Shown: positions 1-64,000 of the stretch, piece after piece
How the letters are laid out: each line of letters starts with the position of its first letter
Position numbering within the stretch: the first letter of the stretch is position 1
From: Nitrospinaceae bacterium
GTDB lineage: Bacteria; Nitrospinota; Nitrospinia; Nitrospinales; JACRGP01
DNA: 64,000 nucleotides
Direction of reading: 5' to 3'
Assembly (NCBI GenBank): GCA_029261575.1
Contig: JAJDBD010000085.1
Span: 1 to 64,000 of the forward strand
The notes under the pieces: generated by a model
The model's input: only the letters and a program-made list of their open reading frames with translations
What the model was told of the DNA's origin: nothing
Database searches by the model: none
Program-made: the position numbers and the translations under genes

Positions 1-670
1 GCTGATCGACACGGCGCGAAACCTGGAAGCCATGCGTCCGGATATTCTGGTGATCCGGCATTCAAGTTCCGGGGCGCCGCACATGGTCGCCAAATTGCTG
101 AAAAGTTCCGTTATCAACGCCGGCGACGGGTCGCATGAACACCCCAGTCAGGCGCTTCTCGATCTATTGACCATCCGTCAGCATAAAAAGGATTTGAAGG
201 GGCTGAAAGTTGCCATCGTCGGGGATATCAGCCACAGCCGGGTCGCCCGGTCCAATATTTTCGCCATGAATACTATGGGCATGAAAGTTACCGTGGTCGG
301 TCCGCCCACCATGATTCCGGTGGAAATCGAAAAACTGGGCGTGTCTGTCGACTACAATCTTGAACGAGCCATTCGCGACGTCGACGTTGTTCTCATGCTG
401 AGAATACAACTGGAGCGCCAGGAACAACTGTTGTTTTCCAGCTTACGGGAATATTCCAATTTATACGGTCTGACTTCAGAGAAGCTCAAAAAAGCCCGAA
501 GCGACATGTTGATCATCCATCCCGGACCCGTCAACCGCGGGATTGAAATTTCTCCCGACGTCATGGACGGCCCGCATTCCTTAATTCTGGATCAGGTCAC
601 CAACGGCGTGGCCGTCCGGATGGCGTTGATGTATCTTTTGCTGGGAGCCAATCTTGAAGCTAATAATTAA
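1..670 (+). CDS. pyrB: Aspartate carbamoyltransferase catalytic subunit, 5' end missing
   Basis: Transfers the carbamoyl group from carbamoyl phosphate to aspartate, the first committed step of pyrimidine synthesis in the cytoplasm. The reading frame is open from the window edge (first full codon at base 2), so the N-terminal carbamoyl-phosphate loop lies outside. Visible family motifs are [13 protein letters not shown] and the C-terminal HPGPVNRG that closes the active site. The ORF-track Met at base 32 is internal. The stop overlaps the TTG start of pyrC by 17 bases, so the two are translationally linked. It is the first visible gene of the pyrB-pyrC-carA-orf-carB operon. Identity is near certain. 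Confidence 0.97.
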
Positions 671-1943
671 AAACGGCCGCGTGATCGACCCCGCCAACGG
701 GTTGGACGGTTTGTACGACATTCTGATTGATAAGGGAAAAATCTCCGCCGTGGAAAAACGCGGCGGGTTATCCGGGGCCGAGGAAGACGCCAAAACCCTG
801 GACGCCGACGGAAAAGTGGTTGCGCCGGGATTTGTCGACATGCACGTCCATTTTCGCGAACCGGGTCACGAGTATAAGGAGACCATCCAATCGGGATGCG
901 AATCCGCCGCCGCAGGCGGTTTCACCACCGTCGCCGTGATGCCCAACACCGACCCGATCAACGACAATCGTTCGGTCACGGAATTGATCCTGAACGTGGC
1001 CCAGGAGAAAGGAGCCGTGAACGTTCTGGTGATCGGCGCAATCACCAAGGGCCTTGAAGGAACGAGACTGGCTGAAATGACGGACATGCGGGAAGCCGGG
1101 GCGATCGCTTTTTCCGACGACGGCAAGCCGGTGATGAACAGTGAAATAATGCGCCGCGCGTTTGAGTACAGTCGCCTCTTCGATTTGCCTTTGATCCAGC
1201 ACAGCGAGATTCTTGAACTCACCTCCGGCGGTTGCATGAACGAAGGGTCCGTTTCCACCGAACTGGGTTTGAAGGGAATGCCGACCGAGGCGGAAGATAT
1301 CATGGTGTACCGGGACATTGCCTTGTTGGAGCGAACGGGCGGGCGCTTGCATGTGGCTCACATCTCCAGCGCTGGAGCGGTCGGTTTGGTCCGAATGGCA
1401 AAGTCGAAGGGACTCCCGGTCACTTGCGAGGCGGCTCCGCACCATTTCACCCTGACGGACGAGGCGGTGCGGGGGTTTGATACCAACACCAAGATGAGTC
1501 CTCCCCTGCGCGCATTGAAAGACGTTCAAGCTATTAAGGAAGGTTTGAAAGACTCGACAATAGATATTATCGCCACGGACCACGCGCCGCACAACGTGAT
1601 GGACAAGGAGGTGGAATACGACCATGCCTGCTTTGGCATTATCGGCCTGGAAACCGCCCTGCCCTTGACCCTTCGATTGGTGGACGACAAGACAATGACC
1701 CTTTATCAGGCGGTGGAAAAACTCACCTCCCGGCCCGCGGAAATTTTCAATCTCGATTGCGGTTCCTTGAGCGTTGGAAAAAGCGCGGACGCGGTTATTT
1801 TTGATCCCGAAGCGGAGTATGTGTTTGATAAATCCCATATCAAATCAAAAAGTAAAAACTCTCCTTTCCTGGGCTGGAAAATGAAAGGCAAAATTTTGCA
1901 TACGCTGGTTCGAGGCAAGACCGTGTTCAAGGCGGAGGCCTGA
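654..1943 (+). CDS. pyrC: Dihydroorotase
   Basis: Cyclises carbamoyl aspartate to dihydroorotate, the third step of pyrimidine synthesis. The 429-residue protein has the metal-binding HxH pair at residues 64-66 (MHVHFREPG), the later DDGKPV segment and the TDHAPH motif, all typical of the class I type that travels with pyrB. The start is TTG, reading [10 protein letters not shown] in the genomic code; no ATG fits better and it overlaps the pyrB stop. Only one base separates its stop from carA. PyrB and class I PyrC form a complex in some bacteria, which fits the overlap but is inference here. Confidence 0.96.
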
Positions 1944-1944
1944 A

Positions 1945-3108
1945 ATGAAAGCGACTTTGGCTCTGGCCGACGGAAGGATTTTTCACGGGGAATCTTTTGG
2001 CGCTCACCTCCAGGCGACCGGCGAAGTGGTGTTCAATACCAGCATGTGCGGATATCAGGAGGTGATCACCGACCCGTCCTATTGCGGACAGATGGTGGCG
2101 ATGACCTATCCTTTGATTGGAAACTATGGAATCAACCTGGAAGATTTTGAAGCCGTCCGGCCCTTTATGAGCGGACTCATTATCAAAGAACTGAGCGGGA
2201 TCGCCAGTAATTGGCGGTCGAAAAAGAGCCTGGACGAATTTTTGCGCGAGTTTAATGTCGCGGGAATTCAGGGAATCGACACCCGCGCCCTCACCCGCCA
2301 TATCCGGGATAAGGGCGCCCAGCAAGGAATCATTTCAACAACGGAAACCGATCCCAAAAAGCTGGTAGAACAAGCCAGAAGCCTTCCCGGTTTGGAAGGA
2401 CGCGATTTGGTCCGCGAGGTCACCTGTCCCCAGCCCTACGACTGGGTCGAAGGGGAATGGGATATTGAGCGAGGTTATAATAAGTCTCCGCTGGAAAATC
2501 CGCGAGAACCGGGCAAATATTATTTTGTGGTCGCTTACGACCTGGGAATCAAATTTAACATTTTGAGGAAGCTGACCCAGGCAGGGTGTCGGGTAAAAGT
2601 CGTTCCCGCTCATACGGGATGGGAGGAAGTGTTGGCGATGAAACCGGACGGGGTGTTTTTTTCCAACGGACCCGGCGACCCCGCCGCGGTGGACTATGCC
2701 ATAGAAAATGCGCGCAACCTGTTCGGCAGGGTTCCGGTTTTTGGGATTTGTCTCGGGCACCAGATCGTCAGTCTTGCCCTGGGCGCCAAAACATTCAAGC
2801 TGAAATTCGGACATCATGGAGGCAATCAACCGGTCATGGATCTGATCGGACAAAGAGTGGAAATCACCGCCCAAAATCACGGGTTTGCCGTCGATCCCGA
2901 ATCCTTAAAAGGCGACGTCGAAACCGCCTCCATAAATTTAAACGACAAAACCCTGGAAGGCGTCCGGCACAAAAAATTTCCGTTGATCTCCGTTCAATAC
3001 CACCCGGAAGCGTCTCCGGGACCCAACGATTCTTCCCACCTGTTCCATGAATTTGTAAAACTCATGGAAGAAAATTCTCCCAATGGACCTGTTGAACGAA
3101 CTGATTAA
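1945..3108 (+). CDS. carA: Carbamoyl-phosphate synthase small (glutaminase) subunit
   Basis: Hydrolyses glutamine and passes ammonia to CarB for carbamoyl phosphate synthesis, feeding both PyrB and arginine synthesis. The 387 residues show the N-terminal CarA domain followed by a class I glutamine amidotransferase: the nucleophile Cys269 in GICLGHQ and the His353/Glu355 pair in YHPEASPG, the same positions as in the E. coli enzyme. A run HHGGNQPV precedes the triad His as usual. The next gene starts 26 bases inside its 3' end. Confidence 0.98.
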   Translation: MKATLALADGRIFHGESFGAHLQATGEVVFNTSMCGYQEVITDPSYCGQMVAMTYPLIGNYGINLEDFEAVRPFMSGLIIKELSGIASNWRSKKSLDEFLREFNVAGIQGIDTRALTRHIRDKGAQQGIISTTETDPKKLVEQARSLPGLEGRDLVREVTCPQPYDWVEGEWDIERGYNKSPLENPREPGKYYFVVAYDLGIKFNILRKLTQAGCRVKVVPAHTGWEEVLAMKPDGVFFSNGPGDPAAVDYAIENARNLFGRVPVFGICLGHQIVSLALGAKTFKLKFGHHGGNQPVMDLIGQRVEITAQNHGFAVDPESLKGDVETASINLNDKTLEGVRHKKFPLISVQYHPEASPGPNDSSHLFHEFVKLMEENSPNGPVERTD

Positions 3109-3940
3109 ACACGCCGCCCAGGAAAGATTTTCTGAAGACGTCGCCCAGGCGAAAAATGAATACCAGAAACAGGCGGGAGAAATTTTTGAAGACGACCTTT
3201 CCTATGAAAACCGCGCGACGGCTTTTTTGGAATGGTATTTATTCGACCATACGGTATCTGGTTTGGAAAAATCTCCTTTGCAAATTTATCTGGATGAAAA
3301 CGCCAACAAATTGTCAGAAGAACGATTCGGCGCTATCAGCGCTTTTCAAAATAATATTCACGGGATATTCATTCCCAAAAAAATTCGCGAGGATCACGTT
3401 ATAGCGTTGAACCTTTTTGACGAGCAGGAGTATCAGGTGGTAGAGCGCCAGGCAAAAACTCTTTTCAACAAAAAAGACGTTTTCGAAGCCCGGCTTTTGC
3501 CCTGCGGAGACAATTATTGCTTTTCAGGGTATTTTGGATTTCATCCGCCGGAGACTTTAAAGTTCATCAAAAAGGAGGCGGGTAATATTTCAAAAACCCG
3601 TAAAGAAGCCCGCAAGGAATTAGACAGAAAACAGAGCGACCTGGAAAAGCTGGAGGCGCGGTTAAAGAAAACGGAATCCAAGCGGGAAAAACTTAAAAGA
3701 AAACTGGAGACGAAAGACAAACCCAGCCTGAAAGAAAAAATGGATCAGGTGGAGTCCCTGCTGTTTGAGTTAAAGTCGGAATTTTCTGCGTTGGAAAAAA
3801 GCATCGAGGATTGGAAACATCAAAAACTTAAAATTGAGCACAACCGCGCTTGCAAGGATTTGATTTTAAAATTCTCCTACATGAATTTAAAGTGGGAGCG
3901 ATCCAGAAACATAGCCCTCAACGATATCTATAAAAGCTGA
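3083..3940 (+). CDS. Unknown coiled-coil protein between carA and carB
   Basis: I do not recognise this 285-residue protein. It has no signal peptide or membrane segment, so it should be cytoplasmic. Residues 1-165 look globular and mixed, with a Phe/Tyr-rich stretch ([12 protein letters not shown]). Residues about 165-260 are highly charged Lys/Glu helix with heptad-like Leu spacing ([20 protein letters not shown]), a clear coiled coil. Its ATG lies inside carA and its TGA shares a base with the carB ATG, so it is made in step with both synthetase subunits. That placement suggests a link to carbamoyl-phosphate synthase or pyrimidine metabolism. The link is inference from position only. Confidence 0.85.
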
Positions 3941-6900
3941 TGCCGCGACGAACCGATATAAAAAAAATATTATTGATAGGGTCCGGTCCCATTGTCATTG
4001 GCCAGGCTTGCGAGTTCGACTATTCCGGAACCCAGGCCTGCAAAGCGCTGATGGAGGAAGGTTACGAGGTGATACTGGTCAACAGCAATCCGGCGACCAT
4101 TATGACCGATTCTGATTTTGCGACCAAAACTTACATCGAGCCGGTGACGCCTGAAATGGTGGAGTTGATAATCGCCAAAGACCGACCCGACGTTTTGTTG
4201 CCCACCATGGGCGGCCAAACCGCCTTGAACACCGCTATTGCTCTGGCGAAATCCGGGGTTTTAGAGAAATACAACGTGGAATTGATCGGCGCGGATATCG
4301 CCGCCATTAATAAAGCTGAGGATCGGAAGCTGTTCAAGGAAGCCATGTTGCATATCGGCATGAAGGTGGCTCCCAGCGGCTACGCGCATTCGACAGAAGA
4401 GGCCGTGGAGATTGTGCGGGAAACCGGGTACCCGGCCATCATTCGACCCTCGTTTACTCTGGGCGGCGTCGGCGGAGGAATCGCCCACACAGAGGAGCAA
4501 TTGATCCACCTGACGGAATGGGGATTGAAAGCCAGCCCCTCTGCCGAAGTCCTGATTGAAAAATCCCTGTTGGGTTGGAAAGAATACGAACTCGAAGTGA
4601 TGCGGGACCGTAAAGACAACGTGGTGATCGTTTGTTCGATCGAAAATTTCGACCCGATGGGCGTCCACACTGGCGACAGCATCACCGTGGCGCCCGCGCA
4701 AACGTTGACCGACAAGGAATATCAGATATTGCGCGACGCTTCTTTGGATATTATCCGGGAAATCGGCGTGGAGACCGGGGGATCAAATATACAGTTTGCG
4801 GTGAATCCCGAAAACGGCGAACTCCTCGTCATTGAAATGAACCCGCGAGTGTCGCGCAGTTCCGCGCTGGCTTCCAAGGCGACCGGCTTCCCCATCGCTA
4901 AAATCGCGGCCAAACTGGCCGTCGGTTACACGCTGGACGAAATCCAGAACGATATTACCCGCGTCACTCCGGCGTCGTTTGAACCCACCATTGATTATTG
5001 CGTTGTGAAAATTCCCAGATTCACTTTTGAAAAATTTTCCAAAACTTCCGGCATTCTTTCCACCCAGATGAAGTCGGTCGGCGAAGTCATGGCCATTGGA
5101 AGAACGTTCAAGGAATCTTTGCAAAAAGCCCTGCGCTCTTTGGAAATCGGCGTGAGCGGACTGGATGAACATTTTAAATACGACATTGAAGATTCCACTC
5201 ACGACCGGGACGCCCAGAAAGAGAAAATCCGCAGTCTCCTTAAAGAACCCTATTGGGAAAGAATATGGATGGTGGCCGCAGGATTGCGCCGGGGGCTTTC
5301 CATTGACGAGGTCAACAAAATAACGGGGATCGACCTTTGGTTTCTGCAAAACCTCAAAGAAATCGTGGACTTTGAAGTCGTCATTCAGGGAAAGGGAGAT
5401 TTTAAAAATCTGGATAGCGACCTTTTGCGAAAGGCCAAGCAAATGGGATTTTCAGACAAATATCTCGCCGGCCTTTTAAACTGCCAGGAAGCGAACGTTG
5501 CCGAGACAAGGGAAAAATTCAATATCCGACCGGTCTTCAAGCGCGTCGACACCTGTGGCGCAGAATTCGAAGCGTACACGCCTTATTTATATTCCACCTA
5601 CGAAGAGGAATGCGAGGCCAATCCGACCCGGAAAAAGAAAATCATGATCCTGGGCGGCGGACCCAATCGAATCGGCCAGGGGATTGAATTTGATTATTGT
5701 TGCGTCCATGCCGCCTTCGCCTTGAAGGAGGACGATTTCGAAACCATCATGGTGAATTGCAATCCGGAAACCGTGAGCACGGATTACGACACCTCCGACC
5801 GTCTGTACTTCGAGCCTTTGACGTTTGAGGACGTCATGGCCATTGTGAACATTGAAAAACCCGACGGGGTGATCGTTCAGTTCGGCGGGCAGACGCCGCT
5901 GAAGCTGGCGTTGTCGCTGGAAAAAGCGGGGGTCCCCATAATTGGAACCAGTCCTGAAAACATCGACCGCGCGGAGGACCGCAAACGGTTTAAAGAAGTT
6001 TTGGAAAAACTGGATTTAAAACAATCCCTGAGCGGCACGGCAACTTCCCAGCAGGAGGCCGAAAAAATTGCCTTGGAAATTGGATTTCCCGTATTGGTTC
6101 GTCCTTCGTATGTTTTGGGCGGGCGATCTATGGAAATCGTTTATAACCTCGAAAACCTCAGGCGTTATATGAAAACCGCTTTAAAAATGTCTCCCGATCA
6201 CCCCATCCTTATCGACCAGTTCTTGCAGGACGCCGTTGAGTTGGACGTCGATGCCTTGTCGGATGGAGAAACGGTGGTGATCGCCGGGGTGATGGAGCAC
6301 ATCGAGGAGGCCGGCGTGCATTCCGGAGACAGCGCTTGTTCACTGCCGCCTTTTTCCGTCGACCAGGATTGCATCCGGCAAATCAAAATTCAGACGGCGG
6401 CTCTGGCCAGGGAGCTTGGAGTGGTGGGATTGATCAATATTCAATTCGCCGTCAAAAGCGGAGAAGTCTATATCATAGAGGTGAACCCGAGAGCCTCCCG
6501 CACCGTGCCCTTTGTCAGTAAAACCATAGGAGCGCCGCTGGCTAAAATTGCCGCTAGGGTGATGGCGGGCAAAACCTTAAAGGAACTGGGCTTCACCGAG
6601 GAAATAACTTTTGATCACATTTCCGTTAAGGAATCGGTTTTCCCTTTCATCAAGTTTTCCGAGGTCGATATTTTATTGGGTCCGGAAATGAAATCGACCG
6701 GAGAGGTGATGGGAATCGATTCCAGCTTTGGACGCGCGTTTGCAAAATCACAGTTGGCCACGGGCGTGGAACTTTCGCCCAGCGGCACGGTGTTCATAAG
6801 CGTTAAGGATAAAGACAAGCCGGGTTCGATAAAATTGGCGGAAGGTTTTCGCGATCTTGGTTATCAGTTGACAGCCACTTCAGGAACGGCCAAATATTTA

Positions 6901-7182
6901 ACCGAGGCGGGATTCGAGATTCGGAGGGTCAACAAGGTAAAGGAAGGTTCGCCGCATATCGTGGATTCCATCAACGCGGGCGAGATTCAATTTGTGGTCA
7001 ACACGACGTTTGGCGAGCAGGCGATCCGGGATTCTTTTTCCCTGCGGCGGACGTCCCTGAGCTGCAACCTCCCCTATTGCACGACCATGCCCGGAGCTTC
7101 GGCTTTGCTGGACGGTTTGCGGGCTATAAAGGAGAAAGGCCTCGGGGTGACGTCGCTTCAGGAATTTGGCGCGTCGATGTAA
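3940..7182 (+). CDS. carB: Carbamoyl-phosphate synthase large subunit
   Basis: Synthesises carbamoyl phosphate from bicarbonate, ammonia and two ATP. The 1080 residues keep the full duplicated layout: two ATP-grasp halves, each opening with a GSGPIVIGQ or [10 protein letters not shown] nucleotide loop and FDYSGTQA or FDYCCVHA, an oligomerisation segment near 400-550, and a C-terminal MGS-like regulatory domain from about 940 ([12 protein letters not shown] onward). The length is the normal bacterial one. The start ATG overlaps the preceding stop by one base. It closes the operon; only three bases separate its stop from the convergent gene. Confidence 0.98.
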
Positions 7183-7185
7183 TAA

Positions 7186-8139
7186 TTATTTTCCCAGCGC
7201 CAGGGCGCCGTAAAAGTCCCACCAGGGGGCGGCGGCTCGTTTTCCAGAACTGAGCGTTCCAGAGTTGCGAATATAGTTGTTCCATTTCAGCCGGGCAAGA
7301 TTCCCGGGTTCAAATTTGTCGCCCGCTAAAATATAACCTTCAGAGACATTTTCAAATACCTGCTTGATTTTAACGGTTCCCAAAGGAATTTGTATTTCGC
7401 CCAGGCGTTCGCCCGACCAGGGGTCTTTCATTTTCGAATCGATCTCATAAATTCTGAAGACGTCCAGGAGACCGATTCCATCGTCCCGTCCGGCGTTTAT
7501 TAAAATTTTGTTTTTTTCCATATCGACGGACAACACGCGGGCTTCGAAGGTGATTTGATCGGCTAGCGGCTGGATCAAGGTCAAGGTTTTCCGGGCAACC
7601 TCGGCCATGGCCTTGCCGATGGAGGTTTTCATTATGCCTGCCTCGCCTCCGGCGGACGCATTGAACGGAAGGGTTCCGTCGGAATTCACAGTTTCCAGGG
7701 ATTCGCGGGAAATAAGCCCTCCGGTACGGGAATCAAAAATTTCCAACTCAATTTTAAATTCGGCTTTTTCGGCAAACGCTTCTTGCGCCTGGTTTTTTTG
7801 GTTTGATCCAACGACATTGGGGATAAATTTCAAAATTCTTCCCTTGATCGCCGCCTGACCGGGATATTTTGGAATCATGGGATCGTTTTCAGAAGTTGGT
7901 TTGACGGCGATTTTATCGTAACGGACGACCTGGTAATTTGGGAAACTTTTTAATTCGTCCTGAATCAAACGGGGAAATATACTCCCTAACTCAAGAGTTC
8001 CCTTGTAAGCGGAGTCGTTTACAAAAGGCTCGACTGCGAGTTTTATTTTTAAACCCGCCTGCGCCAAACCCTCGGTCGCCAATAATCCGCCCAAAAGGCA
8101 GATCAAAACGAAAATTTTTTTTCTCAACGCTTTTTTCAT
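7186..8139 (-). CDS. Exported protein of CsgG/FlgT-like layout
   Basis: About 317 residues with an N-terminal signal peptide (KKIFVLICLLGGLLATEGLAQA). The mature part begins with a CsgG-like strand pattern (LKIKLAVEPFVNDS), continues with SIFPRLIQDELKSFPNYQVVRYD, and ends with a compact beta domain containing INAGRDDGIGLLDVFRIYE. That last pattern is typical of the FlgT C-terminal domain and of envelope proteins built with CsgG-like N-domains. A flagellar or outer-membrane assembly role is possible but not shown. I chose ATG 8139; a TTG four codons upstream (8151) is the alternative. It converges with carB. Confidence 0.8.
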   Translation of the reverse strand: MKKALRKKIFVLICLLGGLLATEGLAQAGLKIKLAVEPFVNDSAYKGTLELGSIFPRLIQDELKSFPNYQVVRYDKIAVKPTSENDPMIPKYPGQAAIKGRILKFIPNVVGSNQKNQAQEAFAEKAEFKIELEIFDSRTGGLISRESLETVNSDGTLPFNASAGGEAGIMKTSIGKAMAEVARKTLTLIQPLADQITFEARVLSVDMEKNKILINAGRDDGIGLLDVFRIYEIDSKMKDPWSGERLGEIQIPLGTVKIKQVFENVSEGYILAGDKFEPGNLARLKWNNYIRNSGTLSSGKRAAAPWWDFYGALALGK

Positions 8140-8183
8140 AGCCCGATTCAATTTAAATTTGATACCTTAATAATACCAAAAAT

Positions 8184-8213
8184 TTGATAAGTTGGAAGCC
8201 TCCTTGTTATAGT
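8184..8213 (+). promoter_or_regulatory. Possible sigma70 promoter for the SUMF1-domain gene
   Basis: TTGATA, an 18-base spacer and TATAGT, ending 49 bases before the ATG at 8263 in the divergent intergenic region. It is the best -35/-10 match in the gap. No operator is visible beside it. Confidence 0.4.
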
Positions 8214-8262
8214 AACGGCTTCGTATGAATCCATTGTTCTAATCCCGGTTACAAATTCGATC

Positions 8263-9012
8263 ATGAAATTTCTGAAACTATTTTTGTGCCTACATCTCGT
8301 CGCTTGTTTGTTCCCTATCAGTATAGCCGCAAACGAAACCCCTGAGAACATGGTTTTGATTAAGGGGGGGTGTTTTATCATGGGAACGGACGACGTCTTC
8401 GAATACGAATTGGGTTGGGAAAATATAAGCGAACGGCCCGCCCATAAGGTATGCGTGGACGATTTTTATATGGATAAATACGAGATCACGCAAAAGGAAT
8501 GGGGAAAAGTGATGGGGTACCATGAATCCAATTTTTCTGGAGAGAATCTGGCTGTAGATCGAATTGACTGGAAGGAGGCGGCCCAATATTGCCTGCGCGG
8601 CGGGAAAAGACTTCCCTGGGAAGCGGAATGGGAATATGCCGCGCGAGCCGGAACGACGGGCAAAAATCCCTGGGCAGAGGGAGAGTCCAATGATTATGCC
8701 TGGACGGCTACAAATTCAGCGAGAAAACCGCATCCGGTGGGAAGCAAAAAACCAAATGCCTACGGGTTGTACGACATGATGGGCGGCGTTTGGGAATGGG
8801 CCTTGGACTGGTATTCCATTCACTATTACGCGAAAAGTCCGGAAAAGAATCCGCACGGTCCAATGAGTCCGCAAAGCTGGCGCGTCATCCGCGGGTTGTC
8901 CTGGGTGGACGAATTGGAAGATTTTCGCACCACCATCAGATTGAACGGAATGTCCGATAGGACTCAACACTTTTTCGTGGGCGCGCGGTGCGTGAAGCCG
9001 ACGAAAAAATAA
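8263..9012 (+). CDS. Exported SUMF1 (formylglycine-generating-enzyme fold) protein
   Basis: A 249-residue protein with a short signal peptide (FLKLFLCLHLVACLFPISIAA) and a single SUMF1/FGE-sulfatase domain: NMVLIKGGCFIMGTDD, then VCVDDFYMDKYEITQKEW, LPWEAEWEYAARAG, GLYDMMGGVWEWALDWY and a final VGARCVKP. The fold is widely reused for binding and structural roles, and most members are not true formylglycine enzymes. The usual RGGSW signature is RGLSW here. Cysteines in GGCF and VCVDDFY match those of the second SUMF1 protein at 62548, hinting at a shared disulfide. Substrate unknown. Confidence 0.88.
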   Translation: MKFLKLFLCLHLVACLFPISIAANETPENMVLIKGGCFIMGTDDVFEYELGWENISERPAHKVCVDDFYMDKYEITQKEWGKVMGYHESNFSGENLAVDRIDWKEAAQYCLRGGKRLPWEAEWEYAARAGTTGKNPWAEGESNDYAWTATNSARKPHPVGSKKPNAYGLYDMMGGVWEWALDWYSIHYYAKSPEKNPHGPMSPQSWRVIRGLSWVDELEDFRTTIRLNGMSDRTQHFFVGARCVKPTKK

Positions 9013-9037
9013 TATCAAAGGCCTTCCATAAAAGATA

Positions 9038-9679
9038 TTGTCCGCTTTGGATTCCAAAACCGTAAATAAACTTTATGAAAAGCTAAAACGAAGCCTACCC
9101 AACTCCCAACCGGAATTAAATTATCGCAATCGGTTTGAGTTGCTGGTCGCCGTCATGCTGAGCGCCCAAGCGACCGACAAATCGGTCAATAAAGTCACCG
9201 CAAATCTGTTCCCAAAATACTCCAGTCCGGAAGCCGTTTTGAAATGCGGGCAGACCCGTCTCCAAAATATGATCCGGACCATTGGCCTGGCCCCCACCAA
9301 GGCAAAGAACATTGTCGCCGCCTGCAAAATATTGATCGACGAACATAACGGAGAACCTCCCGGAAACCGCGAAGCTTTGGAACATTTACCGGGAGTGGGA
9401 AGAAAAACGGCTAATGTGGTGTTGAACGAAGGGTTCGGCCACCCTACTATTGCCGTGGATACGCATGTATTCCGACTCGCCAACCGGACCGGCCTGGCCC
9501 CTGGAAAAAACGTGGAAGAAACCGAAAAAAGACTGTTAGAAGTCACGCCAAAAAAATGGCTTAAAACCGCCCACCGTTACCTTATTCTCCACGGCAGGTA
9601 TGTGTGTACCGCAAGAAATTACCGATGCGGCGAATGCGCTATAAGAAATGAATGTCAGTTTCCGGACAAATTATTATGA
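9038..9679 (+). CDS. nth: Endonuclease III
   Basis: DNA glycosylase/AP lyase that removes oxidised pyrimidines. The 213 residues carry the helix-hairpin-helix LPGVGRKTANVV with catalytic Lys123, the conserved Asp141 in VDTHVFRLANR, and the C-terminal [4Fe-4S] pattern C-x6-C-x2-C-x5-C. The start is TTG at 9038 (no in-frame ATG before conserved sequence) and no strong Shine-Dalgarno site is visible. Its TGA overlaps the ATG of the next gene (ATGA). Confidence 0.96.
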   Translation: MSALDSKTVNKLYEKLKRSLPNSQPELNYRNRFELLVAVMLSAQATDKSVNKVTANLFPKYSSPEAVLKCGQTRLQNMIRTIGLAPTKAKNIVAACKILIDEHNGEPPGNREALEHLPGVGRKTANVVLNEGFGHPTIAVDTHVFRLANRTGLAPGKNVEETEKRLLEVTPKKWLKTAHRYLILHGRYVCTARNYRCGECAIRNECQFPDKLL

Positions 9680-10461
9680 CTTTCATTTCGCCTTCAAAAA
9701 TAGTTAGAAGTTATCCGGATTATTTAAAGCGTCTGCGAGAAAGTCTTGGAACGTCGGTTGAACGTTTGGATTTCATCGGTTCGATCCAGGCTAACGGGAA
9801 AAACTACCCCATCCCAAAGTTGGTTTTTGGCAAAGGAAATCCAGGAAGGATTTTAATTTCGGCGGGGATTCATGGGGACGAACCGGCGGGCGTGGAAACC
9901 CTCCTGGCTTTCTTAAAGGAAAAACGCTTTCAAAAATATCCAAACGAGTTGACTCTCCTGCCCTGCCTCAACCCAACGGGATACGAACTTGGGACGCGCA
10001 ACAATCACGCGGACAAGGATTTAAATCGCGAGTTTAAATTAAATGCGCCTTCCCCCGAGGTCTCTTTAATCAGGAACGAATTTAAAAATCCCTTCGACCT
10101 CACTCTGGAATTGCACGAAGACGTGGACAGCCACGGTTATTACCTCTATCAAAAAGAAAAGTCCGCGACGATCGGCGATTTGGGACGGAAAATTTTAAGC
10201 AGGGTTGAGACGGTCATGCCCGTCAACATGGATTCCGAAATTGACGGCATGGAAGCCAACCAGGGCGTTCTTTCGCGTTTATCGGACCCTGGGGAAATGG
10301 ACTGGTGGCCTATGGCCTTATTTTCATATTCGCGAAAAACCCGGATTTGTTTTACCTTGGAAACCTCCGTGAAGTTTCCCATGGCAACCCGAGTGAACGC
10401 CCATTTGAGCGCCTTGGACGCCGCGATAACGGGATTTCACGATAAAGAGGAAGCGGATTAA
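9676..10461 (+). CDS. M14-like zinc hydrolase (succinylglutamate desuccinylase/aspartoacylase family)
   Basis: About 261 residues. The zinc-site motif SAGIHGDEPAGVETLLAF supplies the His and Glu ligands, NPTGYELGTRNNHADKDLNREF gives the usual Arg/Asn substrate-binding region, and LELHED gives the third ligand. These mark the AstE/AspA branch of M14 metallocarboxypeptidase-like enzymes, which cleave acyl-amino acids or peptides. The substrate cannot be read from sequence. I chose ATG 9676, which overlaps the nth stop, over the TTG-type start at 9652. The 3' end overlaps the convergent lytic transglycosylase gene by four bases. Confidence 0.85.
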   Translation: MTFISPSKIVRSYPDYLKRLRESLGTSVERLDFIGSIQANGKNYPIPKLVFGKGNPGRILISAGIHGDEPAGVETLLAFLKEKRFQKYPNELTLLPCLNPTGYELGTRNNHADKDLNREFKLNAPSPEVSLIRNEFKNPFDLTLELHEDVDSHGYYLYQKEKSATIGDLGRKILSRVETVMPVNMDSEIDGMEANQGVLSRLSDPGEMDWWPMALFSYSRKTRICFTLETSVKFPMATRVNAHLSALDAAITGFHDKEEAD

Positions 10462-12665
10462 GCGTCGGAGGATTTGGAGCTGGAAATGATGGGGATAACG
10501 AGGGAATCGCCCGTGGTGAGCGAACTCATGTCTTTTTCCGGATTGTAATTACTCAACAGCCAAAAGGGAATGAAATACTTTTCGTTGCAGATTTCCCAAA
10601 GAGTTTCGCCTTTCACAACGTTCCGAACCAGGGTTTTATTCACGACATAATTATTGAAAAAATCTTCCTGAACCGCCCGATGAAACTCCTGCCTTTTTCG
10701 AACGAAATAATTTGCCCTTCGGTTTGTTAAGCGAACCTTGATTTTTTGATGCAGGTGAATTGATTTCTTGCCCGGCAAATTATTTATTCTGCGTAATTCC
10801 TTTACGCTCAACCGGGACCACTCGGCATAGTGGCTCAGGGTTTCATCAAAATCCACCTCGATGATCCCAATGCGTTTATCCGCTCCTCCTCCGGCGGCAA
10901 AGGAAACCGGTAAAAAGGCGGGACGGTTCGTATTCATTTTATTCCTAAGCGCTGGTATGTTTGCGACCGCTTTAACGGTTTCCGGCTCGATTATTTTTTT
11001 GGGTTCGGGCGCTTCGTGTTTTTTGATAACCAGGCGCTTTTTGGATTTTGCCGCCGTCTTTGCCGGTAGCCCGACTACTTTAACCGCCTGGGCCACTACG
11101 ATGGATTTGGGTATTTTTAGGCTTTGCCCCGGGTGGAGCGTATTGGGATCTGAAATTTTATTTGCCCGCGCCAGCGTGGCGGGCGTGGTGCCAAATTTTT
11201 GAGCGATCAGCGACAGGTTGTCGTATTTGCGAACCTTATATATCGCGTCCTTGGTTCGTAATTTTGCTGTCCTCGTTTCAGGTTGCAAACGGACGGGAGC
11301 CTTCTTGTCCCCCCAGTTTGGAAGGCGTAATACCTGTCCCTTATAAATCCGATTATGGCGATCAATAGTATTGACGCGTTTTAATTTGGAGACGGAAGTG
11401 CGAAAACGTTTGGCGATTCCCGACAGGGTATCGCCGCGACGAATGGTGTACCATTTGGACCGCACCTGGCCGCCATGCTTCTGGGTACCGGGGATTCTTT
11501 TGTAATTGTACGCCAGGTTGGAGAATTTTTCGGAAGGCGCCTTGAATACGAAACCGGGCGGTATCCGTTTACTTCCATTAAGAACGGGAGACCGCAACGC
11601 GGGATTGAATTCGGCAATTTCCTTGCGAGTCATATTGAAATATTTTTTGGCGGTGTTGACGTGGATATAATCTTGAAATTCTACAGACACGAAAGGTTGG
11701 GGCTTGTCGAACTGTAAACCCGGGAAATACTTTTTATGGTTTTCGACAACATCCAGCGCCGCCAGAAATTCCGCATAAAAATTCTTGGAGGCGAACCCAA
11801 AGGAACGCTTCCTGAAAAACTGGACGATACGGACGATATTATCGCCGTACAACCGTTTGGCCCTTTTCATTCCATTCAACCCGTGGTTGTAGGCTGTAAT
11901 GGCCAAGGGCCAACTGTGTAGGGTCTTATAATTATGGGCCAACAATTTCGCGGCGCCGTGGGTGGCAAGAATGGGATCGCTTCGCTCATCGACCTCGTAG
12001 CCCACGTTCATAAACAACCGACCCGTCCCTCGGGTGAACTGCCAGATACCGCTGGCTCCCGCGCTGGAATAGGCGTTCAATTGAAAAGAGGACTCTACAT
12101 GCGGCAGGACGGTAAGCTCCTGCGGCAATCCATATTGCCTGAAAATTCTTTTGATTTCGGACATGTACCTTCCGGACCGGACCAAACCTCCGCGGAACCT
12201 GTCCTTTTGCCCGATTTGGGAGCGAATATTTCTGGAGGCGGTGTAATATTTCCCCCTAACCAATCGGGAAATTCTTTTTTCTATAGACGTTAATTTGCCC
12301 GCTCCTTTTTTCCTGCCCAACCTTTTCAGAACCGATTGGTACTTGGCCTTAATCCTCTTAAGAATTCTTTCGTTTTTTGAGTATGAATTGTTGGGATCGA
12401 GGTCGACCACTTCATAAACGATACCAAGATCGTTCATGTCGTGAATCACGGCCTGATTCGTCGTGTATTTGGCGTAAACATTCTTCCAGAAGTCCACCTG
12501 GGTTTTTAAGCCCCTGGGAACTTCAAAGGAATATTTTTTATAGGATTGCTTCTTGGGGGCCAGTTTGGCCTGGGCGGCGGAAAATGACAGCCCCAAAAAC
12601 AGGAAAGCGATGAGGAGGCAAAAAATATAGCGGGCTTGGCGCAAAGGCTTCTGTCCTTCCAACAT
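10458..12665 (-). CDS. MltD-like membrane-bound lytic murein transglycosylase with LysM repeats
   Basis: Cleaves peptidoglycan glycan strands in the periplasm. A hydrophobic export signal (YIFCLLIAFLFLGLSFSAAQA) precedes an SLT domain with the catalytic Glu in LPHVESSFQLNAYS and the conserved GIWQFTRGTGR and AITAYNHGLNG motifs. At least three, probably four, LysM modules follow: YTIRRGDTLSGIAKRF, YKVRKYDNLSLIAQKFG, a degenerate one near 635-670, and a last NVVKGETLWEICNEKY. LysM modules bind glycan. At about 735 residues it is longer than E. coli MltD. I chose ATG 12665; the track start (12710, TTG) adds 15 residues before the signal. Confidence 0.92.
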   Translation of the reverse strand: MLEGQKPLRQARYIFCLLIAFLFLGLSFSAAQAKLAPKKQSYKKYSFEVPRGLKTQVDFWKNVYAKYTTNQAVIHDMNDLGIVYEVVDLDPNNSYSKNERILKRIKAKYQSVLKRLGRKKGAGKLTSIEKRISRLVRGKYYTASRNIRSQIGQKDRFRGGLVRSGRYMSEIKRIFRQYGLPQELTVLPHVESSFQLNAYSSAGASGIWQFTRGTGRLFMNVGYEVDERSDPILATHGAAKLLAHNYKTLHSWPLAITAYNHGLNGMKRAKRLYGDNIVRIVQFFRKRSFGFASKNFYAEFLAALDVVENHKKYFPGLQFDKPQPFVSVEFQDYIHVNTAKKYFNMTRKEIAEFNPALRSPVLNGSKRIPPGFVFKAPSEKFSNLAYNYKRIPGTQKHGGQVRSKWYTIRRGDTLSGIAKRFRTSVSKLKRVNTIDRHNRIYKGQVLRLPNWGDKKAPVRLQPETRTAKLRTKDAIYKVRKYDNLSLIAQKFGTTPATLARANKISDPNTLHPGQSLKIPKSIVVAQAVKVVGLPAKTAAKSKKRLVIKKHEAPEPKKIIEPETVKAVANIPALRNKMNTNRPAFLPVSFAAGGGADKRIGIIEVDFDETLSHYAEWSRLSVKELRRINNLPGKKSIHLHQKIKVRLTNRRANYFVRKRQEFHRAVQEDFFNNYVVNKTLVRNVVKGETLWEICNEKYFIPFWLLSNYNPEKDMSSLTTGDSLVIPIISSSKSSDA

Positions 12666-12862
12666 TGAGAACAACCCGATGGTCGCTGGTGAATTGAGTT
12701 GGCCGGGCAAAACATAAATACGCCGGCAGGAAGCGCATGGTTCTTGACCCTAGCGATTAAAAATACGCTAACATCTTGTTTTTGAAAACGATACCAAACA
12801 CAGCGCCTGTAGTCAAGCTCAAACCCGGCGACTAATGGAAATAGTGCAAATAAATCAATTAT

Positions 12863-13162
12863 TTAACGCTTTGGAGCGTTTCTGGAGGGGTATTTCTGGT
12901 TGATCTGATAAACGAAGGCCAAAAGCTCCGCCACAATGGTATAAACGGAAGACGGGACCTCCTCGTTTATATCCACCTGGGACAAAACCTGGACCAGATC
13001 CGGGTCCTCTTTTATGGGAATATTATGCTCGCGCGCCAGGGCGATGATTTTGTCCGCCTGCCAACCTTCCCCCTTCGCCGTCACCTTGGGCGCCTGGTCT
13101 TTGAAGGAATTGTACTTTAAAGAAACCGCGCGTTTCTTATTGGATTCCGTTTCCTTGTTCAT
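12863..13162 (-). CDS. FlhB-like cytoplasmic C-domain protein
   Basis: A 99-residue protein matching the stand-alone family that resembles the cytoplasmic C-terminal domain of the flagellar export gate protein FlhB: RAVSLKYNSF, then APKVTAKGEGWQADKIIALAREHNIPIKED, then LVQVLSQVDINEEVPSSVYTIVAELLAFVY. It lacks the membrane part and the autocleaving NPTH loop. Known stand-alone copies are thought to replace or modulate the FlhB tail in substrate switching. The track start at 13252 is too far upstream; ATG 13162 overlaps the stop of the FliK-like gene (ATGA), and FliK is the functional partner of FlhB. A short inverted repeat (AACGC/GCGTT) lies at its stop. Confidence 0.88.
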   Translation of the reverse strand: MNKETESNKKRAVSLKYNSFKDQAPKVTAKGEGWQADKIIALAREHNIPIKEDPDLVQVLSQVDINEEVPSSVYTIVAELLAFVYQINQKYPSRNAPKR

Positions 13163-14847
13163 GTTTTGATATCCACAAGGGAGGTGTGACTGTCTATCAT
13201 CAACCGGGCGAGTGGATCCTCGATTTCCATCTCGTCCTTTTTCCGTTCGCAACAGGTCGCCTCCGTTTCAAAACCCAACGCCTCTAAATTGGTTTTCAGG
13301 AGGGGGAGATGTTTGTTGATGAACGAAACGCTCTCTCCATTTTCAGCGGAAATATTCACGGACAATTTTTTCTCGCTGATTTTAGCGTCCATCCGCAAAG
13401 CGCCCAGAGCGGTGAAATCCAAAAGAAACACCAGGGAATATTCTCCCGCCTTTTTTTCTCCGCGAGAACCCTTGCCCCCCTCCTCCGGTTTGAAAAAAAG
13501 TTTTAAAGTTTTATCCTCGGCAAAGGGAACGCCGGAAATTTGCAATAAAACAGGCTGATTTTCCTGACGAGAAAGATGATTGGACAATTGGTTCAGCTCG
13601 ATATTTTCGATAGCGGACAGCGCCTGCCGGATGACGCCCTGCGCCGGATTATCCGATGAAGAGCCTGGGTTTTGATTGATTTGCCCACCGCCTTCCTGCA
13701 AATTCCGGCTCAACCGGATCAATTGCCCCTTTAAATCCGCTCCCAAAATCCGCAGGGTAGAAATTGAAGGCGGAGATTGGCCGTCTTTGACAGCGTTGCG
13801 AACTTTACCCTCATAGTTTATTCCCGATAAATCGACGCGATTTTGAATGATTTTCGCATTGGCCGGTTCGGTTTTGTTCTTCCCCAGTAGGGACTCCAAA
13901 GTTTTTTGCAGACTCTTGACCAGTTCCTGATCAAGTTTTATCAAAGGCGCATTCTTTGCGGTTGGATTTTTAAAAACGGGATCCTGATGCAGAGTCTCCT
14001 GAAGCTTTCCCGCCATTTCGCCAAAAGTCTGTTTGGCGGGCACATAGGATTTTAAATTTTCCGTCAGCAATGTCGGACCTTTTGAGGTCGATAACCGGCT
14101 CTCAATTTTAAATCCGCCGGGGACTTTCTCGGCTTTCAGCGTCACCGGATCGCCCGCCTTATAATTCGCAACCGGGTTGGAAAGTTTAACGACCACCCTG
14201 CCCCCATCCAGTTTCACGGTGACTCTTCCCTCGGTTTGGATTTTAACAATCTTACCGGACGCCTCTTGTCCCTCCCGCAAATCAAGCGATTTCAATTGGC
14301 CGCTCGTTATGACGTCGCGCTTCAAACTTAAATTTTTGGAGATAACCGCACGGTCCGGATTGAGCGCTCCTTGAACGACTGGAATCCGCGATGGAACGGC
14401 GGGGGTTTTTGCCGCCGGGGAATCGGAAGAAATTTTTTGGGCGCTTCGAAGGACTGGATTTGGAATTTTAAAATCAGTTTGATGAAACGGTTTGCGGTCA
14501 GCGAGGATCGTCTCTTCCTTGCTTGAGGGACGAAAAACGGGTCTCCCCGGCGCCGCTTTGGTCGCCGTCTCTTCGCTTTTCGAATAGGAGGTCAGTTTGA
14601 AAACCGGGTTGGGAGAAAGTTTCTCCACCTGGACCTTTAGCTTTTGCCCTTCCTTTAATTGCCCGTCATGCTGAACGAGAAGTTTACTCCCCTCAAAATC
14701 CACCAGAGTCCTTCCATTAGGAAGCGACTGCAGAACCAGGCCGTCCAGAATCTGGCCTAATTTTAGAAATGAGGACAGATTGGGGTTTTGAGGGATTTCT
14801 CCGTTGGGATTCAGAACGTTCAGGAGATTGACGGTCGAATAAATCAC
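13159..14847 (-). CDS. FliK-like flagellar hook-length control protein
   Basis: About 562 residues. The middle is low-complexity and rich in Lys, Pro and Ser, as in FliK secreted rulers. The C-terminal 110 residues form the Flg_hook (FliK C) domain: PVLLQISGVPFAE, then EYSLVFLLDFTALGALRMDAKISEKK, then FINKHLPLLKTNLEALGFE. Family role: measures hook length and triggers the FlhB specificity switch. An N-terminal repeat-like pattern (GQILDGLVLQSLPNGRTLVDF and GQEASGKIVKIQTEGRVTVKL) suggests two small OB-like modules. GTG 14847 sits about ten bases after GGAGG; the TTG at 14856 is too close to it. Confidence 0.85.
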   Translation of the reverse strand: MIYSTVNLLNVLNPNGEIPQNPNLSSFLKLGQILDGLVLQSLPNGRTLVDFEGSKLLVQHDGQLKEGQKLKVQVEKLSPNPVFKLTSYSKSEETATKAAPGRPVFRPSSKEETILADRKPFHQTDFKIPNPVLRSAQKISSDSPAAKTPAVPSRIPVVQGALNPDRAVISKNLSLKRDVITSGQLKSLDLREGQEASGKIVKIQTEGRVTVKLDGGRVVVKLSNPVANYKAGDPVTLKAEKVPGGFKIESRLSTSKGPTLLTENLKSYVPAKQTFGEMAGKLQETLHQDPVFKNPTAKNAPLIKLDQELVKSLQKTLESLLGKNKTEPANAKIIQNRVDLSGINYEGKVRNAVKDGQSPPSISTLRILGADLKGQLIRLSRNLQEGGGQINQNPGSSSDNPAQGVIRQALSAIENIELNQLSNHLSRQENQPVLLQISGVPFAEDKTLKLFFKPEEGGKGSRGEKKAGEYSLVFLLDFTALGALRMDAKISEKKLSVNISAENGESVSFINKHLPLLKTNLEALGFETEATCCERKKDEMEIEDPLARLMIDSHTSLVDIKT

Positions 14848-14880
14848 CTCAAACAACCCTCCAGAGGAAAAGTTTCATTC

Positions 14881-15213
14881 TCAAGCCAACAGGTCGATTT
14901 GTTTGCCTTGATCGGTTTCGGCCAGAAGCGCCGACCCGGATAAAGCGGCGTCGGAATCCGGCTTTTGCTTGCGCTCCATTTTGCGTCGCAGGCGGCCTTG
15001 CCGATTCTTTCCTTCGGGGTTGGATTCTTCCGAGGGGTTCGCTTCTTCGGAATCCTGGACTTCTTCTCGCTTCATTTCAGCAAGCGAGAATTGTTCGTCG
15101 CTCAATTGTTGAGCGGTGGTGGCGGGCAATTGCTGGGCGGTTTGCTGAATTTTTTCCACCGCCGTCCCCATTTGCAGAACCTGCTGGGTATTGACCGGTT
15201 GGATTGTCGGCAT
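14881..15213 (-). CDS. Small charged protein in the flagellar cluster
   Basis: An unrecognised 110-residue protein with no signal or membrane segment. The first 50 residues are Gln- and Thr-rich (TQQVLQMGTAVEKIQQTAQQL); the rest is acidic then basic (EEANPSEESNPEG, RLRRKMERKQKP) and probably disordered. A good GGAGG ribosome site precedes the ATG. It lies between fliL and the fliK-like gene, 33 bases before the latter, so a flagellar role is likely from context alone. Confidence 0.72.
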   Translation of the reverse strand: MPTIQPVNTQQVLQMGTAVEKIQQTAQQLPATTAQQLSDEQFSLAEMKREEVQDSEEANPSEESNPEGKNRQGRLRRKMERKQKPDSDAALSGSALLAETDQGKQIDLLA

Positions 15214-15291
15214 TTGAAGCCTCCAAAATTCTAATAGCTTATAAAAATAGAATACTCTCCATCTCGAAAAACGCCAGTATTTTCACCTAAA

Positions 15292-15939
15292 TCACTTGAC
15301 CACAAATTCGGTAAAATAAACGTCCGTGATGGTTCCCGTTCCGCTAAAAAGTAGGGCATTGGTGGAAGCGATGATTTCTCGCTTCAAACGCTCCTCCATT
15401 CTAAATCGGTCCTTTTCATAGAACTCCGGTGTTTTCCTCAACAACAGGGTGTAAATATTTTTCCGGATAAAATGCAAATTCTTGGCGATTTCACCGCTCA
15501 GTTTTTTGTTGCTCAATTGAAGGTTTGGCGCAATGGTAACAAACCGTCCGGTTTCTTCTCCCTCGTCGCGAACCGGCAACAAAAAGGGTTTCAGCTTAAA
15601 GGTGTGCTCCTTTAATTCGTCTCCGCTCTTTTCGTCTTTTTCCTCGTCTTCTTTTGGTTCTTCTTCGATCAGGGCGTCGACTTCCGGCGTCGATGGTTTC
15701 GCTTTAAACACCAGAAAATAATAAGCGGCTCCGCCCGCAGATAAAATAAAAAACAGAAACCCGGTCACCGCCAACGCTTTTATCTTTAGGGAAAGCCCTG
15801 AAACAACGCCTTTGAACCCGGTCGGTTCCTCCTCTTCGACCTCGATTTCATCCGGATCGCCCTCGAGTAATTTTTCGAGTTCTTCCGCGTCGGTAAACTC
15901 GTCGTCCAGTTCAGCGTCAAGGTTCTTGTCTTCTGCCAT
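15292..15939 (-). CDS. fliL: FliL-type flagellar basal-body protein
   Basis: Inner-membrane protein at the stator-motor interface. The 215 residues have a very acidic cytoplasmic N-terminus (about 45 residues), one transmembrane helix (IKALAVTGFLFFILSAGGAAYYFLVF), an acidic linker (EEEPKEDEEKDEKSGDE) and the periplasmic FliL domain ending in TITDVYFTEFVVK, the family hallmark. The N-terminal acidic tail is longer than in enteric FliL. It lies five bases after coaE, an unusual partner. Confidence 0.88.
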   Translation of the reverse strand: MAEDKNLDAELDDEFTDAEELEKLLEGDPDEIEVEEEEPTGFKGVVSGLSLKIKALAVTGFLFFILSAGGAAYYFLVFKAKPSTPEVDALIEEEPKEDEEKDEKSGDELKEHTFKLKPFLLPVRDEGEETGRFVTIAPNLQLSNKKLSGEIAKNLHFIRKNIYTLLLRKTPEFYEKDRFRMEERLKREIIASTNALLFSGTGTITDVYFTEFVVK

Positions 15940-15944
15940 TTACT

Positions 15945-16562
15945 TTACGGCCCTTTGGCAATGGATTCGAGCTTCTGAAAAATGTCCTTCACCTGAGAAC
16001 GCAAATGCTCCAGCGCGCCATTATTGTTAATTATATAGTCGGCTTTTTCGATCTTTTCCTTAAGGGGCATTTGCTTGGCGATGCGCCGGGAGATTTCTTC
16101 GCGGGACCAGCGGTTTTTTCCCGCCAACCGTTCTATCTGGGTCTTTTCGTCGCTGGCGACAACGACCACCCTGTCCATTTTTTCATGATTGCCGGATTCT
16201 ATAAGCATAGGCGCGTCGACGATCAAAATGGCCCGCGGATTTTTATTTTTCAATTCCTCAAAACGCTTTGTTTCTTCCGCGAAAACTTTAGGATGTAAAA
16301 TACCCTCCAGGGTTTTCTTTTTCCGGTCGTCGCTAAAAACCATCGCCCCCAACTTCCCCCGATTCAGAGTTTGATCGGGATTGAGAATGTCCTCGCCAAA
16401 ATTCTGGACGATTTCCTTCCAGGCCGGCAGGTTCGGCTGAACCAAATCCCGGCAAATCTGATCGGCTTCCAACACCTCGGCGCCCAGCTCCTTAAAAAAA
16501 TTTCCCGCCGCGGTTTTCCCCGATCCCATGCTTCCGGTGAGTCCCACAATCAGAGCAGGCAT
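15945..16562 (-). CDS. coaE: Dephospho-CoA kinase
   Basis: Phosphorylates dephospho-CoA in the last step of coenzyme A synthesis. The 205 residues open with the P-loop GLTGSMGSGKTAAG and continue with EADQICRDL, LNRGKLGAMVF, LEGILHPKV, IVDAPMLIESG and a lid rich in Arg (NRWSREEISRRIAKQM), all standard CoaE blocks. A GAGG ribosome site lies before the ATG. It sits nine bases after the aminotransferase gene and directly before fliL. Confidence 0.97.
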   Translation of the reverse strand: MPALIVGLTGSMGSGKTAAGNFFKELGAEVLEADQICRDLVQPNLPAWKEIVQNFGEDILNPDQTLNRGKLGAMVFSDDRKKKTLEGILHPKVFAEETKRFEELKNKNPRAILIVDAPMLIESGNHEKMDRVVVVASDEKTQIERLAGKNRWSREEISRRIAKQMPLKEKIEKADYIINNNGALEHLRSQVKDIFQKLESIAKGP

Positions 16563-16571
16563 TTCATGTCC

Positions 16572-17459
16572 TCATTGGGACCGGCCCTGCGCCGGTTGCA
16601 TTCCATATTTTTCGTCCAAAAGTTGATCGTACAAGCGCATGAACCGCGCCGTGATGGGTCCCGGTTTTCCATTGCCTATGGGCTTGCCGTCCAAACGGGT
16701 CGCGGGCATGATCTTTTTTACCGTGCCGGTCACAAAAGCTTCCTCTGCATGGGTAAGTTCTTCCGGAGGCCAATGCCCCTCCTCCAATGGAATTCCATTT
16801 TCCAACGCCAATTGAATGGCGACGTCGCGCGTGATGCCCGACAGGATTCCGCAATCCAGCGATGGCGTGAACAATTTGCCTTCATTGACAAAGAAAAAAT
16901 TGCTGGTGGTGCCCTCGGTCAGGACTCCCTCGGCGTTGAGCATCAGAGCGTCCTGCGCCCCCAGCCGATTGGCTTCCATTTTCGCCAAAATATTATTGAG
17001 GTAATTTCCGGTTTTAATGCCGGGGTTGAGAGACTCGCGCGCGTTTCTCTTGACGGAAACCAGGGCCAGGTCTATGCCCTTTTCGTAATAATTATGGGGA
17101 TATACTTTTGCGGGAGCGGCGATGATTATGATGTTGGGCCGGTCGCAGGAACCGGGATCGATATCGATTTCCCCCACGCCCCGGGTGACAATGATTCTAA
17201 TATAGGTTTCTTCAAAATTCGCGGATTGAACGGTACGGCTAATCTGTTCGACAAACCATTCGTCTTCGCTTGGGATCTCCAATGAAATCCCGGCGGCGGA
17301 ATTTCTCAACCGTGCCAGGTGGGCTTCCAGAAAACACAGTTTGTTGCCGTGCGTGGCCACCACTTCATACACGCTGTCTCCGAACAAGAAACCGTGGTCC
17401 AAAACCGATATAAAGGCCTCGTCCTGAATCGAGCCGTTAAAATTTATTTTCAGATCCAT
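16572..17459 (-). CDS. Class IV PLP aminotransferase (branched-chain or D-amino acid type)
   Basis: Fold-type IV aminotransferase of about 295 residues. FISVLDHGFLFGDSVYE near the N-terminus, the probable PLP lysine in SLNPGIKTGNYLNN (about residue 149), ALMLNAEGVLTEGTTSNFFFV and ILSGITRDVAIQLA are the family blocks. IlvE and Dat cannot be separated by eye; the KTGNYLNN form is common in IlvE-like proteins, so I give no symbol. ATG 17459 gives the usual family N-terminus; TTG 17483, which overlaps the cvpA stop, is the alternative and has AGGA only a few bases upstream. Confidence 0.9.
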   Translation of the reverse strand: MDLKINFNGSIQDEAFISVLDHGFLFGDSVYEVVATHGNKLCFLEAHLARLRNSAAGISLEIPSEDEWFVEQISRTVQSANFEETYIRIIVTRGVGEIDIDPGSCDRPNIIIIAAPAKVYPHNYYEKGIDLALVSVKRNARESLNPGIKTGNYLNNILAKMEANRLGAQDALMLNAEGVLTEGTTSNFFFVNEGKLFTPSLDCGILSGITRDVAIQLALENGIPLEEGHWPPEELTHAEEAFVTGTVKKIMPATRLDGKPIGNGKPGPITARFMRLYDQLLDEKYGMQPAQGRSQ

Positions 17460-17479
17460 GGGATTGAGTCTGGATGAAA

Positions 17480-18160
17480 TCAATTTTCCTGAATGGATTC
17501 AAATATCTTTTCCAATTGTTTTTTGTCTTCCTTGGAAAACTCTTCTCCGGCCGGCGCTTTGGTCTTGGCCTCTCCGCTCTTTGGAAGGTCGATTTTTCCG
17601 GCAAGATCTTTCAGGTTTTTGAGGTCCAGGTCCTTGAGTTTTTCGCCGATCCCATCCAATGGGATCTTCGGCAATTTTTTCAGGAGCTGTTTCGGAGAAC
17701 CCATCCCGTTTCTCATAGCGGTGGAAATCTCTTCCAGCGGCGGCGCCACCACAGAGTCTTTAACCACTTTTTGGTATAGGTCGGGAAAAAGTTCCAGGGG
17801 AACTAAAAAAACGATGATCAAAAATGCCGCTTTCACCACCCCGGCGCCAGCCCCCAATACGCGATCTATCGCGGAAAGCGTGTCGGCGGACCGGACCAGC
17901 TTCTTGAACGTCATGCCTGTCAGCGAAACGGCGACTCCCCCCGCAAGGAACATTATGACGTAACCCATCGCCTTTGCGGCCGCAGGATTGCTGAGAACCT
18001 TGCTCATCAGGTCGGTTCCAAGCGGACTGAACTTGACGGCGACAATGTATCCAACAATGAAAAACAGGAGAGAAAAGACCTCCTTGACCATTCCGCGGAA
18101 AAATGAATAAATCGCGCTGATGCTTATTAATATTACGGCAATAACGTCGAACGTTGTCAT
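17480..18160 (-). CDS. CvpA-family membrane protein
   Basis: A 226-residue inner-membrane protein with the CvpA start MTTFDVIAVILISISAIYSF, FRGMVKEVFSLLFFIVGYIVA and IDRVLGAGAGVVKAAFLI, giving four predicted membrane helices in the first 130 residues. A hydrophilic C-terminal tail of about 95 residues (LKDLDLKNLKDLAGKIDLPK) is unlike the short tail of E. coli CvpA. Family members affect colicin production, envelope homeostasis or biofilm; the molecular activity is not settled. It heads the run to coaE-fliL. A relative of the dispersed repeat lies 48 bases upstream. Confidence 0.9.
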   Translation of the reverse strand: MTTFDVIAVILISISAIYSFFRGMVKEVFSLLFFIVGYIVAVKFSPLGTDLMSKVLSNPAAAKAMGYVIMFLAGGVAVSLTGMTFKKLVRSADTLSAIDRVLGAGAGVVKAAFLIIVFLVPLELFPDLYQKVVKDSVVAPPLEEISTAMRNGMGSPKQLLKKLPKIPLDGIGEKLKDLDLKNLKDLAGKIDLPKSGEAKTKAPAGEEFSKEDKKQLEKIFESIQEN

Positions 18161-18208
18161 TTGGAAAACCCGGGCGTTAAATTACAAAATGGGAACCAGT
18201 ATATCATT

Positions 18209-18230
18209 CCACGCAAGCGCCTGGAGGTAA
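18209..18230 (-). repeat. Short relative of the dispersed leader repeat, ahead of cvpA
   Basis: Read on the minus strand it matches the 3' core of the longer copies at 27155 and 58826 (TACCTCCAGGCGCTTGCGTGG against TGCCTCCAGGCGCTTGCCTGG). It lies 48 bases before the cvpA start in the same direction as the gene. The 5' half of the repeat is not recognisable here. Confidence 0.55.
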
Positions 18231-18277
18231 TTAAAAATGAAACTACAAATACTGCGTCTAGGATACTCGGGAATTTC

Positions 18278-18772
18278 TCAGGAACGTTTTGGGGATTTTC
18301 CGCTCAATTCGACGATGTAATCGGGTTGGTTGTTTTGAATGGTTGGGGAGGCGGTATTTTGATGAACGCTTGAAACGGGCTTGTCTGGGGCGGAAGTTTC
18401 TTCTTTAATCGCCCCGGAATTGAAATAAACGGAGTCTCCCGGTTTGAACGTCGCTCCGGTATTTTCGTTCTTATCAAACGCGACGACCACAATTTCTTTC
18501 TCTTCTAAAGACTGATCCGGTTTTCTTCTTTCTCCCAGTCGCCTTTGGATTTTTATTTCAACTTGTGACGCCAGGGGGGCGCGTCGGCTAAACCTGCGAC
18601 GGTTTCCAACGCTAAGGATCACGCCCCGCTCTCTTTTGCCAAGCGCTTTCTTAAACGAACCTTCATCTTTTTGATGGACGGGGACCGATAGAGAAGCGGA
18701 ACCTGGCGCCTGGAGGGACGATTTTGAAAACTTCCAGAATTTGTCGTTTCTTTCAATATCCGATATCAGCAT
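18278..18772 (-). CDS. Hypothetical protein, 164 residues
   Basis: Not recognised. No signal peptide or membrane segment. The N-terminal half is basic (FKKALGKRERGVILSVGNRRRFSRR); the middle has a possible small beta unit (EIVVVAFDKNENTGATFKPGDSVYF); the C-terminus is Ser/Pro/Asn-rich and probably disordered. ATG start, with no strong ribosome site. It is separated from cvpA by 117 bases that contain the repeat relative, so the two need not be co-transcribed. Gene status rests on ORF length and strand consistency with its neighbours. Confidence 0.6.
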   Translation of the reverse strand: MLISDIERNDKFWKFSKSSLQAPGSASLSVPVHQKDEGSFKKALGKRERGVILSVGNRRRFSRRAPLASQVEIKIQRRLGERRKPDQSLEEKEIVVVAFDKNENTGATFKPGDSVYFNSGAIKEETSAPDKPVSSVHQNTASPTIQNNQPDYIVELSGKSPKRS

Positions 18773-18834
18773 GATTTATAAATCCTTTGGCATATACATT
18801 AATATCGGCGTCTGGCGAACAAATATCCAGTGTT

Positions 18835-19356
18835 TCAGGGTGTAAATTCGGATTTTTTCAAGAATTCTCTAAAAATCACCTTAAATGAAGAGGTGAAAAT
18901 ATCGGGCCGACGGGTTTTGGTTTCCATGATTTCCGCAATGGACCAGAAGCGTCCTTCGCTGATTTCTTCTGGATGGCAAACAGGGGTTTTGTCCGTTCGA
19001 CTGGTAAAAACAGAAACATGCTCCATATGGGTTTCAGGCCCGGCGCTCACCTTGAATAAAAACTCCAGTTCGCCGGAAATCCCCAACTCTTCCAGCATCT
19101 CCCTATGAGCGCAAGTTATATAGTCCTCCCCGGCGTCCACATGCCCCGAAACGGAACTGTCCCATAAGCCGGGATTTTCGTCTTTAGATTCGGAACGTTT
19201 TTGGAGGAATAATTCATTTTTTGAGTTGAGGACGAAAATGTGAACCGAGCGATGAAACCAGGATTTTTCATGAACCTCGCGTCGGGTGGCCTTGCCGATC
19301 ACCTGGTCATTTTCGTCCACGAGGTCGAAAATTTCTTCGTCGGGTTTTTGGGGCAT
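18835..19356 (-). CDS. Nudix hydrolase, IPP-isomerase-like branch
   Basis: About 173 residues with a perfect Nudix box at residues 71-93: G-x5-E-x7-REMLEELGI, binding the catalytic divalent metal. The flanking blocks (FDLVDENDQVIG, SWFHRSVHIFVLN, LFLQKRSESKDENPGLWDSSVSG) match the YfcD/isopentenyl-diphosphate-isomerase-like Nudix group, which typically acts on nucleotide-type or prenyl diphosphates. The substrate is not predictable. I start at ATG 19356; the track start at 19431 runs into the upstream gene. It follows the HPr-fusion gene by eight bases. Confidence 0.9.
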   Translation of the reverse strand: MPQKPDEEIFDLVDENDQVIGKATRREVHEKSWFHRSVHIFVLNSKNELFLQKRSESKDENPGLWDSSVSGHVDAGEDYITCAHREMLEELGISGELEFLFKVSAGPETHMEHVSVFTSRTDKTPVCHPEEISEGRFWSIAEIMETKTRRPDIFTSSFKVIFREFLKKSEFTP

Positions 19357-19364
19357 GAAAATTT

Positions 19365-20699
19365 TTAACTGGGGGAATTGCCCTGATTTCTGAGATAGGA
19401 CAATTCGCGAGGAATTTTTTTGTCCTCGCAATAATTGTGTTTTGCCAGGATCTTCAAATCGTCGAGAATTCTTCTGTCGCCTTCAAACACCACCGTTTGG
19501 TATCCCTTGTCCGCAACGGCCCCTCCGGCCTGCAACAAACTCATCACCGATTTGGCGCTGAATTTTTCGTCGTCCACCCACAAAAAAGCTTCTCCCTCGT
19601 GTTGCCTCACGATCAACGAAATATAGGTGCTGGGCCGGGCGTGGAATCCCAAGGGGTCCGGAACGGGCAGTTCGTATCGCACGGTTTTCACCAGACTCTT
19701 CAAACATTCCTCGCTGATTTTCTCGCCGCAACGAATGAATTGCAGAGCGTAATAAAATCCGAAGTTAACAATTTTGCTCAGGAGTTCGTTTTTATCCACC
19801 AGCTTGGCAATTTTGCGTTTGCACTCCCCCGTTCTTATCTCATCTTCGTGCCTTTCATAAAAATGCGTCAGCCATAAAACCAGCTCCAGCAAATGCAGGG
19901 GAAGGGAGATATAGCCGCGCAAATTATTCAATCGGGGATACTTTTGTTCCAGGCCGGTATTTTTAACATAAGTGTCGTAATCGGATTGAACGCTATGAAC
20001 CATATTTTGATACAAGCGCGCTCTCTTTTCGTCAATTTTGGCGGGAACTAAACTTTTCAGCGTATCCCAGTCCTGGGTTCTCTCAATCTTGGCCTGGGAC
20101 ATCATGGCGGCCAGTTTCTGATATTTTTGACAAATATCGAGGACCCGCTCCGCTTCGTCCTTGACCTGGTCCTCTTCAATGTTTTTAGGCAATCGCCGAA
20201 AGGCTTCCAATTCCGGAAAAATATCCAAAGAATCATTATCCGATAAAATCAGAAGACCGTTTTCTTTTCCAACCCTGGCGGCTTCCTCGAACAGTTTGAC
20301 AATGGATTGGTTTAAAAACTGCAGGGCGTCTTTGGCGTCGGAGAAAAAACTGCTTTCAAACTCCACCGATTCGCTCAGGTTATAGAATGGGTACCTATCA
20401 AGAAGATGCTTTAAATAAAAGGCGGAAAGGGAGAGGTTTCTGATCGAGGCGATAAATTCGGTGAACGCGTACCAGGTTTTATTTTCGCGGGCGCCGTGTT
20501 CGTCCAAAAAACTTTCGAAGTCGTGCGAATTTTGAACCAGACTTGAATAGTCCTTTCGGGTAATCGTCTGCTTTTTTTCGAGCCTCAATAAAAAATGATT
20601 GAAGGCGTAAAAGAAGGACCCGCAAACTTCCTGGGCCAAAGGAAGGAATTCTTCTTCCTGAACTATCTGGCTTAGCGATTTAGGTTCATCGGCGTCCAT
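19365..20699 (-). CDS. Large helical protein with a C-terminal HPr-like phosphocarrier domain
   Basis: Of 444 residues, the first 340 are helical, acidic and unrecognised. Residues about 343-425 read as an HPr fold: DPLGFHARPSTYISLIV carries the phosphorylatable His353 in the GxHARP motif, and SAKSVMSLLQAGGAV carries Ser384, matching the HPr Ser46 region. The His-Ser spacing is 31 residues, exactly as between His15 and Ser46 of free HPr. The following VADKGYQTVVFEG and DDLKIL match the HPr C-terminus. No EI, HprK or EII gene is seen in the window. A regulatory phosphocarrier or phosphate-sensing role is inferred. Confidence 0.85.
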   Translation of the reverse strand: MDADEPKSLSQIVQEEEFLPLAQEVCGSFFYAFNHFLLRLEKKQTITRKDYSSLVQNSHDFESFLDEHGARENKTWYAFTEFIASIRNLSLSAFYLKHLLDRYPFYNLSESVEFESSFFSDAKDALQFLNQSIVKLFEEAARVGKENGLLILSDNDSLDIFPELEAFRRLPKNIEEDQVKDEAERVLDICQKYQKLAAMMSQAKIERTQDWDTLKSLVPAKIDEKRARLYQNMVHSVQSDYDTYVKNTGLEQKYPRLNNLRGYISLPLHLLELVLWLTHFYERHEDEIRTGECKRKIAKLVDKNELLSKIVNFGFYYALQFIRCGEKISEECLKSLVKTVRYELPVPDPLGFHARPSTYISLIVRQHEGEAFLWVDDEKFSAKSVMSLLQAGGAVADKGYQTVVFEGDRRILDDLKILAKHNYCEDKKIPRELSYLRNQGNSPS

Positions 20700-20746
20700 A
20701 AATCAGGAGACACGGCTTCCCGGTTGCCCGGTTGAAAAATAAAAAC

Positions 20747-21298
20747 TCAATTTAAGGCGCCCGCGAGAAAAAGTTTTTTTGGAAGATATTTTTTCCAAGC
20801 CTCGACATGCGAAGGAGAGTCTGAAGAAATTTGAAAAGGATACAATTGGTAATCGGGCTTGAACGGTTTCCTGACCAGGTTCATATCGATCTCCTGCAAA
20901 CTTCGGTCGCCTTTTCTAAGGTTACAAGGCTTGCAGGCCACCACCACGTTAACCCAGTTGGTCTTGCCGCCGCGGGATTTTGGCAGGATATGATCCACGG
21001 TCATCAAACGCGAATTGTCGCCGCAATACTGGCAGGTATAATTGTCCCGGCGCAAAATATTTTTCTTACTGAAGGAGATCCCTTTACGGCGTTTGCGCCG
21101 CACCATTTTAAGGGTTCGAATCACGATGGGAAGCCGATACGCTGTGTTGGGGGTTCTCACAAAACAGCCGTCCAGCTCCAGGCTCTCGGCGCGACCGGTC
21201 AGCACCATGACGATGGCTCGTTTGGCGTTGCAAAACTGGAGCGGCTCGTAGGAATAATTGAGAACCAGTATTTTTAAAGAGTCCAAATTAACGGTCAT
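20747..21298 (-). CDS. HNH endonuclease family protein
   Basis: A 183-residue cytoplasmic protein. The C-terminal half has the HNH core with structural zinc cysteines: RRDNYTCQYCG (Cys89/Cys92), MTVDHILPKSRGGKTNWVN with His103 and Asn117, then ACKPCNLRKGDR (Cys122/Cys125). The N-terminal part (ILVLNYSYEPLQFCNAKRAIVMVLTG) is the conserved extension of a widespread chromosomal HNH family whose target is not established. There are no signs of an intron or mobile element around it, so I regard it as a resident gene. Confidence 0.92.
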   Translation of the reverse strand: MTVNLDSLKILVLNYSYEPLQFCNAKRAIVMVLTGRAESLELDGCFVRTPNTAYRLPIVIRTLKMVRRKRRKGISFSKKNILRRDNYTCQYCGDNSRLMTVDHILPKSRGGKTNWVNVVVACKPCNLRKGDRSLQEIDMNLVRKPFKPDYQLYPFQISSDSPSHVEAWKKYLPKKLFLAGALN

Positions 21299-21404
21299 AA
21301 TAAATCCCGTTTTGGAAATATTTTAAAGTAAAAATTCTATCCGCAAGAATTTGCAGTGTCAATGATTTTCCAGCCCACAACGCCGACTAGCGGCCTTTGC
21401 AGAC

Positions 21405-22829
21405 TCAAGGATCGAAAATATTGCCGCGACCCAAGATCCAACCGGGGTCCAGAGTTTTCTTGATGAGTTTCAAATCAGTTAAAGCCTCCGCCCCGATCAT
21501 TTGCAGAAAATATTCTTTTTTTAGTTTGCCAATTCCGTGTTCTGCGGATACGGTCCCTCCAAAACTTAAAATCCGGGTCGCAAGGTTTTGACAAACCTCT
21601 TTGGCTTTTGACAAATCGTTAGCTTCCGGCAGGAGGTTTATATGAAGATGGTTGTCGCCGATATGTCCAAAAGCGACGTAATCTATTCCGGCGGCTTCGA
21701 GTTCACGGTCGTAAAATTTCATCATCTCCAGGAAACGTTCGTCGGGCGCCGCCATGTCTGTCCCTACTTTAACCCTTCCCAGGCGACTGTTCTCTTCGTT
21801 GATCATGACGGGGAGTTCATGCCGAAAGCCGTGAAACTTTTCCAGGTCTTTATCGTTTTCAGCAAACCAGGAATCCTCAAGAAGAGGATCGCGGTCCAGA
21901 AGATTTTCACACCATCGGTCAAATAGAGAATCGTAATCGCCGCCAGGTTCGACCGCCTGTTCGAAAAACAGAGCGGCGTCCACCTTGTCGGGAATTTGGC
22001 GGAATTTTATTCTCAAGCGATTTAGGGCGCGACGATCAAAGTATTCGAGAGAGCAAGGCGTCAACGCGCCAGCGTGGTCGGAGCGCAAGTCCTGAACGAG
22101 CTTCCAACAATTTTCTTTCTCTGCAAAAAACAAAACCCCGCTCAAAAAACGGTCCGGGCGCGGAAGCAATTTCAAACGCGCGCGGGTGATAATTCCCAGG
22201 GCGCCATCGGAACCGACAAAAAGGTCCAACCAACTCATTCCTGGTTGAACATAAAAACCGGCCGCGTTTTTGCACGCAGGACTTGTATAGTCGACGCTGG
22301 GAAATTCTATAAACGAACCGTCGCCCAGTTCCAGGGGGCGGTCGATCTTGTGATCCCGATTCAGTCGAAACGACCTGCCATCCGCCAAAAAACCTTCCAG
22401 TTCCAATACGAAGTCGCGGGTGACTCCATAATAAAAACTCCTCGAACCGGAGGCGTTGGTTGCAATCGTTCCGCCAATGGAAGCCAATGTTTCGGTGGGA
22501 TTAGGAGGATAAAAAAATGCGCTGGATTTCAGACGATCCTGAAGGTCCCGCAAGGAAACCGCAGGTTCCGCTGTGATGGAATCGTTTTCCAATCCGCCAA
22601 TTTTTTTAAATCGTTCGAGGGAAATAATTTTTCCGCCGTCGGGGATGCGGGAGGCGGTCAATCCCGTTCCCGCTCCGGCTACCGTAATCGGGCCGTTGTT
22701 GGTTCTTAAAAAGTTCGCCAATTCTTCGGGGGTTTCTGGAATCACAACTTCTTCGGCGAATCCCAGCGAAAAATTGGAAGCGTCTTTAAGGTAAGGGGCG
22801 ATCGCTTGAGGGTCGGTTTTGCGTATCAT
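21405..22829 (-). CDS. FAD-linked oxidase, GlcD / D-lactate dehydrogenase family
   Basis: A 474-residue flavoprotein of the VAO/PCMH fold. The FAD pyrophosphate loop is GPITVAGAGTGLTASRIPDGG, followed by PNPTETLASIGGTIATNASG; the C-terminal oxidase half has VKVGTDMAAP, FGHIGDNHLHINLLPE and VSAEHGIGKLKKEYF. These blocks define the D-2-hydroxyacid dehydrogenases (glycolate oxidase GlcD, D-lactate or D-2-hydroxyglutarate dehydrogenases). No glcE/glcF partner is adjacent, so a single-subunit dehydrogenase is likelier. It follows the VOC gene by 15 bases. Confidence 0.92.
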   Translation of the reverse strand: MIRKTDPQAIAPYLKDASNFSLGFAEEVVIPETPEELANFLRTNNGPITVAGAGTGLTASRIPDGGKIISLERFKKIGGLENDSITAEPAVSLRDLQDRLKSSAFFYPPNPTETLASIGGTIATNASGSRSFYYGVTRDFVLELEGFLADGRSFRLNRDHKIDRPLELGDGSFIEFPSVDYTSPACKNAAGFYVQPGMSWLDLFVGSDGALGIITRARLKLLPRPDRFLSGVLFFAEKENCWKLVQDLRSDHAGALTPCSLEYFDRRALNRLRIKFRQIPDKVDAALFFEQAVEPGGDYDSLFDRWCENLLDRDPLLEDSWFAENDKDLEKFHGFRHELPVMINEENSRLGRVKVGTDMAAPDERFLEMMKFYDRELEAAGIDYVAFGHIGDNHLHINLLPEANDLSKAKEVCQNLATRILSFGGTVSAEHGIGKLKKEYFLQMIGAEALTDLKLIKKTLDPGWILGRGNIFDP

Positions 22830-22844
22830 TTTTGAAGATGGGGA

Positions 22845-23462
22845 TTACGGCAAACGCGAAGATTCCATCAAACCGTCAGCCTGCGGAGGCAAAAACCCCT
22901 GGTAACCGTTGTGCCGCTCAATCAATTCCAGCACGGTAAAGGCCTTGCCGTTTACGATTTCCGGATGGGTGAAAATCTGGCGCAGGTCGGCGCCTGGCTC
23001 GCCTATGATTTTAGAGGGGAATTGGATGTTTTTTGATTGGAGAGAATCTACCGCCCACTCTATATCTTCAACCAATACGGCGACGTGGTGAAAGCATTGA
23101 TCGCCATGTTGTTCGACCCAGTCGGGAATCAGACTGCCCTTCCCTCGTTCTCCATCAAACGCTTGATCGATGAATAACGCCGGGTATCCGGGCCTCCTGT
23201 AAACTTTGGCCCACCAACTGTCGAAATTCAAAACTCCTATGGAACGATCGTATTCAAAACCGAGCTTTTGAACCTCGCAGGCAATCTTTTCCACGTCGCG
23301 GGTGCGGATAGTGCAATGATCCAACACGGGAGCTAAACCGACGCCTGATTGATGCAGGGAATCCGCCATCAATCTACCGGCGGAATTTCCGGAAAGAAAC
23401 CGGTCTATATATTGTTTGAAAAATACGTCGACCGGCGCGGAGGTTTCAGGATCCGTCTTCAT
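22845..23462 (-). CDS. VOC-superfamily protein (glyoxalase / HPPD-like)
   Basis: A 205-residue metal-dependent VOC protein. Two beta-alpha-beta-beta-beta modules can be read, with likely ligands His in LDHCTIRTRDVE, His in CFHHVAVLVEDIEWAV and Glu in FTVLELIERH, the His/His/Glu set typical of the superfamily. The end resembles the C-terminal part of 4-hydroxyphenylpyruvate dioxygenase, but the protein is half that length. The substrate is unknown. It overlaps the small membrane ORF upstream by 17 bases and precedes the FAD oxidase, so the three probably form one transcript. Confidence 0.85.
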   Translation of the reverse strand: MKTDPETSAPVDVFFKQYIDRFLSGNSAGRLMADSLHQSGVGLAPVLDHCTIRTRDVEKIACEVQKLGFEYDRSIGVLNFDSWWAKVYRRPGYPALFIDQAFDGERGKGSLIPDWVEQHGDQCFHHVAVLVEDIEWAVDSLQSKNIQFPSKIIGEPGADLRQIFTHPEIVNGKAFTVLELIERHNGYQGFLPPQADGLMESSRLP

Positions 23463-23619
23463 TTTTTTTAATCGTTTCCGACTCCTGCGCCTCTTTTTTC
23501 TTTTTAAGTTCTTCGTCTACAATTCCGGGGAATTGGTTTATGAATTTGGCGTATTTGATCATCATGACAACGACCCAAATGGCGGTCAACCCGGCGATTA
23601 TGCTAACGATATCATTCAC
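23446..23619 (-). CDS. Small single-pass membrane protein, 57 residues, missed by the ORF track
   Basis: Read directly from the minus strand: a GTG start eight bases after AGGAGG, then NDIVSIIAGLTAIWVVVMMI as a transmembrane helix, KYAKFINQFPGIV, and a very charged tail (DEELKKKKEAQESETIKK). It overlaps the VOC gene start by 17 bases, so translation is probably coupled. The strong ribosome site and the hydrophobic/charged split argue for a real gene. Function unknown. Confidence 0.7.
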   Translation of the reverse strand: MNDIVSIIAGLTAIWVVVMMIKYAKFINQFPGIVDEELKKKKEAQESETIKKNEDGS

Positions 23620-23697
23620 AACACATTCCTCCTCAACGCAAATCGGTGTTTTCCTTCAAATTATATTTTATCACGACCGCCGCAAAACGAGTCCCTT

Positions 23698-25263
23698 TCA
23701 TTGCCGGGAAGCGACAGTTTGTCGACATTGGCCCACCCATTCCTTTTCATATTCTAATTTGTTCGCGGCCTTCAAATTTTCCACCCCCTGTTCGCATTTA
23801 TAAAAAGGAAAATCCAGTAACATCCGGCCCACGGTATAGCGACTGTTAATAAATTGCTCCTTGTTAAATCCGACGTCGCGTACATATTCGGCGGCGGATT
23901 TTATTCGTTCCCACTCCCAGGCGTCCGATGTTTCCAAAAGGCGACTTTCCTGAATTTTCTTCGCAATGGCATGGGCCATTAACAAATGACCGTTGATGTT
24001 GGGATGGACGTGTTCCAGAAAAAACTCATTCCCCACAAAACCGCTCTCGGCGGCTTTTTCAAATTCCTTTTCCATAACCAGAACCGGAACATCATTTTTC
24101 CTTCCCACCGACGTTATTATTTGATTGAACAATAAGCAGGCCCGCAAATGAATTTTATCCATTTCCCTGGCATAGTTGTAGGCGCGCCTTGCCCGTTTAA
24201 GTTTTCCGGATTTATCGTAAGCCTTGCCAAGCCAATAATAATAACGCGCATAATTTGGCGCTGTTGAAACGGCAATATTGAAGCGCTCCGCCGCTTTGTC
24301 ATATTCGTCCTGGGCATAAAATTTATTGCCCTCTTGAAAGGCCCTTGATGAATTCGCCCTTTCCTCCGGCGTTGTGCTGGAAGAAAATTCAGATTGAAGG
24401 GGAGAGAAGTCGCGCGTGTTGGAAGCCAGGGTGGATAGCAAAACAGGCATTCCCTTTTGGCGCGCCAGTTTTAAAATTTCAATCAGGTTTTTTTCAAAAT
24501 TTCTTGCCGTAGCCAAATGATCGGCGTCTTCCCAGTTCATCTTTTTTTGGCTCAGCATCGTCTTGAACATATTGACCCGTCCATCCTTGGCCGCCTCTTG
24601 CCTGCCGATGGATTTCACTTTTAACATGCCCCGTTCGGCGAGCAAAAATAAGCGCGACCCAAATAGCCCGGTCAAAAGTCTGTTGATCAAATGATTATTG
24701 CCGTAGTTGATTTTGGAATTGACTCCAAAGTGACCAATGAACTCATTGTGCCCGGTATAAATAAAAATCAAATCGGCTTGCTGGTCGATAATTTTTCCAA
24801 AAACGTCTAGGACGCCGTAACTACTCAGAGCGTCGTAACCGGCGTTGATCACTTCTATATTTTTATTCGGTAGCAAATCGGATAGAATCTCCTGCAAAAA
24901 TCCCGAATAGCTGATTCTGCGATTGGTGAAGGGGAATCCGCGGGTGGTGGAGGCGCCGATACAAAAAATTCTTATTGAATCGGGGCTTTTTTCTTTTTTG
25001 AACGCCGTGTCTTCAAACCAGGGGTTCTCCTTGAATAAAGCGCCGAGTTTAACGGGTAAATGGCGAAAATAATGCAGGGCGATATACTGGCTGTTGAGCG
25101 ATTTTTTTGCGGGACTTTGTTTGCCGGGTTCTTCAATTACAAAATCAAAATTTTCGCCAAAACCCACGGCCCAAAGTCCAGCCTCCAGTAGCCCCAAAAA
25201 ACAAAGCCCGGCAAAAATCAGCAATAACCTGGAAAAGAATGGTTTATAATCAGCGAGGCGCAT
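23698..25263 (-). CDS. Membrane-anchored SGNH/GDSL-type hydrolase with inserted TPR repeats
   Basis: 521 residues. An N-terminal membrane anchor (LLLIFAGLCFLGLLEAGLWAVGF) precedes an SGNH-like domain: block I is FCIGASTTRGFPF with the likely nucleophile Ser, then VINAGYDALSSYG with a Gly, then IFIYTGHNEFIG as the Asn block. Residues about 320-385 are two TPR units (AFQEGNKFYAQDEYDKAAE and YYYWLGKAYDKSGKLKRAR). The final block HVHPNINGHLLMA supplies the catalytic His. The TPR insertion splits the hydrolase domain. Such proteins often modify surface polysaccharide or lipids; the substrate is unknown. Confidence 0.85.
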   Translation of the reverse strand: MRLADYKPFFSRLLLIFAGLCFLGLLEAGLWAVGFGENFDFVIEEPGKQSPAKKSLNSQYIALHYFRHLPVKLGALFKENPWFEDTAFKKEKSPDSIRIFCIGASTTRGFPFTNRRISYSGFLQEILSDLLPNKNIEVINAGYDALSSYGVLDVFGKIIDQQADLIFIYTGHNEFIGHFGVNSKINYGNNHLINRLLTGLFGSRLFLLAERGMLKVKSIGRQEAAKDGRVNMFKTMLSQKKMNWEDADHLATARNFEKNLIEILKLARQKGMPVLLSTLASNTRDFSPLQSEFSSSTTPEERANSSRAFQEGNKFYAQDEYDKAAERFNIAVSTAPNYARYYYWLGKAYDKSGKLKRARRAYNYAREMDKIHLRACLLFNQIITSVGRKNDVPVLVMEKEFEKAAESGFVGNEFFLEHVHPNINGHLLMAHAIAKKIQESRLLETSDAWEWERIKSAAEYVRDVGFNKEQFINSRYTVGRMLLDFPFYKCEQGVENLKAANKLEYEKEWVGQCRQTVASRQ

Positions 25264-25354
25264 TTTTAAAACAAATAAAGTTTTTACAATTTAGGTTTCA
25301 AAACCATCATTCACTTTTGGACGCCGGAAGCGCTCCCTCACTCAAACCTTGAAA

Positions 25355-26152
25355 ATGCGACGCCTGACCCGATTCCATTCAAATATCTTTTTACCTCTTC
25401 TATTTGCCTGGACGCTGGCGGCGGGCTTCCTGCTTTTGCCCGGTCCTTGCTTTGGAGGAAAGGACAAACAGATTGTCCCCTATGAGGCGCGCGTCGTCCC
25501 ATTCAGTCGGGAAGAACGCGAAAAATACGGCGTCAAATTGCGGCAACCTTATATCATGGACGTCCGGTCAATTCAGGAAAGTATGCGTTCTTTAACGTAC
25601 CAAACCAAGAGTTTTTTTTGGTCCGAAGCCCGGCCCGTGTTCGACAGCGAACAGATACGCAACCTGAGTCCGCTCATTCAAAAACAGCTGTCTATTGCGG
25701 ACGATTCGCAAAAAGCGATTTTCAGATATTTGGACGACACGGGCAAACCCGCAATTCAAGGGGACGCGTTTATCGGCAAAAACGGTTTGAACTGGAGGTT
25801 CATTTTATTAAACGGGATTAAAAGAAAAGTTGGAGACTTTAACGTCTTTGGCGGCAGTTGGAAAATTTCAGGCGCCCAAAACCTGAAATACAAAACCAAA
25901 AAGGTCTTTTTCTTTTTTAATAAAAAAATCACCAACTGGGTTGTTGGAAAAAATATCCGCCCCGTTTCCCGTCTGGCAATCAAACCGGCGTTGCCTCCCG
26001 GAAGCCCGGCTAGCGATAACGATAAAGCGCCGTCTCTTTCTTCCGACGAGGTTGAAAAAAAATTGCAGGTTTTGAAAGAATTGAAGGACGAAAACCTGAT
26101 CGACGATAAGGATTACGAAGCCAAACGGCGGGAAATTTTAAACAGTTTCTAA
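25355..26152 (+). CDS. Exported protein with C-terminal SHOCT domain
   Basis: About 265 residues: an export signal ([22 protein letters not shown]), a middle region I do not recognise (residues about 30-225, containing a Phe-rich strand [10 protein letters not shown]), and a C-terminal SHOCT helix pair ([25 protein letters not shown]). SHOCT units usually mediate oligomerisation or membrane-associated contacts. ATG 25355 and TTG 25349 are both possible and neither has a clear ribosome site. It precedes the MoxR-type ATPase by 16 bases, suggesting co-transcription. Confidence 0.78.
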
Positions 26153-26168
26153 GGTCAGGAGATTTTCA

Positions 26169-27122
26169 TTGCTCTATAAAATCAACAGCGACAACACGGT
26201 GGACATTGACGGCGTTTCGCTCGCTCTCAGCCATCCGGACGAATCCGATCCGGAATGGATTGGCCAGGAGGAAGTCCTGAAACAACTGCTGGCGTGCTGG
26301 ATGGTCGTGTCCGAAAAAGATTTCCCGCTTTCTCCGCGTCTGGTTGGAATGCCGGGAATCGGCAAAACCACTTTAGGTATGGCCGCGGCCAAGCATAGAA
26401 AACAACCTTTATTCATATACCAGTGCACCAGCGATACGCGGCCCGAGGATCTTCTGGTCGTCCCTGTATTGGCGGGTTCGGGCAAAATCTCCTACCACGC
26501 CTCGCCTCTTGTCGCCGCGATGCTGGTAGGCGGTATTTGCATCCTGGACGAGGGAAATCGTATGAATGAAAAAAGCTGGGCGTCCCTCGCGCCCTTGCTG
26601 GATCAGCGCCGGTACGTGGAATCCGTGATCGCCGGAATTAAAATCCACGCCCATCCGGAGTTTCGCGCCTGCGTTACCATGAACAGCGACGAGTCTACTT
26701 TTGAAATTCCGGATTATATTCTTTCCCGCCTGCAACCCACCCTGCCGTTGACCCTTCCGACCCTGGAAGACGAAATGGCCATTCTAAAATACCACCTGCC
26801 TTTTGCCGAGAATGAATTGCTGGGAATCTGCGCGCAATTCCTACAAAAGGCGCATCGCCTGGACCTGGATTACTCCATCCGCGACGGCATTCATATTATT
26901 CAATATGCGCTCAAGCGATTAAAACAGGACCCCTCGCATCCACTGGCCAAGGATCGCTTTTGGAGCGAAGCGGTCGAAAAAGTTTTGGGGGAGGAAGCGT
27001 TGAACCTGGACGCGCTTGCGGAAAAGAAAAAGCGCGCTCTGGGCGATGATAAGTTGCCTATGGGATTGAGCGATTTCTTTTTCGGCGAGGACAGCCCTCT
27101 TCATCCAGACAGAGATTTATAA
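26169..27122 (+). CDS. MoxR-type AAA+ ATPase
   Basis: 317 residues. Walker A is GMPGIGKTT (about 60-68), Walker [13 protein letters not shown] with Asp127/Glu128, sensor-like [29 protein letters not shown] near 165-195, then a helical lid. The pattern is the MoxR/CbbQ/NorQ branch, whose members remodel or insert cofactors into partner proteins, often with a VWA protein. No VWA gene is adjacent. TTG 26169 follows AGGAG by eight bases. Its downstream neighbour is a large protein likely to be the client or partner. Confidence 0.9.
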
Positions 27123-27123
27123 A

Positions 27124-27163
27124 ACCGGGCAACGCCCGGTGGAAGAGTTTGAGATGCAAACTC
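27124..27163 (+). other. Two consecutive perfect hairpins after the MoxR-type gene
   Basis: The first is ACCGGGC-AAC-GCCCGGT at 27124-27140. The second is GAGTTTG-AGATG-CAAACTC at 27145-27163, whose 3' arm is the start of the dispersed repeat. Neither is followed by a T run, so they look like structured RNA or a processing site rather than an intrinsic terminator. Confidence 0.6.
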
Positions 27164-27231
27164 ACCCAAGCGCGTGGCGTTACCCAAATAAGTTCCGCCC
27201 TATTGCCTCCTGGCGCTTGCCTGGCGGACAG
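27155..27231 (+). repeat. Dispersed leader repeat, copy A
   Basis: About 77 bases, aligned by eye with copy B at 58826: shared blocks TGCAAACTCACC, CGTTACCC, CGCCC, TGCCTCC and GGCGCTTGCCTGG in the same order and spacing. It ends 26 bases before the ATG of the 607-residue protein gene, in gene orientation. The GGC-GCTT-GCC core can form a small hairpin. Confidence 0.72.
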
Positions 27232-27257
27232 GGATATATAAAAATCGGTTCGATAAG

Positions 27258-29081
27258 ATGAAAAGTATTTTTTCTCTCAGCGAAAAAATTGAAATTCTCC
27301 CCGTGGTGCATGGGAGCGGAAATTTTACTCGAACGATACGCGGAAAAATTCTCGCCTCCGCCTGCGACTGCCTGGCCGTGAGCCTTCCACCCGAATTTCA
27401 ATCCACGTTGGAAGCGGGTATCCAAAAGCTTCCCTACATCTCGCTAAGTTGCCAGAGGGAGGAGGACGGCTCTATCAATTACGCCCCCATCGATCCCTGC
27501 CAGCCGGTGATTGCCGGCTTGCGGATCGCCGTGCAGGAAGGAATCCACAGGGCTTATATTGATCGAAGCGTCGCCCGTTGGGAAGGCGCCCAGGCTTTTT
27601 TCCCGGACGCTTTTGCCCTCTCCGGCCTGTCGCACGAAAAATACTGCGCCGCCTTGTTGCCCGCCCTGCCCCGGCCTGCGCCGGATAGCCAACAGGATAA
27701 ACGGGTTTGCTGGATGGCCTATCAGCTCCACCAGTTGGAAATAAATCATAAAAAAATACTTTTCATTTGCTCCGTCCTGGACTGGCCCTGGGTGAAGGAA
27801 GCCTATGACGAGCGCCGGAAGTATACCCAGCCGGAAGCGCCCGTCGCCGCGCCGGAACTTTTTGGAGTGGAACCGGATTCTCTGTTTTTTGCCTTGAGCG
27901 AGTTTCCTTACGCCACTTACCTGTTTGAAAAAAGAAGAGAGGAATTGAAGTCCGACCGCGACTTCTCCCTGGACGGAATCAAGGAGATTTTATTAAAAGG
28001 GCGCGATATATTTTTAGACAAGCACAAGAAACGTTTTCACAATCTTTCTTCGCAAACGTTTCAAATCTACCTTCAATACGTGCGTAACCTTTCCTTGATG
28101 GAAAATCGCCTGACTCCGGACTTGTATACGCTGGCGACTACCGCCAAACAAATCGGCGGCGACGCCTTTGCTCTCGCCCTGTTGGAAGCGGCCCGGACCT
28201 ATCCCTATCAGGAACAGGAGTCGGGATTGGAAACCTTGGAGCTTGGAATCGATCAGGCGGTGTTCGGCGACGACCAGGCCGTGGCGATGAAAAACCGCCT
28301 GCTGGAGACCTCCGTTGAGTGGCGCAACCTGAATTTAAAAAAGGAGCCGGAACCCGACAAACAGGAGAAATGGAAGTACACCTGGAATCCTTACGGGCAA
28401 TGCTCTTGGCCTCCGGAGGACGAGGTGATCGAAAGTTTCCATACGCATGTTCGGGAACAATCCAAACTGATATGCAACGACCTGGCGCGACCGGAGAAAT
28501 TCACCTCGTCGGTGAAAGACGGAATCGACATGCGGGAGACCCTGCGGAACTGGCACAAGGGGGATATTTATGTAAAAGAAATTCCTCCCAGCCGGGGCGG
28601 GGTGGAAATCGTCGTTTTTCTTTTCGAGATGGAACCGGACCCCAAACAATATCCCTGGCGGCAAACCTGGTACGCGGAGCACAACGAAGAATCCACGCTT
28701 TGCTTTTATGCGACGGATTATGGGAATAAATTGCAGGGACCTGGGATCGCCCAAGCGGTTTACGGAGGATGCATGATGATTTTTCCGCCTCGCCCGATAC
28801 CCAATATTTGGGACGATCCGAGAATTCACAGAGGCGAGACTTTGGAGGAAAAATTGCTGGAGGCTGCATTTTTTCATTCGCGGGAAAAACGCGTGACCGT
28901 GGTTTCACCCGGCCTTCCCCTCCCTAACTGGCGGCGCCTGGCCCGTCAATTGGGCAAACAGATCATTCACATTCCGCTAAAGCGTTTTTCCAATCAAACT
29001 ATCGAAAAGGTGCGCCGCTTTCACATTCTAAACGGCAAGGAAGTCCGTCTGTTTGCCAACCGGTTCATACAGGATATTTGA
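27258..29081 (+). CDS. Large protein with TraB/DUF5682-like N-terminus, MoxR partner candidate
   Basis: 607 residues, no export signal. The N-terminal part recalls the TraB/EreA-like DUF5682 layout: IEILPVVHGSGNFTRTIRGK with a conserved-looking His18, CDCLAVSLPPEFQ, then YAPIDPCQPVIAGLRIAVQEGIHRAYID and MAYQLHQLEINHKKILFICS. The rest is unrecognised, with a helical middle (220-340) and a C-terminal alpha/beta part (GGVEIVVFLFEMEPD, RVTVVSPGLPLPNWRRL). DUF5682 proteins are known to me as MoxR neighbours, supporting the pairing; the family match is from memory and should be treated as tentative. Confidence 0.7.
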   Translation: MKSIFSLSEKIEILPVVHGSGNFTRTIRGKILASACDCLAVSLPPEFQSTLEAGIQKLPYISLSCQREEDGSINYAPIDPCQPVIAGLRIAVQEGIHRAYIDRSVARWEGAQAFFPDAFALSGLSHEKYCAALLPALPRPAPDSQQDKRVCWMAYQLHQLEINHKKILFICSVLDWPWVKEAYDERRKYTQPEAPVAAPELFGVEPDSLFFALSEFPYATYLFEKRREELKSDRDFSLDGIKEILLKGRDIFLDKHKKRFHNLSSQTFQIYLQYVRNLSLMENRLTPDLYTLATTAKQIGGDAFALALLEAARTYPYQEQESGLETLELGIDQAVFGDDQAVAMKNRLLETSVEWRNLNLKKEPEPDKQEKWKYTWNPYGQCSWPPEDEVIESFHTHVREQSKLICNDLARPEKFTSSVKDGIDMRETLRNWHKGDIYVKEIPPSRGGVEIVVFLFEMEPDPKQYPWRQTWYAEHNEESTLCFYATDYGNKLQGPGIAQAVYGGCMMIFPPRPIPNIWDDPRIHRGETLEEKLLEAAFFHSREKRVTVVSPGLPLPNWRRLARQLGKQIIHIPLKRFSNQTIEKVRRFHILNGKEVRLFANRFIQDI

Positions 29082-29101
29082 GCTCCGCCAAGAGCCGTAG
29101 A

Positions 29102-30967
29102 TCATTTCTTCTCGGGAAAAAGTTTTTCCAGCCGGGCGCGGCACCGGGAATCCCTGGACAACGCCGTCATTAATTTTTCATTGACGTGAAAATTTGGGAT
29201 GATGATTTTGTTTAAATAATGCATGAAGGCGGCAGAACAGCTTTTAACATCGTGAAATTCGTTGTAGACGGACAGGATGTTTGTCATGTTGACGACGCTC
29301 ACCGCGTCTTTTTTTTCATAGCCCACAAATAACTGCATGGCCAGATCGTAAAACAACTGGCAAAGCTCGTCCAAAGCCCCCTTGAGGAAAATAAACTTGT
29401 TAACGTTTTCTGCCAGAGAGGCGTGGCCAGAATTTAAAACCGTCAAATTCTTTTTGGCCGCTTCCAGCCGGGGCGTAATTTCCTTCCATATTTCCGGATT
29501 CCGTAGACGTTTTTCCAGCTTGTCGCGAGTCACTTTCTCGGAAATCGTATTTTGGAAATTGGCTAAAATCTGGGCCGCCAGTTTGACCCTTTCCGGATAG
29601 GATTTTCGTTGGTTTTCCTCGATTTCCTTATCGCAATTTTTCATCAACCCCAAAAAGGCTTTTTTATCGACAGGCTGGTCCAACTGGACTTTATTGGTGA
29701 ATTGGCCTATTTGCTGAAACAGAATTTGCCGGGTTTCATGGGGATACCAAAAATTAATTTCCTGAACGACTATATTGATTCTCTCCAAAATATTCCGCCC
29801 ATAACTTTTTTCCAGGTGAGGGGTTATGTGCAGGGTGATATCGTCCGCGTCTTTTTCCAAGACTGCGACGTTGAAATCTCCTTTGGAGATTTTTTCCACA
29901 ACAAAATCTATTCGACGGAAAGCGATGGTTTTCTCGTCCATATGCTTTTTTAATTCATTCAGCAATTCATCAATTTTATCTTTTTCATTGGCGAGCCTGG
30001 CTTCCAAAGCCTCGCGCATACGATTAAATTCCACAAGGTTGTAAAAAATCAGGAGTTTTTGCGATCTCCCAAAATCGTCAAAAAGTTCCTTGGCTTTTTT
30101 ATACTCCTTCCGGTAGGAGTATTTCCTGCCGACCACTTTAATCATCGATCCAAGAAGCGTATTAAAATAAAAAATATCATTGGCCCTGGAAATGCGGGCA
30201 TATTCGTCCATGGTTAAACTGGGAATCAACGCCTCGATATCGGGTTCGTGACGTTTTTCAATTAAAAGTGGATGAATGGCGGCGCCAATTTCCTTGAGGC
30301 ATTGGCTGATGAGCCTGTAATCTTCGGTGTGATTTTCATAAAACTGGTACCTTGAAAACAGCTTGTTTTCGGTTCTCAACTGGTTGTAACCGGAAACATT
30401 TCCCTCGTCGCCCTCGTAGCCGAATAAAAACTCGTGAAAGGAAATTTCATACTCCCTGAACTTCGCTAAAAGCTTTTCCAACTCGGGCATGATAGAAACG
30501 GCGACGTTGTCAACCCTTCCATAATGATTTTCCAGAAACTCAATTTCATGCTGAATGTTTGGAAAAATAAAATTTATGAGGCCCGCAACGGTTTCCAAAC
30601 TTTTAAAAATTTCCTGTTTATATAAATCCAGTTTGGTGGCATATTGTTCTTCCGCCATTGCGGCAATTTCGTTCTTTGTTTTTTGAATCCAGCCGTCGAT
30701 TTTAAGAAGCGTTTCCAAACGTTCCTGAAATATTTTATCGTCGGGTTTGAATTTTTCGGGATAGCTTTTTATGATTACAGGAATGGATAAGACTTCTTTT
30801 CGACAAGTTTCCACCCTGGATAAAAGCCGGGATTTTTCTTCTTCGGGGGCGCGATGGTCGGATTCAATGGAATCGGATTCCTTGATTTTTTCCAACAGCA
30901 AACCAAACTGGTTTTCCAGTGCGGTGAAGGCTTCTTCAAACTGAGTGATTTTATCCGCGTCGATCAT
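29102..30967 (-). CDS. Unknown large helical cytoplasmic protein, 621 residues
   Basis: Not recognised. No signal peptide or membrane helix. Almost all helix-forming sequence with Glu/Lys/Leu heptad character (FEEAFTALENQFGLLLEKIKE, MREALEARLANEKDKIDELL) and scattered aromatic residues; no nucleotide-binding or catalytic motif seen. It resembles large scaffolding or response proteins in composition only. It converges with the DUF5682-like gene (20-base gap), so it is not in that operon. Confidence 0.8.
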   Translation of the reverse strand: MIDADKITQFEEAFTALENQFGLLLEKIKESDSIESDHRAPEEEKSRLLSRVETCRKEVLSIPVIIKSYPEKFKPDDKIFQERLETLLKIDGWIQKTKNEIAAMAEEQYATKLDLYKQEIFKSLETVAGLINFIFPNIQHEIEFLENHYGRVDNVAVSIMPELEKLLAKFREYEISFHEFLFGYEGDEGNVSGYNQLRTENKLFSRYQFYENHTEDYRLISQCLKEIGAAIHPLLIEKRHEPDIEALIPSLTMDEYARISRANDIFYFNTLLGSMIKVVGRKYSYRKEYKKAKELFDDFGRSQKLLIFYNLVEFNRMREALEARLANEKDKIDELLNELKKHMDEKTIAFRRIDFVVEKISKGDFNVAVLEKDADDITLHITPHLEKSYGRNILERINIVVQEINFWYPHETRQILFQQIGQFTNKVQLDQPVDKKAFLGLMKNCDKEIEENQRKSYPERVKLAAQILANFQNTISEKVTRDKLEKRLRNPEIWKEITPRLEAAKKNLTVLNSGHASLAENVNKFIFLKGALDELCQLFYDLAMQLFVGYEKKDAVSVVNMTNILSVYNEFHDVKSCSAAFMHYLNKIIIPNFHVNEKLMTALSRDSRCRARLEKLFPEKK

Positions 30968-31066
30968 CCGGCAAACCGTTTTTTATTTTAGATACTTACG
31001 ATTTTAACGCATCCGCCCCACTTGAGGCGTCAAGATTTTGAAAATATTACAGGAAATGGCAATTTA

Positions 31067-31264
31067 ATGAAAAAAGTATTTCGCTTTTTATTAAAATTTG
31101 AAGCCGCTGACGGCGTCACCCATATTGCCGAGTTCGGAACCTTGGAAGATTGCCGAAGCTTCCAAAAAGAACTCGATTCCGAAAACCTCCCCAACAAACT
31201 GGTGAACGTCAAGGAATTAAAAGCCGCCCTGTACAATAAAATCAACTATATTGATTTGAGATGA
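31067..31264 (+). CDS. Small hypothetical protein, 65 residues
   Basis: The likely start is ATG 31067 (KKVFRFLLKFEAADGV), preceded by AGGAAA; the track start at 31022 adds residues of no coding character. The sequence suggests a small alpha/beta unit: strand FRFLLKFEA, strand THIAEFGT, helix LEDCRSFQKELDSE, strand, helix LKAALYNK. Function unknown. It precedes murJ on the same strand with an 82-base gap. Confidence 0.6.
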   Translation: MKKVFRFLLKFEAADGVTHIAEFGTLEDCRSFQKELDSENLPNKLVNVKELKAALYNKINYIDLR

Positions 31265-31346
31265 ACGCTATTTTGAAACGCTCCATGCCGCAATGGGAAC
31301 AAGAATGGTGAATTTAGAGAACGTCTTCCACGCGTCCTGCCGTTGA

Positions 31347-32939
31347 ATGGAAAGCCATAAAAATGTAAGCCGCGCCGCCGGAACCGTAGGCGGCATGACA
31401 CTTGTCTCCCGCCTGTTCGGATTCCTTCGCGACGCCGTGATTGCCATGATGTACGGAGCGTCGTCTTCCGCAGACGCTTTTTTTGTCGCCTTTCGCATCC
31501 CCAATCTGCAACGTCGGCTTTTAGGCGAGGGCGCGATAGGCTCCGCTTTCATCCCCGTATTCAGCCAGTACCTGGGCGAAAAATCGGAAAAGGAAGCTTG
31601 GAATCTTGCCGCCTCCCTGTTCAATATCCTCGTCCTTTTTCTGACCGCAACCACAGCGTTGATTTATTTTTTCGCCCCGTGGGTGATCGCTGTTTTTGCC
31701 CCGGGATTTTTGGACCAACCGGACAAATTCGACTTGGCCGTTCAGCTCACCCGCTGGATGTCGCCGTTTTTAATTTGTATCGGATTGGCGGCGTTTTGCA
31801 TGGGCGTCCTGAACAGTTTTAAAGTCTTCGCCCTTTCCGCCGCAGCGCCGACGATATTAAATATTTCCATGATTTTAGCGGCCTTGTTTCTGACGCCTTA
31901 TTTTGACGAACCCATCCTGGCCCTTGCCGTCGGGGTTTTAATAGGCGGATGCATCCAATTCGCCGTTCAATTCTGGGCCGTGTTAAAAAAAGGATTTCGG
32001 TTTGTTTCCGGATTCAACTGGAGAAACCCCGGTATCGTCAGAATCGGGAAACTGATTCTGCCCGCAATTTTTGGCCTGGCTGTGTACGAAGTCAACATCA
32101 TGGTCGACACTTTACTGGCCTCCCTTCTAGCCGAAGGTTCTATTTCTTACCTCTATTACGCCAACCGCCTGGTCCAACTGCCCATGGGAGTTTTTGCCGT
32201 CGCCCTGAGCGTGGCGATACTCCCCACCCTATCCGATCAAGCGGCGAAAAATAATTTTTCGGAACTGATCCAGACGCTTAATTTCGGAATCCGTCTGATA
32301 TTATTCATCACCATCCCCTCCATGGCGGGCCTGGTAATATTGCGCTTTCCCATCGTCAACGCCCTGTGGGAGAGAGGCGAGTTCGACCGCGCCACCACCG
32401 ATGGAACGGCCTTCGCCCTGCTGTTTTATTCTCTGGGGTTGTGCGCGTTTGCCGGAATCAAAGTCGTGGTCGCCGCTTTTTATTCGCTTCAGGACACAAA
32501 AACTCCGGCCAGAATCGGGATCTACGCGATGCTATTGAACATCGTCTTTTGCCTGCTTCTGATGGGACCGCTGGCGCATGGCGGATTGGCGCTGGCAACC
32601 ACCCTATCCTCCTTGTTCAACGTCGGCGCGCTGGTCTTTATCCTGAAAAAAAGATTCGGCCTGATAGGCGGAAAAAAGATCGTCGCTTCTATAGGAAAGA
32701 CCTCGCTTTCCACATTGCTTATGGGCGCCGCCGTGTACTTTTTTAACGACGCCTTTTATAATCCAGACGCCGTTCTTCTCGTTAAATTGACCGTCTTGGC
32801 GGCAACGATATTTTTAGGCGTTGGTTTATTCCTGGCGATTTCGTCGCTCCTTAAAAACGAAGAACTGACATTTCTCAAAAAAATGTTTCGCGAAAGAAAA
32901 TCCGCCGACCCTGCCCTTCAGAATGATTACAACGATTAG
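31347..32939 (+). CDS. murJ: Lipid II flippase MurJ
   Basis: Flips undecaprenyl-linked peptidoglycan precursor across the inner membrane. 530 residues with about 14 membrane helices of the MOP superfamily. Family hallmarks: GMTLVSRLFGFLRDAVIAMMYG at the N-terminus, PNLQRRLLGEGAIGSAFIPVFS after helix 1, WMSPFLICIGLAAFCMGVLNS, and WERGEFDRATTDGTAFALLFYSLGL later. ATG start at 31347, just after the overlapping-frame ATG-rich leader. Confidence 0.96.
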   Translation: MESHKNVSRAAGTVGGMTLVSRLFGFLRDAVIAMMYGASSSADAFFVAFRIPNLQRRLLGEGAIGSAFIPVFSQYLGEKSEKEAWNLAASLFNILVLFLTATTALIYFFAPWVIAVFAPGFLDQPDKFDLAVQLTRWMSPFLICIGLAAFCMGVLNSFKVFALSAAAPTILNISMILAALFLTPYFDEPILALAVGVLIGGCIQFAVQFWAVLKKGFRFVSGFNWRNPGIVRIGKLILPAIFGLAVYEVNIMVDTLLASLLAEGSISYLYYANRLVQLPMGVFAVALSVAILPTLSDQAAKNNFSELIQTLNFGIRLILFITIPSMAGLVILRFPIVNALWERGEFDRATTDGTAFALLFYSLGLCAFAGIKVVVAAFYSLQDTKTPARIGIYAMLLNIVFCLLLMGPLAHGGLALATTLSSLFNVGALVFILKKRFGLIGGKKIVASIGKTSLSTLLMGAAVYFFNDAFYNPDAVLLVKLTVLAATIFLGVGLFLAISSLLKNEELTFLKKMFRERKSADPALQNDYND

Positions 32940-33022
32940 ATTTGACGCCGAACCGGGCAACGATTAACGTAAGGCCGTTTTAGCTTTTATAAACGCCGTT
33001 AATTTTTCCAAGAGATAAAACT

Positions 33023-33637
33023 ATGATATTGGCTTGTTTGGATTTGGAGGGAGTGCTGGTTCCCGAAATATGGATCGCCTTTGCCGAGAAAACCGGGATC
33101 GAAAAATTGCGCCTGACCACCCGTGATATTCCCGACTACGACGAATTGATGAAAGGCCGGCTGAAAATTCTGGACGAAAATAATCTGAAGTTGGACGATA
33201 TCCAAGAGGTGATTCGCGGCATTTCTCCGCTGGAGGGAGCGCGGGAATTTCTCGATTGGTTGCGAACCGAATATCAGGCGATTATTCTCTCCGACACCTT
33301 TTATGAATTTGCCGGTCCGTTAATGGCTCAGCTTGGATACCCCACTCTGTTTTGCAATTTCCTGGAAGTCGGCAAAAACGGCGCGATTAAAAACTATCGC
33401 CTGCGGCAATCCGACGGCAAAACCAAAGCGGTGCGGGCTTTCAAGAATCTGAATTTTAAAACGGTCGCGGCGGGCGATTCTTATAACGACACGGGGATGC
33501 TTCAAGAAGCCGACGACGGCATTTTTTTCCGGCCGCCCGAAAGCATTGTCGAGGAGTTTCCTCAATTCCAGGTGACCAGAACCTTCCCCGAGCTTCGCGA
33601 AGCTTTCCTCAACAGCAAAAAAACGATTTTAGCCTAA
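33023..33637 (+). CDS. thrH: ThrH: phosphoserine phosphatase / homoserine phosphotransferase
   Basis: HAD-family enzyme of 204 residues that moves phosphate from phosphoserine to homoserine in the Pseudomonas protein. The catalytic loop is CLDLEGVLVPEIW (Asp7, Glu9, the ThrH-specific DxEG form), followed by LSDTFYEF (motif II) and AAGDSYNDTGML (motif IV). The N-terminal 50 residues read almost like Pseudomonas ThrH as I remember it, including AFAEKTGI and TTRDIPDYD, so I am confident of the subfamily. It could serve serine or threonine synthesis. No thr or ser genes are adjacent. Confidence 0.95.
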   Translation: MILACLDLEGVLVPEIWIAFAEKTGIEKLRLTTRDIPDYDELMKGRLKILDENNLKLDDIQEVIRGISPLEGAREFLDWLRTEYQAIILSDTFYEFAGPLMAQLGYPTLFCNFLEVGKNGAIKNYRLRQSDGKTKAVRAFKNLNFKTVAAGDSYNDTGMLQEADDGIFFRPPESIVEEFPQFQVTRTFPELREAFLNSKKTILA

Positions 33638-33684
33638 CAATTTGTTAGAGCCTCTAGTCATTCGATATTTTAAACCAGGGACTT

Positions 33685-33709
33685 GCGACCCTTATTTCAT
33701 AAGGGCCGC
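33685..33709. terminator. Hairpin between convergent thrH and SH3-protein genes
   Basis: CCCTTAT-TTC-ATAAGGG, extended by GCG/CGC with one mismatch. A T run follows about 16 bases further on. Its place between two converging genes fits a bidirectional terminator, but the lack of an adjacent T tract weakens this. Confidence 0.45.
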
Positions 33710-33740
33710 TCGTGCCCGTGAAAGCTTTTTTAAAGTCCGC

Positions 33741-34253
33741 TCATTTAACCCTGGCGGTTAAAAGCGAGCTGTAAACCCAACCGGTTTTGTCCTTATACTT
33801 GATCTTTGACCAATTGTTGACGGTCTCCAATACTTTCACTTCCGACCCCTTTTTTATAGCCTGCACAATCTTGCTTTCCATGCTTCCTCTATCGCGAAGA
33901 TTGGCCCAGTCCACATTGATAAAATGGCGGACCTCGAAATCTTCATCCTGAGACAGGGTTTGGGCAGGATTTTGAGTCGGCGGGGTGGAGCTTCCTTTAA
34001 AATAGCCCGCGAGATCGACGTCCATCTCGTAAACCACCAGGGCGGAAAATAGCAGGACCAAAACAAAAATTCTGGCGGTGGTCTGCCCCCCGGTCAATTC
34101 GACCTCCGGGTGTTCCTCCGGCAAAACCGGCGGCCCGCAGTTTGGGCAAAAAATGGCCTTTGGAGGCACCGGCTCCCCGCAGGCCGTGCAGTCGACGGAG
34201 TTTCGCGGCTGGGACTCTAACAAGCGTATGTGACTGGCTTTTTCGGGCGTCAT
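33741..34253 (-). CDS. Zinc-ribbon, single-pass membrane, SH3-domain protein
   Basis: 170 residues: an N-terminal zinc ribbon (CTACGEPVPPKAIFCPNCG, two CxxC knuckles), a membrane helix (ARIFVLVLLFSALVVYEM), a linker, and a C-terminal bacterial SH3 domain (NLRDRGSMESKIVQAIKKGSEVKVLE ... WSKIKYKDKTGWVYSSLL). With the ribbon inside, the SH3 domain would face the periplasm and could bind peptidoglycan. It starts directly after the carboxypeptidase stop codon, so the two are co-transcribed. Confidence 0.88.
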   Translation of the reverse strand: MTPEKASHIRLLESQPRNSVDCTACGEPVPPKAIFCPNCGPPVLPEEHPEVELTGGQTTARIFVLVLLFSALVVYEMDVDLAGYFKGSSTPPTQNPAQTLSQDEDFEVRHFINVDWANLRDRGSMESKIVQAIKKGSEVKVLETVNNWSKIKYKDKTGWVYSSLLTARVK

Positions 34254-35780
34254 TTAATTCAGATTCTGCAAGCGATAAATCGCTCCATATTTTTTTCTTA
34301 AATATTCCATAAACTGATTGGGATCCAGGGCGCTCCCCGTGACCCTTTGAACCAATTCCCCGGTGGAATGCAAACGGCCCTGGGAATGTATGTTTTTATT
34401 CAGCCAGGATTTTATTTCCTGAAAGTTACCGCTCTCAATCCACTGGTCCAACTTCGGCGCGGATTTTCTGAGCGCATTATAAAACTGACAGGCATACATG
34501 GCCCCCAGCGAATAGGAAGGGAAATAACCGAAAGCCCCGCCGCTCCAATGCACGTCCTGCAAAACGCCCTCGGTATCGTTGGGCGGGCGGACGCCCAGAT
34601 ACTCTTCCATTTTGTCGTTCCAGATTGCCGGTAAATCGCAAACCTTCATTGATCCGTCAAACAGCCCCTTTTCGATTTCATACCTCAAAATAACGTGCAA
34701 TGGATAGGTCGTTTCGTCCGCCTCCACACGGATTAACGAGGGGCGGCTGACATTGATCGCCTCGTAAAATTGATCCAAACCAACGTTTTTTAAGTTTTCA
34801 GGAAACGTTGCGGCGAACAGGTTCAGGTAATGACTGCAGAAACTTTTGCTTTGCGCGATCATTCTTTCCCAGAACAAGGATTGGGATTCGTGGATCCCCA
34901 TGGTCATGGATTCGCCGGAAGGCAGGTCGCCCTCTTCCAGCCGCCGCCCCTGCTCGTATAAACCATGACCGGTTTCGTGAATCACCGCGTATAAAGATTC
35001 CGCGAAATTATCCCGCCGGTAGCGGGTGGTGATGCGAACGTCGGTGGCGTGCCCGCCGCCGCAAAAAGGATGCACCGAAACGTCCATCCTTCCTTTGTCA
35101 AACTGGAAACCAATGTCCCGGCTGATGGTTCGTCCAAGTTCTTCCTGTTTATCGATAGGAAAATCGCCGTTCAAAAATGAATCGTCGGGTTGATAATCGC
35201 TTTCCTGAATGGCCTGGATCAAGGGAACCAAATCGGCTTTCAACGTTTTAAAAACCGGATCGATTTGATCCATGGAAGCTCCGCGCTCGTAAACGTCGAT
35301 GTTGACGTCGTACGGAGCTTTATGGGAATCGATGTGGTCGGCCCATTTTTTTTTGAGTTCCACGAATTTCTCGATCACGGGAGCAAAATCAGAAAACCTG
35401 TTTTGTTCCCTGGCTTTTATCCAAACGTGATGACCGCGCGACTCCAACTCGCTTATCTCCTCGACCAGTTCCTTTGGGACTTTGGTTTCCATATCGAAAT
35501 CACGTTTAGCCTCGCGAAGGTTGCACCTTTGAATGGCGTCGAAGTCGTCGGGATCGGCGGAGTGGAGAGCGTCGATTAAGCGCCCCAATTCGGGGTCCGT
35601 GGACTTTTCATGAATCACCCCGGCCAAGGCGGCCATTTGTTTGGAACGGGCGACATACCCTCCCTCGGGCAAAATAACCTCCTGATCCCAATGCAAAATC
35701 CCCCTCACCCCGCCCAGTCGGGAAATTTCTTCCAACCGTTTGACCAGTTGGTCATAGTTATTTTTTGTTTGATCGTTCAT
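34254..35780 (-). CDS. Carboxypeptidase Taq (M32 metallocarboxypeptidase)
   Basis: Cytoplasmic zinc or cobalt carboxypeptidase, 508 residues, the usual family length. The metal site HETGH is at His268/Glu269/His272 (VIHETGHGLYEQG). Other M32 blocks are GILHWDQEVILPEGG near the N-terminus, HPFCGGGHATDVRITTRY, GIHESQSLFWERM and GAFGYFPSYSLGAMYA. Likely role: peptide turnover. It shares a transcript with the SH3 protein. Confidence 0.96.
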   Translation of the reverse strand: MNDQTKNNYDQLVKRLEEISRLGGVRGILHWDQEVILPEGGYVARSKQMAALAGVIHEKSTDPELGRLIDALHSADPDDFDAIQRCNLREAKRDFDMETKVPKELVEEISELESRGHHVWIKAREQNRFSDFAPVIEKFVELKKKWADHIDSHKAPYDVNIDVYERGASMDQIDPVFKTLKADLVPLIQAIQESDYQPDDSFLNGDFPIDKQEELGRTISRDIGFQFDKGRMDVSVHPFCGGGHATDVRITTRYRRDNFAESLYAVIHETGHGLYEQGRRLEEGDLPSGESMTMGIHESQSLFWERMIAQSKSFCSHYLNLFAATFPENLKNVGLDQFYEAINVSRPSLIRVEADETTYPLHVILRYEIEKGLFDGSMKVCDLPAIWNDKMEEYLGVRPPNDTEGVLQDVHWSGGAFGYFPSYSLGAMYACQFYNALRKSAPKLDQWIESGNFQEIKSWLNKNIHSQGRLHSTGELVQRVTGSALDPNQFMEYLRKKYGAIYRLQNLN

Positions 35781-35875
35781 AAATCCTTTCGATGAAAAAA
35801 ATCATTTTAGCGGTTATTTTAAATGTCCCAAAATTTATTTCCCTGCAATTTAAACTATTTTTATGATTTTGCTCG

Positions 35876-35904
35876 TTGACTTTTTAACATCAAAACAGTA
35901 TTAT
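35876..35904 (+). promoter_or_regulatory. Sigma70-type promoter for the FTR1 operon
   Basis: TTGACT, a 17-base spacer, and TATTAT. The Fur box begins two bases after the -10 hexamer, covering the expected transcription start, a standard repression geometry. The ATG is about 100 bases downstream. Confidence 0.75.
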
Positions 35905-35905
35905 T

Positions 35906-35924
35906 GATAACAATTCTCATTATT
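35906..35924 (+). promoter_or_regulatory. Fur box upstream of the FTR1-cytochrome gene
   Basis: GATAACAATTCTCATTATT matches the 19-base Fur consensus GATAATGATAATCATTATC at 14 positions. It overlaps the predicted start of transcription, so iron-loaded Fur should block initiation. A Fur-family gene is present at 60256. Confidence 0.75.
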
Positions 35925-36004
35925 AAAAAATCAGTTCAAGCTGTTTTAATAGCAATTTTAATCCGGCTTTGGCCTTTCCTTTCAACTATTTTGCAAGTGG
36001 ATAT

Positions 36005-38110
36005 ATGAAACAAATTATCTTTCTCCTTTGGACCTTTTTGATACTATCCGGAACAAATTCTCCCGCCTTCGCAAAAAGCCAATCCACCGAAACGACCGTC
36101 AAAAAAATCGTGATGATGCTGGATATTGTCGTCAAAGAGTACAAAGAAGGCATTTCCGAAGGAAAAATAATAAATGAAGCCGAATACGAAGAAAGCCGAT
36201 TGTTTTTAGAGCAAGCCCAGGAAAGATTCGGGCGGGTCTCCGAGAGCCTGGATAAATCCTCGGAGCCGGTCAAACAAAAGTTTTCCGAAGTCGAGGTCAA
36301 AATAAAATCAAAAACCAACCCCGACCAGATTCAAATAGACGTCGAGCAAATCCAGTCGGAAATTTTAAATTTGTTTGGAGTGAAAATCGAATACGCTCCC
36401 AGGGAACCGGTTTCACTGGACCAAGGCAAATTAATTTACGAATCCAATTGCAAGGTCTGCCATGGCTTGACCGGAAAGGGCGATGGACCCATTGCGTCTC
36501 AACTGGACCCGCGGCCCGCGATTTTGGCCAACCCTGCAATCACCGGCGACGCGGAGACAACCGCCTACGATAATTTTAAGATCATCAATGTTGGCATTGC
36601 CGGAACGGGAATGACCGACTGGTCGAAAGTCCTGTCGGAAACCGACATTTGGAATGTTTCCTATTACATCCGTACTTTTTCCAACGAGAACGTGAAACTG
36701 CCGTCCGTTTCCGCCCTGGGCGGCGACCCGGACAAAGAATATCAAGCCATATTGACCGAGGTAGAAAACGTTCTGGATCGCAGCCTGGAATCCTTTAAAA
36801 ATTCCCAAATCCAGGACGCGGGGGAACAGGCTTCCGACTCTTACCTGGTTTACGAAAAGGTGGAACGGAATCTGTTGACTAAGCGAAAGGAACTGGCCCT
36901 GCGACTGGAATCGGCATTCGGCAGGTACCAGGGAGAGATCAAACGAAAGGCGTCGCTGGAACAGGTTCAGGGAATATACCAAAACATTAAAAACGACCTG
37001 GAACTTGCCCGCGAGGCCCTGGATAAAAACGTCGGTTTTTCCGGACTGTTCATTCAATCGCTTTCCATTATCGTCCGCGAGGGTTTCGAAGCCATATTGG
37101 TGATCGCCGCCCTAATCACTTTTCTGGTCAAATCCCGAAACAAAGACAAGACCAAATCAATTTGGATCGGGATGGGGCTTGGAATATTTGCCAGTTTTAT
37201 CACCGCATACATTCTTCAAGAAATCCTTGAGGTGTCCTCCGAAAACAAGGAAGTGATGGAAGGCTGGATCATGTTGATTTCCGTGGCAGTCCTTTTTTGG
37301 GTCAGCTACTGGTTGATTTCAAAAATCCAGACCCACCGATGGCAAAGCTATATCACGAGCAAAATGCAGGAAGTCGTTTCCACTGGAAGCGCGTATACCC
37401 TGGGGCTGGTGGCGTTTCTTTCCGTTTACCGCGAAGGATTCGAGACCGTGCTTTTTTACAAAGCGCTCTATACCTATTCCGGAACCGAGACCGGCGGCAT
37501 CCTTCCCGGATTTTTTGCGGGATGCGTTATCCTGATCGTGGTTTTTTACGCCATCAACAAACTGGGGTTGAGAATTCCCGTAAAATGGTTCTTCACCGTC
37601 ACCAGCATTTTTCTCTATTACATGGCCTTCACCTTCATGGGCAAAGGCTTGCACGAGTTGCAAATGGGCCAATTATTGGTCATGACTCCGGTTCCGTGGG
37701 CGCCAGAGGCGCACTGGTTGGGCATGTACCCCACCCTGGAAACCTTTGCGGGTCAGTTTGTTCTGATCGCCGCCTTTGTCTTCGCCCTGATTTATACCTT
37801 TATCATCAAATCGCAAATAAAAACTCAGGAAATTAAAAACGAAACCCGTAGTTTATTTTCGGGTATTTCTGCGGTTCACGACCTGGTCAATCACATATCA
37901 AACCATACCAAGCGATGCGAATTATTCCTAAAGGATACCCAGGACCAGGACTTGAAAGAACTGGCCATTCATCTTGGAGAAATCCACGACAAGGTCCATG
38001 AGCTTTCCGATCACGTTCGTTATGTGGAAAGCCAATTGATGGATGAATACGACGAACTGGATCTTGCTATATCCCAGGATTCCGCCAAGGAGGCCAAGGA
38101 ATTGCCTTGA
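36005..38110 (+). CDS. FTR1-family iron permease fused to a cytochrome c domain
   Basis: 701 residues from ATG 36005 (signal [22 protein letters not shown]; the track start 35969 lies before it). Order: periplasmic helical region (30-120); cytochrome c with CKVCHG (Cys149/Cys152/His153) and candidate axial Met203; a helical linker; then the FTR1 permease with both iron-binding motifs, REGFEA at 358 and REGFET at 476, in about seven membrane helices; and a cytoplasmic helical tail from about 610. FTR1 permeases pair with ferrous-iron oxidation, and the fused haem could carry that electron. The tail resembles that of the next protein. A Fur box and promoter lie upstream. Confidence 0.93.
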
Positions 38111-39684
38111 AGGTCCGTTCCTCAAAACAATCCAGAATATGGCACAAGTGGACGGGATTGGTATCGAGTATTTTTGTGTTTATATTGTGCGTTTCCGGCA
38201 TTCCCCTCATGCATTACGAGGAATGGAATCTTGCCGACGTCCGCGTTTCCAGCCGCTACCTTCCTAAAAAATATTTTCAGGTCAAGGGACAAAATCCAAC
38301 CATCCAGGCCCTGGCCGTTTCCCCTTCCAATCCTTCCCTCCTGTTCGCCGGAGCCAACCACGGTTTGTTCAAATCCATGGACGGCGGGCAAACCTGGGAA
38401 CCCAAAAACGAAGGACTTTTTAATCTCGACGTTCATTCCATAACTCTCGATCCGGCGCGTGCCGGCGTCGTCTATCTGGGAACGGGAAAGGGGATTTTCA
38501 AGTCGGAGAACGACGGGGAAAACTGGACGCAATGGTTCGAAGAGTCTACGGGACTTCCCGGAGGGAGAGTCAATCACATTTTATTGGACCCACGCGACCC
38601 GGATACTTTATACGCCTCCACGTCCGACGGTTTTTATCTGTCCGACGACAGTGGAGAGTTCTGGGTGCAAAAGTCTGCTGGCGACTTGCCTGGAAATGGC
38701 CTGGACGTTCGAGCGGCGCGGTTTTTATTTCCCGACAAAAATGATCTGTTCATTGGTACGGACGCCGGCGCTTTTCGTCGCGAGGATGGAGGCGATTCCT
38801 GGGAAAGAAAATGGACCGAGGGGCCGGAAAGGATTCTGGATTTTATATCGACCGGCGCCGATTCCGAATTTTTTTATGTCGGAACGGAGAATGGATTTTA
38901 TAAATCCTTCAATAAAGGGGTTCACTGGATTCAGGATAAAACCTTTGAGGACCTTGCCGTTTCGCAAGTCTATTTGGATCCTCTCAACCCTTCGGCTTTA
39001 TACCTGGTCGCGGGGGGTGGGATTTATTTCAGCGCCGACGGCGGCGACCGCTGGCAAACAAGTTTCCCGGACCGCGACACAATCAAGGGCGACTTCACCC
39101 CGTCTCCGGATTTGACCGCGACGAAATTCCTCATCACTGCCGGCCCAAAACCTGTATGGTTTTTGGGATCCACAGGCGGGTTACTGCTTTCTTACGATCA
39201 GGGCGCGACCTGGATTCCGAAGCGCCTGGAAGTTGCGGGTAACAAAAACGGCGAACCGGAAAAGACCATGGATATGGTCAAACTGTTCACCGAGATTCAT
39301 ACCGGCAGGATATTCGGCTCTTATGCTTATCTGCTCGTCGACGTCGCCACCCTGGGATTGATTTTTTTAATTTTTACCGGAATAAAAATCAGCTTTCATA
39401 GAAGGCAGGCAGCCCAGAAAATCCAGAAAAAACTTTTGGAGGCGCAAGACGAAGAGGATGCGGTGGACGCGCTAATAAACGTTCAGGAAACCGCTTACGA
39501 TCTCTCCAGGGAAAGCAGTCAAATCCACGACATGATCGAACAGATCGAAGATCATTTAGGGAAATGTAAAAACGTTTATATGAAAAAGGAAAAGAAGGAA
39601 ATTGAGGAAGTCGATCGCCACGTCCATATTCTGGACGCCAAGATACAGGGGCTTATGAGCCGATTGAAAGAACTTGGGGAATGA
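38107..39684 (+). CDS. PepSY-TM-like membrane protein with periplasmic Asp-box (BNR) repeats
   Basis: 525 residues. The N-terminus ([28 protein letters not shown]) matches the first helix of PepSY-TM/iron-reductase-like proteins. A beta-propeller-like region follows with about seven Asp-box repeats: [62 protein letters not shown]. Then [31 protein letters not shown] as a second membrane helix with a His, and a charged helical tail. TTG 38107 overlaps the FTR1 stop (TTGA), so it is coupled to the permease. A role in ferric/ferrous redox or sensing is inferred. Confidence 0.85.
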
Positions 39685-39705
39685 TCAACTTGTTAACAAG
39701 TTGAT
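39684..39705. other. Perfect 22-base palindrome after the Asp-box gene
   Basis: ATCAACTTGTT followed directly by its exact reverse complement, starting on the last base of the stop codon. It lies between convergent genes. It could be a cruciform-type bidirectional terminator or a protein site; no T run follows on either side. Confidence 0.55.
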
Positions 39706-39714
39706 AAGCGCGAA

Positions 39715-39972
39715 TCAATTGATGAGATTTTCTCCGTTCTTGAAATCCCTTTGAGAATACTCCCGCGGCAATTCCAATTTTTTAAATTCCTCCCAGTCGT
39801 CCCGAAACAGGTTGAATCCCACAAAATCCAGGGCCTGCATCAATTCCAGATCGGTGAGCCGTTCCCCCTCTTCCGCCGCTTCGCGTAAGACTTCTTCTAA
39901 AGACTCGCAAATTACGGCGAAGCGTTCGTCGTCCATTGAAACCATCAGGTTTTTCATAAAATCAAAGGACAT
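39715..39972 (-). CDS. Small acidic hypothetical protein, 85 residues
   Basis: Unrecognised. Starts MSFDFMKNLMVSMDD; several Met codons near the N-terminus make the start uncertain. Mostly helical and acidic (RFAVICESLEEVLREAAEEGERLTDLELMQALDFVGF). No signal, membrane helix or known motif. It converges with the Asp-box gene. A GGAGG-like ribosome site lies before the ATG (reverse of cctccttt). Confidence 0.65.
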   Translation of the reverse strand: MSFDFMKNLMVSMDDERFAVICESLEEVLREAAEEGERLTDLELMQALDFVGFNLFRDDWEEFKKLELPREYSQRDFKNGENLIN

Positions 39973-40017
39973 GATTTCCGCGCCTCCTTTAAGTAAGCCG
40001 TTACCTCCGACCGTTTT

Positions 40018-40662
40018 TTATATTTTAGAGTAAAACTTTTGAACCGCCAATAGAAATTCGCGGATATCTTTTTGAATCAGGTTGTAGTCCCCGTTTTCAA
40101 TGCGTTGCAGAGAAAAAATTGAAGACCCAAAGGCCAGCGCGTCCGCCCCTGCCGCTAAATAATCGGCGGCGTTTTTAGAATGGACGCCGCCAACGGCCAT
40201 GAGCCGGAAATGCGAAAAAGGTCCTTTTATTTCCTGAAAATATTTGGGGCTTAATTGCGACGCGGGAAAAACTTTAACCATGGTTGCCCCGGCGTTCCAG
40301 GCTTTTTCGATTTCGCCCGGAGTGAACGCTCCGGGGAAAAAGGGGATTTCCCGTTGCTGACAGAAACCCGCAACGCTTTCATTGAATGTGGGAGCGACCA
40401 AAAATTCAGCGCCGGAGTTCTGTGCGATTTCCGCTTCTTTTACGGATAAAACGGTGCCTGCGCCAATGCAAAGGGAACCGGAAAATACCCGTGCGGCTTT
40501 TTCAATAAGGTGCGCGGCGTTTTTGGTGTTGAAAGTGATCTCAACGGTTTGCAATCCCGCCTGGACACAGGCCTCCAAAACCGGAATCAAAGAACTTTCC
40601 GTAATCCCTCGGAGAATTCCCAGCACGGGTTCGTTTTTGAATTGGGAAGGATCGAACCGCAT
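40018..40662 (-). CDS. eda: KDPG/KHG aldolase
   Basis: Class I aldolase that cleaves 2-keto-3-deoxy-6-phosphogluconate or 4-hydroxy-2-oxoglutarate to pyruvate plus an aldehyde. 214 residues with Glu41 in GLQTVEITFNT, the GAGTVL phosphate turn, and the Schiff-base Lys130 in GATMVKVFPASQ. The preceding FFPGAFTPGEIEKAWNAGA is highly characteristic. No edd or zwf is nearby, so the physiological substrate is open. It follows the HMGL-like aldolase gene by 12 bases; two aldolases in tandem suggest a shared pathway. Confidence 0.93.
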   Translation of the reverse strand: MRFDPSQFKNEPVLGILRGITESSLIPVLEACVQAGLQTVEITFNTKNAAHLIEKAARVFSGSLCIGAGTVLSVKEAEIAQNSGAEFLVAPTFNESVAGFCQQREIPFFPGAFTPGEIEKAWNAGATMVKVFPASQLSPKYFQEIKGPFSHFRLMAVGGVHSKNAADYLAAGADALAFGSSIFSLQRIENGDYNLIQKDIREFLLAVQKFYSKI

Positions 40663-40674
40663 GGAGGCTGAAGG

Positions 40675-41625
40675 TCAAACATTTCCTTCGGTAACCAGCT
40701 TGTTGTAGAAACTCAGATAATCGTCCTTGTTTTCCGATTTTCTAAGGGCCATCGCGGCTCTTGGATGAAGGTCCAAAATTCCGGTTATGGCGTAGGGAAT
40801 GGTGTAGCCCCATTCGATTTTCTTTGCCAAATCCACAAATTCGCTCTCCAAAATTTCCAGGATGGGGCGAAGATCATATTTGGGATTTTTCAAAAAACCC
40901 AACAGCAGTTCCAGAGGACAGTTTCCCGCCGCCCGTCCTATGCCCAACGAAGTCGCGTCAAGGTAATTGATATTTTGAATGATTGCCTCAATGGTGTTGC
41001 CAAAAGCCAGTTGCTGGTTGTTGTGAGCGTGGATTCCAAGTTCCCGCGTGGGGAGCAGGGATTTATATTTTTTAGCCAGGTAGGCGATTTGTTCGGAATA
41101 CAAGGCGCCAAAGCTGTCCACCAGATAAACCACGTCGACCGCGCTCTCGTTTTCTATTTGCTGAAGCGCCTCGTCCAGGTCGTTTTCCCTGGTGTGTGAA
41201 ACGGCCATGATGTTGATCGTCGTTTCGTAGCCCTTGCCCTTCATCAAGTTGACCAGGTTGATCGCCTTGTCAATGTCCTTGACGTAGGCGGCCACCCGCA
41301 TCATATCTATCAGGCTTTCGGCCTTGGGAATGATCGTGTCCGGGTTCACCCGCCCGATATCCACCATCACCGAAATTTTGCAATTTTTTTCCTCGGAACC
41401 CACGGCCATTTCCACGTCCTTTTCGGAGCAAAACTTCATGGGTCCAAATTCGTCCCGGTTAAACTGGCTTTCATCGGCCTTGTAGCCGAGTTCTACATAA
41501 TCAACGCCAGCCCGGTTGGAGGCTTTGAAAATATTTTGAACAAACTCGTTGGTAAACTGATGATCATTCATCAATCCGCCGTCGCGGATAGTGCAGTCCA
41601 ATACCTTGATTTCCTTACGGTACAT
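40675..41625 (-). CDS. HMGL-like aldolase, 4-hydroxy-2-oxovalerate aldolase type
   Basis: TIM-barrel carboligase/lyase of about 316 residues. VLDCTIRDGGLMNDHQF gives the catalytic Arg/Asp, DYVELGYKAD follows, and GIHAHNNQQLAFGNTIEA supplies the His-x-His metal ligands. Such enzymes (DmpG/MhpE-like) cleave 4-hydroxy-2-oxoacids. No acetaldehyde dehydrogenase partner is adjacent, unlike classic catabolic operons. ATG 41625 has GGAG nine bases upstream; the track start 41754 adds 43 residues unlike the family. Tandem with the KDPG-type aldolase. Confidence 0.87.
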   Translation of the reverse strand: MYRKEIKVLDCTIRDGGLMNDHQFTNEFVQNIFKASNRAGVDYVELGYKADESQFNRDEFGPMKFCSEKDVEMAVGSEEKNCKISVMVDIGRVNPDTIIPKAESLIDMMRVAAYVKDIDKAINLVNLMKGKGYETTINIMAVSHTRENDLDEALQQIENESAVDVVYLVDSFGALYSEQIAYLAKKYKSLLPTRELGIHAHNNQQLAFGNTIEAIIQNINYLDATSLGIGRAAGNCPLELLLGFLKNPKYDLRPILEILESEFVDLAKKIEWGYTIPYAITGILDLHPRAAMALRKSENKDDYLSFYNKLVTEGNV

Positions 41626-41765
41626 CTTCAATGACTCCAAGACCTGGTTAATTTTATTTTGAGAACTTGTAATTATAAAGGGGAAAATTAGGCCGATCAA
41701 GCGCTTTCGTACTTTAAGCCCCTGATTTTTCGGGTATTCCTCGATGTGAATCAATTTACCCGCTA

Positions 41766-41794
41766 TTGTTTAAGATATTTACTTTGCTTATAAT
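41766..41794 (+). promoter_or_regulatory. Sigma70-type promoter for the EVE gene
   Basis: TTGTTT, a 17-base spacer and a consensus TATAAT, 42 bases before the ATG of the EVE-domain gene. Confidence 0.65.
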
Positions 41795-41836
41795 AACGGT
41801 TTTATATTTTCAAACGTTCAAAGAGAACGGAAAATT

Positions 41837-42250
41837 ATGAACCACTGGCTGGTCAAACAAGAACCCTCCAAATACAGTTGGGAAGAGTTTTGTAAGGATA
41901 AAGAAACTTATTGGGAAGGGGTTCGTAATTACCAGGCGCGGAATAATCTTCAGGCAATGAAAAAAGGCGATTGGGTTTTTTTCTACCACAGCGTCTCCGA
42001 AAAATCCATTCGGGGAATCGCCAAGGTCGTCCGGGAAGCCTATCCCGACCCAACCACACAGGACGAACGGTGGGTGGTCGTGGATTTAAAATGCGTCAAG
42101 CCCTTAAAAACTCCCATCACTCTGGACGACGTAAAAGCCAACCCAAAATTAAAAGACGTGGCCCTGGTAAAACAATCCCGCCTGTCCGTCATGCCCCTGC
42201 GCAAGGCCGAATTTGAAATTATTCTTAAAATGTCCGGAACGTCGTTATGA
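41837..42250 (+). CDS. EVE-domain protein
   Basis: 137 residues, a complete EVE/YTH-like fold. It opens with the diagnostic NHWLVKQEPSKYSWEEF, then TYWEGVRNYQARNNLQAMKKGDWVFFYHS and GIAKVVREAYPDPT. EVE domains bind modified bases in DNA or RNA. Stand-alone copies like this are widespread housekeeping-type proteins of unclear role. Its stop overlaps the next start (ATGA). A good promoter lies upstream. Confidence 0.94.
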   Translation: MNHWLVKQEPSKYSWEEFCKDKETYWEGVRNYQARNNLQAMKKGDWVFFYHSVSEKSIRGIAKVVREAYPDPTTQDERWVVVDLKCVKPLKTPITLDDVKANPKLKDVALVKQSRLSVMPLRKAEFEIILKMSGTSL

Positions 42251-42948
42251 CCCATGCGGGCCAGAAGGCGCGTTTAAAACGTTCCGTCTTGCTTCTCGTA
42301 TTTCTTTTTCTCCAGAATGCATTTTTGCCGATTTCCTCGACCTCGGCCGAGCTTTCCATAAAATCCTGCCAGAAAACGACAAAATCCCTGAAAAGCAAAA
42401 GGGAAATCGTCGCCCAAAATGGAGGCGTCTGGGCCAGGTTTGAATCCGTAGGCGCTCTTAGGGACCAGTCCTTAACAGCCCTTCGTCTGGATTCCAGAAT
42501 CAATTCCCTTCTGGTTACGCTGGATTATATATGTGAAACGCTCAACGGCGTCCCATTGAACGAGCTGGCTATTTTTGTGAACCGGAGTATTTCTCGTCTT
42601 GGAATGGAAGGTTTCAAAAAACATCAAGTGTCCCTGGGTAAAACTCCAACGGAAGTCAATATCTGGATCCAGTTCGCTCAATACGCCAAAGCGATAGAAA
42701 ATCGGGCGTTGGATAAGGTTTCCGTTTCGCAAACTTTCCAGCGCGCGGAAGAGATAGTGGATCAATACCTCAATCTATGGGAAATTTTATCCGCCGTAAA
42801 CGACGTCTCATTGGCGCTGAAAGACACAACGGGTTTATTAGCGCGAACAGACAAATTTTTTATCGACGATCCAACCGCCGCCCGGGTTCGGTTGGAATTA
42901 TCCAAAGTTCCGTTCTGGGACGTCGATGAAAACTACGGCGGCTCTTAA
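42247..42948 (+). CDS. Exported hypothetical protein, 233 residues
   Basis: An N-terminal export signal (SVLLLVFLFLQNAFLPISSTSA) is followed by about 200 helical residues with no family I know. One recognisable feature is a run of amphipathic helices (LNSLLVTLDYICETLNGV, QFAQYAKAIENRALDKVS). Translationally coupled to the EVE gene by a four-base overlap; since the EVE protein is cytoplasmic and this one exported, a direct functional link is doubtful. Confidence 0.72.
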   Translation: MTHAGQKARLKRSVLLLVFLFLQNAFLPISSTSAELSIKSCQKTTKSLKSKREIVAQNGGVWARFESVGALRDQSLTALRLDSRINSLLVTLDYICETLNGVPLNELAIFVNRSISRLGMEGFKKHQVSLGKTPTEVNIWIQFAQYAKAIENRALDKVSVSQTFQRAEEIVDQYLNLWEILSAVNDVSLALKDTTGLLARTDKFFIDDPTAARVRLELSKVPFWDVDENYGGS

Positions 42949-42996
42949 AAAAAACGGCGGGTTTTAAAAACTGATTTATTGAACGAGGAGACACAC

Positions 42997-43803
42997 ATGA
43001 AATACTTTTTGGTCGTCGGAGGCACCGGCGTCATGGGAACCGCCGCCATACAGGGAGTGCGGGAAGTTTTTGGGAGCGACGCGGTCATTGTGGCAAATTG
43101 GTTTGGCAAAGAAGACACGGGCGTCCCCGTGGAAGGAGCCGACCACACAATTTTTGGCGATATAAACGATGCGGAATGCCTGGGGAAACTAAAAAATTTT
43201 AACGGCGGAAAATATGAATATATGTTTTACGCCACCGCTTTGGGAGACGTGGGCTTTCCCATAAATGATTCCACCCCCGCTCAAATCGAAAGGTCCAACG
43301 CCCTGTCTTTCGATCCAATATTAAAGCTGGAAGCGTCCATGGATATTGGAACCATCACGACGTACTCCACTTTTTATCTTCTCAAGCATCAGGTTTGCAC
43401 CTATGGCGCCATGGGACATTCCAAAGAAGCTCTGGAAAAATGGACGCTCGAATCCGGAAAATCCAAACGCGCCTGCATCCGGGCCGGATTATTCGAATCC
43501 CCTTCTTCGCGGGGAATAAAATTGCTATTACGGAAAAGCGCGAAAAACCTGGATTCTATCCGCGATCCCTTGCTCCGATCTTATTTTGAAAATGTGAAAA
43601 CCAGCGAAGGAATCGAAAATTTCACTCAGGGAATCATTCAGGAAGAACGCGACGCCTTTGGAGACAGCCCCACGCGCTCGGAAAATTTGTACCAGGCGCA
43701 TTTGAAATTATTTGACGCAGAGACGCCGGTTTTCATCAACGTGTCAGGAACCAAAATCTGGCTCAGCAAAGAGGCCCAGACACTGGACCAACTCCCCTCC
43801 TGA
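42997..43803 (+). CDS. SDR-type oxidoreductase resembling enoyl-ACP reductase FabI
   Basis: 268 residues from ATG 42997, which has GAGGAG upstream (the track start six codons earlier precedes it). Rossmann loop VVGGTGVMGTAA; the active-site pair is Tyr136-x6-Lys143 in YGAMGHSKEALEKW, the wide Y-x6-K spacing of enoyl reductases (FabI has YNVMGLAKASLE) rather than the Y-x3-K of ordinary SDRs. The N-terminal loop lacks the FabI NxSSI-type start, so it is a divergent relative. The substrate could be an enoyl thioester; the fab cluster is 5 kb away on the other strand. Confidence 0.75.
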   Translation: MKYFLVVGGTGVMGTAAIQGVREVFGSDAVIVANWFGKEDTGVPVEGADHTIFGDINDAECLGKLKNFNGGKYEYMFYATALGDVGFPINDSTPAQIERSNALSFDPILKLEASMDIGTITTYSTFYLLKHQVCTYGAMGHSKEALEKWTLESGKSKRACIRAGLFESPSSRGIKLLLRKSAKNLDSIRDPLLRSYFENVKTSEGIENFTQGIIQEERDAFGDSPTRSENLYQAHLKLFDAETPVFINVSGTKIWLSKEAQTLDQLPS

Positions 43804-43954
43804 TCCTTCCCGATTTCCCTCCAGGGGCTTTCGGAAGAATTTTTCCTTTGGAAGTCCCTTTTGTTGCTTTTAACGCTAAATTGTTTGATAATAAAAAGGT
43901 TTCCAAACCACCTCAAACCGATTGCACAAAAATCGTAGACGATTTTGCCTTCGC

Positions 43955-43982
43955 TTGACGTTACATTTTCTGCCATTATTAC
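43955..43982 (+). promoter_or_regulatory. Possible sigma70 promoter for the GAF-HD-GYP gene
   Basis: TTGACG, a 16-base spacer and TATTAC, 27 bases before the ATG at 44010. Confidence 0.5.
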
Positions 43983-44009
43983 CAGGCGGGGCCACGCGCA
44001 AATTGACAT

Positions 44010-45677
44010 ATGGATATGAACGATTCACCCCGAAAACCTGACCGAATCGAAAAAGTCGACGCTAAATTAGCGCATGACGACCGGTTGAATTCCCTTCTCG
44101 TGGGCGTTGTCAACGAGGTAAAAGCCTACGCCGACCAATTGATGGGTCAGCTCCAGCAACTGTCGGATATTGGGAGAGGCCTTTCCGGGGAATATGAGCT
44201 GGATTCGCTTCTCGAAAAAATTCTGGTGCAGGCTTGCGAATTTGCTTCGGCGGACGCGGGGACCTTATACATTCTTGAAGACAATGTTTTAAAATTTGAA
44301 ATTGTTCAAAACAAAAGCTTGAACATACGCATGGGAGGAAAAACCGGGGAACCTATAACATTTGATCCGGTCGAATTGAAGGAATCCAATGTTTCCGCCT
44401 TCGTCGCCCTGAATGGAATTCCGGTAAATATTCAGGACGTGTACGACACGGACCTGTTCGACTTTACCGGTCCCAAAAAATTCGACGAATCCACGGGCTA
44501 CCGCTCCAAGTCCATGTTGGTGATTCCCATGCGCAATCACGAAAGCGACGTGATAGGCGTTCTTCAATTAATGAACGCCATCAACCCGAAGACCGGGGAG
44601 GTGGTGCCTTTCTCTCCGGATTTTGAAAATCTGACAGAGTCCCTGGCGTCCCAGGCCGCCATCGCCATCACCAACGCAAAACTGATCAACGACATGGAAA
44701 GCCTGTTTGAATCTTTCGTCAAGGTGATGGCGACCGCTATCGACGAAAAGTCTCCGATCACCGGGGGGCACATACGCCGCGTGGCCAACCTCACCCTGAC
44801 CATGGCTCATGTGATAAACGAGCAAAAGGAAGGGAGTTTTAAAGAGGTTCATTTTTCCAAGGAGAAACTGCACGAGTTGCGCATTGCGGCCTGGATGCAC
44901 GATATCGGGAAAGTCACCACCCCCGTGGAAATCATCGAAAAGGCCAAGAAGCTTCAAACCATATTTGACCGGATCGAATTCATCGACCTTCGACTGCAAT
45001 TTTTGATACAAAACGCGCGACTGGAAGCGCTGGAAAAAAGGCAGGTTCTGATCGAAAAAGGCGCGCCCATCGAAGAAATGGAAAAGCTAGAGCGGGAAAT
45101 GCAAGCCCGGCAGGAAGAATTAAAGGACGTCCGCAAATTCATCCACTACTGCAATCAACCCAGCGAGTTTCTGGCGGATGAAGCGGTGGAACGTTTACAG
45201 GAAATCGCCAAAAAAATCTACACGGATATCGACGGAAACGCCTGCAACTTTTTGCAGGAGGACGAGGTTAAAAATCTTTCCATACGCAAAGGCAGCATCA
45301 CGGAAGAGGAAAGAAAAATCATGCAGAACCACGCTTCCATTACTCTCCGGATGTTGAACCAAATCCCCTTCACCAAAAGACTGAAAAACATTCCCAGCTT
45401 CGCCGGGGCGCATCATGAATGCATCAATGGAAAGGGATATCCTCTGGGACTGAAGGACGACGAAATACCGTTTGAGGGGAAATTGATGGCGGTGACGGAC
45501 ATTGCGGAGGCCTTGACGGCTTCGGACCGGCCCTACAAAAAAGCCATGCCCCTGGACAACGTCTACAGAATTTTAACAACGATGGCAAATAATAACGAAT
45601 TGGACGCCGACATGGTGAGTTTGTTCATCAAGCAAAACGTATACGACCGTTACCTGGAGGAACACGAAGATAAATAA
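44010..45677 (+). CDS. GAF-HD-GYP cyclic di-GMP phosphodiesterase
   Basis: 555 residues. A GAF sensor domain (about 50-220) is followed by an HD-GYP catalytic domain: GGHIRRVANLTLTMAH, WMHDIGKVTTPVEI with the metal-binding His/Asp, then after a long helical insert of about 110 residues the GYP block AHHECINGKGYPLGL and DIAEALTASDRPYKKAMP. HD-GYP enzymes hydrolyse cyclic di-GMP; the GAF may bind a small ligand or nucleotide. The insert (ALEKRQVLIEKGAPIEEMEKLEREMQ) is coiled coil and unusual between the two halves of the active site. Probably monocistronic. Confidence 0.93.
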   Translation: MDMNDSPRKPDRIEKVDAKLAHDDRLNSLLVGVVNEVKAYADQLMGQLQQLSDIGRGLSGEYELDSLLEKILVQACEFASADAGTLYILEDNVLKFEIVQNKSLNIRMGGKTGEPITFDPVELKESNVSAFVALNGIPVNIQDVYDTDLFDFTGPKKFDESTGYRSKSMLVIPMRNHESDVIGVLQLMNAINPKTGEVVPFSPDFENLTESLASQAAIAITNAKLINDMESLFESFVKVMATAIDEKSPITGGHIRRVANLTLTMAHVINEQKEGSFKEVHFSKEKLHELRIAAWMHDIGKVTTPVEIIEKAKKLQTIFDRIEFIDLRLQFLIQNARLEALEKRQVLIEKGAPIEEMEKLEREMQARQEELKDVRKFIHYCNQPSEFLADEAVERLQEIAKKIYTDIDGNACNFLQEDEVKNLSIRKGSITEEERKIMQNHASITLRMLNQIPFTKRLKNIPSFAGAHHECINGKGYPLGLKDDEIPFEGKLMAVTDIAEALTASDRPYKKAMPLDNVYRILTTMANNNELDADMVSLFIKQNVYDRYLEEHEDK

Positions 45678-45678
45678 G

Positions 45679-45691
45679 CCAGGCAAGCGCC
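45679..45691 (-). repeat. Core fragment of the dispersed repeat
   Basis: Minus-strand GGCGCTTGCCTGG, identical to the 13-base core of copies A and B, two bases after the HD-GYP stop. The surrounding sequence does not extend the match, so it may be a remnant or chance. Confidence 0.35.
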
Positions 45692-45916
45692 GACCACTCG
45701 CCGTGGGGGCAATGGTTGGCGATTGGATGATCCCTTCTGAATCGGCAACGATGCCTATCGATTTTCCCCTACCTCAAATATTGTCAGTGGACCGGCGACG
45801 GCAATAATCTGTACTAGTCACGATTTAATCGAACAGAATGTTACACAGGGCAAATAATCGATATGCAATTACTCCAAAGCTCGATGCACTTCCCATAAAA
45901 GCTACGCAATCTGGCC

Positions 45917-45931
45917 CCGGCGCCCCGCCGG
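45917..45931. other. GC-rich perfect hairpin beside the 80-residue ORF
   Basis: CCGGCG-CCC-CGCCGG, just beyond the stop of the minus-strand ORF at 45942. A six-T run lies 12 bases past it on the plus strand. Could end transcription from either side. The 264-base gap it sits in (45678-45941) otherwise holds only the repeat core fragment. Confidence 0.4.
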
Positions 45932-45941
45932 CCTGGCACGG

Positions 45942-46184
45942 CTATTTTTTCTTGGGAATATACTTGCCCGTCCGCATATAATTGTCGTTCATTTTTACAT
46001 GCTCGTCGATTTGAACGTCGGAGCTTTTCGATTCCGGCGTCGCAGTTTCCTCGAAACTTTGCATGGCTCGATCCCGGGTTTTGTCGGATAATAAAACGGT
46101 TCTGTTTTTCCTGTTCCCAACCTTTTTAATTTTTTGATTGGCCCGTAATGTTGCCTTATCACGATGCGATATTCCTATTACCAT
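45942..46184 (-). CDS. Small basic hypothetical protein, 80 residues
   Basis: Unrecognised, Lys/Arg-rich and probably disordered (DKATLRANQKIKKVGNRKNR ... NYMRTGKYIPKKK). A GGGAG ribosome site lies before the ATG. It is divergent from mgtE. No metal-binding or membrane features. Confidence 0.58.
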   Translation of the reverse strand: MVIGISHRDKATLRANQKIKKVGNRKNRTVLLSDKTRDRAMQSFEETATPESKSSDVQIDEHVKMNDNYMRTGKYIPKKK

Positions 46185-46273
46185 TTTTGCTCCCGCCTCG
46201 TCGTTAATGGTTCCTGTTTAACAACTAGTAATATTATAAATCAAAGCCGAATAAATTCATATCAATTGCGACC

Positions 46274-47626
46274 ATGATTTCACACAACCTCCAAAGTTTA
46301 CTGGACCAGGAAAACCTTGCGGAAGGCGAATTCAAGGCGGCCGTCCAGGAATTTGATCATTTCGACGTCGCCCGGTTTTTACACCAACTCCGGCCCGAAG
46401 AAAAGATTCGGGTTTTTCAGGCTCTGGACAGCGATGAAAAACGCGAAGAACTCCTCTACGAAACCGACAAGGACAGCCGAAATGAACTAATCGCAACCCT
46501 GGACAAGGATTATGTAGCCCAGCTTTTGGGCGAAATGGAGGAGGACGAGGCCACCGATATACTCCAGGAACAAAACGAGGAGATCCAAAAAGAAATTCTC
46601 GGGGAAATGGAACCTCGCGAGGCGAACGCGCTTAAAAACCTGGTCCGCTTCGACGAGGAAACAGCGGGGGGAATGATGACTCCCGATTTTCTTCGGGTTT
46701 CTCCCGACCATACGGCCGCGGGAATTTTAATGCGGCTTAAAAAAGATTCCCATAAGGATCACCTTTCTTATTTTTACGTTTTGGATCCTCAAAACCGGCT
46801 GATGGGGTTTTTCAAATTGCGTGATTTGCTGAGAATTTCGCCCAACGCCCGCGCCAAATATTTTATCCGCCAGGAAACCCCAAAAGTTTTACTGGACGAC
46901 CCCTGCGACAAGGTGGCGGAGATCATGGACGACGAACAAATGAGCAGTCTGCCGGTGGTGGATGAAAACAACGTCATGCACGGAATCGTTACTTTCGACG
47001 ACGTCATCCGGACGATGGAGGATTTGGCCAGCGACGATATTTACACGATGGTGGGAACCCCGAAAGTGGATCCCTTCGCTCAAAGGCCCATGAATAAGAT
47101 TTTGGCGCGCCTGCCCTGGCTGGTTCCAACTTTTATTGGCGGCATTGCCAGCGTTTTTGTTCTCAAGTGGTTTGAATCAAACATGATTGAATTTGGAACG
47201 GTGATCTTTTTCATTCCCTTTGTTTTGGGGCTCGCGGGGAATATAGGGATTCAATGCGCGACGGTCATCGTCCGGGGACTGGCCACCGGGGACATTAAAA
47301 TGGAAAACCTAAAGGGGGTTGTGGCCAGCGAAATTCTGGTGGGATGCGCCAACGGGTTCATATTCGCGCTGCCCTGCGGCGGCCTCATCGCGCTGATTGC
47401 CGCTCCGGTTTTAAACGCCTCGCCGACCCTGGGGTACGCCGTGGGCGGGGGAATCATCGTGGCGGTTTCCTCCACCGCAATTTTAGGTTCCCTGATACCC
47501 TTCGCATTCCTCCGCATGAATATCGATCCCGCCATCAGCGCCGGTCCCGTTGTAACGGTGATCAACGATATTTTGGGACTCATCAGTTATCTCGCCGTGG
47601 CGTGGGCCGCCTTTGCCTACTTTTAA
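46274..47626 (+). CDS. mgtE: MgtE magnesium channel/transporter
   Basis: 450 residues with the full MgtE order: an N-terminal cytoplasmic helical superhelix (1-135; LLGEMEEDEATDILQE and ETAGGMMTPDF at its end), a CBS pair (about 140-260; MSSLPVVDENNVMHGIVTFDDV), a plug helix and five membrane helices, ending with DPAISAGPVVTVINDILGLISYLAVAW, where the conserved Asp and Pro of the pore appear. Gated by cytoplasmic Mg2+. No M-box riboswitch fits in the 89-base leader. Confidence 0.96.
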   Translation: MISHNLQSLLDQENLAEGEFKAAVQEFDHFDVARFLHQLRPEEKIRVFQALDSDEKREELLYETDKDSRNELIATLDKDYVAQLLGEMEEDEATDILQEQNEEIQKEILGEMEPREANALKNLVRFDEETAGGMMTPDFLRVSPDHTAAGILMRLKKDSHKDHLSYFYVLDPQNRLMGFFKLRDLLRISPNARAKYFIRQETPKVLLDDPCDKVAEIMDDEQMSSLPVVDENNVMHGIVTFDDVIRTMEDLASDDIYTMVGTPKVDPFAQRPMNKILARLPWLVPTFIGGIASVFVLKWFESNMIEFGTVIFFIPFVLGLAGNIGIQCATVIVRGLATGDIKMENLKGVVASEILVGCANGFIFALPCGGLIALIAAPVLNASPTLGYAVGGGIIVAVSSTAILGSLIPFAFLRMNIDPAISAGPVVTVINDILGLISYLAVAWAAFAYF

Positions 47627-47637
47627 AACGAGGCTAT

Positions 47638-47886
47638 TCAGTCTTCCTCCTCCACCTCTTCCAATTCGATAATGGGCGTGTTGATCTCGACATATTCGCC
47701 CTCGCCAACGTAAAATTCCTTCACGCGGCCCTCGTACTCGGAAACGAGAGTGTAATAACCCTCGGCGGTTATTTCCGCTACGGGACTTCCCTTCTTCACT
47801 TTATCGCCCTGCCGCACCAAAAATTTATCCACCTTGCCGGAAGTCATGGTTTTGTACATAGGAGACATCAAAACATAGAGCGCCAT
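47638..47886 (-). CDS. Stand-alone biotinyl/lipoyl-like domain lacking the acceptor lysine
   Basis: 82 residues forming the flattened beta-barrel pattern of biotin/lipoyl carrier domains: VDKFLVRQGDKVKKGSPVAEI, then GRVKEFYVGEGEYVEINTPIIEL. In the hairpin turn where carriers have AMKM or TDKA, this protein has EITAEGYYTLV, with no lysine, so it should not be biotinylated or lipoylated. The acidic tail (EEVEEED) is extra. A structural or metal-binding role is possible. It converges with mgtE. Confidence 0.85.
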   Translation of the reverse strand: MALYVLMSPMYKTMTSGKVDKFLVRQGDKVKKGSPVAEITAEGYYTLVSEYEGRVKEFYVGEGEYVEINTPIIELEEVEEED

Positions 47887-47988
47887 TCACTCCTCCCAAA
47901 AATTGAAAAATTTACTTCCCGGTATCAACCGACAAAGTTTTACGAGTATAATATCCGCTCCTTCAACCAAGAGAACCCAAAGAATCCC

Positions 47989-48213
47989 ATGAGCCAATCG
48001 ATCAAATTAAACGTCGGCGATTCCCTGCGCGATCCCATGTCCGGAAACAACGGCGAAATCCTCAAAATCGAGGATCACGTTTCCGGAAAACTGGTTTTCA
48101 TCCGTTGGCGCGTGGAAGACCATTTGCATCACGACACGGAGCATTTTTATTCCAAGCTTGTCAAAAGCGTAAAAAAAGGGGAAATCGAACACAGCCCCCT
48201 GACGCCGTCCTGA
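47989..48213 (+). CDS. Small hypothetical protein, 74 residues
   Basis: ATG 47989 gives SQSIKLNVGDSLRDPM, then GEILKIEDHVSGKLVFIRWRVEDHLHHDTEHF. The beta-strand rich centre looks like a small barrel and the HLHHDTEHF run could bind metal. Not recognised. The long track ORF starting at 47344 is an antisense-frame reading through mgtE and the lipoyl-like gene and is not real upstream of this Met. Confidence 0.65.
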   Translation: MSQSIKLNVGDSLRDPMSGNNGEILKIEDHVSGKLVFIRWRVEDHLHHDTEHFYSKLVKSVKKGEIEHSPLTPS

Positions 48214-48260
48214 CCCCTTAATTGCGTGCCAGGGGCGGGACCCGGTTTTTAAAATCAGTC

Positions 48261-48545
48261 CTATTGTTTATAAACCGTGTGGGAAGGTCGCCCGGCGAGA
48301 ATATTTTCCTTGCCCCAATTCACCACGTTTCGGAATTTATCCGATTGGATGAATCCGTTGAAGGCTTCCTCGGAACTCCAGTCGGACACGATCAAATAAG
48401 ATTGCAGATCGTCGATATCTTTAAACAAGTTGGTTTTGGAGTGCCCTTCCATTTCAGCCATAACCACCAAAACCGAGCGAAAAGCTTTCTCGAACGTTTC
48501 TTCTTTTCCCGGCAACACTTTATAATTCATTCCTATTGTGACCAT
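48261..48545 (-). CDS. Antibiotic biosynthesis monooxygenase (ABM)-fold protein
   Basis: 94 residues of the dimeric ferredoxin-like ABM family: VTIGMNYKVLPGKEETFEKAFRSV, then GHSKTNLFKDIDDLQSYLIVSDWSSEEAFNGFI. Members include haem-degrading monooxygenases and quinol oxygenases; none can be assigned here, though the DWSSEEAF type occurs in haem-degrading-like proteins. A GAGGA ribosome site lies before ATG. It follows the radical SAM gene by 22 bases. Confidence 0.85.
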   Translation of the reverse strand: MVTIGMNYKVLPGKEETFEKAFRSVLVVMAEMEGHSKTNLFKDIDDLQSYLIVSDWSSEEAFNGFIQSDKFRNVVNWGKENILAGRPSHTVYKQ

Positions 48546-48567
48546 TTTTCATCCTCATAAGTAAGAG

Positions 48568-49596
48568 TCAAACGCACATTGACGACGCCCCGGCCCACTG
48601 TATATCTCCCAGATGTTCCCGAGGATTCAGGCGCAGTTCCTTTAAATCAAACCTGCGCTTGAGTTGAGTTATATTTTCCTTTTTGTGACCAGTATAAATA
48701 GAAATCTCCCGGGAAGGAACCTCAAAAACCGCACGGGAAGGAACTTCGGAAAGTGCGGACAACAACTCCGCCATTTTATCCAGATAAATTCTGCATTCCA
48801 CAAGATACTTTAAGGCGGGATGATGAGGACCGTCCACGATATTTTCGATCAACAACGGTTCGGAGGGCAACCCCAGGCGGATCACGGGGATTCCATTTTT
48901 CTTGAAACGAACCAACGCTTGCTTGCAATTCTGAATCGTCTCCTCGAGTCCCCAGGGCTTGTACCGCCCTTCCCTGTGCATGGTATGCAAAGCCGTATCC
49001 TTAATAACCAGGGCGGGATAAATCCGGACGAAGTCCGGCTTGAACTCGATCGTATCTTCAACCGATTGCAAAAATTTTTCCGCCGTGTCTCCGGGAAGGC
49101 CCGCCATTAATTGCAACCCCAACCGGAAGCCTTTCCGCCTGATCAAATCCACCGCCCTGCGGAACCCGGCCAGGGACCCTCCCCGCCCGGACTGTTCGAG
49201 AACCGAGGCGTCCGTCGACTGAATCCCAAGCTCAATCGTCTTGACAGAAAATGGTTCGAGCAAGTCCAACCCCTCCCGGCTTATGAAATCTGGATGAGTG
49301 GACAAACGAATGGATTGAATATCTCCCGATTCGATCCAGGGTTGCACCAGCGATAAAAGAAACCGTTGGCGGGACTCCGCCATCCCCGTAAAAGTGCCTC
49401 CGTAAAAGGCCGCCTCGCGGATCGCAAAACTTCCCGGTTTCATGGAATTTAAATAGGTTTCGATAGTTTGCTCGACCCACTCCCTGTCGGCCCGCTCGCG
49501 AACCCCCGCTATATTGTTCTGATCGCAATAGACGCAACGATAAGGACAGGCTTCGTGAGGGATAAAAATGGGAATGATCAGTCTTTTGGAGGGCAC
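48568..49596 (-). CDS. Radical SAM protein, Elp3-like branch
   Basis: 342 residues. The [4Fe-4S]/SAM motif is CPYRCVYC (C-x3-C-x2-C) in HEACPYRCVYCDQNNI, followed by AAFYGGTFTGM, IELGIQSTDASVLEQSGRG and LGLQLMAGLPGDTAEKF, which are the blocks of the Elp3/YhcC-like radical SAM group acting on tRNA or unknown substrates. There is no acetyltransferase domain. GTG start at 49596, 17 bases after rnc. Its place behind fabF-rnc suggests membership of that transcript. Confidence 0.9.
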   Translation of the reverse strand: MPSKRLIIPIFIPHEACPYRCVYCDQNNIAGVRERADREWVEQTIETYLNSMKPGSFAIREAAFYGGTFTGMAESRQRFLLSLVQPWIESGDIQSIRLSTHPDFISREGLDLLEPFSVKTIELGIQSTDASVLEQSGRGGSLAGFRRAVDLIRRKGFRLGLQLMAGLPGDTAEKFLQSVEDTIEFKPDFVRIYPALVIKDTALHTMHREGRYKPWGLEETIQNCKQALVRFKKNGIPVIRLGLPSEPLLIENIVDGPHHPALKYLVECRIYLDKMAELLSALSEVPSRAVFEVPSREISIYTGHKKENITQLKRRFDLKELRLNPREHLGDIQWAGASSMCV

Positions 49597-49613
49597 CGTG
49601 GGAGGATGGAGAT

Positions 49614-50318
49614 TCAGACGTTGAACTTTTCCAGGGCCTTGCGGGCCGCCGCCTGTTCGGCTTCTTTTTTACTCTTGCCGGAACCCGTCCCATGGATTTG
49701 ACTTTTTACGAAAACGGCGACTTCGAATAACTTTTCGTGGTCCGGACCGGATTCTTTTATCACCTTGTAACCGGGAACGCAGACGAATTTGTTTTGCGTG
49801 TATTCCTGCAGGTCGCTTTTAAAATCATGAAACACGCAATCGTCGGCCACCTTTTCAATCTCAACCTGCAATAACGGGAGCAGAACGCGGGAAACCTTTT
49901 CCAGATTGCCGTCCAGATACAGCGCGCCGGCAAGGGCCTCAAACCCGTTCGCCAAAAGCGAACTTTTGTTTTTTCCTCCGGACAGATCTTCGCCTTTTCC
50001 AAGATAAAGATAATCGCCCAAGTTGATTTTACGTCCCAGATTGGCCAGACAGGTTTCGTTGACCACGGAAGCCCGGATTTTCGACAAGGCGCCTTCGCTG
50101 TAATCGGGGTATTTTTTGATCATATATTCGCTGACGATCAGGTCCAGAACGGAGTCGCCTAAGAATTCAAACCGCTCGTTGTGTTTAAGGTTTTCAGAGT
50201 TCTCGTTGACGTAGGATTTGTGTGTGAGGGCCTTGACGAGGAGGGGCAAGCTCTGAAACTGGTACCCCAAAACGGATTGAAGCTCGGTCAATCCCTGCTT
50301 ACGCGCTTCAGATAACAT
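49614..50318 (-). CDS. rnc: Ribonuclease III
   Basis: Cleaves double-stranded RNA in rRNA and mRNA maturation. 234 residues: the catalytic signature HNERFEFLGDSVLDL, SEGALSKIRASVVNE, and GFEALAGALYLDGN with the metal-binding acids, followed by the dsRNA-binding domain ending GTGSGKSKKEAEQAAARKAL. Between fabF and the radical SAM gene, an arrangement seen in several bacteria (acpP-fabF-rnc). Confidence 0.97.
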   Translation of the reverse strand: MLSEARKQGLTELQSVLGYQFQSLPLLVKALTHKSYVNENSENLKHNERFEFLGDSVLDLIVSEYMIKKYPDYSEGALSKIRASVVNETCLANLGRKINLGDYLYLGKGEDLSGGKNKSSLLANGFEALAGALYLDGNLEKVSRVLLPLLQVEIEKVADDCVFHDFKSDLQEYTQNKFVCVPGYKVIKESGPDHEKLFEVAVFVKSQIHGTGSGKSKKEAEQAAARKALEKFNV

Positions 50319-50327
50319 GGAGGAATT

Positions 50328-51566
50328 TTAGTTAGAGACCTGCCGAACGACCAGAACCGCATTGGTTCCGCCAAATCCAAAAGAATTGGACATTGCGACT
50401 TTTATTTTTTTCTCGCGCGCGGTATTGGGCACATAATCCAGGTCGCAGATAGGATCGGGCGTCGTGTAATTGATGGTGGGCGGAACCGTTCCACGGTCGA
50501 TAGCCAAAAGAGAATAGATGGCCTCGATTCCGCCTGCGGCGCCTAATAAATGACCTGTCATGGATTTGGTGGAACTGATCCATAAATTTTTGGCGTGATG
50601 GTTAAAAACTTTTTTAATCGCCATGGTCTCGGTGGCGTCCGCCGCAGTGGACGTTCCGTGGGCGTTGATGTAATCGACTTCGTCTTTGTTGATTTTCGCG
50701 TTTTTGAGCGCCAGTTCCATGCAACGCGCCGCTCCTTCGCCGTCCGGAGACGTCGCCGTCATATGATGAGCGTCGCTGTTCAATCCATATCCCAATATTT
50801 CACCGTAGATATGGACGCCGCGCTTTTTGGCGCTTTCGTATTCTTCCAGGACCAACACGCCGCAACCTTCGCCCATAACAAAACCGTCGCGATCTTTATC
50901 GAAAGGTCGGCTCGCGCCCTTGGGATCGTCGTTCCGCGTGGAAAGAGCTTTGGCGGCGGCAAACCCTCCAATGCCCAACTCGGTGATGACGGATTCGGCG
51001 CCGCCGGCGATCATAGTATCCGCCTCGCCGTAACGGATGAGTTTGGCGGCGTCGCCGATAGCGTTTGTTCCGGTGGCGCAGGCGGTCACCACGCAGGTGT
51101 TGGGACCCTTTGCGCCAAAGGTGATGGATACCTGCCCGGACGCCATATTGGCGATCAGCATCGGAATAAAAAACGGGGTGATTTTTCGCGGACCCTTTTC
51201 AATATAGGTATAAAAGGTTTTTTCCAGAGCGGGCAAACCGCCAAGGCCTACGCCGATCAATACGCCGACGCGATCGGCGTTTTCGTCGTTGATTTCAAAT
51301 TGGGAGTCCTTCAGCGCCATGCGGGTACAGGCGATGGCATAATGGATGAACACGTCCATTTTCTTGATTTCCTTGTGCTCAACATGGTCCTCAGGTTTGA
51401 ACCCCTTGACCTCTCCGGCAATTCGAACGGGAAACTTTTCCGCATCAAACTTGCTTATGTAATCAATGCCGGATATCCCCCCGCACAGGGCCTTCCAGTT
51501 TTCGTCGACGCCCATCCCTAGCGGGGTGACCATGCCCAAACCGGTAACAACGACACGCCTGTCCAT
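50328..51566 (-). CDS. fabF: 3-oxoacyl-ACP synthase II
   Basis: Elongates acyl-ACP by decarboxylative condensation with malonyl-ACP. 412 residues with the Cys-His-His triad: Cys163 in [13 protein letters not shown], His in [14 protein letters not shown] and His in [13 protein letters not shown]. The end [14 protein letters not shown] is characteristic. Twenty bases after acpP; AGGCGA precedes the ATG. Confidence 0.98.
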
Positions 51567-51585
51567 ATTCTTCGCCTGAAAAGTA

Positions 51586-51822
51586 TTAATTAGTGTTGCT
51601 TTTAATATGCCCGATAGCGTCTCCCACGGTGGCTATTTTTTCAGCCATTTCGTCGGGGATCTCTATATCAAACTCTTCTTCCAGAGCCATAACCAATTCC
51701 ACCGTGTCCAGCGAATCAGCGCCCAAATCTTCCACAAATTTTGCAGTCGGGACAACCTGCTTCTCATCCACGCCCAGTTGATCCACAATAATATCTGTTA
51801 CTTTCTTTTCAATTGAAGACAT
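51586..51822 (-). CDS. acpP: Acyl carrier protein
   Basis: 78 residues, acidic, with the phosphopantetheine-accepting Ser37 in [17 protein letters not shown] strong AAGGAGTG ribosome site supports high expression. It carries acyl chains for the Fab enzymes and PlsX encoded around it. Confidence 0.99.
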
Positions 51823-51844
51823 TTATATACACTCCTTTAAGAAA

Positions 51845-52585
51845 CTACATTAGCATTCCACCGTTTATATTCAGAACCTGGCCGGTAATATAATCTGCTC
51901 GATCCGATACCAGGAATAAGACGCCATCCGCAACATTTTGAGAACTCCCCAATTTCCCAAGGGGAATTTTACCCATCAAACCTTCTCTGATTTTTTCATT
52001 CAAGGCGCCTGTCATGTCCGTTTCAATAAAGCCTGGGGCAATGGCATTCACCCTTATACCGCGCGGCGCCGCCTCCAGAGCCATGGTCTTGGTCAGTCCA
52101 ATCAAGGCCGCTTTGGAGGCCGTATAATTTGCCTGCCCCGCGTTGCCTGCCTGACCTACGATGGAGCTGATGTTTACAATATTTCCGCTTCTTTGTTTCA
52201 TCATTTGTTTTACTGCCAATTGGGAACAAAGAAACGCGCCTTTTAAATTAACCTCCAGTACCTGGTCCCAATCTTCTTCCTTCATTCGAACCAGCAACCC
52301 GTCCTTGGTTATACCCGCATTATTGACCAAAATATCCAGCCTGCCCGCCTCTCCGACAATCAGGTCAAATGCGTTTTGAATATGCTCCCTTTTCGAAACG
52401 TCCAGGCAGATAGCGAAAGCTTTGCCGCCTTTATCCCGTATAGATTTGGCGGTTTCCTCGGCGGTTTCGAGGTTCGTGCCCCCAAGGTAAACCTGCGCGC
52501 CTTGGGAAGCAAGCGTTTCCGAGATTGTTTTACCTATTCCCCTGCCTCCGCCGGTTACCAGGGCTATTTGGTTTTCCAGTTCCAT
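51845..52585 (-). CDS. fabG: 3-oxoacyl-ACP reductase
   Basis: NADPH-dependent SDR of 246 residues. Cofactor loop TGGGRGIGKT, NNAGITKDGLLVRM, and the Ser141/Tyr154/Lys158 set in ISSIVG and YTASKAALIG. The C-terminal VLNINGGMLM is typical FabG. Reduces 3-oxoacyl-ACP in each elongation cycle. Lies between fabD and acpP. Confidence 0.98.
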   Translation of the reverse strand: MELENQIALVTGGGRGIGKTISETLASQGAQVYLGGTNLETAEETAKSIRDKGGKAFAICLDVSKREHIQNAFDLIVGEAGRLDILVNNAGITKDGLLVRMKEEDWDQVLEVNLKGAFLCSQLAVKQMMKQRSGNIVNISSIVGQAGNAGQANYTASKAALIGLTKTMALEAAPRGIRVNAIAPGFIETDMTGALNEKIREGLMGKIPLGKLGSSQNVADGVLFLVSDRADYITGQVLNINGGMLM

Positions 52586-52604
52586 AAAAATAGAGCCGGG
52601 CCTT

Positions 52605-53549
52605 TTAAGCCAGGGTTCTTAATTCGCTCGCTGTTTTAGCCAGAGATTCCGGATCGCCCACCTGAAAGCATAGAATTTGTTTGGCAAATCGCCGCATCAA
52701 CCCGGAAAGCACTCTTCCGGGTCCAATTTCAACCACAGCCTGAATCCCGTCGTCCACCAGATACTGCATCGTTTCGACCCATCGAACCGGGGAGCAAACC
52801 TGCTTCACCAACGCCGCTCTGGCCTCAGAACCCGAGGTCACGGCCTGGGCGTCGACGTTGGTAACAACCGGTATGGACAGGTCCTGAAAATCGGTTTTTT
52901 CAAGCTCAATTTGAAGCTTTTGTTCCGCTGTTTTCATCAAGGAACAATGAAACGGGGCGCTGACGGGAAGAACAACAGTCTTTTTGGCTCCCAGGCGATT
53001 GGCTTCCTCCACGGCGGATTCCACGGCTTGCCGGTGACCGGCGACCACGGTTTGTACGGGACTGTTCATATTTGCGGGAGAAACCAGGTTTTCTGGATTG
53101 GAAAGTCTGGCGCAGATTTCCTGAACCGTCTTTAAAGGCAACCCCACAATGGCCGCCATTCCGCCGAGACCCACGGGAACGGCTTCCTGCATGAATTTCC
53201 CTCGTTTATGGACCACCCGGACGGCGTCCAAAAAATCCAAGGCTCCCGCCGCAACCAGGGCGGAGTATTCTCCCAGACTATGACCGGCGGTCACACGGAA
53301 TTCTATACCATTTTCCTTCAATGCATTCAAGGCCATTATGCTGTGGACGAGGATAGCCGGTTGAGTGTTTTCCGTCAGATTCAGCTCGTCTTCCGGCCCT
53401 TCCAGGCACAATTTTTCCAAGTCCTTGCCAATGGCCTCTCCGGCCTGATGAAGCATGTCCCTGGCTTGGGGAAGCGACGAAAAAAATTCCCCGCCCATGC
53501 CAACAAATTGCGAGCCTTGGCCGGGAAATAGAAAAGCAATATTTACCAT
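52605..53549 (-). CDS. fabD: Malonyl-CoA-ACP transacylase
   Basis: Loads malonyl groups onto ACP. 314 residues: FLFPGQGSQFVGMG at the start, nucleophile Ser91 in AGHSLGEYSAL, Arg in VHKRGKFMQEAV, and PVSAPFHCSLM with the catalytic His. Its ATG overlaps the fabH stop by seven bases. Confidence 0.98.
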   Translation of the reverse strand: MVNIAFLFPGQGSQFVGMGGEFFSSLPQARDMLHQAGEAIGKDLEKLCLEGPEDELNLTENTQPAILVHSIMALNALKENGIEFRVTAGHSLGEYSALVAAGALDFLDAVRVVHKRGKFMQEAVPVGLGGMAAIVGLPLKTVQEICARLSNPENLVSPANMNSPVQTVVAGHRQAVESAVEEANRLGAKKTVVLPVSAPFHCSLMKTAEQKLQIELEKTDFQDLSIPVVTNVDAQAVTSGSEARAALVKQVCSPVRWVETMQYLVDDGIQAVVEIGPGRVLSGLMRRFAKQILCFQVGDPESLAKTASELRTLA

Positions 53550-54544
53550 CGGATGAGCGCCGATCCCCAGGTCAACCCGGCGCCCAGCCCGGTGATCAAA
53601 ACCAGATCGCCGTCCTTGACGCGCCCTTCCTCTCTGGATTCGTGCAGGGCGATGGGAATGGCGGCTCCGGCGGTGTTGCCGTACCGGTTTATATTCACAA
53701 AAGTTTTTTCCAACGGCAGGTCCAGGTGTTTGGCGACGGCGTCTATGATGCGCTTGTTGGCCTGGTGAGGAACCATCAGGCTGACGTCCTCCTTGACCAG
53801 TCCATTGAACTCCAGGGCTTCGATCGCCGCCTCGGTCATCCGTTTGACGGCGGATTTAAACGTGGCCCCGCCCGCCATTTTCAAGGTGTATTGCTTTTGT
53901 TCCGCCGCCAGGGAAGAAATCCGCTCGCGTCCAATTCCGCCTGGAACGCATAACATTTCCGCCTTGGATCCGTCGGAGTGAATGTGCGTGGACAAAATGC
54001 CTTTCGGCGACTGGGTTTCTGTTCTTTTCAATATCGCGGCTCCGGCTCCATCTCCAAATAAAATACAGGTGGACCGGTCTTCCCAATCCATTATCCTGGA
54101 ATTCACTTCGCTTCCCACGACGAGGATCGTTTCCAGCCGCCCGCTTTTTAAATATTGCTCGGCGATCGACAATCCGTAAATGAACCCGGAACAAACCGCC
54201 GATATGTCGTAAGCCGCCGCGTTGACCGCGCCCAACCCCTTTTGCACGAAACAACCGGTGGAGGGATACAAAATGTCCGGCGTGGACGTGCAAACAATGA
54301 TCATGTCCAATTGTCCGGCGGCGACGTCGGCTTCCTTCATTGCCTGAAGCGACGCTTTTACCGCCATGGTCGAGGAACTTTCGTCCTTGGCCGCAATCCG
54401 CCTTTCTTCTATTCCGGTCCGGGCGCGGATCCACTCATCGGAAGTTTCCAGAGTTTTTTCCAGATCCTTGTTGGTGAGTATTTTTTCGGGAAGGTAGGTT
54501 CCGGTTCCCACAATTTGAGCTGAAAACGGCGAGCGATGGGTCAT
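53543..54544 (-). CDS. fabH: 3-oxoacyl-ACP synthase III
   Basis: Starts fatty-acid synthesis from acetyl-CoA and malonyl-ACP. 333 residues with Cys118 in AVCSGFIYGL, His in MVPHQANKRI and Asn in INRYGNTAGAAIP. Twelve bases after plsX; overlaps fabD. Confidence 0.98.
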   Translation of the reverse strand: MTHRSPFSAQIVGTGTYLPEKILTNKDLEKTLETSDEWIRARTGIEERRIAAKDESSSTMAVKASLQAMKEADVAAGQLDMIIVCTSTPDILYPSTGCFVQKGLGAVNAAAYDISAVCSGFIYGLSIAEQYLKSGRLETILVVGSEVNSRIMDWEDRSTCILFGDGAGAAILKRTETQSPKGILSTHIHSDGSKAEMLCVPGGIGRERISSLAAEQKQYTLKMAGGATFKSAVKRMTEAAIEALEFNGLVKEDVSLMVPHQANKRIIDAVAKHLDLPLEKTFVNINRYGNTAGAAIPIALHESREEGRVKDGDLVLITGLGAGLTWGSALIRW

Positions 54545-54555
54545 GTCCGGCGGGC

Positions 54556-55725
54556 TTATTTTTCTGGTTTTTCGGTTTTTTCGACTGCTTTTTCTTCTTC
54601 CGGAACCGGCTCAACCTGTTCAGGAATATCAGCGGGGGGTTCATGCCCATTTTCATCATTTTTTGGATTAAAGGCTATCTCCTTGATGTGTTTCCAAAAA
54701 GTTCCCTTGGCCCAAATCCCAATATCTTCCAAATTGGATTCGATTTCTTCCTGGATATGCTGATTGACTTTTTTATCCACCATCTCGCGCGCGCGGTTGA
54801 TGGCGTTCTTAAGGGCTTTTGGGGAGGAACGTCCGTGGGCAATGATGCACACTCCATTAATCCCCAACAAAGGAGCGCCTCCGGTTTCGGAATAATCCAC
54901 GGCTTTTTTCTTGCTGTCCAAATGCGGTTTGATGAGCAGGTAACCCAGCTTGCTGAGCCAACTGGCGCGGAACACGCTTTTCAAAAGTTCGCCGATCATT
55001 TCCGCCATGCTTTGGCTGATTTTCAAAGCGATATTGCCAGTAAAACCGTCGCAGACGATGACGTCCGCTTGCCCGCTGTACACGCCCTTGGCTTCCACAT
55101 TGCCAATAAAATTAATATGGCAACTTTTGAACATCTTAAAGACGTTTTTAGTCATCTCATTTCCCTTGCCGTCTTCCTCGCCAATACTCAAAAGCCCCAC
55201 ACGCGGATTTTCCATTCCCAAAACGTATTTGGCCATCACGTTTCCCATGATTCCGAATTCAAAGAGTTGATTGGCCTTGCAGTCGACGTTGGCCCCGGCG
55301 TCCAAAAGCAGGGCGGGTCCGTCCAGGGTGGGAAGTTGTACGGCAATGCAGGGGCGGTCCACCCCTTTCATAGTGCGGAGCAAAACCGAAGAATACGCCA
55401 GAACGGCGCCGGTGTTGCCTGCGCTCACAAAAGCCTCGGCCTCGCCGCGCTTGATCAAATCGACGCCGATTTTCATGGAGGATTTTTTCTTCGATCGTAA
55501 AACCTTGGAAGGCGAATCGTCCATTTCAACGACCTCGTCGGCGTGCACCACACGGATGGGCAATTTCGACGCGTCTTCGAATTTGCTCAGCTCCGCCTGC
55601 ACCTCGTCGGTTCTACCCGTGAGAATAATTTCCACCTCGGGGTATTCCCGGGCCGCTAAAACTGCGCCCTCGACAATGGCGGAAGGCGCATTGTCTCCTC
55701 CCATAGCGTCAACGACGATTTTCAT
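54556..55725 (-). CDS. plsX: Phosphate acyltransferase PlsX
   Basis: Makes acyl phosphate from acyl-ACP for phospholipid synthesis. 389 residues from ATG 55725, which has AAGGAG upstream; the track start is 11 codons too early. Motifs: VVDAMGGDNAP, AFVSAGNTGAVLAYS, DAGANVDCKA and DGFTGNIALK. A C-terminal acidic/proline-rich tail of about 45 residues (PPADIPEQVEPVPEEEK) is extra for the family and probably disordered. Confidence 0.96.
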   Translation of the reverse strand: MKIVVDAMGGDNAPSAIVEGAVLAAREYPEVEIILTGRTDEVQAELSKFEDASKLPIRVVHADEVVEMDDSPSKVLRSKKKSSMKIGVDLIKRGEAEAFVSAGNTGAVLAYSSVLLRTMKGVDRPCIAVQLPTLDGPALLLDAGANVDCKANQLFEFGIMGNVMAKYVLGMENPRVGLLSIGEEDGKGNEMTKNVFKMFKSCHINFIGNVEAKGVYSGQADVIVCDGFTGNIALKISQSMAEMIGELLKSVFRASWLSKLGYLLIKPHLDSKKKAVDYSETGGAPLLGINGVCIIAHGRSSPKALKNAINRAREMVDKKVNQHIQEEIESNLEDIGIWAKGTFWKHIKEIAFNPKNDENGHEPPADIPEQVEPVPEEEKAVEKTEKPEK

Positions 55726-55781
55726 GAACGACCACTCCTTTGCCCAAGCCAGGTCCAACGCACAACAGGCCGACCTGAAAA

Positions 55782-55961
55782 CTAAACTTCCTCGACCTCA
55801 ACGATCTGCTTTCCGTTATAAAAACCTTCCGGCGACATGTGATGAGGTCTACGGGCTTCGCCCGTATCCGGGTCGACGGTGAAGGCGGGAACCTTTAATT
55901 TATCGTGAGACCTTCGATTCTTTTTCCTTGAACGGGACGTCCTTTTCTTTGGAACGGCCAT
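55782..55961 (-). CDS. rpmF: Ribosomal protein bL32
   Basis: Read from the minus strand; too short for the ORF track. 59 residues: AVPKKRTSRSRKKNRRSHDK, then PDTGEARRPHHMSPEGFYNGKQI. It follows AGGAGGAATC directly before ATG, a strong ribosome site. The CxxC zinc pair of some bL32 proteins is absent, so this is the zinc-free form. Lies in the classic yceD-rpmF-plsX order. Confidence 0.96.
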   Translation of the reverse strand: MAVPKKRTSRSRKKNRRSHDKLKVPAFTVDPDTGEARRPHHMSPEGFYNGKQIVEVEEV

Positions 55962-55987
55962 GATTCCTCCTAAGATAATATGAAAAA

Positions 55988-56536
55988 TTATTTCAGTTTG
56001 TCCTTCAACTCCATCAAAACTTCAAGCCTCGGGTCGACGGCCAGGTCTTTATCGCAATCGCAATTTTCCAGGTTCAAGTCGGCGCCGCAACGCTGGCACA
56101 GTCCCCGGCAATTTTCATCGCACAGGCAAATCGTCGGCAGGTTTAATACGATATGATCGTGAACCGCCTGAGTCAGATCCACCTGATTTCCAGAATTTCC
56201 AGAATAGGATTCCGCGTCAATGTCGGACGCCTGCAATTCCACCTCGGCTTTCCCTTTTTGGGATTCAGTTCTGGGAGTGAACCGGGCTGAAACCTTGCAA
56301 TGCAGGGGAAACCGGATGGAACCCAAACAGCGGCTACAAATCAGGTCGAGAGCGGAAACGATCCGCCCGGACAAGTAAACGTCCTTCTGGACCTTTTTTA
56401 AATTCCCCTCCACATGAACATCGTCGCAGAGAGCGCAATCGGGCTGGTTTAAATTAAAATGGCTCCGTGGCTGAACCTTGGAAAACTCCAAGCCTTCCAA
56501 GGGGATATCGTCAATTTCAAAGACCAGACTAGACAT
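55988..56536 (-). CDS. YceD/DUF177 family protein
   Basis: 182 residues from ATG 56536. The DUF177 pattern is clear: SSLVFEIDDIPLEGL, CSRCLGSIRFPLHC, QVDLTQAVHDHIVLNLP, then the Cys cluster CLCDENCRGLCQRCG, which resembles a zinc site. Homologues are linked to 23S rRNA accumulation and sit before rpmF, as here. The track start ten codons upstream lacks support. Confidence 0.92.
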   Translation of the reverse strand: MSSLVFEIDDIPLEGLEFSKVQPRSHFNLNQPDCALCDDVHVEGNLKKVQKDVYLSGRIVSALDLICSRCLGSIRFPLHCKVSARFTPRTESQKGKAEVELQASDIDAESYSGNSGNQVDLTQAVHDHIVLNLPTICLCDENCRGLCQRCGADLNLENCDCDKDLAVDPRLEVLMELKDKLK

Positions 56537-56668
56537 AATTAACGTCAACGGAACCTGCAAACCCAATAAGCCACTGATGTTGGGATTCTTATGCCGAGGT
56601 GATAAGGCTTGAATTTACCTGTAATCACCAGACCAGTCAAGAAAAATCATTCGCTTTGGAGTGAGATA

Positions 56669-57547
56669 TCAGGCTCGCGGATGGTATTCGTCGTGTATTT
56701 GGCGCATTCGTTCCTGAAGGATGTGCGTATAAATTTGAGTGGTGGAAATATCCGCGTGGCCCAACATTTGTTGAACCGACCGCAAATCGGCGCCGCCTTC
56801 CAGTAAATGTGTGGCGAAAGCGTGCCGGAGCGTATGGGGAGAAACCTGGATTTTGATTCCAGCCTTCAAGGCGTACCCCTTTATTATTTCCCAGAAGGCC
56901 TGCCGCGACATTTTCTTTCCCAGACGAGTGACGAACAACTCCCGAGCCACCCGCCCCTTCAATATTACGGGGCGGGCTTTGACAAAATAGTCCTCTATAG
57001 CCTCGCGCGCCGTTTGGCCGAGGGGAACCGCCCTTTCCTTCCCCCCTTTCCCGAGGGAACGCAGATAGCCGGCTTGCAGATTCAGGTCGCCGGGAGTCAA
57101 ATTAATCAATTCGGAAACCCGCAGTCCCGAGGCATAAAGCGTTTCCAGCATGGCTTTGTCGCGAAGTCCGCGCGGATGAGAAAGGTCGGGCGCGCTTAAA
57201 ATGGCGTCCACTTCTTCGAAAGACAGGGTTTCCGGAAGCTTTCGCCATTTCCGCGGGGTTTCGAGATTCTCGACCGGACTGGCGTCAATTTGTTTTTCGT
57301 CCACCAAAAACCGGAAAAAAGATTTTAACGAGGACATACAACGCGCAATAGACGCAGAGGATAATCCCCGCTCCCGAAGCCCTATAAAATAATGGCGGAC
57401 ATGCTCGGTATCGATCTCGGAAAAAGGCAACGCTTTAACAGCGGACAAAAAACCGGCGACATCCCGGATATAACTTTTTTGGGTGTTTAGCGAATGTCTT
57501 TTTTCGATCAATAAAAAATCGGCAAACTGGGGCAAAAAATCTCTCAT
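56669..57547 (-). CDS. xerD: Tyrosine recombinase XerD
   Basis: Resolves chromosome dimers at dif with XerC. 292 residues: an N-terminal SAM-like core-binding domain (1-105) and a catalytic domain with Arg143 (ASGLRVSEL), Lys167 (LGKGGKER), His238/Arg241 (SPHTLRHAFATHLL), His264 (MLGHADISTT) and nucleophile Tyr273 (QIYTH). The end ERMRQIHDEYHPRA follows XerD rather than XerC. A chromosomal copy, with no integrase-type attachment or mobile genes nearby. Confidence 0.92.
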   Translation of the reverse strand: MRDFLPQFADFLLIEKRHSLNTQKSYIRDVAGFLSAVKALPFSEIDTEHVRHYFIGLRERGLSSASIARCMSSLKSFFRFLVDEKQIDASPVENLETPRKWRKLPETLSFEEVDAILSAPDLSHPRGLRDKAMLETLYASGLRVSELINLTPGDLNLQAGYLRSLGKGGKERAVPLGQTAREAIEDYFVKARPVILKGRVARELFVTRLGKKMSRQAFWEIIKGYALKAGIKIQVSPHTLRHAFATHLLEGGADLRSVQQMLGHADISTTQIYTHILQERMRQIHDEYHPRA

Positions 57548-57680
57548 AAAATAACTTTATAATAATCAAATGGTTACGCGCAAGTTTTTATTTTATGGAC
57601 GCATTTTAATTTGCATTTCTAACGCGGATTTTGGATTATTTTCGCTCTAATATAGTAAGTTTATTGAAAATAAAGGCTGT

Positions 57681-57709
57681 TTGTAGATTACGCCAAAATG
57701 AGGTACAAT
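57681..57709 (+). promoter_or_regulatory. Probable sigma70 promoter for fbp
   Basis: TTGTAG, a 17-base spacer and TACAAT, 61 bases before the fbp ATG. Confidence 0.55.
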
Positions 57710-57770
57710 CACGCGCCTTAAAACGACATTTATCCCTCTGCGGTTGGAGGGAAGGATTCAATGGGGGAAT

Positions 57771-58772
57771 ATGGAACGTATCACGTTGGTCCAGCATTTG
57801 CGCCGCCAGGAAATGAAAATCCAGGGAGCGTCCGGGGAGTTCACCAGCTTGATGAATGAAATCCTGGTAGCTTCCAAAATCATATCCGCCGCAGTGAATA
57901 AAGCCGGAATCGGCGAGGATATCCTTGGACTGACGGGAAAAACCAATGTCCAGGGCGAAGAGGTTCAAAAGCTGGACGAATACGCCAACAAGACTTTTAT
58001 CAAAATTATCGGCCAGTCGGGGCATGTTTGCGCCATAGCCTCCGAAGAAGACCCCGAGCCTATTTTGATTGCCACCCAGGAGGGTGGCGGTAAATACATT
58101 TTCATGATGGACCCCCTTGACGGTTCCTCCAATATCGACGTCAACGTCAGTATCGGAACCATTTTTTCCATTTACCGGAAAAAGAGCAAGGGTTCCATGA
58201 CATTGGACGAAGACCTGCTGCAGCGCGGCGACCAGCAGGTGGCGGCGGGATATATTATTTACGGGTCCAGCACCATGTTTGTTTATACCGTCGGAGAGAG
58301 CGTGTTTGGTTTTACTCTCGACCCGGAACTGGGCGAGTTTTTCCTGTCCCACGACGACATGAAAATCCCCGAAACGGGCGACATCTACAGCGCCAACGAA
58401 GGGAATCGTGCCCATTGGAGCGAGGGCCAGAAACAGGTCGTCGAATACTTTAAAGAATCAGACGACGCAACGCGCCGACCCTATAAATTGAGATATATCG
58501 GCTCGCTGGTTTCGGATTTTCATCGCACCCTGCTAAAGGGCGGAATTTTTATGTATCCCCGGGACGCCACAAGTCCGGATGGGAAGTTGCGGTTTTCCTA
58601 CGAAGCGGCGCCTCTAAGTTTCATTGTGGAAAACGCCGGGGGCCGGGCCAGCACGGGCGATCAAAGAATCCTGAGCCTCCAGCCCACGCAAATTCATCAA
58701 AGGGTTCCCTTGTATATCGGCAGTAAAAAAGACGTTAAAACCGCAGAAGATATTCTAAAAAAATATTCTTAA
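57771..58772 (+). CDS. fbp: Fructose-1,6-bisphosphatase class I
   Basis: Dephosphorylates fructose 1,6-bisphosphate in gluconeogenesis and the Calvin or pentose cycles. 333 residues. The metal and catalytic block MDPLDGSSNIDVNVSIGTIFSI is diagnostic; ASEEDPEPI is the metal-binding glutamate region and YEAAPLSFIVENAGGRAS the C-terminal signature. ATG 57771; the track TTG start (57744) adds nine residues outside the family. The gap to hisS (58773-58923) holds repeat copy B. Confidence 0.95.
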   Translation: MERITLVQHLRRQEMKIQGASGEFTSLMNEILVASKIISAAVNKAGIGEDILGLTGKTNVQGEEVQKLDEYANKTFIKIIGQSGHVCAIASEEDPEPILIATQEGGGKYIFMMDPLDGSSNIDVNVSIGTIFSIYRKKSKGSMTLDEDLLQRGDQQVAAGYIIYGSSTMFVYTVGESVFGFTLDPELGEFFLSHDDMKIPETGDIYSANEGNRAHWSEGQKQVVEYFKESDDATRRPYKLRYIGSLVSDFHRTLLKGGIFMYPRDATSPDGKLRFSYEAAPLSFIVENAGGRASTGDQRILSLQPTQIHQRVPLYIGSKKDVKTAEDILKKYS

Positions 58773-58825
58773 GGGCGCCTCTAAAAATCAATCCTGACTG
58801 TAAACGCCGGGATAGCATATTGATT

Positions 58826-58899
58826 TGCAAACTCACCAAGGCTTGTACGTTACCCGTATAGGACGCCCAACTGCCTCCAGGCGCTTGCCTGGCCGGCAG
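58826..58899 (+). repeat. Dispersed leader repeat, copy B
   Basis: About 74 bases, colinear with copy A (27155). The core CCAGGC-GCTT-GCCTGG is a perfect six-pair hairpin with a GCTT loop. It ends 24 bases before the hisS ATG, in gene orientation. The ORF-track hisS start at 58825 would translate this repeat and is rejected. Confidence 0.72.
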
Positions 58900-58923
58900 T
58901 CTTCTTTTTCTGGAAAACCCATT

Positions 58924-60198
58924 ATGAGAATCAAAAGCATCCGCGGCGTTAAGGATATTCTTCCCGATGAAATCGCCAAGTGGCAATGGACGGAAGATTG
59001 GGCGCGCAAAATCTTTCGGCGATATGGATTCAAGGAAATCCGGATTCCCATTTTTGAGGACTCGCGCTTGTTTGCCCGCAGTCTGGGCGAAACGACGGAC
59101 GTCGTGGAAAAAGAAATGTATACGTTCGCCGATCGTAGCGGCGATTCCCTCACCTTAAGGCCCGAGGGCACGGCCTCGGTGGTTCGCTCTTATGTCGAGC
59201 ATAAGATGCACCACCCGCCCTCTGTGGTGAAATTGTATTACATGGGTCCCATGTTTCGATACGAAAGGCCGCAGGCGGGCCGCTTCCGACAGTTTTATCA
59301 AATCGGAGTCGAGGCCATGGGTTCCGCCAGCCCGGCGGTGGACGCCGAGGTGATGTGCATGTTGGTGGAACTTTTTAAAACTCTCGGCTTGGCCGACGTT
59401 CAACTGCAAATCAACAGTCTGGGCGACAAGGAAAGCCGACCTCAATATCGTCAAATTCTGCAAAACGCCATCCAACCGCATTTAACAAACCTGTGCGCCA
59501 ACTGCAACCAACGTTACGAAAAAAATCCTCTCAGGGTATTGGACTGCAAGGAGCCTCAATGCAAGGAAATCGCTCGCGACCTGCCTAAAACGGTGGAACA
59601 CCTGAACCCGGAAAGCCGCGAGCATTTTGAAGAGGTGCAAACGCTCCTGAAAGCGGCGGGGGTCGATTTTACCATCAACCCGCTTATGGTTCGCGGACTG
59701 GATTATTATTCGCGCACTACCTTCGAGATCGCATCATCGGAACTGGGCGCGCAAAACGCCCTTTGCGGCGGCGGACGCTATGATTATCTTGTTGAGACTT
59801 TCGACGGGCCGCCCACGCCCTGTTTCGGTTTTGCATTGGGAATGGAACGCCTGGTCTCGGTCGTTCAACCCGGCGCGGATTTGGAAACCCTGGATCGTCC
59901 GGACCTGTACATTGTGAGCCTGGGAGAACAGGCCCTCCTGGCTTCCTTCAAAATTGCGGAAGAACTTCGCTCACGGGGCCTGAGGGTGGAAAGGGATTAC
60001 GACGGTTCGAGTTTGAAAAGCCAAATGCGAAAAGCCAATCAGAAGAACTGCCGCTTCGCCCTGATCATCGGCGACAACGAACTGGAATCCGGAAAACTGG
60101 TTTTAAAAAATATGGTCGAGAGTGAACAAACGGAAATCGCCCTCGCTTCCTTCTCCGATGAAATATTAAATGTTGTGGCCCCGCTTCCTGATGATTGA
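58924..60198 (+). CDS. hisS: Histidyl-tRNA synthetase
   Basis: Class II synthetase, 424 residues from ATG 58924 (RIKSIRGVKDILPDE). Motif 2 region RPEGTASVVRSYVEH and PMFRYERPQAGRFRQF; the histidine-specific blocks GLDYYSRTTFE and ALCGGGRYDYLVE; motif 3 PCFGFALGMERLV; anticodon-binding domain from about 330. Normal length. Confidence 0.97.
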   Translation: MRIKSIRGVKDILPDEIAKWQWTEDWARKIFRRYGFKEIRIPIFEDSRLFARSLGETTDVVEKEMYTFADRSGDSLTLRPEGTASVVRSYVEHKMHHPPSVVKLYYMGPMFRYERPQAGRFRQFYQIGVEAMGSASPAVDAEVMCMLVELFKTLGLADVQLQINSLGDKESRPQYRQILQNAIQPHLTNLCANCNQRYEKNPLRVLDCKEPQCKEIARDLPKTVEHLNPESREHFEEVQTLLKAAGVDFTINPLMVRGLDYYSRTTFEIASSELGAQNALCGGGRYDYLVETFDGPPTPCFGFALGMERLVSVVQPGADLETLDRPDLYIVSLGEQALLASFKIAEELRSRGLRVERDYDGSSLKSQMRKANQKNCRFALIIGDNELESGKLVLKNMVESEQTEIALASFSDEILNVVAPLPDD

Positions 60199-60255
60199 CG
60201 CGGAAGTGGGCAAATGATACATTCTCTCTAGTTCAACATCGCCGAGACTATTTCC

Positions 60256-60684
60256 ATGTCCAGTAAAGAACAGCAAGTCCTCGAAGATTTTATTTCCCAA
60301 AATAATCTTAAAATCACCCGTCAAAGGCGGACAGTTCTGAGCGCTTTTTTAGGAAGCGAGGAACATGTCAGCGCCGAGGATCTGCACCGGATCGTACGGG
60401 AAAAAGAATCCAACATCGGTTTGGCCACTGTATACCGGACCCTGAGTCTGCTGACCCAAAGCGGCCTGGCGGTCGAGCTTGATTTTGGCGACGGACAAAA
60501 GCGCTACGAACACAATTATATGCACAGCCATCACGATCATATGATCTGCACCGAATGCGGGAAGATCATCGAGTTCAACCATCCCCTGATCGAAAAATTC
60601 CAGGAAGAAGTCGCGCGGCGCAACGGCTTCACCATCACGTCCCACAAACTGGACATGTTCGGCCTTTGCGCGGATTGCAAGTAA
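60256..60684 (+). CDS. Fur-family metal-dependent regulator
   Basis: 142 residues: a winged helix (ISQNNLKITRQRRTVLSAFL, NIGLATVYRTLSLLTQSGL) and a dimerisation domain with HSHHDHMICTECGKIIEF and FGLCADCK, giving two CxxC zinc knuckles and the metal-sensing HHDH cluster. The HHDH/CxxC set is usual for Fur, but PerR and Zur cannot be excluded by eye. A Fur box in front of the FTR1 operon at 35906 supports Fur activity in this genome. 57 bases after hisS. Confidence 0.9.
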   Translation: MSSKEQQVLEDFISQNNLKITRQRRTVLSAFLGSEEHVSAEDLHRIVREKESNIGLATVYRTLSLLTQSGLAVELDFGDGQKRYEHNYMHSHHDHMICTECGKIIEFNHPLIEKFQEEVARRNGFTITSHKLDMFGLCADCK

Positions 60685-60804
60685 ACGATTTCGGCCCTCA
60701 AGCGCGTTCCCTTTTCTCCCAAACAGAAACCCACGCCAGAACCTCTCACGATCCATTGAAAAGGAGGACGGAAAAACGTCCCGTTCCGCCGGTTCCGACC
60801 AAAA

Positions 60805-62568
60805 ATGTTTAACGACCTCGGCGCCTCGTCGCGCTCAAAAGAATCCCTCGCCGTTTTATTCTGGACGATATTTTGCCTGATGGCTTTCAGCTATCGCCTG
60901 GGCGAAATCCCCCCTTATCACACGGATGAAAGTTACTACATTGAATCGGTAAAGAGCATGGTCGCGTCCGGCGACTACGTCACTCCCGTTTACCACGAGA
61001 AAAAACGCTTTGCCAAACCCATATTGATTTACTGGGCGATGACGGTTCCTTACAAAATTTTTGGCTTCAGCCTGTCCGCGGCGCGCAGCGTTTCCGTGTT
61101 TTTTGGCGCCGCTTGCGTCTGGTTGGTTTACTACCTGTCCCGCCGACTGTTCGGTCCGGGCGCAGCCTGGTTCGCCGCCTTGATCCTTCCCGGTTTTTAT
61201 ATTCATGTCCTGGCGGCGCGCTGGGCCACAACCGACATGGCGATGAATTTTTTTATTCTGCTGGCGATCTACTTTTTCGTTCGCGGATTTCAGGAGGAAA
61301 GTGAAAGGCCCTGGTGTTACGGCCTTTTCTATTTTTCTATGGGGCTTGGCTTTCTAACCAAGGGTCCCCCCGCCCTTCTAATCCCCTGCCTGGCCCTATT
61401 GGTCGCCGGGTTACTGACCCGAGAAAAAATCTCGATAAATGGCTTGCGGCCCTGGAGCGGCGCGGCCATTGTCCTCGCCGTCAACCTGCCCTGGTTCGCC
61501 GCCATGTTCGTTTTGAACGGCGAGGAGTATCGCGCCCATCTCTGGGGCGCGGAAGTGCGGGACCGTCTGATGAACAACGCGGAGATTGGGTTTTATTATG
61601 TGTGGGTGAGCATCCGCTATTACCTGCCCTGGTCCCTGTTTTTCATCTCAGCGCTAGGGGTATATTTGGGACTCATAAAAACCGGTTCGCCGGGAGCCGT
61701 AGAATTGAAAACAGGCGTTTGGGACCGGGTGAAAAATCATTTCCAGAATTTGCGCGAAAAAGAAAATTTTCCGCTTTTATTCTGCATTTCCTGGTTTGTA
61801 TCCTGCTTGATTCTGTTCACGCTGTTACGGATTCAGCACAGCCGATACATGTTGCCTGCCTCCCCGGCCATGGCCATGATCATTGCCTGTTTCCTGGATC
61901 AACGACTGCGTTACGAAAACTTCCATAAATGGTGGATCAAAATTCCGTTTTACCTTTCCGTCGTCCTGTACTTTTTGGCCGGAGTGGGAATTGCCGTTGG
62001 ACTTTTCCTCTACAGTTCCATTTCCCCGCCTCCATTGCGCATGGAGTTGTTGCCCGGAGTTTTAATTTTAAGCGCGGGGTCGTGCATTTTATTTTATATA
62101 AGAAAACAGGGCCGCCTCATGGTGGCGGGTCTGGCCGTAACCCAACTGGTTTTTCTGTCGGGCTTGAGCGGGGACCTCGTCCCTCACTTCAATCAATATC
62201 CTATGAAAAATATTGCTCGGGAAATTCTTAAAGTCGGCAAACAGGACGAACCCGTGGCCTTGTTCCGGCTCGATAATTACCGCGCCAAACTGGAAGTTTT
62301 AACCGCGCACGCAACTTACCAGGTCAACGACCCGGATCAATTACGGAGCTTCGCATCTTCCGGTAAAAGAGTTTTTTTGGTCATGAGAGAAACCGATTGG
62401 AAGGACCGGTTCCAGCAGGAGAGGTGGGTTCTTGCGAAAAAAGAAGATTTGTGGGAAAAAATTCGCTGGAACGCAAAAACCTTGCAAGCGATCCAACAAA
62501 ACGGGTTGGCCAAAACTCTGAAAAAATACAGGGAGGACGCCGTTTTGTTAACCGGCGGCGGGTTTTGA
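60805..62568 (+). CDS. ArnT/PMT-type (GT83) glycosyltransferase
   Basis: Integral membrane transferase of 587 residues using a polyprenyl-phosphate sugar donor. The first periplasmic loop motif PYHTDESYYIESVKSMVASG contains the catalytic Asp-Glu, then RFAKPILIYWAMTVPYK; about 12 membrane helices in the first 460 residues, then a soluble C-terminal part. The acceptor is unknown (lipid A or protein). An AGGAGG lies 37 bases before the ATG, too far to serve as its ribosome site, with a GGACG/CGTCC hairpin between. Confidence 0.88.
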   Translation: MFNDLGASSRSKESLAVLFWTIFCLMAFSYRLGEIPPYHTDESYYIESVKSMVASGDYVTPVYHEKKRFAKPILIYWAMTVPYKIFGFSLSAARSVSVFFGAACVWLVYYLSRRLFGPGAAWFAALILPGFYIHVLAARWATTDMAMNFFILLAIYFFVRGFQEESERPWCYGLFYFSMGLGFLTKGPPALLIPCLALLVAGLLTREKISINGLRPWSGAAIVLAVNLPWFAAMFVLNGEEYRAHLWGAEVRDRLMNNAEIGFYYVWVSIRYYLPWSLFFISALGVYLGLIKTGSPGAVELKTGVWDRVKNHFQNLREKENFPLLFCISWFVSCLILFTLLRIQHSRYMLPASPAMAMIIACFLDQRLRYENFHKWWIKIPFYLSVVLYFLAGVGIAVGLFLYSSISPPPLRMELLPGVLILSAGSCILFYIRKQGRLMVAGLAVTQLVFLSGLSGDLVPHFNQYPMKNIAREILKVGKQDEPVALFRLDNYRAKLEVLTAHATYQVNDPDQLRSFASSGKRVFLVMRETDWKDRFQQERWVLAKKEDLWEKIRWNAKTLQAIQQNGLAKTLKKYREDAVLLTGGGF

Positions 62569-63507
62569 AGAAGAATCCGCAGAGGAACCGGCGGCCCCTT
62601 CCGCCTCTATAGATCGAGCGCAACGAAAACCGATATAATTATAAACTTCGTTGACGACGCCGCCGAACAAGGTGATTTTTGTGTAGACCCGGTTCTTGGG
62701 ATTCAACCAGGTGCGATTGGAACTTCTCAAGGCCCCTGCGGAAGAATTGAACGAACCGCCGCGAATGACCTTGTTCTCCCCCTTTTCCGGTCCAGCAGGA
62801 TTGTCGCGGTTCCAGGCGGAATAGTACGGCGTGTACCAGTCTTCCACCCATTCCCAAACATTGCCCGACATGTCGTACAGGCCATAACGGTTGGGCGTTT
62901 TTTGTCCTACGGGGTGAGTTTTCCTCTCCGCATTGTCCTCAAACCAGGCAAACCGGTCGTCCATCAAGTTTCCCCAATAGTATCGGGTTTCGGACCCGGC
63001 GCGCGCCGCGTATTCCCATTCCGCTTCGGTGGGCAAGCGGCATCGGCTCTCCGTTTTGGAGATGAATTCTTTAATATCAAAATAATTCACCTGCTCCACC
63101 GGAGAGTCGGGTCCGACAAATTTGGCAGGATTGTATTCCATTATTTTTTCCCAACGGGACTGGATGACTTCATACTTATCCAGATAAAAATCCTTAACGC
63201 AAACCTCGTGCTCCGGCTGTTCATCCACCTGCGCGTTATCATTGCCCATAAAGAAACAACCGCCCTTGATGAAGACCATCCCCTCCGGAGCCTGATCCGC
63301 TATTTTTTGATCTGCCTCGGACAAATGGATGGGTTCCGGGATCGCCGAAGCCTTTTGGTCTGACAAGTCGGGAGGCGATAGATCCTGTTTTTGAGGCACC
63401 AGGGGAGAGGACTCGACTGGCTTTTCCGCTTGACGGTCCTCGCTCTGCGAGCAACCCGTGAAAAAAACCAGCAAAACCCCAAAAATTAAACGGCTAAGAA
63501 AGTTCAT
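62548..63507 (-). CDS. SUMF1-domain lipoprotein
   Basis: 319 residues. The lipobox LLVFFTGCSQSE predicts lipidation at Cys19, then a Pro/Ser-rich linker (to about 65) and a full SUMF1 domain: EGMVFIKGGCFFMGNDN, EVCVKDFYLDKYEVIQ, RLPTEAEWEYAARAGSE, GLYDMSGNVWEWVEDWY, VIRGGSFNSSAGALRSSNR and YIGFRCARS. Closely related to the SUMF1 protein at 8263, including the two extra Cys. Converges with the GT83 gene with a 21-base overlap. Confidence 0.93.
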   Translation of the reverse strand: MNFLSRLIFGVLLVFFTGCSQSEDRQAEKPVESSPLVPQKQDLSPPDLSDQKASAIPEPIHLSEADQKIADQAPEGMVFIKGGCFFMGNDNAQVDEQPEHEVCVKDFYLDKYEVIQSRWEKIMEYNPAKFVGPDSPVEQVNYFDIKEFISKTESRCRLPTEAEWEYAARAGSETRYYWGNLMDDRFAWFEDNAERKTHPVGQKTPNRYGLYDMSGNVWEWVEDWYTPYYSAWNRDNPAGPEKGENKVIRGGSFNSSAGALRSSNRTWLNPKNRVYTKITLFGGVVNEVYNYIGFRCARSIEAEGAAGSSADSSSKPAAG

Positions 63508-63629
63508 TGTATAAACCTAAAATAAAAGGAAGAAATCATAACACTCCCTCAAACTTTTACCAAAATTTTATTTTTTTTGCGGAGACATAGGGTAATTTAA
63601 CATAGGAAATATTAAAACTATTCTTTTTC

Positions 63630-63668
63630 AACGCTTTAGGTTTTAGCCGCGGACGCCGATAAAGCGTT
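63630..63668. other. Inverted repeat upstream of the TPR-like lipoprotein gene
   Basis: AACGCTTTA and its exact complement TAAAGCGTT, nine bases each, separated by 21 bases, ending 40 bases before the ATG at 63709. It could be an operator, or chance. Confidence 0.35.
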
Positions 63669-63708
63669 ATCAAAAGCCTTGAATTCTTACTTCCAGGAAA
63701 TGGAGTCC

Positions 63709-64000
63709 ATGAGACGGTTTTTAATTACCTTACTACTTTTTTTGTTTAGCTTTGGTCTGGTTTCATGCCAGTCCGGTCCCCTGCCCTTCAAACCGGATTC
63801 GGAAATGAAAAGCCAAAAGTCCCTGGTTCTCATGGACAAGCTCAAGGATAAACCTTCCAGTCCCATACGCCTATACGGCGATCTGGATTTCGCGAAATTC
63901 CAATTCGATTCTGGCAATTACAATACGGCGGAGTTTTTCCTGAAAAAGACTTTGTTGGACTATCCGGGAAATCTGGAAGCCACCCGCCTCCTTCCCTGGT
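63709..64000 (+). CDS. Lipoprotein with TPR-like repeat, 3' end outside the window
   Basis: 97 residues visible, cut by the window edge. The signal MRRFLITLLLFLFSFGLVSC ends in a lipobox with Cys20, then LPFKPDSEMKSQ; FAKFQFDSGNYNTAEFFLKKTLLDYPGN matches a TPR/sel1-like pair of helices, so it is likely an outer-membrane TPR lipoprotein. The ORF track missed it. ATG 63700 in the same frame is possible, but only 63709 leaves room for the GGAG ribosome site. Confidence 0.75.
   Translation, partial: MRRFLITLLLFLFSFGLVSCQSGPLPFKPDSEMKSQKSLVLMDKLKDKPSSPIRLYGDLDFAKFQFDSGNYNTAEFFLKKTLLDYPGNLEATRLLPW

Follow-up and report, generated by a model that had tools for sequence, protein, structure and literature searches.

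An HPr domain fused to an undescribed helical domain: the probable phosphocarrier of a PTS-Ntr-like relay in Nitrospinota

HPr has been studied in great depth. The fusion protein described here shares with HPr (ptsH) and with the NPr (ptsO) of PTS-Ntr the HPr fold, the His15-X-Arg17-Pro active site and the Ser46 position, as well as EI and PtsN in the same genome and an rpoN-linked cluster for these partners. It differs from both in that HPr is here the C-terminal part of a 444-aa protein with a conserved tail, encoded outside the rpoN cluster. HPr also occurs within the larger multiphosphoryl transfer proteins (FPr/FruB, DhaM and HPr-EI fusions), which join it to other PTS domains, either IIA or EI (PMC2405797), whereas the partner domain in our fusion is no recognised PTS domain, and HPr is the one domain recognised in the whole protein. 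The words “fusion” and “fused” are absent, by word search, from a 2026 review of PTS-Ntr (PMC13104625), and no paper on the PTS of Nitrospina or nitrite oxidisers was found in the literature searched. In the fusions described in that literature HPr is joined to other PTS parts; here it is tied to a conserved, undescribed domain, throughout Nitrospinota and in some Planctomycetota, and in Nitrospinota this fusion has become, so far as can be judged from the assemblies, the only HPr. Nitrospinota is the phylum of marine nitrite oxidisers. The fusion thus offers a concrete way into regulation in nitrite oxidisers and defines a new domain family.

We drew on 77 Nitrospinota and 392 Planctomycetota genomes, the two phyla covered by deep searches; other phyla were covered by a peptide-pattern scan alone, which detects close relatives only. 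Most of these genomes are incomplete MAGs, including that of the window (the whole 64,000-nucleotide stretch of DNA analysed), a MAG that is 87% complete, and the absences reported below are therefore provisional.

The fusion protein and its HPr domain

The fusion gene runs along the minus strand of the window from 20699 to 19365 in 444 codons (Table 1); the original prediction had these limits right, and the strand is to be read as minus, the plus strand being interrupted there by stops. One relative in the peptide-pattern scan is 83% identical over nearly the full length, and about 50 more lie at 48-63% identity.

Table 1. Features of the fusion gene and its immediate neighbours, in window coordinates.
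Feature	Positions	Strand	Basis
Fusion protein, 444 aa (MDADEPKSL...): N-terminal all-helical domain, HPr and conserved C-terminal tail	19365..20699	-	
N-terminal domain, residues 1-341 (ordered ~13-338)	19677..20699	-	AF2 models, conservation
HPr domain, residues 339-420	19440..19685	-	PF00381/TIGR01003; PDB profile and fold matches
His353 codon, equivalent of HPr His15 (EI phosphorylation site)	19641..19643	-	98/98 homologues
Ser384 codon, equivalent of HPr Ser46	19548..19550	-	89/98 homologues; 40/40 Nitrospinota
C-terminal tail, residues 421-444, past the HPr fold; conserved E425, P430, L433, Y435, L436	19368..19439	-	
Nudix hydrolase (IDI/YfcD-like), next gene downstream, likely start 19356	18835..19356	-	neighbour in 46/54 Nitrospinota loci
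HNH-domain protein, next gene upstream, 47 nt away	20747..21298	-	neighbour in 45/54 Nitrospinota loci

Taken alone, the window protein matches PF00381 at E=1.2e-4 (22.5 bits, under the Pfam cut-off of 23) and TIGR01003 at E=1.4e-6, likewise below cut-off. PF00381 is nevertheless matched by every aligned homologue of the fusion, both in a set of 26 (26/26) and in a two-phylum alignment of 31 (31/31), and the family profile finds solved HPr, Crh and NPr chains in the PDB with E-values down to 1.7e-12. In the AlphaFold2 model of the fusion (mean pLDDT 86) the C-terminal domain has HPr and NPr as its top Foldseek matches, at probability 1.00 and with modest E-values from 0.045 up. Residues 339-420 are a genuine HPr domain, an assignment made secure by the family-wide profile match despite the marginal score of the single sequence. 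The original prediction of an HPr domain joined to a large helical domain of unknown kind is borne out, and its HPr match holds under profile search. Homology thus extends across the HPr fold, and the active-site histidine is followed two residues on by arginine.

His353, Arg355 and Pro356 are invariant in 98 of 98 homologues (40 Nitrospinota and 58 Planctomycetota rows). The 31 residues that had been counted between His353 (GFHARP) and Ser384 (AKSVMSL) are indeed the spacing of His15 and Ser46 in HPr. Both sites had been called intact, which is true of the histidine throughout and of the serine in Nitrospinota (40/40); in Planctomycetota the serine is kept in 49 of 58 rows, with T, A, Q or F in its place in some. 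In one Planctomycetota subclade (L142-L147, L149, L153 and L156, a single clade in the tree) about 70 residues are inserted within HPr after the Ser384 position.

The invariance of Ser384 in the 40 Nitrospinota rows would suit dual phosphorylation at His353 and Ser384 by an HprK-type kinase, as in the carbon control of Firmicutes. We consider this highly improbable, given the substitutions in Planctomycetota and the search for the kinase: a true HprK was found neither in the window's genome nor among the Nitrospinota matches examined. Weak HprK matches occur in thirteen Nitrospinota genomes, and those examined, which cover the P-loop region only, belong to HprK-related kinase B (L091, tested with TIGR04355, and the similar sequences L092, L094 and L096) or, by sequence, to MiaA (L098). 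Phosphorylation of Ser384 by HprK is therefore unlikely, and the residue probably does not serve as a regulatory phosphosite. Serine is also kept at this position in E. coli HPr. The hprK gene is absent from E. coli (PMC13104625). In several Nitrospinota (L091, L092, L094 and L096) the gene for HprK-related kinase B adjoins an ATP-grasp-like gene.

A sole HPr alongside EI and PtsN

A profile search with the N-terminal domain recovers the architecture of N-terminal domain, HPr and tail in 62 of 77 Nitrospinota genomes (29 of the 31 best assemblies) and in 79 of 392 Planctomycetota genomes. HPr follows the N-terminal domain in every fetched Planctomycetota locus with the 3' part of the gene recovered, and among genes so recovered in both phyla we saw no N-terminal domain without HPr. 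In an unrooted tree the Nitrospinota and Planctomycetota copies are split by one branch (SH-aLRT 99), so that no recent exchange between the two phyla is seen; no homologues of the fusion were found on plasmids.

The window's genome yielded one HPr domain, that of the fusion. Of the 62 Nitrospinota genomes in which HPr was matched, 58, among them the single-contig genomes G009, G047 and G057, have the fusion as the only HPr found; the other four (G072 and G074-G076), all of one family, have an additional ordinary HPr. In Planctomycetota, a strong match to an ordinary HPr coexists in 74 of the 79 fusion genomes. The fusion there is thus usually an additional HPr and may act in the relay only as a branch or a sink. 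Planctomycetota HPr matches often fall in open frames of 670-720 aa (G450, G231, G438, G376 and others), in several of which an EI match adjoins HPr in-frame, that is, HPr-EI fusions. Three Nitrospinota genomes (G067, G070 and G027) have EI and PtsN with no HPr domain found, which may reflect incomplete assembly or a relay able to work without HPr.

EI and HprK were both looked for in the window's genome; the first was found, along with PtsN, giving the fused carrier its partners, and a true HprK was not. Across Nitrospinota, EI is present in 71 and PtsN in 70 of 77 genomes, and each in all 31 best assemblies; the PtsN-like IIA scores above the TIGR00848 IIA cut-off and below the nitro_reg_IIA equivalog cut-off. 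In the window's genome these genes form the cluster rpoN-hpf-ptsN-ptsI-metK, which contains no HPr gene. In one relative that has a free HPr (G074) the order reads rpoN-hpf-ptsN-IIA-Man-HPr-ptsI-metK. Free HPr is absent from the rpoN-ptsI cluster in G000, G009, G047 and G073, of which the last three also have no IIA-Man-like gene there; in G068, G070, G001 and G002 the IIA-Man-like gene is kept in a cluster without HPr (gene names in these relatives are our reading of the sequences). The simplest reading of these arrangements would be that free HPr was lost from the cluster once the fusion could serve. At 591 aa, with TIGR01417 matched over residues 2-565, the EI of the window's genome has no room for an N-terminal GAF domain. 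As PTS-Ntr is marked by EI and PtsN in the same genome and by an EI-Ntr with such a GAF domain, and the last is not seen here, we term the relay PTS-Ntr-like rather than EI-Ntr proper.

We propose that the fusion is probably the phosphocarrier (HPr/NPr) of this regulatory PTS-Ntr-like relay, its N-terminal domain being a signalling module coupled to the relay. Phosphate would pass from PEP to EI (ptsI), then to His353 of the fused HPr and on to PtsN (IIA-Ntr), while the conformation or ligand state of the N-terminal domain and the phosphorylation of His353 would most likely affect each other, which would make the phosphocarrier both relay and reporter. We infer this phosphotransfer, the relay to PtsN and the coupling between domains from features observed in the sequences: HPr homology, an invariant active site, a sole HPr found in nearly all Nitrospinota searched, EI and PtsN encoded in a cluster that lacks HPr, and a conserved fused architecture. 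That HPr persists only as the C-terminal part of a larger protein in nearly all Nitrospinota genomes searched suggests a differently wired relay in this phylum.

Alternatively, HPr could receive phosphate from EI as an input only, with an activity or binding function of the N-terminal domain as the output and PtsN left unserved. The Planctomycetota fusions that coexist with free HPr fit this phospho-sensor or effector, since a free HPr at hand would let the family have some conserved role other than relay; the conserved His, Asp, Glu and Arg residues of the N-terminal domain and the conserved tail past HPr, whose five residues (Table 1) are kept in both phyla, fit it too. Nearly all Nitrospinota, however, have no other HPr found that could serve their conserved PtsN, and we think this alternative distinctly unlikely.

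The N-terminal domain and the gene neighbourhood

The N-terminal domain of ~340 residues is a new, previously undescribed domain family tied to HPr. Neither Pfam nor NCBIfam contains a family that matches it, and comparison with the PDB gave no credible match by sequence and none by fold. The original prediction that it has no recognised relatives therefore stands for described families, sequences and folds, but not beyond them: homologues occur in two phyla, with HPr behind in each gene whose 3' part is available. The AF2 models (pLDDT 86) predict two four-helix bundles (residues 15-146 and 182-336) separated by a disordered loop, a grouping read from helix order within the model's helix limits, not from coordinates. 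Conserved in both phyla are the polar residues E62, D66, N73, H98, H235, Q238, D242, R261, S265, H269, H279, E282, R283 and H284; A70 and the motif H279-FYER-HED are further conserved features. The conserved polar residues would be compatible with a sensor or with an enzyme.

A relationship to the polyphosphate-binding CHAD domain (PDB 6qva), likewise built of helical bundles with conserved histidines, was considered from a weak Foldseek match to the full model only (E=0.21, prob 0.69). It was rejected, as 6qva is not among the listed matches of the N-terminal domain modelled alone and the members scanned have no CHAD Pfam match. An internal duplication of the bundles was also set aside: profile-profile comparison finds the register seen by eye (H98xxDR against H279xxER) at a probability below 1%, which is not significant. 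Elsewhere in the window (29102-30967, minus strand), a 621-aa protein also seems all-helical and has no NCBIfam match.

As to what the domain does, we tentatively suggest that it is a new input or output domain on the phylum's sole HPr, which would place sensing or output on the phosphocarrier and not on EI (through GAF) or on the terminal IIA. A special form of the phosphocarrier proposal, overlapping it, would make the N-terminal domain the relay's ligand sensor, so that the input that enters through the GAF domain of Proteobacterial EI-Ntr would enter at the HPr step instead. The GAF domain of E. coli PtsP senses glutamine and alpha-ketoglutarate (PMC13104625), and the EI of the window's genome is without one; yet many EI proteins without GAF have no such replacement, and the domain has neither a related fold found nor a known ligand, which makes this form rather doubtful.

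The original prediction pointed to the adjoining Nudix hydrolase as a possible partner. The Nudix gene immediately follows the fusion in 46 of 54 Nitrospinota loci, and in the window it probably starts 9 nt beyond the fusion's stop codon. This linkage, however, is conserved within Nitrospinota only, where it is part of a co-directional block of at least eight genes of unrelated function (VOC/dioxygenase-like, FAD oxidase, HNH, fusion, Nudix, CvpA, aminotransferase, CoaE and FliL-like, names that are partly our reading of the sequences), and no Nudix homologue was found near the fusion in Planctomycetota. The adjacency was thus confirmed, and a functional partnership appears improbable. With no directly adjoining partner common to both phyla, gene context does not name the output of the fusion.

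The commonest neighbour found in Planctomycetota is a convergent metallophosphoesterase, with matches in 34 loci; in about half of the loci of that phylum, L113, L122 and L139 among them, its gene is the next one downstream of the fusion gene. In two Planctomycetota a homologue of the window's HNH gene lies some 6.5 kb downstream of the fusion (L053, 9680-10285; L054, 7004-7612).

Follow-up and report, generated by a model that had tools for sequence, protein, structure and literature searches.

The window, as the whole 64,000-nucleotide stretch analysed here is called, comes from a bacterium of the phylum Nitrospinota, in the order of Nitrospina. On its forward strand a gene for a cytochrome c/FTR1-type permease is followed by that of a membrane partner protein, and both products end in the same kind of tail (Table 1). 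The pair stands apart: no other same-strand gene lies close to it, and both flanking neighbours are on the opposite strand, the upstream one being a carboxypeptidase Taq-like gene. The Fur-box-like site in front of the permease is kept 5′ of most FTR1 orthologues, scoring 14-17/19 and lying mostly 90-160 bp before the start; shuffled controls have a median of 11-12 and a maximum of 12-15. No such site was found upstream of FTR1 in genus g9, in G018 and in a few others. Because the reading frames overlap by 4 bp, have no close same-strand neighbour and sit behind a conserved Fur-like site, they form a two-gene, probably iron-regulated operon, which agrees with the description of coupled genes of an iron-uptake operon in the initial annotation. 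A second Fur-box-like site (15/19) occurs at 5631-5649 of the window.

Table 1. Position of the two genes, their domains and the upstream site in the window
Feature	Coordinates	Strand	Remarks
Fur-box-like site GATAACAATTCTCATTATT	35906..35924	+	15/19 against the Fur consensus; ~100 bp 5′ of the FTR1 ATG
Cytochrome c/FTR1-type iron permease, 701 aa	36005..38110	+	ATG start at 36005
c-type cytochrome domain, residues 140-224	36422..36676	+	C149-x2-C152-H153; C149, C152, H153 invariant
FTR1 permease domain	37064..37669	+	Both R-E-G-F-E motifs (358-362, 476-480) intact
His-ladder hairpin copy 1, FTR1 613-690	37841..38074	+	Helix 1: H625, H630, H634, C638; helix 2: H656, D/H661, H665
Partner, 525 aa	38107..39684	+	TTG start at 38107, overlaps FTR1 stop
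Partner membrane helix 1	38137..38214	+	Conserved H13 (cytosolic edge) and H36 (periplasmic edge), each 39/40
Periplasmic Asp-box beta-propeller	38299..39231	+	Pfam, PDB profile and Foldseek matches
Partner membrane helix 2	39298..39396	+	Conserved H398 (TEIHTGR), 37/37
His-ladder hairpin copy 2, partner 465-525	39499..39681	+	H474, Q479, H483, C487; H505, D510, Q514

The permease consists of a signal-like N-terminus, a helical N-domain, a cytochrome c, the FTR1 membrane domain and the tail. Pfam recognizes FTR1 (7.6e-25) and Cytochrome_CBB3 (4.8e-9); the FTR1 iron permease profile (PF03239) is passed with 88.2 bits at a gathering cut-off of 25.3, and the EfeU equivalog NF041756 gives 110.4 bits, below the NCBIfam cut-off of 255. 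Orthologues across the order are 50-82% identical, and R358, E359, E362, R476, E477 and E480 are invariant in 38 of them. Iron is the putative transported substrate, to which the conserved Fur-like box points indirectly. The same combination of an N-terminal cytochrome c with an FTR1 domain is found in plasmid-borne permeases, such as RMET_RS30265 at the PbrT position of Cupriavidus metallidurans pMOL30 and proteins on Shewanella, Caulobacter and Acidovorax plasmids, which are 27-29% identical to the window FTR1 over ~590 residues. In contrast to the window protein, the four examined are 638-651 aa long, stop directly behind the final membrane helix and lack the tail, and no PepSY/Asp-box gene adjoins them. 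The EfeU/Ftr1 permeases (PF03239, TIGR00145, NF041756) share the permease domain with both REGFE motifs, whereas the window FTR1 has a fused cytochrome c and a His hairpin and lacks adjacent EfeO/EfeB genes. FTR1/EfeU proteins have seven membrane helices and the cytochrome c necessarily lies outside, so the tail of FTR1 should lie in the cytoplasm. The AF2 model of the FTR1 membrane domain is poor (pTM 0.34).

The second gene product had been labelled an Asp-box protein. An Asp-box propeller is indeed present, but the frame of the protein is PepSY_TM, with one helix at each end of the propeller. As read from its sequence, the partner is a two-helix PepSY_TM protein with an Asp-box (YCF48/sortilin-like) propeller inserted in the periplasmic loop, plus the tail. 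It exceeds the gathering scores of PepSY_TM (PF03929; 3.2e-10, 40.7 bits against 28.8) and of the Asp-box (BNR) profiles Sortilin-Vps10 (1.1e-12, 48 bits against 33) and PSII_BNR (2.5e-12, 47.1 against 27), and PepSY_TM_like_2 matches residues 387-433 with an E-value of 0.0015, under the curated cut-off. In the PDB the propeller matches profiles of GH74 xyloglucanases, YCF48 and sortilin, and Foldseek finds YCF48 (5ojp, E 1.1e-13). H13, H36 and H398 are conserved; a two-haem arrangement would need a fourth His, and the partner monomer has none that is conserved. The partner gene is found only adjoining FTR1.

The origin of this architecture is indicated by a simpler protein. Four genomes of family f9, where FTR1 is absent, have a tailed two-helix PepSY_TM protein of ~215 aa encoded beside an FMN-binding protein; it scores 27.9 bits with PepSY_TM, just under the cut-off of 28.8. 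When the propeller is left out, hhalign aligns the window partner collinearly with the f9 protein across the two helices and the tail (E 2e-20, or 3.3e-14 for the helices by themselves), and the partner can therefore be regarded as a tailed two-helix PepSY protein that took a propeller insertion. The f9 unit itself (L140 1293-2493, L141 3992-5216, L142 358-1600, L143 607-1816) has a porin-like gene adjoining where the contig shows it, and gives the impression of a membrane electron-transfer pair not described so far.

The partner shares PepSY_TM helices with conserved His with the PepSY_TM reductases FoxB, VciB, CrpH and FsrB and with flavin-linked PepSY-like systems. Unlike the reductases it has two membrane helices, three conserved His and an added C-terminal His hairpin, and its periplasmic loop is an Asp-box propeller where FoxB-like haem reductases have periplasmic PepSY domain(s). 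The propeller resembles those of YCF48, F510_1955, GH74 and sortilin in fold, by sequence and by Foldseek, but differs from them in lying between two PepSY_TM helices and falls under the curated NCBIfam equivalog cut-offs. Since propellers of this type are periplasmic and the residues that follow helix 2 agree with the positive-inside rule, the partner tail should also be cytoplasmic. The cytoplasmic location that the initial annotation expected for both tails thus agrees with the family topology of FTR1 and with the build of the partner.

The window tails carry H625-D626-x7-H634-x3-C638-x17-H656 in FTR1 and H474-D475-x7-H483-x3-C487-x17-H505 in the partner, and align without gaps over at least 49 residues; coordinates, register, residues and spacings had all been given exactly. 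The window pair has 10/55 identities and a local BLOSUM62 score of 62, which is reached by 1/1000 composition shuffles, 11/2000 hydrophobic-pattern shuffles and 207/2000 heptad-class shuffles. Given the last figure, two coiled-coil hairpins of separate origin could account for this pair alone. The scores of three orthologous pairs are 83-110, and only 0-1/2000 heptad-class shuffles are as high, which rules out a chance resemblance of coiled coils. In a phmmer search with the window FTR1 as query several orthologous partner tails are matched with E-values from 1e-5 to 1.8e-7, and hhalign of the FTR1-tail and partner-tail profiles gives a probability of 97.1 and an E-value of 6.5e-11 over 63 ungapped columns, such E-values being approximate when effective sequences are few. 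The two tail families are only ~20% identical, yet six conserved His/Cys stand at identical offsets of 0, 5, 9, 13, 31 and 40, counted from H625 and H474. On these comparisons the tails are one homologous domain of ~60-65 residues with a predicted helix-turn-helix form, and both probably descend from one module. The claim that they share a domain is thereby borne out at the level of orthologue profiles, which match significantly, and by the His/Cys kept across orthologues.

In FTR1, H625, H630, H634, H656 and H665 are present in 47/47 tails and C638 in 46/47, and residue 661 is D in 43 tails, the remaining 4 having H. Among 36 partner tails the His at offsets 9 and 31 are found in 36/36, the Cys at 13 in 35/36, and the His at 5, 0 and 40 in 34/36, 33/36 and 30/36, respectively; offset 36 (D510) is D in 36/36. 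The window genus is atypical in having Q at offsets 5 (Q479) and 40 (Q514) of the partner tail. Profile A3 recovers both tails in the window's own genome, FTR1 with an E-value of 6.5e-32 and the partner with 1.8e-23. Outside the order, in the FTR1 of G061 (a genome of another family) and in the f9 PepSY proteins, the five His and D36 are kept and the Cys is gone. The phylum-wide core of the tail, as it emerges from the alignments, is five His plus Asp/His, with the Cys confined to one order. The HD-x7-H-x3-C signature first proposed is part of this pattern without defining it, since the Asp after the first His varies and the Cys is absent outside the order; the His/Cys listed with it are conserved, but those at offsets 5 (H630) and 40 (H665) had been missed.

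AF2 predicts a helix-turn-helix for both tails with moderate confidence (pLDDT about 50-75), the helices spanning 578-643 and 648-690 in FTR1 and 452-491 and 496-524 in the partner, with loops at 644-647 and 492-495. In an antiparallel hairpin turning near position 20, offsets 0/40, 5/36 and 9/31 would face each other as three possible ligand pairs, a pairing deduced from the helix boundaries. A single common ligand site is unlikely because position 0 points roughly away from 5 and 9 on the same helix.

No family in Pfam, NCBIfam or the PDB covers the tail; the NCBIfam comparison used the full-length proteins. Pfam scans of each tail return scattered sub-threshold coiled-coil families only, and the best PDB profile matches are GCN4 fusions (E 0.003) and MIC60 (E 0.004). 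Among 77 Nitrospinota genomes, a profile search finds it almost exclusively on FTR1 and PepSY proteins; further matches are weak (E 7e-4 or worse) and mostly parts of long ORFs. Two FTR1-tail peptide patterns, DTxDxDL[KQ]EL and EI[DH]xK[VI]HEL, occur only in Nitrospinota among 85,462 species genomes, although they are too narrow to exclude distant relatives, and plasmids yielded no copy. A description of the domain was likewise not found in the literature searched, so the initial annotation, which knew of none, is upheld, and the tail is a previously undescribed, predicted cytosolic domain.

In the 77 genomes, most members of the order carry the tail on both FTR1 and the partner. Of 55 FTR1 sequences (54 in the order plus that of G061), 40 have tail and partner, eight have the tail only, seven have neither and none has a partner without the FTR1 tail; the 40 partner loci include two that are partial at contig ends, one broken by a rearrangement and one tail-less partner (L066). 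The association gives a Fisher p of 3e-5, ignoring relatedness. The tail-only proteins are seven of the order, all of which keep the five His, and that of G061, which lacks the cytochrome c, lies beside P19 and a cupredoxin-like gene and has no tailed PepSY protein. Absences of the partner are mostly real, because the flanking genes are in place at nearly all partner-less loci, the exceptions being L039, which diverges right after FTR1, and L087, where the contig ends close downstream. At the G061 locus (L139 5134-7113, minus strand) the FTR1 N-terminus is made of two copies of a helical repeat in place of the cytochrome c, and the cluster reads P19-porin-FTR1-cupredoxin-like, near a fur gene.

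Two recent lineages (G013; G034 with G065) have lost both the partner and the FTR1 tail, the FTR1 frame stopping at the base of the tail. This fits a loss of the partner first, after which the tail was dispensable. Only three supported independent pairs bear on the coupling of tail and partner (sign test p 0.25), so the co-loss has no formal significance. Deviations at conserved FTR1 tail sites number 10 in the seven partner-less and 33 in the 40 partnered sequences, unadjusted for relatedness, and G018 has one Cys-to-Ser in the tail; the trend, which would point to relaxed constraint after loss of the partner, is weak and carries no weight here. The tail looks ancestral to the two-helix PepSY_TM protein and common to some FTR1 permeases of the phylum. 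Transfer between the PepSY protein and FTR1 may have run in either direction.

To our knowledge, the supply or disposal of electrons in FTR1/EfeU permeases and the fate of iron on the cytosolic side are poorly understood. The characterised PepSY_TM proteins use membrane His to bind haem and act in the periplasm as reductases of metals or siderophores, the His of FoxB holding haems (PMC13038864, PMC11334425). PepSY-like genes cluster with those of FMN-binding proteins and iron transporters, a neighbourhood linked to transmembrane electron transfer (PMC8238504). These two properties make a redox protein held beside FTR1 the best reading of the locus. At about even chances, we favour a His-ladder hairpin that self-associates, docks FTR1 to the redox-type partner and has iron or haem as its ligand. 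The hairpins would associate as homo- or heterodimers into a four-helix bundle under the membrane, and the bundle would hold the PepSY_TM protein beside the cytosolic exit of FTR1. There the His/Asp(/Cys) residues would take up either haem or the iron that exits the permease, which would bring the handling of electrons and of iron together at one place, and the periplasmic cytochrome c of FTR1 and the propeller of the partner would act on the opposite face of the membrane. Docking, ligand binding and redox coupling with its direction are what we infer from sequence and gene context. Pairing of the subunits through their tails, suggested by the initial annotation, is plausible, as the FTR1 tail is never absent where the partner is present; its other suggestion, that the tail may bind metal or haem, fits the invariant His ladder. 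In an unlikely, more specific version, the bundle is a mixed one of FTR1 with a two-helix membrane haem protein and physically ties iron transport to electron transfer across the membrane, at the point where iron leaves the channel on the cytosolic side. If true, this would answer how FTR1 systems reduce imported ferric iron.

The leading alternative is a ligand-binding module that needs no hetero-pairing to act. The hairpin would then be a self-contained cytosolic iron/metal or haem module (a sink, a chaperone-like relay or a sensor), active as a monomer or homodimer, and its two copies need not touch; this has less in its favour than docking but is a serious contender. All 47 FTR1 tails in the order have the five His, and their retention in the seven partner-less ones favours a role without the partner. 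Genomes with a single kind of carrier (G061 with only a tailed FTR1, the seven partner-less genomes, and the four of f9 with only a tailed PepSY protein) imply that the tail must also be able to function by itself or as a homodimer. Were the two copies independent of each other, it would be unexpected that no genome pairs the partner with a tail-less FTR1, but the independent events are few. Improbable by comparison is a purely structural oligomerisation coiled coil whose His/Cys are inherited without a ligand role. The heptads are clear, the window pair lies within the range of the heptad-class shuffles and the PDB and Pfam matches are all generic coiled-coil ones, but five fixed His are more than a plain coiled coil requires. 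At the hydrophobic core positions V, I, L, M and A replace one another, whereas the most constrained residues are His, several of them non-core and kept across the ~20% identity of the two families. Coiled coils resemble each other easily, as the 207 shuffles of the window pair illustrate, but convergence or chance likeness of two unrelated cytoplasmic helical hairpins in one genome is extremely improbable in view of the orthologue pairs, the profile match, the six shared offsets and the near restriction of the tail to FTR1 and PepSY proteins phylum-wide.

Nitrospinota include marine nitrite oxidisers with high iron needs. The locus names a likely iron-uptake route for this phylum together with a domain absent from databases, and a conserved tail that FTR1 has in common with the redox-type PepSY_TM protein next to it, with a Fur-like site in front of the pair, is a concrete and testable handle on the handling of electrons and iron by such permeases.

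Several variants occur at other loci. In genus g9 (L041, L057, L059, L066, L076) several partner tails are degenerate or missing, with the first His changed to N/Y, the Cys to F, or no tail at all; the FTR1s with a scored upstream region are without a Fur-like box. The picture there resembles a system in decay or being rewired. The tail-less FTR1 relatives of genus g5 (L070 4487-7030; L071 2920-5311; L072 2860-5317) have rearranged N-termini: either two cytochrome modules in tandem are part of a single 848-aa ORF, or the cytochrome and the permease are divided between two ORFs. In the single-contig genome G031 the partner is in two pieces ~1 Mb apart (C1:1411507-1411860, 357684-358190), which suggests an inversion or an assembly break.
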